This document shows positions 1 through 54,676 of a stretch of 54,676 nucleotides of DNA, one piece after another (within the stretch, counting starts at the first letter, position 1; each line of letters begins with the position of its first letter). The position numbers and the translations under genes are program-made. The notes beneath the pieces were generated by a model. The model was not told the DNA's origin. It saw only the letters and a list, made by a program, of their open reading frames with translations, and searched no databases. Source of the DNA: Burkholderiaceae bacterium (GTDB lineage: Bacteria; Pseudomonadota; Gammaproteobacteria; Burkholderiales; Burkholderiaceae_C); NCBI GenBank assembly GCA_004322085.1, contig SCRR01000054.1, positions 1 to 54,676 of the forward strand, given 5' to 3'.

Positions 1-1203
1 CCCGGGGTGCAGCTGCCGGACGGGGTGCTGGGATCGCCTGCTGCGGGCACCCCCGGCCAGACCGTGGCGGGCATCACCGCCTATCCCGACACGACCCTCG
101 ACCAGATTGCGGCGATCAACGACCAGCAGACCTTGAATGCAGCCCAGGTGGGCCAGGCCGTCGGGCCGGACAGCCCCGAGGCCATCGGGCTGGTGATCTA
201 TGGGGGGAGGAACCCCGAGGGCCAGGCCGTGGACCTCGGTACCTTGCAGCCTGTGAACTTCTCGGCACAGGCGCCAAGCTTCCTGTCGAGGCTGGGAGCC
301 GATATCGAGTCCGGCGTGGAGGCGATCGGGTCGGGTCTCGAAACCACCGGGAAGTATCTGGCCGGTGGCATCGAACTGCTGGGCAGCGGCGCCTACAACG
401 AGGCGGTGCGGATTGCCGGCGGAGCCGCGTCGGTGCCATTCCTGCTGGACTCGACCCAGGCCGCACTGGCCGTGCAGCAAGGATTCCGCGACACGCAGGG
501 ATATACCCCGCAAACTGCCGGCGCCCGGGACATCGAGGCCGCGCTGCAGCCGGTGGGTCAATACTTGGCAAACCGTGTCCTCAATCCACTGCACACCACG
601 TCCGAAGCTTATCTGGGCGACGCGGCGACCACGGTGCTGTTTTCCTCCGTGCAGGCCGGCGCCGAGATCGCCGGTGTCATGGGCGGACTCAGTGCGGCCG
701 GGTCTGCCGTGAAGGGGCTGGTTGCCAACGGAGTGGATGAGGTGGCGGGTGCTGGGAAGCTGGTCATTCCAGGACAGGTCGCCAAGACCTCTGGAGTCGA
801 GCAAGAGAGCATCGTCACCAGCTATCTGCGTGACCAAAGAGGTCAACGAAATGTCGGCGAGCAGGTGTACTTGCGAGCCACCTTCGGAGATGGCACATCG
901 GTGCGCTTCAGGCCGGATGCCCTAGTGCGGTTACCCGACGAAACCTTCCAGATCAACGAAGCCAAACTCAGCTTCACGAAGGATCTGTCAACAAGCGATC
1001 TATTTGGTAATCTCAGCGCGAACCAGAAGATCGCTTTCCCTGGGATCGCCAATGGCAGTGCGACGATTACGTTGGAAAATTCATTAGCGGGGCAGATCTT
1101 TTTCGGCCGCGCCTTTGAAGTCGGCAAGGTCATCAACGTGCGCCCCCAGATCAATATCTTCGTCAACACGCCGGCCGGCCAGTTGTTGCGGCCTTATCCT
1201 TGA
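1..1203 (+). CDS. C-terminal part of a probable polymorphic toxin/large secreted protein with a PD-(D/E)XK-like nuclease end (5' truncated by window edge)
   Basis: Frame is open to the window start. Gly/Ala-rich pre-toxin-like region is followed by RFRPDALVRLPDETFQINEAKLSF...LSANQ, a D...ExK...Q arrangement. A small ORF follows after 6 nt. Confidence 0.55.
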   Translation, partial: PGVQLPDGVLGSPAAGTPGQTVAGITAYPDTTLDQIAAINDQQTLNAAQVGQAVGPDSPEAIGLVIYGGRNPEGQAVDLGTLQPVNFSAQAPSFLSRLGADIESGVEAIGSGLETTGKYLAGGIELLGSGAYNEAVRIAGGAASVPFLLDSTQAALAVQQGFRDTQGYTPQTAGARDIEAALQPVGQYLANRVLNPLHTTSEAYLGDAATTVLFSSVQAGAEIAGVMGGLSAAGSAVKGLVANGVDEVAGAGKLVIPGQVAKTSGVEQESIVTSYLRDQRGQRNVGEQVYLRATFGDGTSVRFRPDALVRLPDETFQINEAKLSFTKDLSTSDLFGNLSANQKIAFPGIANGSATITLENSLAGQIFFGRAFEVGKVINVRPQINIFVNTPAGQLLRPYP

Positions 1204-1209
1204 TGGATC

Positions 1210-1881
1210 ATGACTACCACTATTCCTTCATCCAAACTCGAAAAGCTCGTCAACAGAAAGATCCTTGACGATCTCGCACCACTCGGTTTCGTGAAAAGCC
1301 AAACAGGTGGGTCGTTCTGTGATCGAGGCGATGTTTATTTGTTCGTCGGTGGTCTCGTCCAACGTATCGGCGGCAAGAATCGGATCACACCGTTCGGGCA
1401 AATTGGTTTTGCCGCAACCAACCGAATTTATTTCGCGTTTATCGAGCCAGGGAAGCCGCTTCGAAAAGCGACAGGTGAATTTCAAGTCGAATACCGCCAT
1501 TTCGCAGGTGAACGCGACGCCTATATCGGCTGCGAAACCGAGGAGGAACTGCCGCAGGCGCTGGACCACGTGCAGGACTTGATCCTCAACCGCCTGCTGC
1601 CCTGCCTGGAAAAACACACCGATCCGAAGCAGGTGCTGCAGGTATATGTAACACACGACGAACATCAAAAGAACTCGCTTGGGCTGATAGGTGCGTATGA
1701 CTTCAGTTCCGCGCTCAGCGGCCTGATCTTGGCCCGACTCTACGGCCGCGAACACTACGAGCCACTGAAGCGGCGATATAAATTCTTCTTCGAGCCCCTC
1801 CGACCCGAGACCAAAGAAAAGGCTCTCAAGCTGATCGCCTATCTTGACCACGATCCGTTACCAGATTTGCCGGACTCGTAG
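1210..1881 (+). CDS. Putative immunity protein for the upstream toxin
   Basis: 223-aa ORF starting 6 nt after the toxin stop; position and size fit an immunity gene. No family recognised with certainty. Confidence 0.45.
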   Translation: MTTTIPSSKLEKLVNRKILDDLAPLGFVKSQTGGSFCDRGDVYLFVGGLVQRIGGKNRITPFGQIGFAATNRIYFAFIEPGKPLRKATGEFQVEYRHFAGERDAYIGCETEEELPQALDHVQDLILNRLLPCLEKHTDPKQVLQVYVTHDEHQKNSLGLIGAYDFSSALSGLILARLYGREHYEPLKRRYKFFFEPLRPETKEKALKLIAYLDHDPLPDLPDS

Positions 1882-2018
1882 ACACGACGAGTGATCTTAT
1901 CCGGAGGAGTCGATAGGATCAGACTCAGTTGATCGGGACTGTTTATTCCGACACTCCGCGTGGGCTATGCACTGCTCGGTTCCACATTCGTTTGTCGATA
2001 CATGAGAGGGGGAGTTAG

Positions 2019-2837
2019 ATGAAGTCACTGGGGATTGCGACATCTTTGCTCTGCTCGTCGTTTTTGCTTGCGGCGTGCGCATCATTGCCTCCATTTGCGG
2101 CTGCGCCTTCAACTCCGGCGGGAGGATATACGGTTGGGGGCTCGCCTTCGTTCTTCCCCGCTCCCGACAGCCTTCATCACTTCATTGATGACCGGAAGGA
2201 GGTCTTGTATTTCCAGAATTACGGGGGAGGTGGTGTGGCTCTCGGTGTGCTTCTGGGGCCGATCGGCGTTTTGGCGAATATGTCCATGATCAAGAGCGTG
2301 ACCGAGGATGATGCCAAGCAGCTGCATGGCATGATCCCGATCGACACGGTGAAGGTGTTCCAGAAATACGTGCCCCAGGATCAATATCTATCGTCGTCAC
2401 GCGATGTCAATGGCGAGGGCCTCCTCTCGCCCTATCTGCTGGTCGAGAAAATCGACGATGAACACTTCCGCTGCTCCGCGCTCTTGATTGTCGACCTGAA
2501 TCCGGCAGGAACAAAGTGGACCCGCCAGTACATGTATGAACTGCAGGACGTCTATACGAAATATCAGTTGACGAGCGGCTTGTCCGATTCACAGCTTGCC
2601 TCGCTCACGGCGGACCTGGGCGGAGGGCTCCAGTGGGCCATGGCAACATATCTGCTCGATGCCAAGGGAAGCTTTTCACCTCGCGAGAAGGAGACGATCA
2701 AATCGGATTTCCTGACGCCGAGGAACCAGATCCCCATGACCGGTTACGGTTACGACGCGGGCCCCAATCGAATCGGATTTGCCACGGCAGCGGCCGTTTA
2801 CTCCTTGTCACCGGATGGGGTGACCATCACGAAGTAG
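2019..2837 (+). CDS. Hypothetical lipoprotein
   Basis: MKSLGIATSLLCSSFLLAACAS: signal peptide with LAAC lipobox; 272 aa. Confidence 0.7.
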   Translation: MKSLGIATSLLCSSFLLAACASLPPFAAAPSTPAGGYTVGGSPSFFPAPDSLHHFIDDRKEVLYFQNYGGGGVALGVLLGPIGVLANMSMIKSVTEDDAKQLHGMIPIDTVKVFQKYVPQDQYLSSSRDVNGEGLLSPYLLVEKIDDEHFRCSALLIVDLNPAGTKWTRQYMYELQDVYTKYQLTSGLSDSQLASLTADLGGGLQWAMATYLLDAKGSFSPREKETIKSDFLTPRNQIPMTGYGYDAGPNRIGFATAAAVYSLSPDGVTITK

Positions 2838-3384
2838 GACATCCCCAGTCGCCAGGAATGAACCCCCAATTACTGTGACATCTTACCCATTGCGTCAATT
2901 ACGGCACCCCCCTCCCCATCCTGACGCTTCACGGTGCCCCCTTCGCGTAAAGTTCTCTCCATGCTCGAACGCCCTCGCAGCAGGGTCCCGAAGTCCGCGC
3001 GTCGTGCTATTTCCGTTAAGAGTTATGCCAACTACGAGAGGACTTTGGTAGCAAGCCGTCAAAAGCATAGGGTGTCGCGAACAGAAGGCTAACAATTCAA
3101 TCAAGACGAAAGCTCTTTGTGCGTCAGCTTAACTCATGCGGTCAGCGACCGCTTCCACTAGTAACCCACATTCGCTTCAGGTCTAATTCAGCCTTTGGCT
3201 ACAATCGACCAGGAGTCGACTCTCAATAGGAGCACCTCCAACCAATGACATCCAGCATCCTTGCTACTCTCAATCTGCTGGCCCATCCTGCGGGTCGTTT
3301 AATCGCTCGCATAGGATCATAATCAAGCTAGGCTTTGAACGGCTTTCCCCAACTTGCGAAGCGATGAAATATTTGGTTGATTGA

Positions 3385-6300
3385 ATGGATGATCAGAGCC
3401 AGAAGCGAGTTTCAAGTCCGATCTCCACAGGCGGTGAGGGCTTGTTCTTTGAGCAGCACGTCGCCGCGTATTGGCTGGCCCAGCTCCTCGTCCGAAGCAT
3501 CCCGCCGATCCTGACTGACAGAGGCGTCACCGAAGTCCATTTTCAGACCGAGCATCTCGGCTTCAATACCGACGATTTTCTCATTGTCTGCGCGCGTGCA
3601 GGCGCACCGGCCGCACGGCTCGTCGGCCAGGTGAAGCGTAGCTTCACCATCAGTGCCGCCGACGAGGAATGCAAGAAGGCGATTGGTGACTTCTGGAGAG
3701 ACTTCAAGAAGGCTGACCCGTTCAATCTTGAGCACGATCGCTTCGTCCTCGTCACTCTGCACGGCACGAATACACTTCTCGAAAATTTCGTCAGCCTGCT
3801 CGACTGCGCGCGGGCCGCGGTCGACGGAGAAGAATTTCAACGGCGCCTGTCTCTCGACGGTTTCATCTCGAAGAAGTCCATTCAGCAGTGCAACGGGCTC
3901 TGCCACATCGTCAGCGCACTGGAAGGCACGCCCGTCGTCGCCAAAGACCTGTGGCCCTTCCTGCGCGTCCTGCACGTCCTGAACCTCGACCTACACACAT
4001 CCACCCACCAGACCGAGGCGCATATCAAGACGCTGCTTGCCCTCAAGTCTACCGATCCAGATCCCGTTACCAGCGCGACGTCTGCGTGGGACGCTCTCTT
4101 GGCCTTTGCTAGCGAGGCCGGACCGGCCGCGCGGAGCCTTAAACGTACCGACCTTCCAGCCGGTCTCGTCCAGGTGTACGACGAGGTGGGCGCGAACGAG
4201 CAGCGCGTACTGACGGCACTGAAGAACCACACGGAATTCGTTCTGCGGAAGATCCGCACGACAATCGGACCGGCCTTTCACCTGCATCGCGCCGGCATCG
4301 TCCAGAACGTGCTTGCGGCCATTGAAACCAAGCAGGCCGTCCTGATAACAGGACCAGCCGGCAGCGGCAAATCCGTCATCGGCAAGGAAGCGGTAGCCCT
4401 TCTCGCCCGTGAATTCTTCGCTTTCGGGTTCAGGGTCGAGGAATTCGCCGTCGCCCACATCGACGAAACACTCCACAACAGCCAGATTCCGGCGCGCGCC
4501 ACAGAACTTCAGGCCATCCTCGGCGCACAGGGCCGAAAGGTGCTCGTGATCGAGAGCGTCGAACGCCTGCTTGAGAAGCCGACGCGAGACGCGTTCAGCG
4601 ACCTCATGACGCTCGCCCAGGGCGACGATGGCCTCGGTATCCTCATGACCTGCCGCGATTATTCCGTGGAGCAGGTCCAGGCCAGCTTTCTCCAGTCGGC
4701 AGGGATTGATTACGCGGTCATCGAAGTTCCGCCGCTTGACGACACTGAGTTGCAGGAGATCCAGGCCGCCTTTCCGTCGCTCGCAAAGCCACTCGCCAAA
4801 CCCGCCCTTCGCCAGATCCTGCGCAACCCGTACTTCATCGACAAGGCATTGCAGATTCCGTGGGATTCGGGACGTCCGCTTCCGGAGAACGAGCGCGATT
4901 TCCGCGCCGTCTTCTGGCGGCAGATCGTGCGCGCGGATCAGAATCCGGCCGACGGCATGCCGCGCCAGCGCGAAGTAGCTTTGCAGGAGTTGGCGGTGCG
5001 CAGGGCGCGTGCCCTGTCGGATTACGTGCCAGCTACGGGACTCAGTGCCGCAGCCATCGCCCTCCTCAAACAGGACTCCCTCGTTGTTTCGCCCGACACC
5101 AATGATTTGCTCGTGGCGACGGCGCATGACGTCCTCGAGGACTGGGCCATCCTGCAATGGATCGAGGAACAGCACCTCACAGATGAGACGGCGTTCAAGG
5201 CATTGTCGTCAGCGATAGGGCCGCATCCTGCAGTGCGCCGCTCGTACAGGAAGTGGGTTGCCGAACTGGTCGACCGCGACGCACCGGCTGCGGACCGGCT
5301 GTTCAGCGCGGCCATCGCACAAGCCGACGTGTCCGCTCAGTTTCGCGACGACACCTTGGTCTCGCTGCTCAAGGCGCCGTCGGCGTCAGAATTTCTGACG
5401 CGGCACGAGGCAGAGCTGCTCGCCAACAACCGCGCGATCCTCAAGCGGGTCATCCACCTCCTGCGCGTCGCCTGTGTGACGTCGCCAGCGTGGCTTGCCG
5501 ACGTGCGCGGCCTTAGCTCAATCCTGAGCGTGCCGGAAGGCGCGGTCTGGTCAACCGTTGTGAGACTGGCGCATCGCAATATAGGCAATTTCGGGCCGGA
5601 AGACGCACCGTTGCTTCTCGCATTAATCGAGGATGCCGTGCGCGGCGTCAGCTGGTGGGCACCTGACATCGACGGGGCCGAACATGTTGCCGGCATTGCC
5701 CATTGGCTCCTCCCGCGCTTTGACCACTACAGGAGAGGAGACACGCGCAAACGCATCCTGAAGGTGATTGCCAAGATCCCGAAGGCCGACCCCGCGCGCT
5801 TCGAAGCCGTCCTGCGCGGGCAGAGCAAGGAAGGGCGCAGTCGCGATCCCGTCGCTGAGGAATTCCGCGGTATCCTGCTCGCGGGCTTTGACGGCGCACC
5901 CGCCGCGCGTGACCTACCGGACCTCTTGATCTCCGTTACATTGGATACCTTCCTCGCCACAGAGGAATATCTACGCGCGAAACCCTATGGCCGCTCATCC
6001 ATCGACGTTGACCTTTACTTCGGCATCAAGGAACACCTGGGCCATGGTTTCTTCCCTGCCAGTGCCTTCCGAGGGCCGTGGATCAACTTGCTCACACACC
6101 ATCCGAGAAAGGGCTTCGACTTCCTGATTCAGATCTTTAACCACTGTACTGGGTGGTACGCGCATCCGCGTCTTCCCGACCCCCTCGAACCAGCCTGGGA
6201 AGTTGAGCTCACGTTTGCCAACGGAACCACTCGGAAGCAATGGGTGAACCCGCGTCTCTGGGGCCTCTATCGCGGGATGAGCGTCGGGCCTTATTTACTC

Positions 6301-8466
6301 AAGTCGCTGCTGATGGCCTTCGAGAAGTGGTTGCTCGACTACGCCGAATCCCATCCGGAGGGGCTAGACACGGTACTGCTCGAAATTCTCCAGCGCAGCG
6401 ATTCCGCCGCGCTTGCAGCCGTCGTCGCAAGCGTGGCGACCGCCCACCCTCACCAGTCAGGCGAGGCCCTTCTAGTGCTGCTGTCGGCGCAGGACTACAT
6501 CGAGATCGATCGCAGCCGCATGGCCAGCGAGCACCAGACTGAGAGCCTCACGGGATTGTTCCCGATCCCCCGCGCCGAAAACAAAATCTACGAAGAGGAG
6601 CGGAAGAAGTCGAACGCACTGCCGCACCGCAAGCACGACCTTGAGGTGGCCATCACAAACCTGCAACTAGGCCCTTTGGCCCCTCGGGTTCACGCCATTA
6701 TCGACAGCTACATTGCGGCACTGCCCGAGCCGGACAAACGCAACGAGCACGACCTTACATGGCAGCTCGCCCTTCACCGGATGGACTTCCGCCAGTACGA
6801 CGTGGCCCCCGACCAGCCCGCAGCGGGCGAATCACCGGCAGCAGACGGCGAGGGCCCTCCGAAGAATTACATCCGCCTCGAACCCAAGCCTCCGGCTCCG
6901 GAAGTTCAGCAACTCATTGACGAGAGCACGAAAAGGATGGGCGAGATGAATGCCCGTCTGGATGTTTACATGTGGGGCCTCCAGATCTTCCAGCACGAGG
7001 CCGGGTCTGCGGACCCTGCGCGGTGGCGGGAGAAGCTGGCAAGTGCCAAGGGCATGGACCGCACCGCGGATCATCCCGACAACAGCCGCAACGCTCCGGG
7101 ATTTGTGGCTGCTGTCTGCGTCCGCGATCACTGGGATGAGCTGTTGCCGGAAGAGAAGGAGTGGTGCATCGACGTCATCTGCTCCGAGATCTCCAGACAC
7201 GCGGACGAGTGGGGTACCATCGACCGCATGCAGCGGTTTTCGATGCTGGCTGATCGCCCCTGTGCCTTCGTCGTGCCGCTGCTGCTCTCCAAGCCCCTGA
7301 CGGAAGCCCAGACTAAGCGCGTGCGCCAGGTCTTTATTGCCGCGCTAACCCATCCGATCGACGAGGTCCGTTGGTACGCCATCTGGGGAATGAAAGACAA
7401 GGTATGGGCCGCGCACCCCGCTCTTGCCCTGCGCGCCGTCAATACCATCGCAACCGAGGCCGCTCTTGCCGACCGCGATTGGAACGCCGAGGAGAAGAAG
7501 CGTTACGACAAGCGGCGCACGCCGGACAGGATCTCCGCTGCCGCGGCTGCAGACGTTCGCGGGCGGTTCTGGACCGAAGGAGAAATCGCCGAAGATGCGC
7601 ACGTCAGATTCGACATCACCGAGGTATTCGGCGCCGAGGCGCATGCGAAGGTCCTCGCGATCCTAGGCCAGGTTCCCAACGAGCCTCTAGCCGTGGCCGC
7701 ACACCGGCGCGCTAGCGAAGACCTCGTGGAGTGCTGGAACCGTGAGTACGATCGTTCTTCCGACCGGCGCGACAGGAATTTTGAAAGGGAGCAGGCCATA
7801 TCCGACCGCATTCAGCAATTTGTAATGCGTGCGTCCGATGCCGATTCCGAACATGTCCTTCAGCCTATCCTTGAGGCCGTTGACCGGCATCCGCGCGAGG
7901 TACACAACGTCATCCAGGGGTTCACAAGCAGAGAGGACAGCAACCCCAATACGCCGCATTATTGGTTCCTATGGAACCTGTTTGCAGAACGGGTCAAGCG
8001 CGCCAAGTGGCTCGCGCATCTGGACGGGGAACATCCGCACGGCAGTGAGGCGCTCTCGACGATCTTCCTGACCTCGTGGTGGAAGGACGACGTCCGTCAC
8101 TGGCAAAGCCTTGAAGGCTACGCCCACAACGTCGATGCGCTCTTCGATGCGTTGCCGCCTGTCTGGATCGTGCTGGACAGCTACGTCCGCTTCCTTTACC
8201 ACATCGGCGAGCGTTCCATGCCCGCAGCGTTCGTGCGCATCGCGAACGCGCTCAGGCGAGAAAACCCCGCCGACATGCTGCGCGAGTCCAACACCGTTTT
8301 TATGCTCGAAATTCTTCTCCAACGGCATGTCTACGCGCGGCCGCTGGAACTCAAGCGCGATCCGGCCCTACGCGAGGCGATCCTGTATGTGCTCGATGTT
8401 CTTGTCGAGAGCGGTTCTTCCGCCGCGTTCAGGATGCGGGACGATTTCGTAACGCCGGCTGCCTGA
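3385..8466 (+). CDS. Large nuclease-like/STAND NTPase protein, candidate antiphage defence protein (Avs-like architecture)
   Basis: N-term GGEGLFFEQHVAAYW...TDDFLIV...LVGQVKRS (E...D...QxK nuclease-like); Walker A VLITGPAGSGKSVIGKEA; Walker B-like KVLVIESVERL; MTCRDY; about 1100-aa C-terminal region that looks helical. Confidence 0.7.
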   Translation: MDDQSQKRVSSPISTGGEGLFFEQHVAAYWLAQLLVRSIPPILTDRGVTEVHFQTEHLGFNTDDFLIVCARAGAPAARLVGQVKRSFTISAADEECKKAIGDFWRDFKKADPFNLEHDRFVLVTLHGTNTLLENFVSLLDCARAAVDGEEFQRRLSLDGFISKKSIQQCNGLCHIVSALEGTPVVAKDLWPFLRVLHVLNLDLHTSTHQTEAHIKTLLALKSTDPDPVTSATSAWDALLAFASEAGPAARSLKRTDLPAGLVQVYDEVGANEQRVLTALKNHTEFVLRKIRTTIGPAFHLHRAGIVQNVLAAIETKQAVLITGPAGSGKSVIGKEAVALLAREFFAFGFRVEEFAVAHIDETLHNSQIPARATELQAILGAQGRKVLVIESVERLLEKPTRDAFSDLMTLAQGDDGLGILMTCRDYSVEQVQASFLQSAGIDYAVIEVPPLDDTELQEIQAAFPSLAKPLAKPALRQILRNPYFIDKALQIPWDSGRPLPENERDFRAVFWRQIVRADQNPADGMPRQREVALQELAVRRARALSDYVPATGLSAAAIALLKQDSLVVSPDTNDLLVATAHDVLEDWAILQWIEEQHLTDETAFKALSSAIGPHPAVRRSYRKWVAELVDRDAPAADRLFSAAIAQADVSAQFRDDTLVSLLKAPSASEFLTRHEAELLANNRAILKRVIHLLRVACVTSPAWLADVRGLSSILSVPEGAVWSTVVRLAHRNIGNFGPEDAPLLLALIEDAVRGVSWWAPDIDGAEHVAGIAHWLLPRFDHYRRGDTRKRILKVIAKIPKADPARFEAVLRGQSKEGRSRDPVAEEFRGILLAGFDGAPAARDLPDLLISVTLDTFLATEEYLRAKPYGRSSIDVDLYFGIKEHLGHGFFPASAFRGPWINLLTHHPRKGFDFLIQIFNHCTGWYAHPRLPDPLEPAWEVELTFANGTTRKQWVNPRLWGLYRGMSVGPYLLKSLLMAFEKWLLDYAESHPEGLDTVLLEILQRSDSAALAAVVASVATAHPHQSGEALLVLLSAQDYIEIDRSRMASEHQTESLTGLFPIPRAENKIYEEERKKSNALPHRKHDLEVAITNLQLGPLAPRVHAIIDSYIAALPEPDKRNEHDLTWQLALHRMDFRQYDVAPDQPAAGESPAADGEGPPKNYIRLEPKPPAPEVQQLIDESTKRMGEMNARLDVYMWGLQIFQHEAGSADPARWREKLASAKGMDRTADHPDNSRNAPGFVAAVCVRDHWDELLPEEKEWCIDVICSEISRHADEWGTIDRMQRFSMLADRPCAFVVPLLLSKPLTEAQTKRVRQVFIAALTHPIDEVRWYAIWGMKDKVWAAHPALALRAVNTIATEAALADRDWNAEEKKRYDKRRTPDRISAAAAADVRGRFWTEGEIAEDAHVRFDITEVFGAEAHAKVLAILGQVPNEPLAVAAHRRASEDLVECWNREYDRSSDRRDRNFEREQAISDRIQQFVMRASDADSEHVLQPILEAVDRHPREVHNVIQGFTSREDSNPNTPHYWFLWNLFAERVKRAKWLAHLDGEHPHGSEALSTIFLTSWWKDDVRHWQSLEGYAHNVDALFDALPPVWIVLDSYVRFLYHIGERSMPAAFVRIANALRRENPADMLRESNTVFMLEILLQRHVYARPLELKRDPALREAILYVLDVLVESGSSAAFRMRDDFVTPAA

Positions 8467-8579
8467 CGCTCCCCAATCTTTTGCCAACAAACTGGCTGAA
8501 AGACGCGCAGTGGGCTGACTAAACGATGAGCGCCATGCGCTCGGAGCGCTGCATGTAAGCCAGTCACCCAGTGGCCGCT

Positions 8580-8735
8580 TTGGGTCGGAAGCTGTCACCT
8601 GCATCTTCGCACACCCAACCGCTTGTCACGGTCCATGTCGGCGAAGGTGATGGGACTTTAGTAGCTGAGGCCCAGGCGATGCTGGCCGATCTCGAACCCG
8701 TGGATCTACCCGTGATGGTGTCCAAACGCAGCGAT
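8580..8735. repeat. Diverged direct repeat, copy 1
   Basis: GGAAGCTGTC-CCTGCATCTT...CCCAACCGCTTGTCA...GAGGCCCA-GCGATGCTGGCCGATCTCGAACCC also occurs at 12191-12345 in the same orientation. Confidence 0.75.
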
Positions 8736-8856
8736 CCCCAATTCCTACGCGGAAACCTGCTCTTTGAGTAGAGTTCTACATATGATCTGGGCACCACCCT
8801 CCACTATCGTGGGGCTTGGTCCTCAGCGACGCTCCCATCCCCCGCAAGCTGCGATC

Positions 8857-9047
8857 TCCCGCCATGAGCCCCTCCAGCATGAGCGGAATCAGCGTCCGGC
8901 ATCGACCGCCTCACCGCAGGTTTGCGCATGCGGTGCCGCGTAGCGGTCAAGGTCGGCCTGGAGCCGAGCTGGACGCGCAAAGGCCAGTTTGATGGTCTGT
9001 GTGTTGGACAGCGGCCCCAGCCGCAGCTTCTTCGGGGGTGCGCTCAT
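8857..9047 (-). pseudogene. DUF2274-type small protein of conjugative elements, frameshifted
   Basis: Reverse complement reads MSAPPKKLRLGPLSNTQTIKLAFARPARLQADLDRYAAPHAQTCGEAVDAG, then +/-1 shift to TLIPLMLEGLMAGDRSLR. The ATG overlaps the trbI stop (ATGA). Confidence 0.6.
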
Positions 9048-9190
9048 GGCGTCAGCTCTCGCTGGATGAAATGTGGCGGGTACGTCCGCAGCACCAGATC
9101 CTTGTTGACCATCACGTTCGCCGGGAACCCCGGTCTCACCGTCAGCGGCGGCTGGATGCTCAGATCAAAGTGCCAGCCACCTTTTCGCCA
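9044..9190 (-). pseudogene. trbI: TrbI (VirB10-like) C-terminal fragment
   Basis: LSIQPPLTVRPGFPANVMVNKDLVLRTY matches the conserved TrbI C-terminal motif; followed by DUF2274 in the usual conjugative order. Confidence 0.55.
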
Positions 9191-9227
9191 TGTGGGGGCG
9201 TCGGGCGAGTTGCCGATCTCGTACGGC

Positions 9228-9248
9228 TGTAGTCTAATTGTGACTACA
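9228..9248. promoter_or_regulatory. Candidate operator of the relB/dinJ-like TA locus
   Basis: Perfect 7-bp inverted repeat TGTAGTC-N7-GACTACA 29 bp upstream of the antitoxin ATG. Confidence 0.5.
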
Positions 9249-9277
9249 TTAGATAGTTGTCGTATGGAAGGATTGTC

Positions 9278-9544
9278 ATGAATACCGCAGATATTTACGT
9301 TCGGGCACGGATCAATGCGGCCACCAAGGAACAGGCGACGGAGGCACTGCAGGCCATGGGCCTGTCTGTTTCTGGTGCGATCCGGTTGTTGATGCAGCGC
9401 ATCGCCGATGAGCAACGACTCCCCTTCGACGTGACCGTCCCCAACAAGGTGACTCGCGAAGCGATCGCGGAACTTGAGGCCGGGAAAGGGAAGCGCTTCG
9501 CCACCGTGGGCGCCCTGATGGCGGATTTACGTGCGGACGATTGA
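9278..9544 (+). CDS. RelB/DinJ-family antitoxin
   Basis: MNTADIYVRARINAATKEQATEALQAMGLSVSGAIRLLMQRIADEQRLPFDV is a typical RelB/DinJ ribbon-helix-helix N-terminus. Confidence 0.85.
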   Translation: MNTADIYVRARINAATKEQATEALQAMGLSVSGAIRLLMQRIADEQRLPFDVTVPNKVTREAIAELEAGKGKRFATVGALMADLRADD

Positions 9545-9840
9545 GCGATCTTCAGGGTTCAAGCGGGACTACAAACGCGAAGCCAAGGGGCCACACAGGA
9601 AAACGCTTGATTCCTCTTTGGAGGCCGTGCTCGCCCGTCTCGTAACGGATCGACCTCTCGAAATCTCGTTGCCGGGATCATGATTTGTCGGGTGACTGGG
9701 TGGGTTATCGGGAATGACACATCAAGCCTGACCTGCTGCTGATCTACAAGAAAGACGGCGCGGGTGTACTCCGATTTGCACGTTTTGGATCGCACAGCGA
9801 GTTGTTCAACCGCTGGACAACTCCGGCCTCAGTCTGCTGA
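9531..9840 (+). pseudogene. YafQ/RelE-family toxin, disrupted by frameshift plus TGA nonsense codon
   Basis: Frame 1: VRTIERSSGFKRDYKREAKGPHRKTL...LEISLP; next frame: RDHDLSGDWVGYRE*HIKPDLLLIYKKDGAGVLRFARFGSHSELF, with TGA at 9715-9717 where YafQ proteins have Cys. Confidence 0.8.
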
Positions 9841-10669
9841 TGTAGAGCGCGCCCACGTGACAGTTGGGGCAGGCTGGCAGTTCTTCGCCAACCCACTCGT
9901 AGGTGCAGTTGAAGCACCGATAGCGTTGCGTCTTCCGCCTGCCGACCTCGGCCTCATGCTGGTGCAGCAGCCGTTCTCGCAGGTCTCGGGAACGTTTCGC
10001 TTTCCTGGCGTGGTACAGCCACTTCATGCTGGCGTGGCGCGCCGGATCGGCCAGCGCCTCGATGACTTGCTGCTTGAGGTGCCCGGTTTCACGGGCGATG
10101 TGCCAAAACCGCTTCTTGAACGATTCGTCGAAATGGATTTCGATGGCCCCGAATCGAGCATCGTCCGGGACCTGTAATGATCCTGCTGGAAACGAGCGTC
10201 CTGGATGGGTCAGGTACACACAGAACTGCACGCCTTGAACTTCACCAGCAAGGTCGAAACTCACCCCGTAGAGGCTCACCCCTGTGTGAATGTGTTCAAG
10301 CAGGACACGTCGACTATTCGTGACGGTGTATTCCTGCTCCAACGTGGCACCGTCGTCGAAGCGCACCTGCAGGATGTCCTGATAGGCCGCGAGCTTCATC
10401 GACAGGTTCGCCGCACTCTCCGCGTATGAGCGGGCAGCACTGCATAACGAGGAGAAGAACGGCGCCGTGCAGGGCACGTAACGCGGGTCATCGATGTCCT
10501 GGCAGGCGTGGGCGAAGTGCCAAGTCCGCACGTTTCCCTTGCGGGCGATGAGGGGCGTCTTGCAGTCCGGGCACACGTATCTCGTACGGCCGCTGTCGCA
10601 GGCTTCCACGGAGATGATCTCTCCGGATGAGCCGTCCAATCCGAAGGGGACGAGGTTGGTATTTCCCAT
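9806..10669 (-). CDS. CoiA-like zinc-binding protein
   Basis: YVCPDCKTPLIARKGNVRTWHFAHA (CoiA-type N-terminus) and C-terminal CFNCTYEWVGEELPACPNC zinc ribbon. Confidence 0.6.
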   Translation of the reverse strand: MGNTNLVPFGLDGSSGEIISVEACDSGRTRYVCPDCKTPLIARKGNVRTWHFAHACQDIDDPRYVPCTAPFFSSLCSAARSYAESAANLSMKLAAYQDILQVRFDDGATLEQEYTVTNSRRVLLEHIHTGVSLYGVSFDLAGEVQGVQFCVYLTHPGRSFPAGSLQVPDDARFGAIEIHFDESFKKRFWHIARETGHLKQQVIEALADPARHASMKWLYHARKAKRSRDLRERLLHQHEAEVGRRKTQRYRCFNCTYEWVGEELPACPNCHVGALYISRLRPELSSG

Positions 10670-10960
10670 GCGAATAGGCTGGTTGCCGTTTCAGCTGTCC
10701 AGCGAAGAGAAAAGCCCCGCTGTGTCTCAACAAGAGACCACCCTACCCCCCAGTCGTGAGATGGTCACCCCCGACATCGCGCGATGTGGGAAGCACCGTA
10801 CACCTTGGCGAAACCTACTGCATAGGCGGGGCGCGGTGCAAGCCTGGGGGTGGATTTCGGGGGGCGCTAAACAAAATCGCCGTTCGGGCGGATGAAGGGG
10901 TAAGAGGCAGTACGTGCGATTCGCCCCGGACGGGGCGGCAGCGGGTGCAGGGAGCAAGCG

Positions 10961-11185
10961 ATGACATCGATTTTCGTGGGGGGCGGTCTGGACTTGGTCG
11001 ACGACGATACTGCATATGGCACCCACACCATGCACCGCACAAAAGCTTCGCTGATCTACCGCCGGACGAAGAATCTTCGCGCGGTACAGTTACTGCTCGG
11101 ACATGCGAAGCTGGAAAGCACGGTTCGTTATCTCGGCATCGAGGTCGACGACGCCCTTGAGATGGCAGAGCAACCCGAGGTTTGA
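10961..11185 (+). pseudogene. Tyrosine integrase C-terminal fragment
   Basis: YGTHTMHRTKASLIYRRTKNLRAVQLLLGHAKLESTVRYLGIEVDDALEMAEQPEV: HxxR...LLGH...VRYLG catalytic C-terminus only. Confidence 0.75.
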
Positions 11186-11311
11186 TGCATCCCGACCGAT
11201 GAGCGGTCGCTTACCGGCCAGAAGCAGTCAGTCGACATGGTCCCGTAGATCGTTAATTGTGTCTAGGTCGTGGCACATGAAATTGTCCGCACTCAAAGCA
11301 GGAAATCTTTA

Positions 11312-12187
11312 ATGAATTTTGACGCATCTGCTACGCTTCCTGACATGGCCCCTGCGCCCGGGAGTGCACTAACGTTGCGCTTGGAGGTCCCTTCGCTAAA
11401 GTCGCTTTACATTGAAATGTACTTCGGGGATACGCTCCTGAGCAGCGGTACCGCATTTCTTGTAGCTAACGACCAATCGTCACACTGCACGCTCATTACA
11501 AATCGCCATAACGTTACAGGCCGACACCAAGAAACTGACGAATGCCTAGATAAAAAATACTGCGCCACCCCAAACAATATCAAAATCTACTTCCATAAGC
11601 ACCCTTTGGACCTTGGTGAGTGGCATTGCGTTAAGTTGCCTCTTTATAACGAAGATAGATCGCAGCGGTGGATTGAGCACCCAAGGTTTGGAGCATCGAC
11701 TGATGTGGTCGCGCTAAATTTGAAGTGGGGGAATGATGTCCAAAAGTTCCCTTACTACCTTAAGACCGACCTCGATCGTGCAAAACTGGTAGTACGGCCG
11801 GCAGAGCCTATTAGTGTAATAGGATTTCCCTTCGGATTGTCTTCCACTGGGCACTTTCCTATATGGGCCACCGGATTTATGGCTCAGGAACTGGGGATCG
11901 TAACACCGGATAACCCAACCTTTCTTATTGACTGTCGTACTCGTCAGGGGCAATCGGGCTCCCCTGTGATTGCCTATAGAGCAAACACATTTACATATAT
12001 TAATGATAGCGGGAAAGTTTCGACCAATATGGCTCCCGGGGTTGTTAAGTGGGAGTTTCTTGGGATCTACTCAGGGAGAGTAAACTCTGAGTCAGATCTT
12101 GGACGTGTGTGGCACGTTAGCGCGATAGAAGAGGTTTTGACCGCCGCCGAAGCAGCGATTTCTAAACCTTTGGGCCAACGTGGCTGA
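11312..12187 (+). CDS. Trypsin-like serine protease
   Basis: His in LITNRHNV, Asp in STDVVALNL, Ser in RQGQSGSPVIAY; 291 aa; no signal peptide apparent. Confidence 0.7.
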   Translation: MNFDASATLPDMAPAPGSALTLRLEVPSLKSLYIEMYFGDTLLSSGTAFLVANDQSSHCTLITNRHNVTGRHQETDECLDKKYCATPNNIKIYFHKHPLDLGEWHCVKLPLYNEDRSQRWIEHPRFGASTDVVALNLKWGNDVQKFPYYLKTDLDRAKLVVRPAEPISVIGFPFGLSSTGHFPIWATGFMAQELGIVTPDNPTFLIDCRTRQGQSGSPVIAYRANTFTYINDSGKVSTNMAPGVVKWEFLGIYSGRVNSESDLGRVWHVSAIEEVLTAAEAAISKPLGQRG

Positions 12188-12190
12188 TCG

Positions 12191-12345
12191 CTTAGGGCCG
12201 GAAGCTGTCGCCTGCATCTTAGCGCGCCCAACCGCTTGTCAAGTTCGGCGCCGGTGAAGGTGATGAGGCTTCGGCAGTTGAGGCCCAAGCGATGCTGGCC
12301 GATCTCGAACCCACGGATCTACTCGTAATAGTGTCGAATCGTAGA
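12191..12345. repeat. Diverged direct repeat, copy 2
   Basis: See 8580-8735. Ends where the IS256-like remnant begins. Confidence 0.75.
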
Positions 12346-13560
12346 TTGCGCCCTTGGGCGTGGTGTAGCTGAGGTCATCGGCAGTGCTCGGGTTTAGGCT
12401 GTATACCTGACCCGACCTGAGGAACCACCGATGATCCATGACACGATGCAACTACAAGGGCGGCTTGAGAAGAGCGCCGACGCCGACGTGTTGCGCGAGA
12501 TGATCGGCTTTGCCAGCCAACGGCTGATGGAGCTGGAGGGTGCATGCTCGCACGGGCGCGAGTTATAGCGAGAAGAGCAGCACGCGGCTTGTACAGCGCA
12601 ACGGCTACCGGGAGCGCGACTGTAGACTCGGGCCGGTGTTGTGGAACTGCGTATCCCGAAGCTGCGTCAGGGCAGCTACTTCCCGAGCTTGCTCAGGCGC
12701 GACGCATGACCGAGAAGGCGCTTGCTGCCGTGATCCAGGAGGGGCTACATCCAGAGCGTCTCCAAGAGTGAGGTCTCGCGGCTGTGCGAGGAGATCGACA
12801 CACGCGTGCAAGCGTTTCTGAGTCGCCCCATCGAGGGCGAGTGGCCGCACCTGTGGGGATCGATGCCACCCACGTCAAGGCGCGCCAGGAGGGCCGCATC
12901 GTGAGCGTGGTGGGATTGTCGCAGTGGGCGGAACGCCGACGGCCGGCGCGAGGTGCTGGGCATGGAGGTCGCGCCTCGGAACCGGAAGCGTTCTGGAAGG
13001 AATTTCTGCGCGGGCTGCCCCACCGCGGCCTGCGTGAGGTGAAGCGGGTGATCTCCGACCACCACAGTGGGATCAAGGCGGCGGTCTCCAAGAGGCTCAC
13101 CGCCTGTTGGCAGTGCTGCCGCGTGTACTTCATGCGCAACGCCCTGTCCTACGCGGACCGGCAAGGCAAGCGGGTGATCGCCGCCTTCATTGCGACCGCC
13201 ATCGCTCAGGACACCGCCGCGACCGCCCGCGAGCAAGTGGCACCGTGTGGCCGATCAGCTGCGTCCCACGGTGCCCAAGCTCGCCGCGCTGATGGACACG
13301 GCCGAAGAAAACGTACTTGCTTGCATGAGCTTCCCGCCCGCGCATCGCACCATGCTGCACAGCACCAACCCAATCGAGCGGCCGAATCATGAGATCAAAC
13401 GTCGCACCGAGGTCGTCGGCATCTTCCCCAACGTGGCCTCGATCCGGCGCCTGGTCGGAGGCGTCCTGCTTCAGCACACCAACGAATGGGTGGTGCAACG
13501 GGCCCGCCACATGCCACGCGACACGCTGATAATTGCGACTCAAACCCGACCGGTCTCCGT
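12346..13560 (+). mobile_element. Degenerate IS256-family element
   Basis: [84 protein letters not shown] in several frames; left end resembles the 21-kb copy (CGTGGTGTAG). Confidence 0.85.
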
Positions 13561-13808
13561 CAGGCCGAAAGCCACGCCACGCGCGGGGGTACAATCTAGC
13601 GAATGCGGGCGAGTCACGCACAGTGCGGGGTCGCAAAAGCGACGTCAACGATGCCCAAGGCTGCAGCGGCTGTATGCGTGTGGGTTATCGCGTACGTTGG
13701 TAGGGGGCAGGTTCACAGCCTGATTTTGGTAGACCCGGAAACTCCTATCGGAAAGATGCCGGTATTGGTGTAGGCTACTTTCCGAGCATCTGAAAGCTAG
13801 GGGGCTTT

Positions 13809-15668
13809 GTGAACACGTACGCAACGGATAGTCACGTAGCTATCACGGATGTTCGCGTCAGCAATTTTCGTTCGCTTAAGAACATTGAAGTTCATTTAAC
13901 AGACCTGACCGTCCTCCTGGGGGCCAACAACGCTGGCAAGACGAGTTTTCTGGATGCGGTCTACGCTGGTATCGGTAGTGGAAGGCGGCCTCTTACCCAA
14001 GAAGACGTACATATCGCACTAGGGGAAGCGGTTGTTCCAAAGGACCGCGAGGTTGTCGTCGACATCCTTGTCAAACCGATTGGGGATAATGATAAGCCGC
14101 TTAAAAAATTCTCTGTCGGAAGCTTCTGGGTAGGGCTCTGGGGAACCGCCATCATCCTCAATGAGAAGGACTTCACCGAGTCGATAGGTATCCGCACTCG
14201 CCTTTCTTGGTCGGTTGCCAAGGGCGATTACGTTGTTGAGCGGAAGTTCCTCAAGGAATGGATGGACTTCGGTGACTGGTTAGCTGCGCCAGTCTCCGAG
14301 ATGGTGGTCACCTCAGCTCAAATTGAGCCCATCGCGCTTCACTATATCGACGCGAAGAGGGACTTGGAAGATGACTTGCATCGCCCTGGTTCGTTCTGGC
14401 GGCGGTTGACCGATGACCTTGGTCTTCCGCCTGAAGATGTTGCGGCTATCGAAGCGTCGCTGACCGAAATCAACAAGCAGATCGTTGATAAGAGCGAGGT
14501 CCTCCGACATCTCAGGGATAGCCTTCGTACGATTCAAGGTGTTGTCTCGGCAGACAGTGATGGCATCAACGTGTCGCCTGTCGCACGTCGCTTCCAAGAT
14601 TTGTCTCGTGGCGTGGATGTGTCGTTCTCCACAGCTGGCTCCCAGCCCTTTCCCTTGGCAAGACATGGCATGGGAACGAGGAGCCTTGCCTCTCTACTGG
14701 TATTCAGGGCTTTCACAGCTTGGAAGGCCAAAACTGCAAACGATAACAAGGACAGGCTCCATTCCATCCTAGCACTTGAGGAGCCTGAGTCCCATTTGCA
14801 CCCTCAGGCGCAGCGTTCACTGTTTAGGGAGATCAAGGCTATTCCTGGACAGCGCATTGTTAGCACCCATTCTCCCTACTTCGCGGCACAGGCCAGGCTC
14901 GAGGATCTGCGCCTCTTCATTAAGGATGGTGGTGTCTCCTGTGTCAGTCAGCTACCGATAGAGGAGCTTCAGAACAAGGACGACGTGCGGAAATTGCAGG
15001 AGACGGTCATTGAGACTCGTGGAGACCTGTTGTTTTCGTCGGGTCTTGTGGTCTTTGAGGGGCAAACCGAAGAGCAGGCCTTGCCCATCTGGGCTGAGGC
15101 GTATTGGGGTGCTTCTATCCACGAGCTTGGATTCAGTTTTGTCCGTGCCAACGGCACCCAGTACTTCCCGTTGATTTGGCTAGCCAAGAAGTTCCACATC
15201 CCGTGGTACGTCTTTGCGGATGGCGAGACGCAGCCAGTACAGCGGCTCGACGAAGCTCTGAAGAAGGCGGGAGAGGGAGATCACAAGGCTTGCGATAATG
15301 TGGTGGTCATCGAGGGCGGCCGAAACTTCGAGAGCATGTTGCTTGGTGACGGTTATCTTCTCGAAGTGGAGAAGGCTCTGGATGAACAGTGTGGCAAGCC
15401 TGGTGCGTTGGATGATTTTATTAATCTAAATCATGGGAAACCCTATGGTTCAGGCAGAGGAACCCGAGACTATGACGGTCAAGAAGGCCGTCTTCGCGCC
15501 GCCTTGGATGCTATGAAGTCTATGAAGACGAAGCTGGCTAAGCCGCTTGCTCGCACCATCAGCGCCCACGCTGACCCCAATCGCCGCTTTCCACGCCCGA
15601 TTGAAAAGCTCTTTGAGAAGATAGGGAAGAAGCATTCACTCGAGCGTTGTGAGGCATCCAAAAAATGA
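13809..15668 (+). CDS. gajA: Gabija endonuclease GajA (OLD-family ATPase/TOPRIM)
   Basis: VLLGANNAGKTSFLDAV Walker A; ALEEPESHLHP; TOPRIM-like VVFEGQTEEQALP; overlaps a UvrD-like helicase gene by ATGA. Confidence 0.9.
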   Translation: MNTYATDSHVAITDVRVSNFRSLKNIEVHLTDLTVLLGANNAGKTSFLDAVYAGIGSGRRPLTQEDVHIALGEAVVPKDREVVVDILVKPIGDNDKPLKKFSVGSFWVGLWGTAIILNEKDFTESIGIRTRLSWSVAKGDYVVERKFLKEWMDFGDWLAAPVSEMVVTSAQIEPIALHYIDAKRDLEDDLHRPGSFWRRLTDDLGLPPEDVAAIEASLTEINKQIVDKSEVLRHLRDSLRTIQGVVSADSDGINVSPVARRFQDLSRGVDVSFSTAGSQPFPLARHGMGTRSLASLLVFRAFTAWKAKTANDNKDRLHSILALEEPESHLHPQAQRSLFREIKAIPGQRIVSTHSPYFAAQARLEDLRLFIKDGGVSCVSQLPIEELQNKDDVRKLQETVIETRGDLLFSSGLVVFEGQTEEQALPIWAEAYWGASIHELGFSFVRANGTQYFPLIWLAKKFHIPWYVFADGETQPVQRLDEALKKAGEGDHKACDNVVVIEGGRNFESMLLGDGYLLEVEKALDEQCGKPGALDDFINLNHGKPYGSGRGTRDYDGQEGRLRAALDAMKSMKTKLAKPLARTISAHADPNRRFPRPIEKLFEKIGKKHSLERCEASKK

Positions 15669-17515
15669 GTAGCCAGCCACCCGTCCGACTGTCCCCGCAG
15701 CAAGAGCGCGTCGTCTCCCATGTTGATGGGGCGCTTCTGGTGGTGGCTGGGCCTGGGTCGGGTAAAACCCGTGTGCTAACTGAGCGTGTCCGTCGTCTCC
15801 TGACCACGGTTCCTGGGCATTTCCGGATTCTTGCTCTGACCTTTACAAATAAGGCGGCCGACGAGATGCGGGAGCGCCTGGCAGACCTTGGTGACGAGCG
15901 AAAGCGTGCTTACATCGGAACCCTACATGGGTTCTGCCAAGAGCTCCTGGCCGAGCGAGGGAAGTTTGTAGGCGTTGAGGGTACGCCCAACATCTTCGAG
16001 TACCACAAAGACCGTCGGGAGATCTTGGCAAGGGCCGTGGCTGAAGACCCCGCACTTTCTGAAATCATCGATGAGCTTCCTACGGCAAAGGAGCGTAACC
16101 AGCGCTTGGATCAGTGGCTGGCAGCCATCGGGCGCATCAAGACGCACCCCATCACCTGTGCAGTTCTAGACGATGATTATGCACGCATCGTCAACGCCTA
16201 TAATACAGGCCTGCGGGCGTGCAACGCATTCGACTTCGATGATTTGCTTCTGTTGGCCTACCAGCTTCTTGTCCAGACACCACAGTTGGCCGATTTCTAC
16301 CGACGCTTGTATCGCTTCATCTGCGTCGACGAGTCGCAAGATTTGAACGAAGCGCAGTACGCGGTCATCTGTGCACTGTGTGGTACTGATTTCAAGAACC
16401 TCATGATGGTGGGCGACCCTAAGCAGTCCATCTACGCGTTCACCGATGCGGGCCCTCAGTTCATGGAGCAGTTTGCACGGGAATTTGGTGCGGAGTGTGT
16501 GGAACTCACCGAGAATTTCCGTTCTTCTCAGGCCGTGGTGCGAGCAGCCCAAGCACTAAATCCAAAGTATCAAGTAGCGGGCCAGCTTCCAGTCGAAGGG
16601 GGGTGTTTGCTTTGGATTGGTCAGAATGAGGCCGAGGAAGCGCAACTCGTTGTGAATCGATTGGTGGAGCTCATGAAAGATGGGCACTCAGATGTGGAGG
16701 GACCTATCACTCCTTCAAGATGCGCCATCCTGGCGCGGAATCGCTTTGCCTTGCTCGCCGTGGAGAAGGAGCTCGCAGACCGCCATCTCCCGTTCTACAA
16801 GAGGCTGACCGCCAACCATGAGAATGAGTCTGAGCTGGTGGAGGACTTCCAGCTTGCGTTGAGGGTGCTGGCCAACCCTATGGATCGCTTGCACTACAGC
16901 GCTCTGGCGAAGCGATGGTCTGTATCTGAGTCGCAACCGGGTGCAAAGAGCGCCTTGGAGGCAATCGGATTGCTCGCAACGGCATCTTCGAAGCCAGGGG
17001 CCAAGACCGTAGCCAAGGCCGCAAGAGTCGCCTTCAATAGTGGTGGCAATCCTAAGTTCATGGAGGCTCTCGTGGTCCTGAAGAGTTTTGCTGATGGCCT
17101 CTCTGAGAACGGCCGTCGAGCTATCTACGAAGACGTAACCGTTTTCGAAAAGGAATGGGATCAGTTTCTTCGCTCAGAGAGTGGAGCGAAGAATCTTGGT
17201 TCTTTTCTAAGCAGCAAGGCACTTGGAGCTACGCAGCGTACTGTCCAAGACGGAATTGGTCTTTTGACCGTGCATTCGGCGAAGGGGTTGGAGTTCGATG
17301 TGGTCGCCATCATGGGGATGGCTGAGGGTATCTTCCCTGACTATCGGGCACAAAACCCCAAGGACCTTCAGGAGGAGGCGAGGAGCGCGTTTGTTGCCGT
17401 AACCCGTTCGCGTCGGCTGCTCTACCTGAGCTATCCGCAGAATAAGATAATGCCTTGGGGGGATTCAAAGCGGCAGAGACCTTCGAGATTTTTGAAGAAA
17501 ATTGGATTTAACTAA
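15665..17515 (+). CDS. gajB: Gabija helicase GajB (UvrD/PcrA-like)
   Basis: LLVVAGPGSGKTRVLTERV, CVDESQDLNEAQY, VGDPKQSIYAF, LTVHSAKGLEFD, RSAFVAVTRSRRLLYLSYP. Confidence 0.9.
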   Translation: MSSQPPVRLSPQQERVVSHVDGALLVVAGPGSGKTRVLTERVRRLLTTVPGHFRILALTFTNKAADEMRERLADLGDERKRAYIGTLHGFCQELLAERGKFVGVEGTPNIFEYHKDRREILARAVAEDPALSEIIDELPTAKERNQRLDQWLAAIGRIKTHPITCAVLDDDYARIVNAYNTGLRACNAFDFDDLLLLAYQLLVQTPQLADFYRRLYRFICVDESQDLNEAQYAVICALCGTDFKNLMMVGDPKQSIYAFTDAGPQFMEQFAREFGAECVELTENFRSSQAVVRAAQALNPKYQVAGQLPVEGGCLLWIGQNEAEEAQLVVNRLVELMKDGHSDVEGPITPSRCAILARNRFALLAVEKELADRHLPFYKRLTANHENESELVEDFQLALRVLANPMDRLHYSALAKRWSVSESQPGAKSALEAIGLLATASSKPGAKTVAKAARVAFNSGGNPKFMEALVVLKSFADGLSENGRRAIYEDVTVFEKEWDQFLRSESGAKNLGSFLSSKALGATQRTVQDGIGLLTVHSAKGLEFDVVAIMGMAEGIFPDYRAQNPKDLQEEARSAFVAVTRSRRLLYLSYPQNKIMPWGDSKRQRPSRFLKKIGFN

Positions 17516-17659
17516 ATGTGTCTAGAGAAGGAATATTCTTGGCTCGATTTTGTTCGATCACTTTTTATAAGAAGGGGAGATGGTAATCCCCCCATTTTCA
17601 GCGGGTAACCAGAAATGGAGCTAAGCGGCTAAGGCCTGAAGCGTCCTCGTTTTTCTGAG

Positions 17660-17815
17660 TCACTCAGAAGTAGCGGTTTGGGGTGATTGTGCCATCGCGT
17701 ACGGGACAGGAGGAAGGCCACCCAGTGATCGGTGGGGATGTTCGGGGTTGTAGCAGTGTAGCCAGTCTTCAGTCGTGCGCCGCACCTCGTCGAGGCTGGT
17801 GAAGACATAGCAGTC
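17660..17815 (-). mobile_element. IS3-family OrfB C-terminal fragment
   Basis: Reverse complement reads CYVFTSLDEVRRTTEDWLHCYNPEHPHRSLGGLPPVPYAMAQSPQTATSE*. Confidence 0.8.
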
Positions 17816-17984
17816 TGATGTGGTCCTGCAAATTCGGACAGCGAGATAAGCGGATCGACGGCCGACACGCGAGGCAAGATGCCTATGCCGTTGAGTGTGT
17901 AGTCCATGATGCGCACCGTGTCGGATCTATTCGGCGTTATAAGTCGAAATCGTCACTTGACAAAATCCAGCCGCTCCACCCGCA

Positions 17985-18998
17985 TCATGGAGGCGACTCG
18001 GGAGTCGGTTTGCCCTGTTCTCCGGGAGCGAAGTTCGCGGACGGCTTTGCCGTCTTGTGGACGGGGGCCCGCTCTTCGGGGCGTGCTTTGACGTATGACG
18101 TTGCCTGCCCGATTCCACGGGAGCCGTAATACTTTAAGTTCGTCTGATCCGACAGGTGTCCCATCAACGCCGCGATCTCGTCGAGGTCACGATGTGAGCG
18201 CCGCAGGTTAGCCGCGAACTGGTGCCGGAACGTATACAAGGTGGGTGACTTCCCCTTGAGCTTTGCGTGCTTGACCGCGCGCCGCAGGGTCGTCGACGCA
18301 GCCAGGTAAATGTGTTTGAAACTTTCTCCATTTCGCATGCGGGCCTGCAGTTGCGAGAAGAAATCCTGACACGCTTCCGTCACAGCTCGATGTTCGGCCG
18401 GCATGACGAGAGTACGTGAGCGTCCGTTGCCTCTTCCGTTCGTCGCCTTAGCGTTATGCACGGTTACGGTTCCAGTACCGTCTTCGGCAGTGGAGAAGAT
18501 CGCGGTTTCGTATTCGCAAGGTCGCAGTCCCAGGTACAGACTGACGGTCGACCAGAGCGCCACGAAGCGTGAAGCCTCGGTGTCGTTTTGCGATAGCACG
18601 TTGAGCACCTTGCGTTGCGTGCTCACACGGATCCCATGTGCCTTTTCAGAAGATGTAGCCGAGGGAATATCGTCTCGCGTGCCCCAGCGAATTTCGCGGA
18701 TCTGTTGTGCGACATCAGGCATCCCGCGTGCTTCGAACGTGTAGGCCGACGCGGCACGGTAGAGCGCTGAGGTAGCGGGACGCAAGTGCTGCGTTTTTTC
18801 TTGCAACCAATCGACGTAACCGGCAATCGATTGGATGTCACCCGACTCTCGCACGTATCTCTTCATCAGCAGGTCGGCACGATCCAAATAGGCCCGCTCT
18901 GTTTCCGCCGTTCGTCCGTCCTTTGTCGAGTTCAACACAGGTTGTTCCCGCTTCGTTCTGGACACCCCATTTCTCCCGCCATCATCCGATTCACTCAT
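17985..18998 (-). CDS. Tyrosine recombinase/integrase
   Basis: LGLRPCEYE, TLYTFRHQFAANLRR, IAALMGHLSDQTNLKYYG catalytic set; likely start MSESDDGG at 18998, though the ORF extends to 19121. Confidence 0.8.
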   Translation of the reverse strand: MSESDDGGRNGVSRTKREQPVLNSTKDGRTAETERAYLDRADLLMKRYVRESGDIQSIAGYVDWLQEKTQHLRPATSALYRAASAYTFEARGMPDVAQQIREIRWGTRDDIPSATSSEKAHGIRVSTQRKVLNVLSQNDTEASRFVALWSTVSLYLGLRPCEYETAIFSTAEDGTGTVTVHNAKATNGRGNGRSRTLVMPAEHRAVTEACQDFFSQLQARMRNGESFKHIYLAASTTLRRAVKHAKLKGKSPTLYTFRHQFAANLRRSHRDLDEIAALMGHLSDQTNLKYYGSRGIGQATSYVKARPEERAPVHKTAKPSANFAPGEQGKPTPESPP

Positions 18999-19313
18999 CA
19001 CACAACTCTCATCCTTCCCGAACACCAAGCCAACTGATTTTCGCCAACAACATCTCACTTCCTGAGCACATCTCACCCACTCACTTCTGACGCTCTCCTC
19101 CCCCGCCTCCACCCCAAACAATCTCTACTTCATTTCACTCCCTCACCCCTACAAAACCTTCGAAACGCACATCCACCCCCTCATCCCCACCAAAACAAAT
19201 GTCTCATCTTCACCCCAAATTCACGCCTCACCTACTTCCTGTTACTGGGACACGCATGTAATTGTGAAATGCGACACCGATTTTTACCATTTCGAAGGGC
19301 AAATCGGGGGTGT

Positions 19314-19466
19314 GGGCCTCAGTTTGAGCCCCACTTTGGGCCTCACTTGGTACGGTTTCTGGGTTAATGGGGCTCACTTTGGGCCCCACTTTCGTCTTCT
19401 ATGGCTCACTGTGGGCCCCACTTCGGATCGAACTTCCCTGGGTGGGGCCTAGTCTGGGCCCCAGTT
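19314..19466. repeat. Array of nine GGGCCYCAST-like units
   Basis: Core A residues at 19321, 19333, 19345, 19376, 19388, 19408, 19420, 19451, 19463; last eight units form two 75-bp-offset modules. Confidence 0.75.
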
Positions 19467-19591
19467 GGCTTAGGTCCTTGTTCCGGGGACTTCCGCCACG
19501 AACCTACCTTTGGGAGCTGATCAGGGGACAACCTATACGCTCGGCAAAAGCTCCGGGGTAGGCTTTGTGCCTACTTCAGAAGTACTCGCGC

Positions 19592-20067
19592 ATGTTCCGA
19601 TCCCCCTCCCTGTTTGTGGCAATGACCCTGGCTCTCGCGGGGTCGCAACCCAGCCCAAACCCGTTCCCCCGGACCCTGCATTGGTGGCGCTGGCGAGTGC
19701 GGCAAAAGAGGTCCAGCACAGCTGGAATGTTCTCGCCGGAATCGACCAGCACGAGCATCCGGGAGATGTCGATTATCTCGACGATTACGGTGCCAATTAT
19801 TTAGCTTCCATGAAGCTTCCGGTGACGGTCAAATGGGCGGGACCGATCGGCCCGCTCGTGGCCTTGCTTGCACGTGAGGCGAACGTCAGTCCGTCGGTGG
19901 TCGGTTCGCCTCCGCCGAGCCCGATCCTGGTGTACATCAACGCCGTGAACGAACCCGTCGGCGACGTTCTGCGGGACGTCGGATTCCAGGCCGGCAAACG
20001 CGCCGGCGTGCGTGTCATTCCGTTCAACGGTGGGGAACGGGTGGAGCTGGTTTATGCGAATCCGTAA
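19592..20067 (+). pseudogene. dotD: DotD/TraH-like type IVB secretion lipoprotein, with apparent 1-nt frameshift in the lipobox
   Basis: MFRSPSLFVAMTLALAG in one frame continues as ATQPKPVPPDPALVALASAAKEVQHSWNVLAGIDQ...VTVKWAGPIGPLVALLAREANV...VGDVLRDVGFQAGKRAGVRV in the next. Confidence 0.65.
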
Positions 20068-20899
20068 CCTCGTTTGGGTGATCGTCAGTGCGACGATCTG
20101 TGCGCACGTGGGAGCGTGTCTGGCCGATACGGCGGCGCCACTTCCAGCGCCGTTGGTCGCACTCGAAAACGGATCGGCGATGGACAACGATGCGCCCCCT
20201 GCACAACAGACCACGGTGCAGAGTGATCTGTCGGCGAAGCTGCACGGCGGGTTGCGGCTTGAGAGCATCCAGACGGAGGGCTTGCGGGACGGAACACAAG
20301 CCGGCCTTGCGTGGCGCTACGGGCAGATCGAAGCCCTGCTGAATGCACAGTCGTTGCAGCTGGATCAGGTCTACGATTTCAGCAAGGTGATGATCAACAG
20401 CTACGTGCTGCCGCCCGTCATCTCCGTCGTCCACAACGTGCTCCGACAGGATGACGACAACACAGCGCGCGTCACGCGTGTGGGCTATCGCATCGAGTAC
20501 CCGGCGCGCATCGTGACGGTTCCACCGCAGTGGCGCAGTTTCCTCATCAAGTCTTTCCAGCCGCCGCAGCCCCCCAGCCAGGTGATCCTCCCCCACAATG
20601 CCACCGAGCAGAAGATCTGGAAGGCGGCGGTGGCGAAGGGATGGGCGCGTGGCGTTATGCAAGCCGACGCGGTTTTCTCCGGTTCTTTGTCGCTGCTGAC
20701 GAGTACCTACACCGGCATGCTCAAATACAAGGAACTGCTGCGTGAAGGCATCGTGACGGAACCGGTGACGGCACGCACCGACCTGGGCGTCATGATCGAT
20801 GGTCACGAACTGAATGTCGGCGACACGCTGTTTCGTTTGACGAAGAACAGCCGCTTCCAGCCGGTCAACCGTTGGCAGCCGAAGCTTCAGAAGGATTGA
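20054..20899 (+). CDS. dotC: DotC/TraI-like type IVB secretion lipoprotein
   Basis: Lipobox-like VGAC; LRDGTQAGLAWRYGQIEALLNAQSLQLDQVYDFSKVMI, PARIVTVPPQWRSFLI, VAKGWARGVMQADAVF match DotC. Confidence 0.75.
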   Translation: MRIRNLVWVIVSATICAHVGACLADTAAPLPAPLVALENGSAMDNDAPPAQQTTVQSDLSAKLHGGLRLESIQTEGLRDGTQAGLAWRYGQIEALLNAQSLQLDQVYDFSKVMINSYVLPPVISVVHNVLRQDDDNTARVTRVGYRIEYPARIVTVPPQWRSFLIKSFQPPQPPSQVILPHNATEQKIWKAAVAKGWARGVMQADAVFSGSLSLLTSTYTGMLKYKELLREGIVTEPVTARTDLGVMIDGHELNVGDTLFRLTKNSRFQPVNRWQPKLQKD

Positions 20900-20943
20900 T
20901 CCACGGAAGCGCTTCGAAGATGAATTCATCCACTCCCGTTAGA

Positions 20944-22290
20944 TTGTGTCCCGCCTCGTGGTGTAGCTTCTGGCTGGATGGCCTGCGGGCGGGCTTGAGC
21001 TGCGGCGATCAGTCTGCCATGGCGGGCAACTCGGCGGCGGGTTGAGCGATCATATCGCTCAGCGTGTCCCGTGGCATGTAGCGGGCACGCTGTACGACCC
21101 ATTCGTCGGTCTGCTCAAGCAGGATCGCGCCGACCAGGCGTTTGATTGACGGTTCATTGGGGAAGATGCCGACGACCTCGGTGCGGCGCTTAATCTCGTG
21201 GTTCAGGCGTTCGATGGGGTTCGTGCTGTGCAGCTTGGTGCGGTGCGCTACGGGGAAGGTCATGTATGCCAGCACGTCGTTCTCCGCGCTGTCCATCAGC
21301 TCCGCGAGTTTGGGTACGATGGGGCGGAGTTGATCGGCGACGCGTCGCCACTGCTCGCGGGCCGCCTGCGGCGTGTCCTGGACGAAGGCGGTGGCGATGA
21401 AGGCGGCGACGACGCGTTTGCCACGCTTGCCGGCATAGGCCAGAGCGTTGCGCATGAAGTGCACGCGGCAGCGTTGCCACGCGCAGCTCAGCACCTTGGA
21501 GACCGCGGCCTTGATGCCGCCGGGGTTGTCGGAGATCACGAGCTGCACCTCGCGCAGGCCGCGGTGCATCAGGCTGCGCACGAATGCCGTCCAGAACGGT
21601 TCAGCTTCCGACGCCCCGATGTCCAGGCCCAGCACCTCACGTCGACCATCCGCGTTGACGCCGACGGCGACGATCACCACCCGGCCCTCCTGGCGGGTCT
21701 TCACGTAGGTGGCGTCGATCCACAGGTACGGCCAGTCACCTTCAATGGGGCGCTGGAGGAACGCGTCCACGCGCGCGTCGATCTCGCCGCACAGGCGCGA
21801 GACCTCGCTCTTCGACACCCCCGTGCCGCCCATGGCCTGCACCAAGGCATCGACTGAGCGTGTCGACACGCCCTGGATGTAGGCTTCCTGGATCACCGCT
21901 GTCAGGGCCTTCTCGGTCATCCGCCGCAGCTCGATGAAGCTCGGGAAATAGCGACCCGAACGCAGCTTCGGGATGCGCAGCTCAGCCATCCCGGCGCGCG
22001 TCTACCAGTCGCGCTCGCGGTAGCCGTTGCGCTGCACCCGCCGAGCTGGGTTCTTCTCGCTATAGCCGGCACCGGTGCGAACCTCGACCTCCCCTTCCAT
22101 CAGCCGCTGGCTGGCGAAGCCGATCATCTCCCGCAGCACATCGGCGTCCGCGCTCTTCTCCAGCAGTCCTTGCAAGTGCATCATCTCTTCTGTCATCGGT
22201 GGGTCCTCTGTTGGGTTCAGGTGTGCAAACCAAACCCTAAACCCGAGAACCACCGGTGACCTCAGGCCTACACCACGTGATGGGACACAA
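20944..22290 (-). mobile_element. IS256-family insertion sequence with recognisable terminal inverted repeats
   Basis: Left end TTGTGTCCCGCCTCGTGGTGTAG (20944-20966) vs right-end reverse complement TTGTGTCCCATCACGTGGTGTAG (22268-22290): 20/23 identical. Confidence 0.85.
21009..22196 (-). pseudogene. IS256-family transposase interrupted by in-frame TAG
   Basis: 22196: MTEEMMHLQGLLEKSADADVLREMIGFASQRLMEGE...[24 protein letters not shown]...; TAG at 22002-22004; DDE region and [24 protein letters not shown] present. Confidence 0.85.
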
Positions 22291-22294
22291 CCCT

Positions 22295-22720
22295 CCCGCC
22301 TCCCGCTGGTGCAACGCTGCGTGACAAGGTCACGGAGAAATTGCGGGCGGCCGGTATTCCTTGCCCAAAGCACTTCCAGAAGCCCCAGCGGCGGCGGTTC
22401 TCCACCCCGTCGTTTCAATGCGTCGATGACCCTACCTCGCGCTGTGAGGCCAGCTGTAACCGCCTGTAGTACGCCGCCTGCGACAGGCCGGTTATGTCAC
22501 AAGTGCACGTGATGAAGAGCTTTGTTGCAATCAGCTCCTCAGTCACCTCATGCTTGGCCAGCAGCGTCAGGATTTTCGGCCCAGTACATCTTTGATAGCT
22601 GGGTTCTCCTGGGTCAGGTCCGCGTACATGCGCTTGAGCCGGGCGTTCTCGGCCTCCAGCTCGCGCAGCCAACGAAGCACGGAGAGTTCCACTCCGACGT
22701 ACTTCGCCTTCTACAGACGG
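22295..22720 (-). mobile_element. IS3-family OrfA C-terminus/OrfB N-terminus remnant, abutting the IS256 right end
   Basis: Reverse complement: KYVGVELSVLRWLRELEAENARLKRMYADLTQENPAIKDVLGRKS*, then LSQAAYYRR and RRWGFWKCFG fragments. Confidence 0.75.
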
Positions 22721-22951
22721 GCGCACCTATTGTATTTTCGAACAAAACGTGATAAGCGGCCAACGTTTTCATTCGACGGAATTACCGAAATCAATTCCTT
22801 AATTGACAACAGATAGAGAGAGACTATCCGTAATCTACGCATAATCAAATAGTTAACATGAAACGAGGCCAAGTGAGATTCTTGGGGGGCGGTGTACTGC
22901 GGACGCCGGAGGTGTCGTAATGTTGTGGACGGTCCATCACCGGATGTCGTC

Positions 22952-23203
22952 ATGCCCTTCCATCTCCCCCCTCCCACCAACCTGGATACCCTGCCAAATG
23001 GCTGCCTTATCCCCGTACGAGATGTAGCTCGGTATACCGGGATCGCCATCCCCACGATATGGCGCTGGAGCGCCTCCGGGCGGTTCCCTCGCGCAATCCG
23101 GATCGGCAGTCGGTGCACGCGGTGGCGCATCCACGAGGTCCGAGCGTGGATCTCCGACCCTACCGGCTGGGGGACGCCCCACGCCACGGAGGATAGCCAG
23201 TGA
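22952..23203 (+). CDS. AlpA-family regulator/excisionase-like protein
   Basis: LIPVRDVARYTGIAIPTIWRWSASGRFPRAIRIGSRCTRWRIHEVRAWI is an AlpA-like HTH. Confidence 0.8.
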   Translation: MPFHLPPPTNLDTLPNGCLIPVRDVARYTGIAIPTIWRWSASGRFPRAIRIGSRCTRWRIHEVRAWISDPTGWGTPHATEDSQ

Positions 23204-23220
23204 ATACCCGGGAATTACGG

Positions 23221-23300
23221 CGACGCCACGACTACAACAAGGTGCGACCTCACAGTAGCCGTGGCCGTATCCCGCCGGACAAGTTCCGGCAAACTTCAAA
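23221..23300 (+). mobile_element. Short IS3/IS481-like transposase C-terminal fragment
   Basis: DYNKVRPHSSRGRIPPDKF matches the conserved integrase-core tail (YN..RPHSSLG..PP..F). Confidence 0.6.
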
Positions 23301-23418
23301 CGATCGCAGGAGGTCACGACCAACAAGCAGACCGATGCAGCAGCAACCCTCATCCCACGAACTGCCCACTTATCCTGGGGACAGCGTTCGGGTGCGGGTC
23401 ATTGCTCTCGAACTCAAT

Positions 23419-23748
23419 TCACCCAACAAGCCGTGATTTCGGTGACACATTTCGAGCGGCCGTACGAGGTCGAATGTGTTTCACGATATCTCCGATGTCG
23501 CGCTGGGCTGTTTCAAGTTCGTAATTCTTCTGGAGATTCATCCAGCTCTGCGGGTCAGTGCCAAAGTAACGCGCCAGACGCAGTGCCGTATCTGCGCTGA
23601 TACCGCGACGCTCACGCACGATTTCGTTGATACGCGCGGGAGTCACGTCGACTGCATGGGCAAGCGCCGTGCTGGACAACCCGAACGGCACCATGAACTC
23701 CTCGCGCAGGATTTCGCCTGGATGGATTGGAGGAAGTATTGCGGTCAT
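23419..23748 (-). CDS. higA: HigA-family antitoxin
   Basis: MTAILPPIHPGEILREEFMVPFGLSSTALAHAVDVTPARINEIVRERRGISADTALRLARYFGTDPQSWMNLQ. Confidence 0.9.
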   Translation of the reverse strand: MTAILPPIHPGEILREEFMVPFGLSSTALAHAVDVTPARINEIVRERRGISADTALRLARYFGTDPQSWMNLQKNYELETAQRDIGDIVKHIRPRTAARNVSPKSRLVG

Positions 23749-23758
23749 CTCGTGTTCC

Positions 23759-24037
23759 TCAGTGGTAATCGACCAATTCGACATCGAAGACATCACCATC
23801 GCTCCATCGAAAGATCACGCGGTATTGGTCATTGATGCGAATGCTGTACAGCCCCGCCCGGTCTCCCTTCAGCACCTCCAGACGGTTGCCCGGTGGCACA
23901 CGCAGGAAGTTCAACGTCGCTGCCGCGTTGAGCTGCGCGAGCTTGCGCCGCGCTACCGTTTCGATGTTCACAAATTTGCGGACTCGGTTACCCAAGAAAA
24001 GTGCTTCAGTGTCCTTGTCAGCGAAAGTTCGTATCAC
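23759..24037 (-). CDS. higB: HigB/RelE-family toxin
   Basis: MIRTFADKDTEALFLGNRVRKF...RKLAQLNAAATLNFLRVPPGNRLEVLKGDRAGLYSIRINDQYRVIFRW. Confidence 0.9.
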   Translation of the reverse strand: MIRTFADKDTEALFLGNRVRKFVNIETVARRKLAQLNAAATLNFLRVPPGNRLEVLKGDRAGLYSIRINDQYRVIFRWSDGDVFDVELVDYH

Positions 24038-24399
24038 GTTTGTATCGTATAGCGATATTCGATATTCAACAACTTGACTTCGAATGCGAACGTTACCCGC
24101 CCGTCAGCTTATATGTAGGCAGCCCGCACCAGATCGAACGCGTGTTCATCGTTACCCAGCCGCAGCCATACCCGATTTCGATTGCACTCCTGGGATCATT
24201 TTTCGATCATCCGCAACCCGTCGCATCGTCCCATCAAGTACCTGCCCGGCGGCGGCTTCCGTCATAGTGTCCCGTTCCGGTTGCTTGGCTCCCCATGAGC
24301 CACTGTCGTCAGCAGGGACGGCGTCAGGAGCGTTCGTACCCGTAAGGGCCGGAACGCCTTGGCGCCTGCTGACAGACTCTGATCAGCGGGCACCAAGCT

Positions 24400-24680
24400 T
24401 GTCAGCCTGCGAGGCTCTTACGCGATGCATTTCGGCATCCACCGATAGCGATGCCTGCTGCGCAGGCGCTGATGGCCCGGCCAATCAGGCTGACCCAGGC
24501 ACGGCGGCGCTTTGGTCATCACCACCTGCATGACTCGCTGCGCTCGGAGTCTCCTGCCTCGAACCACAAATGCGTGTATCGGCTGTACCATGAAACCAGC
24601 CTAGCCCCCGAAGCGGCTCGGAAAAACTGAGGGCGTCTCAGGCGACTCTCACCCAGCGCCGTGGTAGCTTAGACAAACGA
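24400..24680 (+). mobile_element. IS3-family OrfB internal fragment
   Basis: LTQARRRFGHHHLHDSLRSESPASNHKCVYRLYHETSL resembles RRRFGYRRLH..L...G..VNHKRVYRLY.E..L. Confidence 0.65.
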
Positions 24681-24949
24681 TTCGAGTACCGATGCGGGCA
24701 TAGGGACGTCCTTCAGCCGATTTGTATCCTATCCTGTATCCCCACATCCAGCCGTAAATATTTTTACTAAAATAAACAATAGTTTATAAATTGTATCGCC
24801 GAACAGGTGCAGAACGTGGAATAAACGTCTGCTGCTTTTCATGGCCTCCATGCGCGTTATGGGCGTGATGCCGCACCGTGGCACGGGGATGGCAACAGAA
24901 GTTCACGCCACGCGCTAATCCGGGAGCTGGAACAAACTCGGGAGCCACC

Positions 24950-25948
24950 ATGAATATGCTTGGAATCTTCGAACGCGGGCTGCAGCGGGATCGTGCCAGG
25001 CGGGTCGAAGTGGGAGAGCCCCTCTCAGGCAGTCTTGACGCCATCTGGCAAGATGAATCCAGACGCCGGCTTGTCGCCTGCCGCAAGAAGTCAGTGCAAG
25101 GCGTACCGGCCGAAGGCGACGTACCCGCCGCCTTCGTGCTGGGCGCGAAGGACTCGGAAATGATCTTGATCGCGTCGCTGCTGCACGCGGCGGAGGCGCA
25201 CGTCGGCGTTGCCACGCGGCGCGGCAAGCGCGTGTATCCAGGCAATGCCTATCGTGCCGACCCACCGGCGGCACCCCTGCTGGCGGGCGTCACGGTTTAC
25301 GCGGTGGAATGCGGGTGGGCCGGGGAGGGTGCGAACGTCGTGCACATCGACCACCACCGGCCGGGCGATGCCGGCTACGGCCGGCCACCGCGCGAATATT
25401 TTTCCGCCGCGTCCATTGGGCAAGTGCTGGCGGTGCTCGAACGTGACTTGACCGACGCCGGAAGAGCCTCCGACTGGCGGGTGCTGCAGCAACGCTTCGG
25501 TGCTGAAGCGCGCCTCGTCGCTGCGGCTGACCACTGTCTGGGCGCGGCCTACCGCGGCGCATGCCCCGGCGTCGACCCGCAGGAACTGATGGCGTGGTGC
25601 GTGCGCGGCCGCGCGGTTTTCGAGCATCGTGCGGAAACAGAAGTGGAAGCCGATGTACAAGCCGCCTGCCATGTGATCCGCGAACGGGCCGTGGATGGCC
25701 TGGCCGATTTGCGGACGCTGCCCGGCGGCACGGTGCCGGAAGCGCCGCAGGCCGCGTGTCGCTGCGGTATCGCGGTGCTCACGCGCGTGGTGGACCGCGA
25801 AGGGCGCGAGAAGATCGGCCTGCTGGGCGCGACGGCGGCACAGGTGGAACGCTTTCTGGCGGGCCGGCTCGTGCCCGGCCTTGCGGGTTGCTACGGCGAC
25901 CCGGCACGTGGTTTTGCCGGCGGTTACGTGGTGCCGGGCAAGACATGA
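24950..25948 (+). CDS. Uncharacterised protein with DHH-like motif
   Basis: NVVHIDHHRPGDAGYGRPPREYFSAASIGQVL and AAADHCLGAAYRGACPGVDP; 332 aa. Confidence 0.5.
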   Translation: MNMLGIFERGLQRDRARRVEVGEPLSGSLDAIWQDESRRRLVACRKKSVQGVPAEGDVPAAFVLGAKDSEMILIASLLHAAEAHVGVATRRGKRVYPGNAYRADPPAAPLLAGVTVYAVECGWAGEGANVVHIDHHRPGDAGYGRPPREYFSAASIGQVLAVLERDLTDAGRASDWRVLQQRFGAEARLVAAADHCLGAAYRGACPGVDPQELMAWCVRGRAVFEHRAETEVEADVQAACHVIRERAVDGLADLRTLPGGTVPEAPQAACRCGIAVLTRVVDREGREKIGLLGATAAQVERFLAGRLVPGLAGCYGDPARGFAGGYVVPGKT

Positions 25949-25993
25949 AAGCCGCTCACAAGGGTCAAGAACTTTACGTGAGGGCTTCAGGAA

Positions 25994-26128
25994 GTTCTTA
26001 ATAACCGTCGCGAGCGAAGGCAGGTCGCGCGAGGACGGAGCGGAGGAACCGGAGTGTACGTGGGGGTACATGAGGATTCCGAGCACCGCCCTCGCGCGAG
26101 ATGTCGAGCGCAGCAGGTTATTCAGAAC
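25994..26128. repeat. Intergenic palindromic element with terminal inverted repeats
   Basis: GTTCTTAATAACC (25994-26006) vs GGTTATTCAGAAC (26116-26128), 12/13 complementary; interior contains CGAGGACGGAGCGGAGGAACCGGAGTGTACGTGGGGGTACATGAGGATTCCGAGCACCG. Confidence 0.65.
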
Positions 26129-27968
26129 TTTCCTCGACTTCCAGCCCGACGAAGCCACCGGTCTGGCGCGCCCACAACCGCGCGTACAGGCCGCCGCGGG
26201 CGACGAGTTCGGCGTGCGTGCCGGTTTCCACGATGCGCCCGTGGTCGACGACAACGAGCCGGTCCATGCGCGCGATGGTGGACAGGCGATGGGCGATGGC
26301 GATCACGGTCTTGCCCTGCATCAGCGTATCCAGGCTGTCCTGGATTACGGCTTCCACCTCCGAGTCGAGCGCGCTCGTGGCCTCGTCCAGCACCAGGATC
26401 GGCGCGTCCTTCAGCAACACGCGGGCGATGGCGATGCGCTGGCGTTGACCGCCGGACAGCTTCACACCGCGCTCGCCGACCAACGCGTCGTAGCCGGTGC
26501 GGCCTTCCCCGTCGCTGAGCCCCGGAATGAAACCGTCAGCGCGTGCCTTGCGCACGGCTGCGGCGAGTTCCGCGTCGCTGGCGTCCGGACGGCCATAGCG
26601 GAGGTTGTCGCGGATGGAACGATGCAGCAGCGAGGTGTCCTGCGTCACCACGCCGATCTGCGCGCGCAGGCTTTCCTGCTGCACGTGCGCGATGTCCTGG
26701 CCGTCGATGGTGATGCGCCCGGCTTGCAGGTCGTAGAGACGCAGCAGCAGCTTCACGAGCGTCGACTTGCCGGCGCCGGAAGGCCCGACCAGGCCGATCT
26801 TCTCGCCGCCGCGCACGGCCAGTTCGAAGCCGTCGATCACGCGGTGATTTGTACCGTAATGAAAGTCCACGCCGTGGAAATCGACGGCGCCGTGGGTCAC
26901 GGCGAGCGGCGCCGCCGACGCGCAGTCCTGCACCTGCCGCGGGCGGGAAATCGTGGTGATGCCGTCCTGCACGGTGCCAACGTCCTGGAAGATCGTGTTC
27001 AGGATCTGCATCACCCAGCCGGACATGTTGCTGATGCGGATCACCAGCCCGGTGGACAGCGCAATGCTGCCGACGGTGACGCTGCCATGGCTCCACAGCC
27101 ATAGGCCGAGTGCCGCGGTGGCGCCGATCAGCAGGCTGTTGAGGGTCGTGATACTGGCGTCCAGCGCTGTCGTGATGCGCGTCATGCGCGCCAGCTTCGT
27201 GGTCTGCTCCGCCATCGCATCGCCCACATAGCGCGCTTCGTGGCGGCCGTGGGCGAACAGCTTCAACGTCATCACGTTGCTGTAGCCGTCGACGATCCGC
27301 CCCATGAGCTTGGAGCCCGCGGCCGACGCCAGCCACGAGCGGTGCTTGAGATGCGGAATGAACAGCACCATGGCGATGACATACAGCACCAGCCATACCA
27401 GCAGCGGCAGCGCCAGCCGCAGGTCAGCGTGTGCAAACAACGCCAGCGAGCTGCCCACGTAGACGAGCACGTACCACAGCGCATCGGCAATGGCCACGGC
27501 CGATTCCCGCAGCGCGTGGCCGGTCTGCATGATGCGGTTGGCAATGCGGCCGGCGTAGTCGTCCTGGAAGAAGTTCAGGCTCTGACCGATCACGTAGCGG
27601 TGATTCTGCCAGCGAATGCGATTCGTCAGGTTCGGTACGATCGCCTGGTTCACCAGCAGATCGTGCAGCATCGTGCACAGCGGCCGCGCCACCACGATGA
27701 TGGCGGCCATGAACGCGAGTTCACGCCCATGGTGGTCAAAAAAGCCCGGCGTGGGCCCTTCTTTCGCCAAGTCGACCACGCGGCCGATGAAGCCGAACAG
27801 CGCCACTTCGATGCCGGCGACGAAAAAGCCCACCACGATGGTGGCCAGGAAGATCGGCCACACCTGGCGCAGGTAGAACGCATAGAAGCGCGCCACGGAG
27901 GTCGGCGGCATGCCGTCTGCCGGCTCCTTGAATGCGTCGATGCGGGTTTCAAACCAGCGGAAGATCAT
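26118..27968 (-). CDS. ABC transporter, fused permease/ATP-binding protein (exporter)
   Basis: TM N-terminus; GLVGPSGAGKSTLVKLLLRLYD; LSGGQRQRIAIARVLLKDAPILVLDEATSALD. Confidence 0.92.
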   Translation of the reverse strand: MIFRWFETRIDAFKEPADGMPPTSVARFYAFYLRQVWPIFLATIVVGFFVAGIEVALFGFIGRVVDLAKEGPTPGFFDHHGRELAFMAAIIVVARPLCTMLHDLLVNQAIVPNLTNRIRWQNHRYVIGQSLNFFQDDYAGRIANRIMQTGHALRESAVAIADALWYVLVYVGSSLALFAHADLRLALPLLVWLVLYVIAMVLFIPHLKHRSWLASAAGSKLMGRIVDGYSNVMTLKLFAHGRHEARYVGDAMAEQTTKLARMTRITTALDASITTLNSLLIGATAALGLWLWSHGSVTVGSIALSTGLVIRISNMSGWVMQILNTIFQDVGTVQDGITTISRPRQVQDCASAAPLAVTHGAVDFHGVDFHYGTNHRVIDGFELAVRGGEKIGLVGPSGAGKSTLVKLLLRLYDLQAGRITIDGQDIAHVQQESLRAQIGVVTQDTSLLHRSIRDNLRYGRPDASDAELAAAVRKARADGFIPGLSDGEGRTGYDALVGERGVKLSGGQRQRIAIARVLLKDAPILVLDEATSALDSEVEAVIQDSLDTLMQGKTVIAIAHRLSTIARMDRLVVVDHGRIVETGTHAELVARGGLYARLWARQTGGFVGLEVEESSE

Positions 27969-28071
27969 GGCTCTGGGGTCGTGATGAACAAAGGCGGTGC
28001 ACTGCGGCACCCAGCACAGCGCGCAACGGCGCCGTCCGGATCGGTACCCCCGTCGTACCCCCTCACCGGGT

Positions 28072-28467
28072 TCAGCGTGTTGGTGCGCTACCGGTCAGGG
28101 GAATCCGGACGCAGTCCGAAGTACAGGTGCCTTCTGCGGCAGCGGAACCCCGGGCAGCCGGGCGATGCAGCACCGCGCGCGTCGGCTGGATACGCAGTGT
28201 CTCGCCCTCCGCTTCAGCGCGGCCATCCACAATCAGCGAATAGTGATCGACTGAAGCCGGCGGCCATACCAGACTGACCTGCGGGTGCGCCTGCGCATTC
28301 GCCAGCGTCCGGCGCCCGGCGCGTATCACGCGCAGCAGTGCGCCATCGACCTGCGGCACTACCGCCAGCGCATGCGGCGGCCCCTGGTCGCTGGTGGTCA
28401 GCAGATAGGCAAACGGGTACTTGGCCATCGCCCCGGCCAGTTCGGACAACTCCACCTGGATGCTCAT
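28072..28467 (-). CDS. Pyridoxamine 5'-phosphate oxidase-like protein
   Basis: AKYPFAYLLTTSDQGPPHALAVVPQVDGALLRVIRAGRRTLANAQAHPQVSLVWPP is a PNPOx-like FMN-binding fold signature. Confidence 0.65.
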   Translation of the reverse strand: MSIQVELSELAGAMAKYPFAYLLTTSDQGPPHALAVVPQVDGALLRVIRAGRRTLANAQAHPQVSLVWPPASVDHYSLIVDGRAEAEGETLRIQPTRAVLHRPAARGSAAAEGTCTSDCVRIPLTGSAPTR

Positions 28468-28611
28468 GCCGCGCTCGACCTCCGATGATCCCGGACGCAA
28501 GACCCGCGCCCCTCAAGGACGCGCACGCCGGGTAGCGAAGCATGCCACGATGCGGAATGGGCGACGGGGGCAGGACACGCCCGGCCGAAGCTGATGGCAC
28601 AATGCGCGCCA

Positions 28612-28698
28612 TGGTGCCCGGAAGAGGACTCGAACCTCCACGGGGTTTCCCCCACTAGCACCTGAAGCTAGCGCGTCTACCAATTCCGCCATCCGGGC
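28612..28698 (-). tRNA. tRNA-Leu (anticodon CAG)
   Basis: Reverse complement GCCCGGATGGCGGAATTGGTAGACGCGCTAGCTTCAGGTGCTAG...GGTTCGAGTCCTCTTCCGGGCACCA folds as a long-variable-arm tRNA with encoded CCA. Confidence 0.95.
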
Positions 28699-28732
28699 CT
28701 GCGGTGGCGCAGACTATCGACAGGGTGAATAT

Positions 28733-31165
28733 TTGTCAACGAAAAAACATGCCGGCGGCAAGTCTGCCGGCAAACACAACGGTTCGCAGGTGGGGAAACC
28801 CGCGTCACGCGCACCGTCGGTACGGGATTCCGTCATCCAGTGGCTCGCCGCATGTGAACAGCCGCAGAGCCTGGACGACCTCGTCGGCGGGCTGGGGCTG
28901 ACACGCCTCCGCGACCAGCAAACGCTGATCGAAGCGCTCGTGGCCCTGCACGAGGCCGGTGAAGTGAAGCTGGACCGGCGCGGCCGCTATCGTCTGACGG
29001 CCCCGGCCCAACCCCCAACCCGGGCACCCGCCCAGCCTCCAGCCCCATCGCCCGCGCGATCATCGGCTCCCCCGGCGGCCCGCGTGGCGGGCAGCACCGG
29101 CAAGCCCGCAACCCCGGTGGCGCCCAAGCCCCGTTCACAGCCGGCGCCTGAAGCGGGCACGCCGGTGGCCCCGCCGGGTCCCGGCTCGGTGGTCGAAGGG
29201 GTGGTCAGCGTGCGCGGCGACGGCTACGGCTTCGTGCAGCTGGCGCCGGAACTGCGCGCTGCGGGCGACGTCTTCGTCCCGGCCCGCGACATGGCTGGCG
29301 TGCTGGACGGCGACCGCCTGCGCGTGCGCGTGGCGAACGTCGATGACCGCGGGCGGCTGGAAGGCCGGCTGCTGGAAATCCTCGACGGCGGGCGCAAGAC
29401 CCTTACCGGGCGCCTGCACTGCGACGGCAACACCACGCTGCTCATTCCTTCCGACCCGCACCAGCCGGAACTCGCCATCGCTGAAGGCGGCCTGTGCAAG
29501 GCCAAGCAGGGGCAGGTGGTGGTGGCTGAAATCCTGCGCTCCGGCGACCGGCGGGCGCCGCTCACGGCACGTGTCGTGGAGGTTCTCGGCGAATACCTCG
29601 GCGCCGGCGTGGAAATCGAGGCGGCGATCCGCACGCATAACCTGCCGCACGAATTCTCGGTCGCGACGCTGGACGAAGCTGCCGCGTTCGGCGACACCGT
29701 GGCCGTGGACGGCGCGCGACACGACCTGCGTGACCTGCCGCTCGTCACCATCGACGGCGCCGATGCCCGCGATTTCGACGACGCGGTGTGCGCACAGCCG
29801 GTACGCGGCGGTGGCTGGCGGCTGTGGGTCGCCATCGCGGACGTGTCGCACTACGTGCGGCCCGGCAGCGCGCTGGACACAGAAGCCATCGCACGCGGCA
29901 CGTCCGTGTATTTCCCCGAACGCGTCGTGCCGATGTTGCCGGAAGCGCTTTCAAACGGGCTGTGCTCGCTGAACCCGGACGTGGATCGCCTGTGCATGGT
30001 GTGCGAAATGCGCATCGGCGCCACAGGAGAGACCCGCCAGTCGCGCTTCTATCCGGCCGTGATGCGCTCGCACGCCCGGCTGATCTACGAGCAGGTGGCG
30101 GCGCTGCTGGACAACCCGAAAGGCGCAGACCTCGCCCGGCGCCATCCCGAACTCGTCGCCCCGCTGCAAGTGCTCGACGCGGCCTTCGGTGCGTTGTTCC
30201 AGGCGCGTACTGCACGCGGCGCCATCGACTTCGAATCCACGGAGACGCGCGTGGTGTTCGGCGCCGACCGCAAGATCGAGGCCATCGTCCCCACCGTGCG
30301 GACGCGCGCCCACCGCATCATCGAGGAATGCATGATCGCGGCGAACGTGGCAGCGGCAAAATTCGTCGGCCAGCACGAGACTCCCGCGCCGTTCCGCGTC
30401 CACGCGACGCCAGACCCCGAGAAGGTCGAAGTGCTGCGCGAATTCCTCAACGCGCGCGGCCTGTCACTCGGCGGTGGGGCCGTGCCCGAGCCGGCGGACT
30501 ACCAGCGCGTCGTGGCCAGCCTTGAAGGCCGCGACGACGCCGGACTGGTGCAGCAGACCCTGCTGCGCAGCCTGATGCAGGCGCGCTACGCGGCAACGGA
30601 CGACGGCCATTTCGGGTTGGCGCTGGAGCATTACGCCCACTTCACCTCGCCCATCCGCCGCTATCCTGACCTGCTGCTGCACCGCGCCATCAAGTACAGT
30701 CTTGCGCACCGCAAGGCCGGCGCCATCCGGCACATCCTGGGACGGCACAAGGCCGACACCACACCCTCCACGGCGGCCATGGGCGAGCTGGCGGACCACT
30801 GCTCGATGACGGAGCGCCGCGCCGACGAAGCCACGCGCGATGTGATGTCGTGGCTGAAGTGCGAATACATGAGCCATCACGTCGGCGAGGAATTCGACGG
30901 CATCGTCACCGGCGTCACGTCCTTCGGCGTGTTCGTCGAGCTCGAAGGTCTGTACATTGACGGCATGGTGCACATCAGCCGTCTCGGCCACGACTACTTC
31001 GAATTCGACGCCCGCCGCCACCGCGTGGTGGGCTCGCGCAGCGGCGCGGTGTTCGCACTCGGCACAAAGATGCGCGTGAAAGTCGTGCGCGCCGGGCTGG
31101 ACGACCGCAAGATCGACCTCGAACCAGTAGCCACTCGCCCTTCCCGCCGCAAGCGCCCAGCATGA
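28733..31165 (+). CDS. rnr: Ribonuclease R
   Basis: RNB signature DARDFDDAVCA; C-terminal S1 domain GIVTGVTSFGVFVELEGLYIDGMVHIS; basic tail. Confidence 0.93.
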   Translation: MSTKKHAGGKSAGKHNGSQVGKPASRAPSVRDSVIQWLAACEQPQSLDDLVGGLGLTRLRDQQTLIEALVALHEAGEVKLDRRGRYRLTAPAQPPTRAPAQPPAPSPARSSAPPAARVAGSTGKPATPVAPKPRSQPAPEAGTPVAPPGPGSVVEGVVSVRGDGYGFVQLAPELRAAGDVFVPARDMAGVLDGDRLRVRVANVDDRGRLEGRLLEILDGGRKTLTGRLHCDGNTTLLIPSDPHQPELAIAEGGLCKAKQGQVVVAEILRSGDRRAPLTARVVEVLGEYLGAGVEIEAAIRTHNLPHEFSVATLDEAAAFGDTVAVDGARHDLRDLPLVTIDGADARDFDDAVCAQPVRGGGWRLWVAIADVSHYVRPGSALDTEAIARGTSVYFPERVVPMLPEALSNGLCSLNPDVDRLCMVCEMRIGATGETRQSRFYPAVMRSHARLIYEQVAALLDNPKGADLARRHPELVAPLQVLDAAFGALFQARTARGAIDFESTETRVVFGADRKIEAIVPTVRTRAHRIIEECMIAANVAAAKFVGQHETPAPFRVHATPDPEKVEVLREFLNARGLSLGGGAVPEPADYQRVVASLEGRDDAGLVQQTLLRSLMQARYAATDDGHFGLALEHYAHFTSPIRRYPDLLLHRAIKYSLAHRKAGAIRHILGRHKADTTPSTAAMGELADHCSMTERRADEATRDVMSWLKCEYMSHHVGEEFDGIVTGVTSFGVFVELEGLYIDGMVHISRLGHDYFEFDARRHRVVGSRSGAVFALGTKMRVKVVRAGLDDRKIDLEPVATRPSRRKRPA

Positions 31166-31794
31166 CGGGAGTGCGGGTCAGAGAGCGGTTCGCAGGGCTG
31201 GCTGTGGCGCTGGCCGCGGCAGTGGTGCTGGCGGGCTGCGCCAGCTATCCGCCCACACCGGCCAACAACGCCGCCAGCACGGTGTTCAGCGCCAGCGACG
31301 AGGCACCGATCACCGCCGGCGTGCCGCTTGCCACCGTTCCTGCCGTCGTCGTAGGCCTTTACCTGCAGGCGGAACGCGACGCCATCCTCGGCATGTGGGC
31401 CGACACGCCGCATGCGGAAAACACTTCAACGTCGAACATCACCGACGGCGTGCTGACCATCGCGCTGAGCGCCGACGCGTGGTTCATGCCCGACAGCGGG
31501 CAGTTCCGCATCTCGGCGCTGGGACCTTTCACCAGCCTGGCCAGCGTGCTCGCACGCCATTCCGCGCAAGTCATCTGGGTGATCGGGCGCGGCCCGGACG
31601 CCGGCGACCCCGATGGCCTGTCTGCGCGCCGCGCCGCCGCTGCCGCCGCGGTGCTGGACCGCAACGGCGTGGAAGCCGAGCGCCTGCGCTTCATCACCCG
31701 CCCGCTGGCGCAAGGCGATCTCCCGACGCTCGCCGTCATCGCCGTACCGCTGCAGAGCGGCGCGATTCCCGACTCCTTCATGCCGCCTGAATGA
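31162..31794 (+). CDS. OmpA-like lipoprotein
   Basis: LAAAVVLAGCASYP lipobox; SLASVLARHSAQVIWVIGRGP...LSARRAAAAAAVLDRNGVEAERL resembles an OmpA peptidoglycan-binding C-terminus. Confidence 0.6.
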   Translation: MTGVRVRERFAGLAVALAAAVVLAGCASYPPTPANNAASTVFSASDEAPITAGVPLATVPAVVVGLYLQAERDAILGMWADTPHAENTSTSNITDGVLTIALSADAWFMPDSGQFRISALGPFTSLASVLARHSAQVIWVIGRGPDAGDPDGLSARRAAAAAAVLDRNGVEAERLRFITRPLAQGDLPTLAVIAVPLQSGAIPDSFMPPE

Positions 31795-31818
31795 CGGCCC
31801 CGCAATAGAAATTCGCCC

Positions 31819-32559
31819 GTGACTGAAACCTGGATTGGCGGCTTCCATGCCGTGATGGCAGCCATCGACAACGCCGCGCAACGCCCGCAGGAAATCCTGC
31901 TGGTGGACACGCGCCACGACCAGCGCGCCCGCGACGTGCAATCCCGCGCGAAGGCGGCCGGGATTCCGGTGCGCAGTGCGCAGCGTTACGAGCTCGACCT
32001 GCGGGCGCCGGGGCTGCGCCACCAGGGCTTCCTCGCCTCGATCGAAGTGGCCGCGCTGGAAGGCGAAGCGCTGCTCGATCTTCCGGCGGCGCCGGACGCA
32101 CTGCTGCTGATGCTCGACGGCGTCACCGACCCACACAACCTCGGTGCCTGCCTGCGCACGGCGGAAGCCACAGGGGTTAACGCCGTCATCCTGCCGCGCG
32201 ACCGCGCCGCCGGGCTGACGCCCGTGGCGCGCAAGGCCGCTGCCGGGGCAGCCGAGCGCGTGCCGGTCGTCGCCGTGACGAACCTCAGCCGCAGCCTGCA
32301 AACGCTGCGCGGCCATGGCTACTGGACAGTCGGGCTGGCCGGCGACGGCGGTGAATCACTCTACGACCTCGACCTGCGCGGGCCACTGGTGTTCGTCATG
32401 GGCGCGGAAGGCGGCGGCCTGCGCCGCCTCACGCGCGAGCACTGCGACCACCTCGTCCGCATCCCGATGCGCGGCACGATCGAAAGCCTGAACGTCTCCG
32501 TCGCCGCCGCTGTGTGCCTCTACGAAGCGCTGCGCCAGCGGTCAAAGCCAGCTCGGTAA
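31819..32559 (+). CDS. rlmB: 23S rRNA (guanosine-2'-O)-methyltransferase RlmB
   Basis: SpoU motifs LDGVTDPHNLGACLRTAEATGV, VFVMGAEGGGLRRLTREHCD, IPMRGTIESLNVSVAAAVCLYE; next to rnr. Confidence 0.93.
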   Translation: MTETWIGGFHAVMAAIDNAAQRPQEILLVDTRHDQRARDVQSRAKAAGIPVRSAQRYELDLRAPGLRHQGFLASIEVAALEGEALLDLPAAPDALLLMLDGVTDPHNLGACLRTAEATGVNAVILPRDRAAGLTPVARKAAAGAAERVPVVAVTNLSRSLQTLRGHGYWTVGLAGDGGESLYDLDLRGPLVFVMGAEGGGLRRLTREHCDHLVRIPMRGTIESLNVSVAAAVCLYEALRQRSKPAR

Positions 32560-32832
32560 CGCGTCCGCCCGAAGAAATGCGGAGCAGCCTGCTGTACCGA
32601 CAAGCTCAGCGGGGCAGCAAGCCAAGGGAAGATGGGTGCCGTACCTACAAACCCCCATCCGCCTGTGGCGCCCTCCCTTCACGAGAGGGAAATCTACGGC
32701 GCCAAAGCTGATTCTCGACGGCGGGATGACGACCGGGCCTCGTTGCCGCTCGCACGCAGCAGCTGGCATGGCAGCGGACGGCTGCCCGCGGGTGGGTCCT
32801 ACACAGGAAAAGGATGCGACTGGGCCAGCACT

Positions 32833-32858
32833 GGTAGGAACGGGCCTGCCCGCGACCC
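32833..32858. repeat. REP-like palindrome
   Basis: GGTAGGAACGGGCCTGCCCGCGACCC resembles REP units and sits in the rlmB/DUF748 gap. Confidence 0.4.
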
Positions 32859-32923
32859 GGTGCGGCACAGCCTTTTCCGGCGGCTGAATGTTTTTCGTCC
32901 ACAGCTCAATCTCGAATCCCCCC

Positions 32924-35900
32924 TCACTTCACATTCACTTTGAGCGGCATCACCACGCTGCCGTTTTTCACTTGGGCGTCCTTGCGGGTGTCGAGGAGGT
33001 ACACACGGTTGACGTCCAGACCTGCGGCCTTGACGAGATAGCCGCGCACCGCTTCAGCGCGGGCATTGGCGAGTTGCTGCAGTGCACTACCCGGAATCTG
33101 CTCGCCGGCCGCGAGCTTTTCCAGCGCCACCTGAGCCACTCGCGCACGGTAGGTATCGGCGGGTTCGCCTTCCTTCTGCACAACCTGCGTGCCGGCGTCT
33201 TCATCGAAGGTCTTGTGGTAAAGCTTGAGCACGCCCTTGACATCCCCTGAAGCCAGCATCGCAGGTGCCGTGGAAGCGGCTGCATCCTCGCCGCGAATGC
33301 GTCGCAGCACCTGCTCTCGCGCCAGCGCGTCGCGGTCTGCGTCGGGCGCCACGACGCCCGCAACATCCAGAATCAGCACTGGCCGCTTGCCGAGCGCCTG
33401 GGCGAGCGACGCGAGCGCCTTCCGGTCGGCGGGCGCGAGCGCAGCCTGGCCAGCCGCAAAGTTGACATGGTCGAGCTTGCCGGCATCGCCGGGCACGAGC
33501 CCGGCCAGCAACCGGAACGGTGATGTAACCGCCTTCGCCAGCACGTTGCCGAGCACTTTCAGGATCAACGGGCCGATGGCGAACTCGGGGTCGTTGAGGT
33601 CGCCCGTTACCGGCAGGTCGAGGTCGATGACGCCGTGGCTGTCCTTCAGCAGCGCCAGCGCCAGCCGCAGCGGCACATGCAAGGCATCCGGGCTGTCGAC
33701 TTTCTCGCCGAGTTCAAGCTGGTCGAGCACCACCTTGTTCTTGCCCTGCATCATGCCGTCGTGGATGTCGTAGTCCAGCGCCAGGTTTGCCTTTCCCTTC
33801 TCGATGCGATAACCGGCAAACTTCCCGGAATACGGGGAAAACGCCGCCAGGCCGAGATTCTCGAAGCGCACGGCGATGTCGGCGGACAGCGCCTTGGCCA
33901 ACGGATTGATCGTGCCCTTGATCGTCACCGGTGCGTAGGGGCCGACGTTGCCGGTGAAATCCACCGCCGCCGGCTGGCCCGGTTGCGTGGAAAAGTGCTG
34001 CACGCCGCCTTTCAACTCCTCGATGCCGACCGACACGTTCGGCGTCATGGATAAGTCTGAGAAGCGCAGCGTGCCCTGCTTCACGACCACGGCACCGACG
34101 GTGACGGGGAACGCGGGATCCGATCTTGCGGCCGCAGCGGACCGCGGCGCCGGGGCGGTCTTTGCAGCGGGTGCGGACGGCACGAGGCTGTTGATGTTCG
34201 TCGTGCGATCAGGATTGATGATGAGACGTGCGAACGGTGCGTCGAGCGCCACGCGCTGCACCTTCAGGCCCGCTGGCGTGCTGGCGTAGTGCACGCCGTC
34301 CAGCGCAAGCCGCTTGAACCGCACGAAGGGTTGGCGGTCGGCGCTGCTGTCCACGTCCAGGTCATGTACCGCAACCCGGCCGTCGAACGCGATATCCGGC
34401 GCCCTGCGTCCCGTCGCGTAGCGGACCTTGCCGTCTACGTCCAGCGTGCCGCGCTTGAGCGTGACGCGCGCCACACTTTCCAGATAGGGCTGGAACGGCG
34501 CCAGCGGCAACCCGGCCAGCTTCACGTCCAGCTTCGCCCCCACGGGGGCGAGCATGAGCGGGCCGGACACCTGCAGTTTGCCACCATTGATACCAACGTC
34601 GGCCACGAGTGCAATGGGCCGCGCGTTCGTGGAGACGTAGTCCTTCACCGTGATGTCGATCGGCTTCAGGTCGAACGTGGCAGGCTTCGCATTGGAAGCG
34701 TCGATGAAAGCCACAGCGTAGTTCTTGACGTCCGCGCGCTGCACCGCGATCACGAAAGGCTTCTGCGCTTTCGCTGGGGGCGCGGGTTTCGCTGTCGGGG
34801 CCGCGTTTGCCGCGCCGGGCGCTTGAACCGGAGTCGCCAGTTCGGCCAGTGCCTGCAGCGGCTTGAGCCGGCCGACAAGATCGACCTGATGGTGCTTGTC
34901 CATACGGGCCTGGATGCGCCCGTTCGTTGTCGTTACAGCACCGATGGCCAGCTTGCGCTGGCCCAGGTCGAGCATGGCATCGGCCACCGCGATCTGGCCG
35001 ATCGCAAGGCCCGGCTTGCCGTCCGACGCTGGCAGCAGCGCCAGGCCATCGGCCTTCACCTCACCCACCTCCAAGTGCTGCTGTTTCAGGTTATAGCGCG
35101 TTCCGGCAACGTTCAGGCCCGGCAGCGCGAGTTGCGCGGCCGTGCCCGCCGTGCCCGGCAGTAGCGCCAGCCCTTTCAGCGCCACATTTGCCACCTCAAC
35201 TTGTCCTTTCTGCAGGTCAAACTGCACGCCTTGCACGTTGAGCGACGGCAGCGTGACGACCGGCTTGCCATCCGCCTTGCGAGCCACCGCAAGCTGCTGC
35301 AGCCGCACGGCCCCGTCGTCCACCTTCAGCTGCAGGGCCTTGCCTTCGCCGCTCAGCTCGTAATGCCCTTGCACGCCCAGCTTGCCGTGCTGCAGAACCA
35401 CCTTGTAGTCGTTCGCCACATAGGGCCAGAACTGCGCGAGCTCCAGGCCCTGTACGCTCAGCTTGCCGGCGGAGCGCAGCGGCGCCACGCCGATGTCGCC
35501 GTCCCACGCCAGTGTCTGGCCGGGGCCGACCGAAGCCGTGAAGTGATACAGCCCGTCCGCATCCGAACGGGTGCTGAAGTCCTTGAGATGGAAACCGACA
35601 GCATCCAGTGCCAAATGAAAATCGCGGTGCTCGGACAAGTCCGAATACGCGACGTGACCGTCCGTCACCGCGAGGTCGGCAATCGCGAATACCGGCCGCT
35701 TGCCGGAGCTTTTCTGCGGTTCCTGCGCGGCGTTTGAAGGTTTCACGAGCTGCGCTAAATTCAGCTTGCTGGCGGCGTCCACGGCGGCATTCACGCGCGG
35801 CTCGGCCAAGTGTACCCAGGCAAATGCGACTTCCTTGTGGATCAGCCGCGACGGGTCGAAATTGACATCCAGATGGCGGAACGCGACCAGCGGCGTGCCA

Positions 35901-36148
35901 TCCGCCTCGTGTAGGTCGAAATCGTTCACCTGCAGCCGGAATGTGAAGGGGTTGAACGCCACCTTGCCGACGCTGCCGGCACCCGTCGTGTATTTCGCAA
36001 TCTGCTTCGGCGCCTGCCAGTGGATGATCGCGGGCAGCGCCCAGAAGCCAAACGCGGCATAGACCGCCACCAGCGCAACGACCACCGTCAGCGCCTTGCG
36101 CCACCACCGCCCCCACAAGGCGCGCCGTAAAATCCCAAGAAGTTTCAT
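32924..36148 (-). CDS. DUF748/AsmA-like envelope protein
   Basis: 1074 aa; single N-terminal TM, repetitive beta-rich body, C-terminal region typical of DUF748. Confidence 0.8.
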   Translation of the reverse strand: MKLLGILRRALWGRWWRKALTVVVALVAVYAAFGFWALPAIIHWQAPKQIAKYTTGAGSVGKVAFNPFTFRLQVNDFDLHEADGTPLVAFRHLDVNFDPSRLIHKEVAFAWVHLAEPRVNAAVDAASKLNLAQLVKPSNAAQEPQKSSGKRPVFAIADLAVTDGHVAYSDLSEHRDFHLALDAVGFHLKDFSTRSDADGLYHFTASVGPGQTLAWDGDIGVAPLRSAGKLSVQGLELAQFWPYVANDYKVVLQHGKLGVQGHYELSGEGKALQLKVDDGAVRLQQLAVARKADGKPVVTLPSLNVQGVQFDLQKGQVEVANVALKGLALLPGTAGTAAQLALPGLNVAGTRYNLKQQHLEVGEVKADGLALLPASDGKPGLAIGQIAVADAMLDLGQRKLAIGAVTTTNGRIQARMDKHHQVDLVGRLKPLQALAELATPVQAPGAANAAPTAKPAPPAKAQKPFVIAVQRADVKNYAVAFIDASNAKPATFDLKPIDITVKDYVSTNARPIALVADVGINGGKLQVSGPLMLAPVGAKLDVKLAGLPLAPFQPYLESVARVTLKRGTLDVDGKVRYATGRRAPDIAFDGRVAVHDLDVDSSADRQPFVRFKRLALDGVHYASTPAGLKVQRVALDAPFARLIINPDRTTNINSLVPSAPAAKTAPAPRSAAAARSDPAFPVTVGAVVVKQGTLRFSDLSMTPNVSVGIEELKGGVQHFSTQPGQPAAVDFTGNVGPYAPVTIKGTINPLAKALSADIAVRFENLGLAAFSPYSGKFAGYRIEKGKANLALDYDIHDGMMQGKNKVVLDQLELGEKVDSPDALHVPLRLALALLKDSHGVIDLDLPVTGDLNDPEFAIGPLILKVLGNVLAKAVTSPFRLLAGLVPGDAGKLDHVNFAAGQAALAPADRKALASLAQALGKRPVLILDVAGVVAPDADRDALAREQVLRRIRGEDAAASTAPAMLASGDVKGVLKLYHKTFDEDAGTQVVQKEGEPADTYRARVAQVALEKLAAGEQIPGSALQQLANARAEAVRGYLVKAAGLDVNRVYLLDTRKDAQVKNGSVVMPLKVNVK

Positions 36149-36343
36149 TGCTCTCCACCTGACAGGACGACCGGCGCAACGATCTACATGCGCGCCCCAT
36201 TCATCCCGTGCTTCAACTCGTGCCTCAGTCTATACACGCTGCTCACGATCACCTCTGCTTCTCAACGCAACTTAACGATGGTTTCCGTTATGTTGGCGCG
36301 TCGCAACGCGCATGGGTAGCGCGTATCCCGGAATCCTCGAACC

Positions 36344-37588
36344 ATGGCCAAGTCCAAAATCACCCAGCGCGTGGCGCTGCTCGCTGTTGTCGCCATCGCG
36401 GCCGGCATCGCTTTCGGCGTTCACCAGCGTACCGGGCAGCGTACCGGAGCGGCGAACGCCACACAAAACGCGCCACATGCCTCGCGACACCGGGGCGGCC
36501 ACAACCCGAGCGCCGGCCCGATCCCGGTCGACGTGACGGCTGTCACCGCACGCGATCTGCCGGTCTACCTGAGCGGGCTGGGCACGGTGCAGGCATTCAA
36601 CACCGTGACGGTGAGTCCGCAAGTCAGCGGACAGCTGATGCGCGTGCTGTTCAACGAAGGCGATGAAGTCGCCAAGGGCCAGTTGCTGGCGGAAATCGAC
36701 CCGCGCACGTTCCAGGCTGCACTCGCACAGGCCAACGCGAAACTTGCGCAGGACATGGCGCAGCTGGAAAGCGCGCAGGCGGACTTGCAGCGCTTCCAGA
36801 ACCTCGCGCCGCAAGGTTACGTCTCGGGACAGCAGCTCGGCCAGCAACAGCAGCTCGTGGCGCAGTACCGGGCAGCGGTTGCTGCCGACCGCGCGGTCAT
36901 CCAGTCGGACGCCATCCAGCTTTCCTACACCCGCATCACCGCGCCGATCACGGGCCGGCTGGGCATGCGACTGGTGGACGCCGGGAATATCGTCAACGCT
37001 GGCAGCAGCCTCGTGGTGGTCACACAGCTCAAGCCGATCTCGGTGGTGTTCACCCTGCCGGAGCAGAACCTGGCGCAGGTGCTGGACGCCAGCCGCCAGG
37101 CAGGTTCAGCAAAGCTGCAAGTGCAGGCGCTGGACCGCGGCAACAACACCGTGCTGGCCACCGGCACGCTTACTGCCGTCGACAACCAGATCAACACCGC
37201 CACCGGCACGGTGGAACTGAAGGCGACGTTCGCGAACGCGGATGAACGCCTGTGGCCCGGTCAGTTCGTGAACATCCAGCTCCGCACGCAGACCCTGACG
37301 CAGGTGCCCACCGTGCCCAAACTTGCCGTGCAGCAAGGCCCTTCCGGCGCCTTTGTGTACCGCGTCCAGGAGGACGACACGGTGGCCATGCAGGCCATCG
37401 AGACCGGCATCACACAGGGCGGTTTCACGCAGATCACGAAAGGGCTGGCCCTCGGCACACCAGTCGTGGTGGACGGCCAATATCGTCTGAAGCCCGGCTC
37501 GCACGTGAAAGCGCACACCGCGGCTGCGCCGGCACCGGCATCGAACTCGGCAGCCGTGCCCGCGACGCCGGCCACCGCCGCGCACTGA
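36344..37588 (+). CDS. mdtA: RND efflux periplasmic adaptor, MdtA-type
   Basis: IPVDVTAVTARDLPVYLSGLGTVQAFNTVTVSPQVSGQLMRVLFNEGDEVAKGQLLAEIDPR; followed by two RND permeases. Confidence 0.9.
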   Translation: MAKSKITQRVALLAVVAIAAGIAFGVHQRTGQRTGAANATQNAPHASRHRGGHNPSAGPIPVDVTAVTARDLPVYLSGLGTVQAFNTVTVSPQVSGQLMRVLFNEGDEVAKGQLLAEIDPRTFQAALAQANAKLAQDMAQLESAQADLQRFQNLAPQGYVSGQQLGQQQQLVAQYRAAVAADRAVIQSDAIQLSYTRITAPITGRLGMRLVDAGNIVNAGSSLVVVTQLKPISVVFTLPEQNLAQVLDASRQAGSAKLQVQALDRGNNTVLATGTLTAVDNQINTATGTVELKATFANADERLWPGQFVNIQLRTQTLTQVPTVPKLAVQQGPSGAFVYRVQEDDTVAMQAIETGITQGGFTQITKGLALGTPVVVDGQYRLKPGSHVKAHTAAAPAPASNSAAVPATPATAAH

Positions 37589-37610
37589 TCGGCCCGTCGC
37601 GTCCATCGTA

Positions 37611-40600
37611 ATGAGCATTTCCAGCCCCTTCATCGACCGCCCGATCGCCACCTCATTGTTGATGGTGGCCATCGTGTTGCTGGGCCTGTTCGGTTATCGC
37701 CAGCTGCCGATTTCCGCCCTGCCGGAAGTCGACTTCCCGACCATCCAGGTGACGACCACCTACCCTGGCGCCAGCCCGGATGTGATGGCGGCGCTCGTCA
37801 CCACGCCGCTGGAAAACCAGTTCGGGCAGATCGCCGGCCTGACGGCGATGACTTCGAACAGCTCCTTCGGCGTGTCCACCATCACGCTGCAGTTCGACCT
37901 GGGCCTGAGCATCGACAACGCGGCGCAGGACGTGCAGTCGGCCATCAGCGCCGCCAACGGCACGCTGCCGCGCAACCTGCCCTACCCGCCGGTCTACAAC
38001 AAGGTGAACCCGGCGGATGCGCCGATCGTCACGCTGGCCGTGACCTCCTCCGTGTTGCCGCTGTCGCAGGTGGCCGACCTTGCGGACACGCTCATCGCCC
38101 AGAAGCTGTCGCAGGTGTCGGGCGTCGGGCTCGTCAACGTGCAGGGCAACCAGAAACCAGCGGTACGCGTGCAGGTGAACCCCGCCACCCTCGCGGCGCT
38201 CGGGCTGTCGCTGGAGGACGTGCGCACGGCGCTGACGCAGGCCAACGTGAACCAGCCCAAGGGCAGCTTCAACGGCCCGGCGCAGAGCTTCGCGATCGGC
38301 GCAAACGACCAGATCGGCTCGGCTGCCGACTACCAGCCCATCATCATCGCCTACGAAAAAGGCGCGCCGGTGCGCCTGTCCGACGTGGCACGCGTGTTCA
38401 ACGGCGTGGAGAACGACCAGCTCGCGGCGTGGGCCGACGGCCAGCCGGCGATCCTCATCGACGTGCTGCGCCAGCCGGGGGCGAACATCATCGCGGCGGC
38501 GGACGCCGTGAAGGCGCTGCTGCCGGAGCTGGCCACGTCGATCCCGCCGTCGGTGCAGGTGTCCGTGCTGTCCGACCGCACGCAGACGATCCGCGCTTCC
38601 GTAAAGGACGTGCAGTTCACGCTGCTGCTCACCGTCGCGCTGGTGGTGATGGTGATGTTCCTGTTCCTGCGCAAGCTGTGGGCCACCGTCATCCCCAGCA
38701 TCGCGCTGCCGCTGTCGCTGATCGGCACGTTCGGCGTCATGGCGCTGTGCGGCTTCTCGCTCGACAACCTGTCACTGATGGCGTTGACGGTCGCCACCGG
38801 TTTCGTCGTCGACGACGCGATCGTGATGATCGAGAACATCGTGCGCTTCATCGAAGACGGCGACGACCCGCTGACCGCGGCGCACAAGGGCGCAAAGCAG
38901 ATCGGCTTCACGGTGGTGTCGCTCACGGTGTCGCTGATCGCCGTGTTCATCCCGCTGCTGCTGATGGAAGGGCTCATCGGCCGCCTGTTTCGCGAATTCG
39001 CCATCGTGCTGTCCATCGCCGTGGCGATTTCCGCAGTCGTGTCGCTCACGCTCACGCCGATGATGTGCGCGCGGCTGCTGAAGGCCGAGCGCAAGGACCG
39101 CGCGCCCGGCCGCCTGTTCCGCTGGAGCGAGCGCATGTTCGACGCCGGGCTGGGCGCCTACGAGCGCAGCCTGCACCTCGTGCTGCGCCATCGCTTCGCG
39201 ACGCTGATGGTGGCGGCGGCAACGCTGGTGCTCACCATCGCGCTGTACGTCGTGATCCCGAAGGGGCTGCTGCCTGAACAGGACACCGGCCTGCTGATCG
39301 GCATCACCGACGCGCCGCAGACGATCTCGTTTCCCGCCATGTGGGCGCGCAGCCAGCAGCTTGCCGAAGTCGTGCGCAAGGACCCGGACGTGCAAAGCGT
39401 GGCGGTGTTCGTGGGCGCCGGCACCGTCAACCCCACGCTCAACCAGGGACGCATGACGATCGTGCTCAAGCCGCACGACGAGCGGCCCGGCCCGCTGGAA
39501 ACCACCATCGCGCGCATCGACCACGCGGTGCGCGCCGTCAACGGCATCTCGCTGTACCTGCAGCCGGTTCAGGACCTGCAGATCAGCAGCACCATCAGCC
39601 GCACGCAATACCAGTACGTCCTGCAGGACGTGGACGGCACGGCACTCGATACATGGACGCCGAAGCTGGTTGCCGCCCTCGCGAAATCTCCCGTCCTCAC
39701 GGACGTGACGAGCGACGACCAGGCGCGTGGACTGCGGCTCAAGCTCACCATCAACCGCGATGCCGCCAGCCGTCTCGGCGTGCCGATGCAGGCCATCGAC
39801 GACACGCTCTACGACGCCTTCGGCCAACGCCAGGTCACGACCATCTACACGCAGACGAACCAGTACCGCGTGGTGATGGAAGTGCCGCCGGAATTCCGCA
39901 ACGACCCGAAGGCGTTGGACAAGCTGTACGTGAAGGCGAACAACCAGACGCCGGCGCTGACGAACCCGTCCACCTCCAACCCCAATGCCACCGCGAACCT
40001 GCCGACCGCGATCACCGCGACGCCAGCTTCGATGGTGCCGTTGTCCGCCGTCGCCAGCATGGAACTCGGCGTCGGGCCGCTGGTGGTCACGCACGCCGGG
40101 GAACTGCCCGCCACCACGATCTCCTTCAACCTCGCACCCGGCGCGTCGCTGTCGGATGCCCTGCCCGCCATCACCGCCGCCCAGCAATCCATCGGCTTGC
40201 CGGCGACCGTCACCACCCGCTTCACGGGCGCGGTATCGGCCTACCAGAGCGCGGAAGCCAGCACGCCGTGGCTGATCCTGGCGGCGATTCTCGTCATCTA
40301 CATCGTGCTGGGCGTACTGTACGAGAGCTACATCCACCCGCTCACGATCCTGTCCTCGCTGCCTTCGGCCGGCGTCGGGGCGCTGCTGGCGCTGCTCGTC
40401 ACCGGCGAGGAGCTGTCCATCGTCTCGCTGGTCGGCATCATCCTGCTCATCGGCATCGTGAAGAAAAACGCGATCATGATGATCGACTTCGCGCTGGATG
40501 CGGAACGCCACGAGGGCAAGTCGCCGGAGGAGGCCATCTTCCAGGCCTGCGTGCTGCGCTTCCGGCCGATCATGATGACGACCATGGCAGCGCTGCTCGG

Positions 40601-40793
40601 CGCGGTGCCACTGGCCTTCGGCCACGGCGTCGGCGCGGAGCTGCGCACGCCGCTCGGCATTTCCATCGTCGGCGGGCTGCTGCTATCGCAGTTCCTGACG
40701 CTGTACACCACGCCGGTCATCTATCTCTACCTCGACCGCTTCGCCGCGCGTTTCCGGCGCCCCGCAACCGCAACCGCTGCGGAACCGCTGTGA
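37611..40793 (+). CDS. mdtB: RND efflux permease, MdtB/MuxB-type
   Basis: PFIDRPIATSLLMVAIVLLGLFGYRQLPISALPEVDFPTIQVTTTYPGASP; 1060 aa. Confidence 0.92.
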   Translation: MSISSPFIDRPIATSLLMVAIVLLGLFGYRQLPISALPEVDFPTIQVTTTYPGASPDVMAALVTTPLENQFGQIAGLTAMTSNSSFGVSTITLQFDLGLSIDNAAQDVQSAISAANGTLPRNLPYPPVYNKVNPADAPIVTLAVTSSVLPLSQVADLADTLIAQKLSQVSGVGLVNVQGNQKPAVRVQVNPATLAALGLSLEDVRTALTQANVNQPKGSFNGPAQSFAIGANDQIGSAADYQPIIIAYEKGAPVRLSDVARVFNGVENDQLAAWADGQPAILIDVLRQPGANIIAAADAVKALLPELATSIPPSVQVSVLSDRTQTIRASVKDVQFTLLLTVALVVMVMFLFLRKLWATVIPSIALPLSLIGTFGVMALCGFSLDNLSLMALTVATGFVVDDAIVMIENIVRFIEDGDDPLTAAHKGAKQIGFTVVSLTVSLIAVFIPLLLMEGLIGRLFREFAIVLSIAVAISAVVSLTLTPMMCARLLKAERKDRAPGRLFRWSERMFDAGLGAYERSLHLVLRHRFATLMVAAATLVLTIALYVVIPKGLLPEQDTGLLIGITDAPQTISFPAMWARSQQLAEVVRKDPDVQSVAVFVGAGTVNPTLNQGRMTIVLKPHDERPGPLETTIARIDHAVRAVNGISLYLQPVQDLQISSTISRTQYQYVLQDVDGTALDTWTPKLVAALAKSPVLTDVTSDDQARGLRLKLTINRDAASRLGVPMQAIDDTLYDAFGQRQVTTIYTQTNQYRVVMEVPPEFRNDPKALDKLYVKANNQTPALTNPSTSNPNATANLPTAITATPASMVPLSAVASMELGVGPLVVTHAGELPATTISFNLAPGASLSDALPAITAAQQSIGLPATVTTRFTGAVSAYQSAEASTPWLILAAILVIYIVLGVLYESYIHPLTILSSLPSAGVGALLALLVTGEELSIVSLVGIILLIGIVKKNAIMMIDFALDAERHEGKSPEEAIFQACVLRFRPIMMTTMAALLGAVPLAFGHGVGAELRTPLGISIVGGLLLSQFLTLYTTPVIYLYLDRFAARFRRPATATAAEPL

Positions 40794-40836
40794 TGTGCCG
40801 CACGGCCGCGCCGCACTCGATCGGGCACCCGCTGCC

Positions 40837-43800
40837 ATGAACATCAGCGCGCCCGCCATTCTCCGCCCCATCGCCGTGTCGCTGCTGGCGGCCGGCGTAC
40901 TCATCCTCGGGCTGGTGGCCTACACGCAGCTGCCGATCTCGTCGCTGCCGGAAGTCAACCTGCCGTACATCTTCGTGTCCACCGCCCAGCCGGGGGCTGC
41001 GCCGCAGACCATGGCGGCGACCATCGCCACACCGCTGGAGCGCCACCTCGGCGCCATTGCCGGCGTTTCGGAGATGGTGTCCACCAGCCGCGCGGGCAGC
41101 GCCAGCGTGGTGCTGCAGTTCGACCCGGCCCGCGACGTAAACGGTGCAGCCCGCGACGTGCAGGCTGCCATCAACGCCGCCGCGACGGACTTGCCGAGCG
41201 GGCTGCCCACCCCGCCGGTCTACAAGAAGGCAAACCCGTCCGACTCGCCGATCCTGATCCTCGCCATGACCTCCCGGACAATGAGCGTGCAGGACCTGTA
41301 CACGGTGGCGAACAACGTGATCGGACAACGCATCCGCCAGGTGGCGGGTGTGTCCGATGCGGAAGTCCAGGGCGGAGCGAATCCTTCCGTGCGCGTGGCG
41401 GTGAACCCGGCCCAGCTCGCCGCCATGAACCTGACGCTCGACGACGTGCGGCAAGCCTTGGCGAACGCCAGCGCCTATGCCCCGAAAGGCGCACTGCAGG
41501 ACGACGGCCGCACCTTCGTGATCGAGGCGAACGACCAGTTGCGCGACCCCGCAGGCTATGGCGACATCATCCTCACGAACCACAACGGGGCCACCGTGCG
41601 GCTGGCCGACGTCGCGGACATCAGTTCCGGCCAGCAGGACGACCAGCAGGCCGCGTGGTTCAACAACCAGCGCGCCATCCTCATCATGGTGCGCAAGCAG
41701 TCGGATGCGAACGTCATCAAGACCGCCGACGCCGTCAAGGCCCTGATTCCGCAGCTTGATGCGTGGCTGCCGCCGAGCGTGCAACTGACGCTGATGACCG
41801 ACCGCACGCAGACCATCCGCGCCTCGGTCAACGAAGTCCAGGCCACGCTGCTCATCGCGCTGGCGCTGGTGGTGATGGTGATGTTCCTGTTCCTGCGCCG
41901 GCTGGTGCCGACGCTGATCGCCGGCATCACCGTACCGCTGGCCATCACCGCCACGTTCGGCGCCATGTGGTTCATGGGCTATTCGCTCGACAATCTGTCG
42001 TTGATGGCACTGACGATCTCCGTCGGCTTCGTGGTGGACGACGCCATCGTTGTCATCGAGAACATCGTGCGCCACCTCGATGCCGGGGAAGAGCCGCTGC
42101 AGGCGGCGCTGGCCGGGGCGAAGGAAATCGGCTTCACCGTCGTGTCCATGTCCCTGTCGCTGGTCGCCGTGTTCATCCCGCTGCTGTTCATGGGCGGCGT
42201 GCTGGGCACGTTCTTCGGGGAATTCTCCGCCACGCTGGTGATGGCGATCCTCGCTTCCATGGTAGTGTCGCTCACATTGACGCCCAGCCTCTGCGGACGC
42301 TTCCTCCACGCCGAGAAAACAGCCGAAACGCGCGGCAGGATCGCACGGTGGGCGGAGCAGGTCTTTGATGCCCTGCATCGGGCTTACGAGCACGGCCTGC
42401 GCTGGGCGCTGACGCACCGGGTAACGATGTTTGCCGTGACCTTCGGCGCGCTGGGCCTGACGCTGTGGCTGTATACCGCCGTGCCGAAAGGCTTGTTTCC
42501 GCAGCAGGACACCGGCCAGATGCGCGGCATGGTGGTAGCCGACTCCAGCATCAGCTTCGACGCCATGTCGCAGAAGATCGAAGCTGCAACAAAGATCCTG
42601 CTTGCCGACCCGGCGGTCGCGTCGGTGTCCGGCTTCACCGGCGGCACCGGCTGGCACGGCGGGTCGAACCGCGGCACGCTGTTCGTATCCCTGAAGCCGC
42701 GCGCACAGCGCAACGCGAGCGTGCAGCACGTCATCAGCCGCCTGCGACCGAAATTCGCGCACATCATCGGCGCCAGCATCTACCTGAGCGCGGTGCAGGA
42801 TTTCCGCATGGGCGGACGCACGAGTTCTGCGTCTTCCCTGTTCGCGTTGCGCGGCGAGGATCTGGATGCGCTCTACGTCTGGGCACCACGGCTGGTGAAT
42901 GCTCTGAAAGCTTCGCCGCTGCTCAGCGACGTCAGTTCCGACCTCGACGAGGCCGCAGCGCAGGTCAACGTCGTCATCGACCGCGATACCGCGGCGCGCC
43001 TCGGCATCGCCATCGCCTCCATCGACTCAGCCCTGAACAACGCGTTCTCGCAACGCCAGGTGGCCACCGTCTACGACGCGCTGAACACCTACCGCGTGGT
43101 GCTGACGACAAAATCGCAGTTCCAGCTTTCGCCGGCCGACTTCGACCGCGTGTATGTCAAGACCCGCAGCGGCACGGCGGTCCCGCTGTCCGCCGTGGCC
43201 CACATCGAATACGGGCTGGCGCCGCTCACGGTCTCGCACGACGGCGGCACACCGGTGGTGAACATTTCCTACAGCACCGCACCCGGCGTGTCCGCCTCCC
43301 AGGGGCTGGGCGCCATCCGCCAAGCCATGCTGGACCTGCACATGCCGGGCGACATCCATGGCGGCGGCGCCGGCGAAATGCGGCTGTTCAAGCAGTCCAC
43401 GGCACAGCAACCGCTGCTGGTCGTCGCGGCGCTCGCCACCATCTACATCGTGCTCGGCATCCTCTACGAAAGCCTCGTGCACCCGCTCACGATCCTGTCC
43501 ACGCTGCCGTCCGCCGGGCTCGGCGCGCTGCTGGCGTTGATCCTGTTCAAGTCGGAACTCGACGTGGTGTCGATCATCGGTGTCATCCTGCTCATGGGCA
43601 TCGTGCAGAAGAACGCCATCCTCATGATCGACTTCGCGATCGACGCCCGGCGCACGCGCCAGCTCGCGCCCGCCGAGGCGATCTTCGAGGCCTGTCTGGT
43701 GCGCTTCCGGCCGATCGTCATGACTTCGCTCGCCGCCATGCTCGGCGCCCTACCACTGGCCATCGGCATAGGCACCGGCTCGGAACTGCGGGTACCAATG

Positions 43801-43956
43801 GGCATCGCCATCGTCGGCGGCCTGCTCGTTTCGCAGTTCCTGACACTGTTCACGACGCCGGTGTTCTATCTGGCCTTCGAAGCGCTCTCGGCGTGGTGGC
43901 GGCGCCTGCGGCACCGCCCTCCGGCCCCCTTGGAATCGCACACTGCCGCAAGCTGA
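40837..43956 (+). CDS. mdtC: RND efflux permease, MdtC/MuxC-type
   Basis: MNISAPAILRPIAVSLLAAGVLILGLVAYTQLPISSLPEVNLPYIFVSTAQPGAAP; tandem with mdtB. Confidence 0.92.
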   Translation: MNISAPAILRPIAVSLLAAGVLILGLVAYTQLPISSLPEVNLPYIFVSTAQPGAAPQTMAATIATPLERHLGAIAGVSEMVSTSRAGSASVVLQFDPARDVNGAARDVQAAINAAATDLPSGLPTPPVYKKANPSDSPILILAMTSRTMSVQDLYTVANNVIGQRIRQVAGVSDAEVQGGANPSVRVAVNPAQLAAMNLTLDDVRQALANASAYAPKGALQDDGRTFVIEANDQLRDPAGYGDIILTNHNGATVRLADVADISSGQQDDQQAAWFNNQRAILIMVRKQSDANVIKTADAVKALIPQLDAWLPPSVQLTLMTDRTQTIRASVNEVQATLLIALALVVMVMFLFLRRLVPTLIAGITVPLAITATFGAMWFMGYSLDNLSLMALTISVGFVVDDAIVVIENIVRHLDAGEEPLQAALAGAKEIGFTVVSMSLSLVAVFIPLLFMGGVLGTFFGEFSATLVMAILASMVVSLTLTPSLCGRFLHAEKTAETRGRIARWAEQVFDALHRAYEHGLRWALTHRVTMFAVTFGALGLTLWLYTAVPKGLFPQQDTGQMRGMVVADSSISFDAMSQKIEAATKILLADPAVASVSGFTGGTGWHGGSNRGTLFVSLKPRAQRNASVQHVISRLRPKFAHIIGASIYLSAVQDFRMGGRTSSASSLFALRGEDLDALYVWAPRLVNALKASPLLSDVSSDLDEAAAQVNVVIDRDTAARLGIAIASIDSALNNAFSQRQVATVYDALNTYRVVLTTKSQFQLSPADFDRVYVKTRSGTAVPLSAVAHIEYGLAPLTVSHDGGTPVVNISYSTAPGVSASQGLGAIRQAMLDLHMPGDIHGGGAGEMRLFKQSTAQQPLLVVAALATIYIVLGILYESLVHPLTILSTLPSAGLGALLALILFKSELDVVSIIGVILLMGIVQKNAILMIDFAIDARRTRQLAPAEAIFEACLVRFRPIVMTSLAAMLGALPLAIGIGTGSELRVPMGIAIVGGLLVSQFLTLFTTPVFYLAFEALSAWWRRLRHRPPAPLESHTAAS

Positions 43957-43994
43957 CGTCGCGCTGTTCCATCAACCTCCAAGCCTTCGACGAC

Positions 43995-44570
43995 ATGAAC
44001 ACCAACCGACTGGAAGCCTTCAGCGACGGCGTGATGGCGGTCGCACTCACGGTCATGGTGCTCGGCATCCAGCCGCCGGGCGGGACCCACCTCGACGCGC
44101 TGCTGTCCATGGCCCCGCAATTCCTCACCTACGTGCTGAGCTTCGTATACGTCGGCATCTACTGGACGAATCACCACCATCTGCTGCACGCCGCAGAGCG
44201 TGTGAACGGCAAGGTGCTGTGGGCCAACCTGCACCTGCTGTTCTGGCTCACGCTGATTCCGCTCACCACGGCGTGGATGAAGGAACACATCGATGCGGCG
44301 CTGCCGGCCGCGATCTACGGTCTCGTCCTGCTGTGCGCCGCCTTCGCCTACTACCTGCTCGCGCACCTGCTGGCGGGCCTGCACGGCCACGACTCGACGC
44401 TGGCGAAGGCCATCGGTTGCGACCTGAAAAACAAGATATCGATACTGCTTTACGCCGCGGGTATCGGGCTGGCTTTCGTACACGCCTGGATCGCAGACGC
44501 CCTGTACGTGGCGGTCGCCATCATGTGGCTGATCCCGGAGCGCCGGATCGAAAAGCTCCTTGCGCACTAG
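43995..44570 (+). CDS. TMEM175/DUF1211-family membrane protein
   Basis: MNTNRLEAFSDGVMAVALTVMVLGI (RxxxFSD signature). Confidence 0.9.
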   Translation: MNTNRLEAFSDGVMAVALTVMVLGIQPPGGTHLDALLSMAPQFLTYVLSFVYVGIYWTNHHHLLHAAERVNGKVLWANLHLLFWLTLIPLTTAWMKEHIDAALPAAIYGLVLLCAAFAYYLLAHLLAGLHGHDSTLAKAIGCDLKNKISILLYAAGIGLAFVHAWIADALYVAVAIMWLIPERRIEKLLAH

Positions 44571-44606
44571 CACACGCCACGGCCGGCTGCACGCCCGCAA
44601 ATCCGT

Positions 44607-45326
44607 TCAGGGCGCCGGCAACCACTGCCGCAAGGCCTCTTCCGCCAGCTCCGGCCAGCGCGCATTCGCGGTCGGATTCGCCGGGCTCGGGTGGTGCAGG
44701 TAGCCGACTGGAACGCTGTCGCCGACCACGGCTTTCGCCTTGTCCACGGCATAGCGGCCGATGCCCATGATCGCTGCTGGTTTCAGCACGCGGACGGCGT
44801 GGGCCAGTGCTTCATCACATAGCGCATCCAGCGGCCGCGATTCGGCAGCTTTCAGGGCGCCGGGAATGAGGTTGCGGTTCTTCGCCAGGAACAGCAGCGG
44901 GCAGTAGTTCCACACGAAGAAGCGTTCGAAAAACTGTTCCGGCGTTCCGACCCGGTCCTGTACCCAGCCCCACAGCCGTTTGCCGCTGCCTTCGTCGCGG
45001 TGGCAGGCCATGCCGAGAATCGGGTACTTCTCATGCTGCAGCGGCAGGTGATGTGGCATGAGCCGGGTGTCGATGTGGAACCAGCCGCGCACGGCAGAGA
45101 TGTTGCCGAATGGCACGCCGGTCTGCGTCATGCCCCATGGGCCCGGGTTCATGCCCACCAGCAGCACGCGTCCCGTGCCTTCACCGAAGCGTTCCAGATA
45201 CTGGTGGTAGCCGTCCCAGGCGTAGTCCAGCGGGTTGTAGACGTGGCTGGGCGTGTGGAATTCGAGTCCCGCGAGGTCGCGCGACCACTTGCGCGCCAGC
45301 CGCACGAGTGAGATTTCAGTCGTCAT
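44607..45326 (-). CDS. SMUG1-like uracil-DNA glycosylase family protein
   Basis: VLLVGMNPGPWGMTQTGVPFGNISAVRGWF; GYLHHPSPANPTAN. Confidence 0.85.
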   Translation of the reverse strand: MTTEISLVRLARKWSRDLAGLEFHTPSHVYNPLDYAWDGYHQYLERFGEGTGRVLLVGMNPGPWGMTQTGVPFGNISAVRGWFHIDTRLMPHHLPLQHEKYPILGMACHRDEGSGKRLWGWVQDRVGTPEQFFERFFVWNYCPLLFLAKNRNLIPGALKAAESRPLDALCDEALAHAVRVLKPAAIMGIGRYAVDKAKAVVGDSVPVGYLHHPSPANPTANARWPELAEEALRQWLPAP

Positions 45327-45540
45327 GGCGCGGCCACTTTACTGCATCCAGCCGCCACGGCGGCGTGGATTCGGAATCGAAATGCCAGTCGCGCGCAGGC
45401 ACGCTCCGACAAACAGAAACCCGTGCGACGACAAACACCTGCGGGAGCCAGCCCGCTGGCAACAAGGATGGCGGGGATTCAAGAAGCGGCAAGCAACCAT
45501 CCGACCTTTGCGGTCTTCCGGCTGCTCGCCGCCCAGCGCC

Positions 45541-46977
45541 TCAAGCGTTGTGAAACACCGACTTCGCTTCGAGGAATTCCTCCAACCCGTATTCACCCCA
45601 TTCGCGGCCGAGGCCGGAATGTTTGTAGCCGCCGAACGGCGCCGGCGTGTTCATCTCGAACTGTGCGCCGTTCAGGTGCACTTGGCCGGTACGCAAGCGG
45701 TTTGCGACTTTCGCGGCTTCACCTTCGGTCTTGCCGTAGACGTAGCCGGACAAGCCATAGTCGGTATCGTTGGCGATGCGGATCGCATCTTCCACGGTCT
45801 TGTAGGGAATCATCGTGAGCACCGGGCCGAAGATTTCCTTGCGCGCGATCTCCATGTCGTTGTTGACGTTGCTGAACACCGTGGGCCGCGCGAAGTAGCC
45901 CTGCTTGATGCCTTCGGGCCGGCCCGGCCCGCCGCACACAAGCTTCGCGCCTTCCTCGATACCCTTGTTGATGAGCTGCTGCACGCGCTCGTACTGGCGC
46001 TGGTTCGCGATCGGGCCGAGCGCCGTGTCCTTGTCGTTCGGATCGCCGACCTTGAGCGTGGCGCAGGTTTTTGCGGCAATCGCTTCGGCCTGTGCCAGCT
46101 GGTCTTGCTGGACCAGCATGCGCGACGGTGCGTTGCAGCTCTGGCCGGTGTTGCCCATCATCACGCGCACACCGTTCGTCACGGCCTTTTCCAGATCCGC
46201 ATCCGGCAGGATGATGTTCGCTGACTTGCCGCCCAGTTCCAGCGCCACACGCTTGAACGTCGGCGCCGCCTCGCGGCTGACGGATTCCCCGGCCCGCGAC
46301 GAACCGGTCAGCGACACCATGTCCACGCGCGGGTCGGAGGACAGCATCGGCCCCACTTCCGCGCCATCGCCGTAGATCATGTTGAACACGCCTTTCGGCA
46401 AGCCCGCCTCGTGCATGATCTGCGCGAACAGGTTCGCCGACAGCGGCGCGAATTCGCTCGGCTTCAGGATCATCGTGCAGCCCGCCACCAGCGCCGGCGC
46501 CACCTTGCACGCCACCTGGTTCATCGGCCAGTTCCACGGCGTGATGAGCGCGCACACCCCGGCCGGCTCGCGGCGCACCACGGCAGAGCCCATGCGACGT
46601 TCGAACTGGAAGTTCTTCGCCGCATCCAGCGCCGTCTTCACGTGCATCAAACCCAGTGGAACCTGTGCGCCGATGGCCAGCGTATGCAGCGGCGCGCCCA
46701 TCTCGTTGCTGATGGCCTGCGCCATCTCCTGCATGTGCTTCTGGTAACCGGCGAGCACGCGCTCCAGCATCTTCACGCGTTCGGCCAGCGGCGTCTGCGA
46801 GAACGTCTCGAAGGCATCGCACGCCGCCTGGATGGCGCGATCCACGTCGGTCTTGCCGGCCAGGAATACCTGGCCTTCGGACCCTTCCGTGGCGGGGTTC
46901 GTGACGCTGAACGGGTGCGCATCGGACGCCGGCGCAACCCATTCCCCATTGATGTAGAACTTGTCCAGATTGCTCAT
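45541..46977 (-). CDS. Aldehyde dehydrogenase family protein
   Basis: ITPWNWPMNQVACKVAPALVAGC, VALELGGKSANIILPDADL, NTGQSCNAPSRMLVQ, EIFGPVL. Confidence 0.92.
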   Translation of the reverse strand: MSNLDKFYINGEWVAPASDAHPFSVTNPATEGSEGQVFLAGKTDVDRAIQAACDAFETFSQTPLAERVKMLERVLAGYQKHMQEMAQAISNEMGAPLHTLAIGAQVPLGLMHVKTALDAAKNFQFERRMGSAVVRREPAGVCALITPWNWPMNQVACKVAPALVAGCTMILKPSEFAPLSANLFAQIMHEAGLPKGVFNMIYGDGAEVGPMLSSDPRVDMVSLTGSSRAGESVSREAAPTFKRVALELGGKSANIILPDADLEKAVTNGVRVMMGNTGQSCNAPSRMLVQQDQLAQAEAIAAKTCATLKVGDPNDKDTALGPIANQRQYERVQQLINKGIEEGAKLVCGGPGRPEGIKQGYFARPTVFSNVNNDMEIARKEIFGPVLTMIPYKTVEDAIRIANDTDYGLSGYVYGKTEGEAAKVANRLRTGQVHLNGAQFEMNTPAPFGGYKHSGLGREWGEYGLEEFLEAKSVFHNA

Positions 46978-47245
46978 TGCTGCTCCTCTCGGTGTCATGA
47001 ATATATGTGGTATCAAGGCGCCTGCCGCACTCGACCAGCGCGCCGACGCCAATGTCCAGTAGACCACAAGCGCGCGGTCGAGTTCGTGCACGGCCGGCAC
47101 ACAGAACTACAATACGAGTTTGGATATGGAATTCCACCCATGAATCGTTGGCGTTGCTGAAACCTTGATGTGCTCCGCCGCCGCCGCGCGGCAGGCTGCC
47201 GCCGTTTCAGCCTTGACCTGTGTTTCAGTCTCGAAAGGTAACGCC

Positions 47246-47836
47246 ATGATTCTCATGATCGACAATTACGATTCCTTCACCTACAACATCGTCCAGTACC
47301 TAGGTGAACTGGGCGCGGAAGTGGAGGTGCATCGCAACGACGAGATCACGGTGACGGAAGTCGCCGCCAAACATCCGTCGCATATCGTCCTGTCACCCGG
47401 CCCGTGCACGCCGAACGAAGCCGGCATCTGCATCGAGCTCATCCGCACGCTGCAGGGCCAATTTCCGATTCTCGGCGTATGCCTCGGCCATCAAGCCATC
47501 GGCCAGGCCTTCGGCGGCCGCGTGGTACGCGCGCACCACGTGATGCACGGCAAGATCTCGCCCATTTACCACACCGGCGAAGGCGTGTTCGCCGGCTTGC
47601 CCAGCCCCTACAACGCCACCCGCTACCACTCGCTGGTGGTGGAACGCGACACGCTGCCGGAATGCCTGAAGCTCACCGCATGGACGCAGACCGCGGACGG
47701 CACCGTGGACGAGGTGATGGGCCTGCGGCACCGTACCCTGCCGATCGAAAGCGTGCAGTTCCACCCCGAATCCATCCTGACGGAACACGGGCACCGGTTG
47801 CTGAAGAATTTCATCGACACTTACGCCCCGGCCTGA
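47246..47836 (+). CDS. trpG: Anthranilate/aminodeoxychorismate synthase component II (glutamine amidotransferase)
   Basis: [50 protein letters not shown]. TrpG vs PabA cannot be separated from sequence alone. Confidence 0.92.
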
Positions 47837-47881
47837 ACGGGCTACCTTGGGCAGTTGCCACGTGCCGGACCTCCTGCAGCC

Positions 47882-49207
47882 TCAGAACATCCCCTGCATG
47901 CGCAGCATCATGATGGTGGTTGACTGATTGGGGTGGGGCCCTCCGTCGACCGGCAGGACACGGATGGCATTGAGCATCAGCTTTACCCACTTGATCGGGA
48001 ACCAGTTGACCCCGAGCGTGATGTTGCGTTCGAGTCCGCCATGAACGTCGTTGTTGGTGAGGTCGAGTGCACTGTAACGCGCGGCAAGCTGCCACGCCCC
48101 CCAGCCGCCGCTACCCAGCGGGTGCCGCGGCGTGATGCCGCCGAGCTTGCCTTCGGCGATGTCGTAGGGGCGTGACTCGCCGGTCAGGCTCCACGTGGCC
48201 TGGGCGTACCAGCCCGGGAACGTCAGGTGTGGCGCGCCGTCGCGGTTGACCTGCTTGAGGAGATACTCGGCCTGCAGTTCGAACGGGCCGGTCTGCAACA
48301 GCGTTTCGGAGCCGGCCAGCGAGTACCACGACACGTTGTGGATGATCCCGGTATCCACCAGTTTCGTACCGACCACGTAGGCTTCCGGCCGGTCACTGAA
48401 TTCCGCTTTGTGGTTGCTGTCGGCCTCGCGCCACGCAAGGCTGGTGCCGATCTCCCACAAGCCGTCCTGCGCGAGCCACGGCACCAGCGTCCCGCGCAGG
48501 CTGACGCCCCAGCGGCCTTCCACGCCGGGCTCGGCTTTCTGCGTGTAGCCGCCCTGCGTGCCGGCCATCGCGAGTGACCAGCGCGTTCCGTGCGTGGCGA
48601 CTTTCAGCCCCACGCTCTTGGACGGCTTGAGCGCGTCGACGGGCAGTGCATATTCCATGAACGTCAGATCCTTGGGCGACACCGGATACGCGAGCGTGCC
48701 CGGGACCTTGTAGTAGCCGCCGCTGATGGCAAGCGGAAGACCCGCGACGCGCAGGCCGTGGTAGGTCACATAGCCGTAGTCGAAATACGGGCTGCCATTG
48801 CTATAGCCGAACGCGGTCGCGTAGCTCCAATCCGGTGCGACCTCCTTGCGGAAGAACAGATAGAAACGGCGCAACAAGCTACGCGTTCCCAGCGCCTGGC
48901 CATCGTCCACCGACAGCGGCGCATCGAACTGGATGAAGCCGTAAATGCGATCCGGCAGCAGATCGAGATGGGCGGCGGTCGCCTTTTCCCGCAGGGCCTC
49001 CCTTTCCTGCCTTTCTTCCTGCTGCTTCTTGAGCTGGGCGTATTGCGCGTCCGTGATGACCTGATTCCGATGCAGTGTATCCAGCAGATCAGGATTGTCA
49101 GGCTGCGGGGGCCCTGCGTTTTCCGTACTCTGTCCGTATCCCAAGGCCGGCAACGCGATCAGCAGCACGGCGCAGAGCAAGGTTATTCTTTCCAGCATCG
49201 CTTTCAT
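47882..49207 (-). CDS. OprO/OprP-like porin
   Basis: Signal peptide at MKAMLERITLLCAVLLIALPALGYGQS; porin-like barrel ending NITLGVNWFPIKWVKLMLNAIRV... Confidence 0.85.
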   Translation of the reverse strand: MKAMLERITLLCAVLLIALPALGYGQSTENAGPPQPDNPDLLDTLHRNQVITDAQYAQLKKQQEERQEREALREKATAAHLDLLPDRIYGFIQFDAPLSVDDGQALGTRSLLRRFYLFFRKEVAPDWSYATAFGYSNGSPYFDYGYVTYHGLRVAGLPLAISGGYYKVPGTLAYPVSPKDLTFMEYALPVDALKPSKSVGLKVATHGTRWSLAMAGTQGGYTQKAEPGVEGRWGVSLRGTLVPWLAQDGLWEIGTSLAWREADSNHKAEFSDRPEAYVVGTKLVDTGIIHNVSWYSLAGSETLLQTGPFELQAEYLLKQVNRDGAPHLTFPGWYAQATWSLTGESRPYDIAEGKLGGITPRHPLGSGGWGAWQLAARYSALDLTNNDVHGGLERNITLGVNWFPIKWVKLMLNAIRVLPVDGGPHPNQSTTIMMLRMQGMF

Positions 49208-49222
49208 GACTCGTCCTTGAAT

Positions 49223-49250
49223 AACGCTATGTTTACATGCATATAGCGAC
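49223..49250. promoter_or_regulatory. Degenerate ModE-like operator upstream of the porin
   Basis: Minus-strand reading GTCGCTATATG-CATGTA-AACATAGCGTT; same 11-6-11 geometry as 50278-50305. Confidence 0.45.
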
Positions 49251-49408
49251 GGACGAGACAGTCTGCCCGCCAACCCCGGGCCTGACCCGTCACTCCTTTT
49301 GATCCGTTCCCGTGGATCCCCGCGCAGGACTTGCCGGCGGATGCGCGCCTTCGAGCGTCGGCGTCGGACCGACGGCGCGCGCGCCGCCATGGTGGCGTCG
49401 CAACGTCC

Positions 49409-49960
49409 TCACCTGGGAGGCTGCAGGGCATCGCCCTTCGCAGGGCTGTAGCCGTAGTAGCGCTCCGCGAGTTGCATGGTCAGAACGATGTTGCGACCCT
49501 GCGGATCGGTACGCGGGTCGGTGCGGCCGAAGCGCAGGCCCTTCTGCTGCAGCACCCTGTACCATGGCACCTTGCCGTCCGCGGCGGCCTGGAACTGCTC
49601 GACGAAGCGGCTCTTGGGGCTGTAGGCAATCACCATCTGCGTGCTTGCCACCGGCACCGCGGCATCCATCAGTCCAGCGTCCTGCACGATGCGGATCGGC
49701 CCTGGCGTGATGGCGACAAAGACGTCCGGCCGCCTCTGCCTGCCGGCGATCAGGTGAGCCAGCCCGTAGGAGCCCTGGCCGACGCCGCGGAAGGTGGAGT
49801 CATGCGCGGCATCGAAGGCCGGGCCAAGGCCGTTGTCCATCACGGCACCCATGGAGCCAGCGTGCGCCACGGTCAACGGCGCGCGCGCCGCGGCAAGGAT
49901 CGGCAACGCCATGGAAAAGAACAATAGCGCCCGGCATTCCGCAAGTGCATCGGCAATCTC
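49409..49960 (-). pseudogene. Truncated periplasmic molybdate/tungstate-type solute-binding protein
   Basis: LTVAHAGSMGAVMDNGLGPAF...GQGSYGLAHLIAGRQRRPDVFVAITPGPI...RTDPRTDPQGRNIVLTMQLAERYYG; ends before the usual C-terminal lobe completes. Confidence 0.6.
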
Positions 49961-49979
49961 CTCGTGAATGGTCTGGCAG

Positions 49980-50215
49980 TGGGTCAGTTGCCGCGGGGGT
50001 TGTCCGCCACCGCCGCAATCACGTGTGGCGCGTTGATCAGTGCGTTGACCTTCCTGCTTGGCGCAGGTTGAGCGTTTCGACACTTCCATTCGTGACGATG
50101 GCTGCGCCGGCGATTTGCCGCCGGGCAGCAGCACAAGCACTTCGCTGTCGACGCTGCCAGGCACAACGCACTCCACGGCGTCTTCACCAGCGCGCAGGCG
50201 GGCCATGGACCATGC
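49980..50215 (-). pseudogene. Mop/TOBE-type molybdate-binding domain, frameshifted
   Basis: VPGSVDSEVLVLLPGG / IAGAAIVTNGSVETLNLRQAG / KVNALINAPHVIAAVADNPRGN* across three frames. Confidence 0.6.
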
Positions 50216-50277
50216 TGCGTCTGCCGGACATGGCCGGTACAACCGGACATTGGCGAAGCCTGAATACATTCTCATGT

Positions 50278-50305
50278 ATCGTTATATATATCTTTATATA
50301 CCGAT
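50278..50305. promoter_or_regulatory. ModE operator
   Basis: ATCGTTATATA-TATCTT-TATATACCGAT fits the ModE consensus ATCGNTATATA-N6-TATATANCGAT as I recall it. Confidence 0.8.
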
Positions 50306-51011
50306 ATGACAAGCCACCGGCTGAAAACCTGCGTGGTTTCGTTGTGGCGCCGGTTATGCGGCCAGCTTCGTCCACGGGGGTGCGCAGCCGTTTACGCGTT
50401 ACCGCTTCTGTGTCGTGCAACCGGCCGTCGGAACGTGCACCGGCAGGTGCGCGTCACCCATACCAGGAAGTCTTCGCTGCCACCGGCATCAGCAACAATG
50501 ACAACGTTCAGCGGTATCAGCGCCAGGATCGCGGTCATCGCGAACATCAGAACCGGTCACATGCGATGGCGATACTGGTGAAGCATGCAAGCGATGCGCC
50601 CCGACGACGGACCCCCTCGCCCAAGCCGTTCCTGCAGGTCTCTGGTGCGCAGGCGCTTGCGGTACTTGCCCGGCCACGGTCCTGACGACGATGGCGTCCT
50701 CGAAACCGTCTTCCAGGCACGTCGCGCCCTGGACGCGAACCGAATTGACGAGGTGTCGAAAAATACCCCTTTGAGGTGAGGCGGTGTCGCCGGCAGTGTC
50801 GACTCTGGTTAAAGTCAACAATTCCATTCGTACGGGCCCTAGCGATCCAGCAGCACATCCTCGGTTTCGTGCGCGCTGTCATGCGCCTTCAAGTGAAGGA
50901 ATTGGCCTGACGCCTGAGGGCTGGGACCACCGTCGGTACAGCGGCAGCCAATCCCGGCTGCATGCTGGTTCACAATGGGCCAGGCTCCATAGCTTGGCAC
51001 CGCACATCTCC

Positions 51012-52151
51012 ATGCAAACCAAACTTCCGAAAGTCGGCACCACGATCTTCACGGTCATGAGTCAGCTCGCGCTGGACCACCACGCAGTGAATCTCGGCCA
51101 GGGTTTTCCAGACTACGAAACACCCACGGCGCTACGCGAAGCGCTGACCCGGGCCATGAACGCCGGCTTCAACCAGTACGCGCCGATGGCCGGCATCCAG
51201 CCGCTGCGCGAGCAGATCGCGCTGAAGGTGCAACGCCTGTACGGTCGCCAGATCGACGTGGGCACGGAAATCACCGTGACCTCCGGTGGTACCGCGGCGA
51301 TCTTTGCTGCCGTGGCCTGTGCCGTGCACGCGGACGACGAGGTGATCGTGCTGGACCCGAGCTACGACGCCTATGAACCCGCCATCACGCTCGCCGGTGG
51401 CCGCACCGTGCACGTGCCGCTGGCGTTGCCGGACTTTTCCGTGGACTGGCAGCGCGTGGCGCAGGCCATCACGCCCCGCACGCGCATGATCATCGTCAAC
51501 ACGCCGCACAACCCGTCCGGCGCGGTGTTCACGGCCGCCGACCTCGACGCGCTGGCCGAACTCGCCGAACGCCACGATCTGCTGGTGATCGCGGATGAAG
51601 TCTACGAACACATGGTCTACGACAGTGCCGCACACCAGAGCGCCTCGCGCCACCCCGCACTCGCACAGCGCGCGTTCATCATTTCCTCCTTCGGCAAGAC
51701 CTGGCATTGCACGGGCTGGAAAGTCGGCTACTGCGTCGCGCCGGCGCCGTTGATGGCGGAGTTCCGCAAGGTCCATCAATTCCTCACGTTCTGTACCTTC
51801 CGCCCGGCGCAACGCGCGTTTGCGGAAGTGATGAAGGACCACCCGGAACACGCTCAGGGGCTGGCGACGTTCTACCAGGCCAAGCGCGACGCGTTCCGTG
51901 CGCTGCTGGCTGGCTCGCGCTTCCGGCTGCTGTCCGTGCATGGCGGCTTCTTCCAGCTGGCGGACTACTCCGCCATCAGTGACGATGACGACGCCACGTT
52001 CTGCCAATGGCTGGTGCGCAAAGCGGGTGTGGCCGCGATTCCGGTGTCGGCGTTCTGCGAGGTGCCGCCCGACGCGCGGCTGGTACGCTTCTGCTTTGCG
52101 AAAAGCCCAGCCACGTTGCAAGCCGGGGCGGAAAAGCTATGCAAGATCTGA
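51012..52151 (+). CDS. Methionine aminotransferase-like class I/II PLP enzyme
   Basis: NLGQGFPDYETP, VTSGGTAAIFAAVACAV, NTPHNPSGAVF, FGKTWHCTGWKVGY. Confidence 0.9.
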   Translation: MQTKLPKVGTTIFTVMSQLALDHHAVNLGQGFPDYETPTALREALTRAMNAGFNQYAPMAGIQPLREQIALKVQRLYGRQIDVGTEITVTSGGTAAIFAAVACAVHADDEVIVLDPSYDAYEPAITLAGGRTVHVPLALPDFSVDWQRVAQAITPRTRMIIVNTPHNPSGAVFTAADLDALAELAERHDLLVIADEVYEHMVYDSAAHQSASRHPALAQRAFIISSFGKTWHCTGWKVGYCVAPAPLMAEFRKVHQFLTFCTFRPAQRAFAEVMKDHPEHAQGLATFYQAKRDAFRALLAGSRFRLLSVHGGFFQLADYSAISDDDDATFCQWLVRKAGVAAIPVSAFCEVPPDARLVRFCFAKSPATLQAGAEKLCKI

Positions 52152-52930
52152 AGATTTCCATCGTCCAGGGCGCCACGCGCTGGCGCGACCCAGCGGCAAA
52201 CCACGATTATTACGCGGCCTTGTGCGCGCCTTTGCAGGGCACAACCGACCTCGTGATCCTGCCGGAAACCTTCACCAGCGGTTTCTCGAACGAAGCGATC
52301 CACAACGCGGAAACGATGGACGGCCCGACGGTGGCGTGGCTGCACACGCTGGCGACGCGGCTTGGCGCCGCCGTCACCGGCTCGGTGCAGTTGCGCGACG
52401 GCGATCGCGTCTACAATCGCCTGCTGTTTGCCACGCCGGAAGGCGCACTGCACCACTACGACAAGCGCCACCTGTTCCGCTATGCGGACGAGCACAAGCG
52501 CTACGCGCCCGGCGGCCCGCGGCTGGTCGTCGAATACCGGGGCTGGAAGATCTGTCCCTTGGTCTGCTACGACCTGCGCTTCCCCGTCTTCCTGCGCAAC
52601 GGCTACACCAGTGGCGGGGGCTTCGACTACGACCTGGCGTTGTTCGTGGCGAACTGGCCCGACGCCCGCACCCATGCGTGGCGGACATTGCTGCGCGCCC
52701 GCGCCATCGAGAACCTGTGCTATTGCGCCGGCGTTAACCGCACCGGCACGGACGGCAACCAGATTTCCTACCCCGGCAACAGCGCGGTGCTGGACCACCT
52801 GGGCCAACCGCTTGTCGAACTTGGTGGACAGGAACAGGCGGCAACCGTCACGCTCGACGCCGCGGCACTGGCGGCATTTCGCCAGCACTTTCCAGCATGG
52901 ATGGACGCGGACCCCTTCGCCCTGCGCTAA
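52139..52930 (+). CDS. Omega-amidase/YafV-like carbon-nitrogen hydrolase
   Basis: DLVILPETFTSGFSNEA, KRHLFRYADEHKRYAPG, ICPLVCYDLRFPVFLRN (E-K-C triad); overlaps the aminotransferase by 13 nt. Confidence 0.9.
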   Translation: MQDLKISIVQGATRWRDPAANHDYYAALCAPLQGTTDLVILPETFTSGFSNEAIHNAETMDGPTVAWLHTLATRLGAAVTGSVQLRDGDRVYNRLLFATPEGALHHYDKRHLFRYADEHKRYAPGGPRLVVEYRGWKICPLVCYDLRFPVFLRNGYTSGGGFDYDLALFVANWPDARTHAWRTLLRARAIENLCYCAGVNRTGTDGNQISYPGNSAVLDHLGQPLVELGGQEQAATVTLDAAALAAFRQHFPAWMDADPFALR

Positions 52931-52969
52931 GGACGCTCTGAATGACCTGCCGTGCCCGACATCTCGCCG

Positions 52970-54406
52970 CTACCACGCACCGCGATGCTCCGGAATGCCG
53001 CGCACCGCCGGCAGCAGCGCCAGCAACGCCACGCACCACAACACACATGCCGCGGCCTGCACCGCCCCGGCGTTCGTGGAACCGGCGATCAGGGCGGTGG
53101 TCAACGACACAGCCGCGATCGAGCCGATGCAGAAGCACATGGTACGCAGCGCGGCCAGCATCGGCGCGCTTTCCGGCGCCAACTGCAGGCCGGCGTTGCG
53201 GCTGGCGGGCGACATGATGCCCGCACCGAAGCCCACGACCGCGGCACAGCAGGCCAGCCACGTCCACGCTGATCCGCCCGGCGGCGACAGAGCCAGCGCC
53301 CCGACACCCAGCGCTGCGGCGCCCAATCCCACGGCAATCGGCCATCGATAGCTCGTGTGACGCAGGGCCAGCGCTGCAAGGCCGGAGCTGACGATCACGG
53401 CCGCTCCCTGCGCCGTCAACAGGGTGCCGGATTCAAGGGCAGACAATCCGTAGCGCGTGACGGCGTAGAGCGGAATCAGCGCGACCACACCTTCCACCAC
53501 ACCGCCGCCCACGTTGACGAGGTTCACCTGCCGGTAGCCCGCACCCACCATGAACGACACGGCAATGAAAGGGTGCGCGCACGCGCGGGTATGCACCACG
53601 AAATACGCCAGTGCGGCCAGTGCCGCGGCAGCCGGCAGCCAGAACGCGGGTTCGAGCAGTGCTGCAAAGCCACCTTCCAGCGCGTTGAACGCGAACATCA
53701 CGCCCAGCACATGCCCGCCGAGCGCCAGCATCCCGGCAAGGTCGAGGGATTGGCGCTGGGCACGATTTCCCGACGGCGCATCGGGGGGCACGAAGTACAA
53801 CGCCAGGACCACGAGCAGCACACCGAGCGGGACGTTCACCCAGAAGATCCAGCGCCACGAGGCATAGGTGACAAACAGCCCGCCGAAGATCGGACCGCTC
53901 ATCGCGCCCACCGCGAACAGCCCTTCGAACAAACCCAGCGCCTTGTCGCGCCCGGCACCGAAATGTTCGACGATGATTCCGGTTGCGGACGGGGTGAATC
54001 CGGCGCCGCCCACCGCCTGCACGAAGCGCAGGGCCACGAGCAGATAGATGTTGTCCGCGAACCCGCAGCACAAGGACGCAAACGTGAACAACCCCACGGA
54101 CGCCAGAAACACCCGGCGCCTGCCATGGCGTTCACTCAGCCAGCCGGCGGCCGGCAACACGAGCACCAGCCCAAGGGCAAACGCGGTGATCGTCCACCCG
54201 GCCCAGGTGATGGGTGCGTCGAGGTCGCGTTGCAGGGCATGCAGGGCCGTGGCCACGATTGTCGCGTCCACCGACATCATGGCAAGCGCCGTGGCCACCA
54301 CCGCAAAGATCGCGTACGGACGGGTTTTCGTAAAAATCCTTTGCGACAAGGCCGGGCAGGCCCGGAAATCGGGCCGGGGATTCAGGCGGCGGACAAGCCG
54401 CAACAC
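52970..54406 (-). CDS. MFS transporter, DHA2-type
   Basis: MMSVDATIVATALHALQRDLDAPITWAGWTITAFALGLVLVLPAAGWLSERHGRRRVFLASVGLFTFASLCCGFA; 14-TM-like length. Confidence 0.88.
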   Translation of the reverse strand: MLRLVRRLNPRPDFRACPALSQRIFTKTRPYAIFAVVATALAMMSVDATIVATALHALQRDLDAPITWAGWTITAFALGLVLVLPAAGWLSERHGRRRVFLASVGLFTFASLCCGFADNIYLLVALRFVQAVGGAGFTPSATGIIVEHFGAGRDKALGLFEGLFAVGAMSGPIFGGLFVTYASWRWIFWVNVPLGVLLVVLALYFVPPDAPSGNRAQRQSLDLAGMLALGGHVLGVMFAFNALEGGFAALLEPAFWLPAAAALAALAYFVVHTRACAHPFIAVSFMVGAGYRQVNLVNVGGGVVEGVVALIPLYAVTRYGLSALESGTLLTAQGAAVIVSSGLAALALRHTSYRWPIAVGLGAAALGVGALALSPPGGSAWTWLACCAAVVGFGAGIMSPASRNAGLQLAPESAPMLAALRTMCFCIGSIAAVSLTTALIAGSTNAGAVQAAACVLWCVALLALLPAVRGIPEHRGAW

Positions 54407-54504
54407 CGCCTGCAGCAGCGCATTCTACCTGCGCAACACGGCCCTGGCCGTACGGCAGCAACACCCCCATGACAGGCGTCGAACCCTGCGAGCCGCAGGC
54501 AACG

Positions 54505-54531
54505 AAAAAGGGCGCGTCTTGCGACGCGCCC
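54505..54531 (-). terminator. Rho-independent terminator
   Basis: GGGCGCGTC-loop-GACGCGCCC perfect 9-bp stem followed on the minus strand by TTTTT. Confidence 0.85.
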
Positions 54532-54561
54532 TCAAGATACCGCTTGTCCGCAGGGATGCCG

Positions 54562-54676
54562 TTACACCGTGCCGAGGCGCTGGATGGCTTCCTGCGTGAA
54601 GTACTTCTGGTACATCTCCTGATTGTCGAGATCCCAGACGCTCTTGTAACCGCCGAAACAGGTATCCGCGTGGCAA
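54562..54676 (-). CDS. C-terminal fragment of an unidentified protein (truncated by window edge)
   Basis: CHADTCFGGYKSVWDLDNQEMYQKYFTQEAIQRLGTV* directly upstream of a terminator. Confidence 0.6.
   Translation of the reverse strand, partial: CHADTCFGGYKSVWDLDNQEMYQKYFTQEAIQRLGTV

Follow-up and report, generated by a model that had tools for sequence, protein, structure and literature searches.

Avs1 to Avs4 show nuclease activity after sensing the terminase or the portal of a phage, and Avs5 systems sense quite different proteins (PMC12931631). Avs4 recognises the portal, with ATP-dependent oligomerisation (PMC12724215). The general layout of Avs and other antiviral STAND proteins consists of an effector, an NTPase and a C-terminal sensor in one protein, with an intact Walker A and a winged helix, and the gene described here has this layout. 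The N-terminal nuclease of canonical Avs4 is Mrr-like, and effector variety on Avs cores was reportedly described by Gao et al. in 2022. Our gene lies in a 54,676-nt stretch of DNA from a Burkholderiaceae bacterium, analysed as a whole and called the window below. It quite probably encodes a single-gene anti-phage receptor, an Avs4-type STAND with a Cap4-type PD-(D/E)XK effector, that would degrade DNA when triggered by the portal. The receptor reading is supported, by sequence and prediction, through the domain order, the protein families, the folds, the kept motifs, purifying selection, one-gene mobility and the defence neighbourhood.

The open reading frame begins with ATG and encodes 1693 aa at positions 3385-8466 (+), and its frame is intact in relatives. 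The following features were delimited in the gene and its flanks:

3205..3384, + strand: conserved 5′ flank, probable promoter and leader, from similarity to the flanks of relatives.
3385..8466, + strand: whole gene, 1693 aa, putative Avs4-type STAND receptor with Cap4-type effector, from the ORF and from family and fold matches.
3385..4188, + strand: effector, residues 1-268, predicted Cap4-type PD-(D/E)XK nuclease, from the AF2 model and Foldseek.
3451..3453, + strand: E23, predicted catalytic glutamate of helix 1, kept in 18/19 divergent effector copies.
3571..3576, + strand: D63-D64, predicted catalytic aspartate pair of strand 2, kept in 19/19.
3628..3636, + strand: Q82-V83-K84, QxK motif of strand 3 with K84 as predicted catalytic lysine; Q and K kept in 18/19.
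4189..5184, + strand: STAND NTPase and winged-helix region, residues 269-600, from Pfam nSTAND1 and nSTAND3 and as part of the Avs4 match.
4351..4374, + strand: Walker A, GPAGSGKS, residues 323-330; G/A/G/G/K/S invariant in 22 proteins, aligned with GEGGVGKT of E. coli Avs4 (EcAvs4).
4540..4557, + strand: Walker B-like VLVIES, residues 386-391, with Glu390 replacing Asp, aligned with VIVVDS of EcAvs4.
5125..5130, + strand: H581-D582, winged-helix His-Asp motif (like the MHD motif of NLRs), invariant in the clade.
5185..8463, + strand: predicted Avs4-type helical-repeat sensor, residues 601-1693, from the AF2 model and Foldseek.
8467..8591, + strand: conserved 3′ flank of the cassette, from similarity to the flanks of relatives.

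A scan of 84,980 species genomes recovered 29 loci, 21 of which encode intact, near full-length proteins with 45-91% identity; aligned with the query, they form a set of 22 proteins. Other loci run into the end of a contig, and in L019 the frame is broken. The reading frame and all the motifs quoted in the original prediction were present as described: GGEGLFFEQHV (residues 16-26), TDDFLIV (62-68) and GQVKRS (81-86) in the N-terminal part, and GPAGSGKSVIGKEA (323-336) and LVIESVERL (387-395) in the NTPase. Residues G16, G19, F22, E23, D63, D64, Q82, V83 and K84 of the former, and Walker-A G323/A325/G326/G328/K329/S330 together with E390/S391 of the latter, were invariant in the 22 proteins. 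The motifs are therefore far from chance, as these residues stay invariant across the query and 21 relatives of such a range of identity.

Both the STAND NTPase and the effector-NTPase-sensor order, which had been proposed from the sequence, were recovered. Pfam returned nSTAND1 (1.5e-5) and nSTAND3 (1.9e-4), both slightly below the gathering score, and the winged-helix His-Asp motif was found also in EcAvs4. Regarding the sensor, the PADLOC Avs4 model matched residues 270-1688 over its positions 160-1569 of 1570 (E 2.6e-145) and the NCBIfam Avs4 model matched residues 265-1687 (E 4.4e-162). The NCBIfam score of 541 bits does not reach the equivalog cut-off of 1500 bits, set for full-length canonical Avs4, so we regard the protein as Avs4-like and non-canonical. 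In a class-wide search with the same NCBIfam model, the matches besides the window gene were mostly weak ones in the P-loop region. When the profile of the 22 relatives was searched against PDB, the sole match was the Avs4 structure 8DGF (E 6.4e-113, residues 273-1265 and 1430-1687). The AF2 model of residues 539-1693 had a pLDDT of 79.8, and its top Foldseek match was again 8DGF, 'Avs4 bound to phage PhiV-1 portal' (E 4.5e-33, TMq 0.61), followed at about 1e-6 (1.6e-6) by unrelated HEAT-repeat proteins. The STAND NTPase and the Avs4 sensor are thus colinear with Avs4 along their whole length, and the C-terminus is predicted to be an Avs4 helical-repeat sensor, HEAT-like and not TPR. The original prediction had left the C-terminal ~1100 residues outside any known repeat family; given the PADLOC, NCBIfam and 8DGF profile and fold matches, they can be assigned to the Avs4 sensor. 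It had also suggested a possible new subtype from the non-TPR C-terminus, which is indeed not TPR but belongs to the known HEAT-like Avs4 sensor. The traits that are unusual, namely the Cap4-type effector and the separate clade, had not been proposed.

The effector was more difficult to characterise. Across 14 members, residues 1-268 matched nothing meaningful in Pfam; BLAST found no match between them and EcAvs4, and sequence searches of the N-terminus against PDB returned only chance matches to methionine aminopeptidase (E 0.5). The AF2 model of these residues (pLDDT 67.6) displays the helix-strand-strand-strand-helix-strand order typical of PD-(D/E)XK; helix 1 contains E23, strand 2 opens with D63/D64, and strand 3 closes with Q82-x-K84. 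Foldseek against PDB placed Cap4 first (6wam, E 3.5e-4, prob 1.00), followed by LmuA (9hr5), Avs3 (8dgc) and Hachiman (8zue), all of them defence nucleases; the TM-scores of these fold matches are moderate (0.37-0.45) and the model confidence is middling, weakest at residues 1-26 and 55-62. Against viral proteins, the N-terminal fold had no match at E < 0.001. The 19 divergent copies in which the motifs were counted come mostly from outside the clade of the window protein. The model, at its moderate confidence, accordingly points to a Cap4-type PD-(D/E)XK fold with an E, D, QxK active site, in agreement with the Cap4-like nuclease expected at the N-terminus. Neither of the outcomes that had been named as contrary to the original prediction, a structure without nuclease fold and winged helix or homologues only in housekeeping contexts, was observed.

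Cap4-like modules are found on Avs4-type cores in the window clade and in Hymenobacter (L062), whereas E. coli L065 and the genome locus L098 carry the canonical Avs4 N-terminus and a Calothrix protein (L070) has an Avs4-type core with almost no N-terminal effector. The module occurs also on other large STAND proteins. In two further cases, L099:487-4914 (genome G018) and L105:4893-9395 (a Burkholderia cepacia plasmid), this Cap4-like N-terminal module sits on TPR-GreAB-C-PIN proteins and not on STAND proteins. On a Haliscomenobacter hydrossis plasmid (NC_015511.1, L067:2350-8353) we noticed an Avs4 core with a trypsin-like N-terminus (stretches of PADLOC Avs2 and of LmuA trypsin type). Its gene immediately follows one for an MBL hydrolase (Pfam Lactamase_B 8e-5), an arrangement that places the nuclease-protease pair described in PMC12799240 on an Avs4 core. 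The window clade received 100% SH-aLRT in the core tree and adjoins the group with canonical and other Avs4 cores (98%). At least three effector changes are required by this tree, whose use for reading their direction is limited by several long branches and by an outgroup found mostly via its Cap4-like effector.

The gene travels alone. The 5′ flank is 85.6% identical over 181 bp with that of a Paraburkholderia locus (L013) and ~71-74% with L007, L002 and L004, with no similarity further out. The 3′ flank is 92% identical over 119 bp with L013 and 79% over 122 bp with L016, and is similar also in L006, L007, L002 and L022; beyond the conserved stretch the similarity ends. From these alignments the gene moves as a one-gene cassette, to which ~180 bp on the 5′ side and ~120 bp on the 3′ side, common to unrelated genomes, belong as well. 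Clustering of 1182 flank ORFs from the window and the 29 loci yielded no family present in more than three loci, and an operon with a required partner gene was rejected on this ground. Relatives were found in beta/gammaproteobacteria and in MAGs of other phyla, some of whose host names may be binning errors (e.g. the Actinomycetota MAG L014, 85%); the isolates by themselves already cover both beta- and gammaproteobacteria. The identity between distant taxa is 85-91%, reaching 91% between beta- and gammaproteobacteria. Purifying selection acts on the gene, including its effector domain: dN/dS is 0.11-0.16 for the whole and stays under 0.3 in each domain. Viral contigs held no copy by full-length or N-terminal alignment, and annotated phages gave a single weak match with 19% identity.

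The neighbourhood is rich in defence genes, and the suggested Avs-like single-gene system does often adjoin them, in the window as in its relatives. The window contains a Gabija pair at 13809-17515 (GajA 13809-15668 and GajB 15665-17515; PADLOC E 1.6e-222 and 1.8e-229) and a trypsin-like protease gene at 11270-12187 (Pfam Trypsin_2 1.1e-7; PADLOC candidate PDC-S45 2.9e-16), as well as a phage-type integrase at 17985-19121 (-) and pieces of Mutator transposase. Near the relatives we identified type I R-M, DRT UG29, Mza, Hma, GajB-like and LmuB-like genes. The GC content is 0.55-0.61 in the first ~24 kb and 0.63-0.68 beyond, and a tRNA-Leu is located at 28612-28698; together with the integrase, these features make it likely that the defence side of the window is a genomic island next to a tRNA gene. 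A search of the first 28 kb for a tRNA-Leu att repeat yielded no exact repeat of at least 13 nt. A 156-nt direct repeat (8576-8731 and 12189-12344, 82% identical), one copy of which closely follows the Avs gene and the other the trypsin-like gene, is possibly a recombination remnant. In the gene at 9806-10669 (-), Pfam recognises a CoiA N-terminal domain (9e-10), and there is a weak match to DruB1.

By analogy with solved and tested Avs proteins, from which the ligand, the oligomerisation and the DNA cleavage are carried over, the C-terminal helical sensor would bind a conserved protein that the phage produces as it infects the cell; the portal, which E. coli Avs4 senses, is the most likely candidate. 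The NTPase would then bind ATP and oligomerise, and the clustered N-terminal nucleases would degrade phage and host DNA, so that the infection is stopped and the cell sacrificed. The ligand of a protein with the same architecture and nuclease might instead be a non-portal phage protein (the large terminase, a different virion component or a protein made early), which is possible, although we do not favour it. Depending on the region, the core shares only about 16-25% identity with EcAvs4, with the minimum in 1061-1450, which is also the most variable region of the family, and the sensor forms a clade apart, so the ligand may differ; the range of proteins sensed by Avs5 systems gives a precedent (PMC12931631). 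However, the sensor aligns with Avs4 throughout, its C-terminal end included, and the structure that it matches by fold is the portal-bound form, 27 orders of E-value ahead of the next match. A stronger version seems doubtful to us: the clade would be an Avs type of its own, sister to Avs4 and armed with Cap4, its sensor having shifted to a non-portal ligand, and the Cap4-like effector would be the ancestral one, which the canonical Avs4 N-terminus replaced later.

Toxicity could also come from elsewhere in the protein, the N-terminal domain being a structural remnant or a regulatory domain. This would fit the moderate model confidence and the fact that its sequence matches no nuclease in Pfam or PDB, but of 19 divergent copies 18-19 retain E23, D63/D64 and QxK, at the positions that PD-(D/E)XK enzymes need, the best folds are all defence nucleases, and the domain is under purifying selection, which makes an inactive domain quite improbable. 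Some large STAND proteins act as regulators, and the gene might on that precedent encode a signalling regulator with a housekeeping role. Such a role is very improbable for a gene that has no counterpart in the 40 relatives searched at genus, family and order level except the N-terminal module in G018, that is 85-91% identical across distant taxa, and that sits in a lower-GC region by a tRNA-Leu among defence neighbours.

We therefore return to the Avs4-type receptor with a Cap4-type effector. On this reading, an Avs4-type core, portal-sensing in E. coli, is able to carry a Cap4-type nuclease, and a single effector family is common to Avs4-type receptors, other large STAND proteins and TPR-PIN proteins. 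Effector exchange thereby becomes directly testable, with one sensor carrying different warheads or one warhead placed behind different sensors. The gene would also represent a compact, very mobile single-gene defence cassette, unnamed by the NCBI Avs4 equivalog rule because its score is well under the cut-off.

Compared with known systems, the window protein shares its predicted effector fold, without detectable sequence similarity, with Cap4 of CBASS, LmuA of Lamassu and Avs3. In Cap4, gating depends on a SAVED domain and a cyclic nucleotide, whereas here the C-terminal half is an Avs4 sensor and no CD-NTase was seen among the neighbours scanned; LmuA is gated, unlike our protein, by an SMC complex, and the sensor of Avs3 differs (terminase). 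Related effector modules occur in the PADLOC candidate PDC-M54A and in retron-type DUF626_VIII proteins (L064, L097 and L062 match them, and the window protein matches DUF626_VIII at E 0.009 only), whose sensor halves are unlike that of the window protein. In the Avs1-type nuclease-protease pair a trypsin-like N-terminus follows an upstream MBL hydrolase gene, but here the N-terminus is Cap4-like and the upstream genes at 7-2837 had no Pfam match. The Hymenobacter aerilatus plasmid protein WP_245097727.1 (L062) combines a Cap4-like effector with an Avs4 core (28% identity over 10-1301) and, unlike the window clade, groups in the core tree with canonical Avs4, on a long branch. E. coli Avs4 (AVAST type 4; 8DGF; PADLOC PDLC02169; NCBIfam NF041815) has an NTPase and a whole helical sensor colinear with residues ~270-1688, and its Walker A, winged-helix His-Asp, RG and C-terminal motifs align with those of the window protein. 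The N-terminus of the window protein, with its predicted fold nearest to Cap4, is unrelated by sequence to that of E. coli Avs4 and about 100 residues longer. As Avs4 is a known kind and it is the DNA-cutting domain that differs, this effector-exchanged Avs4 is a useful variant and not a new kind of system.
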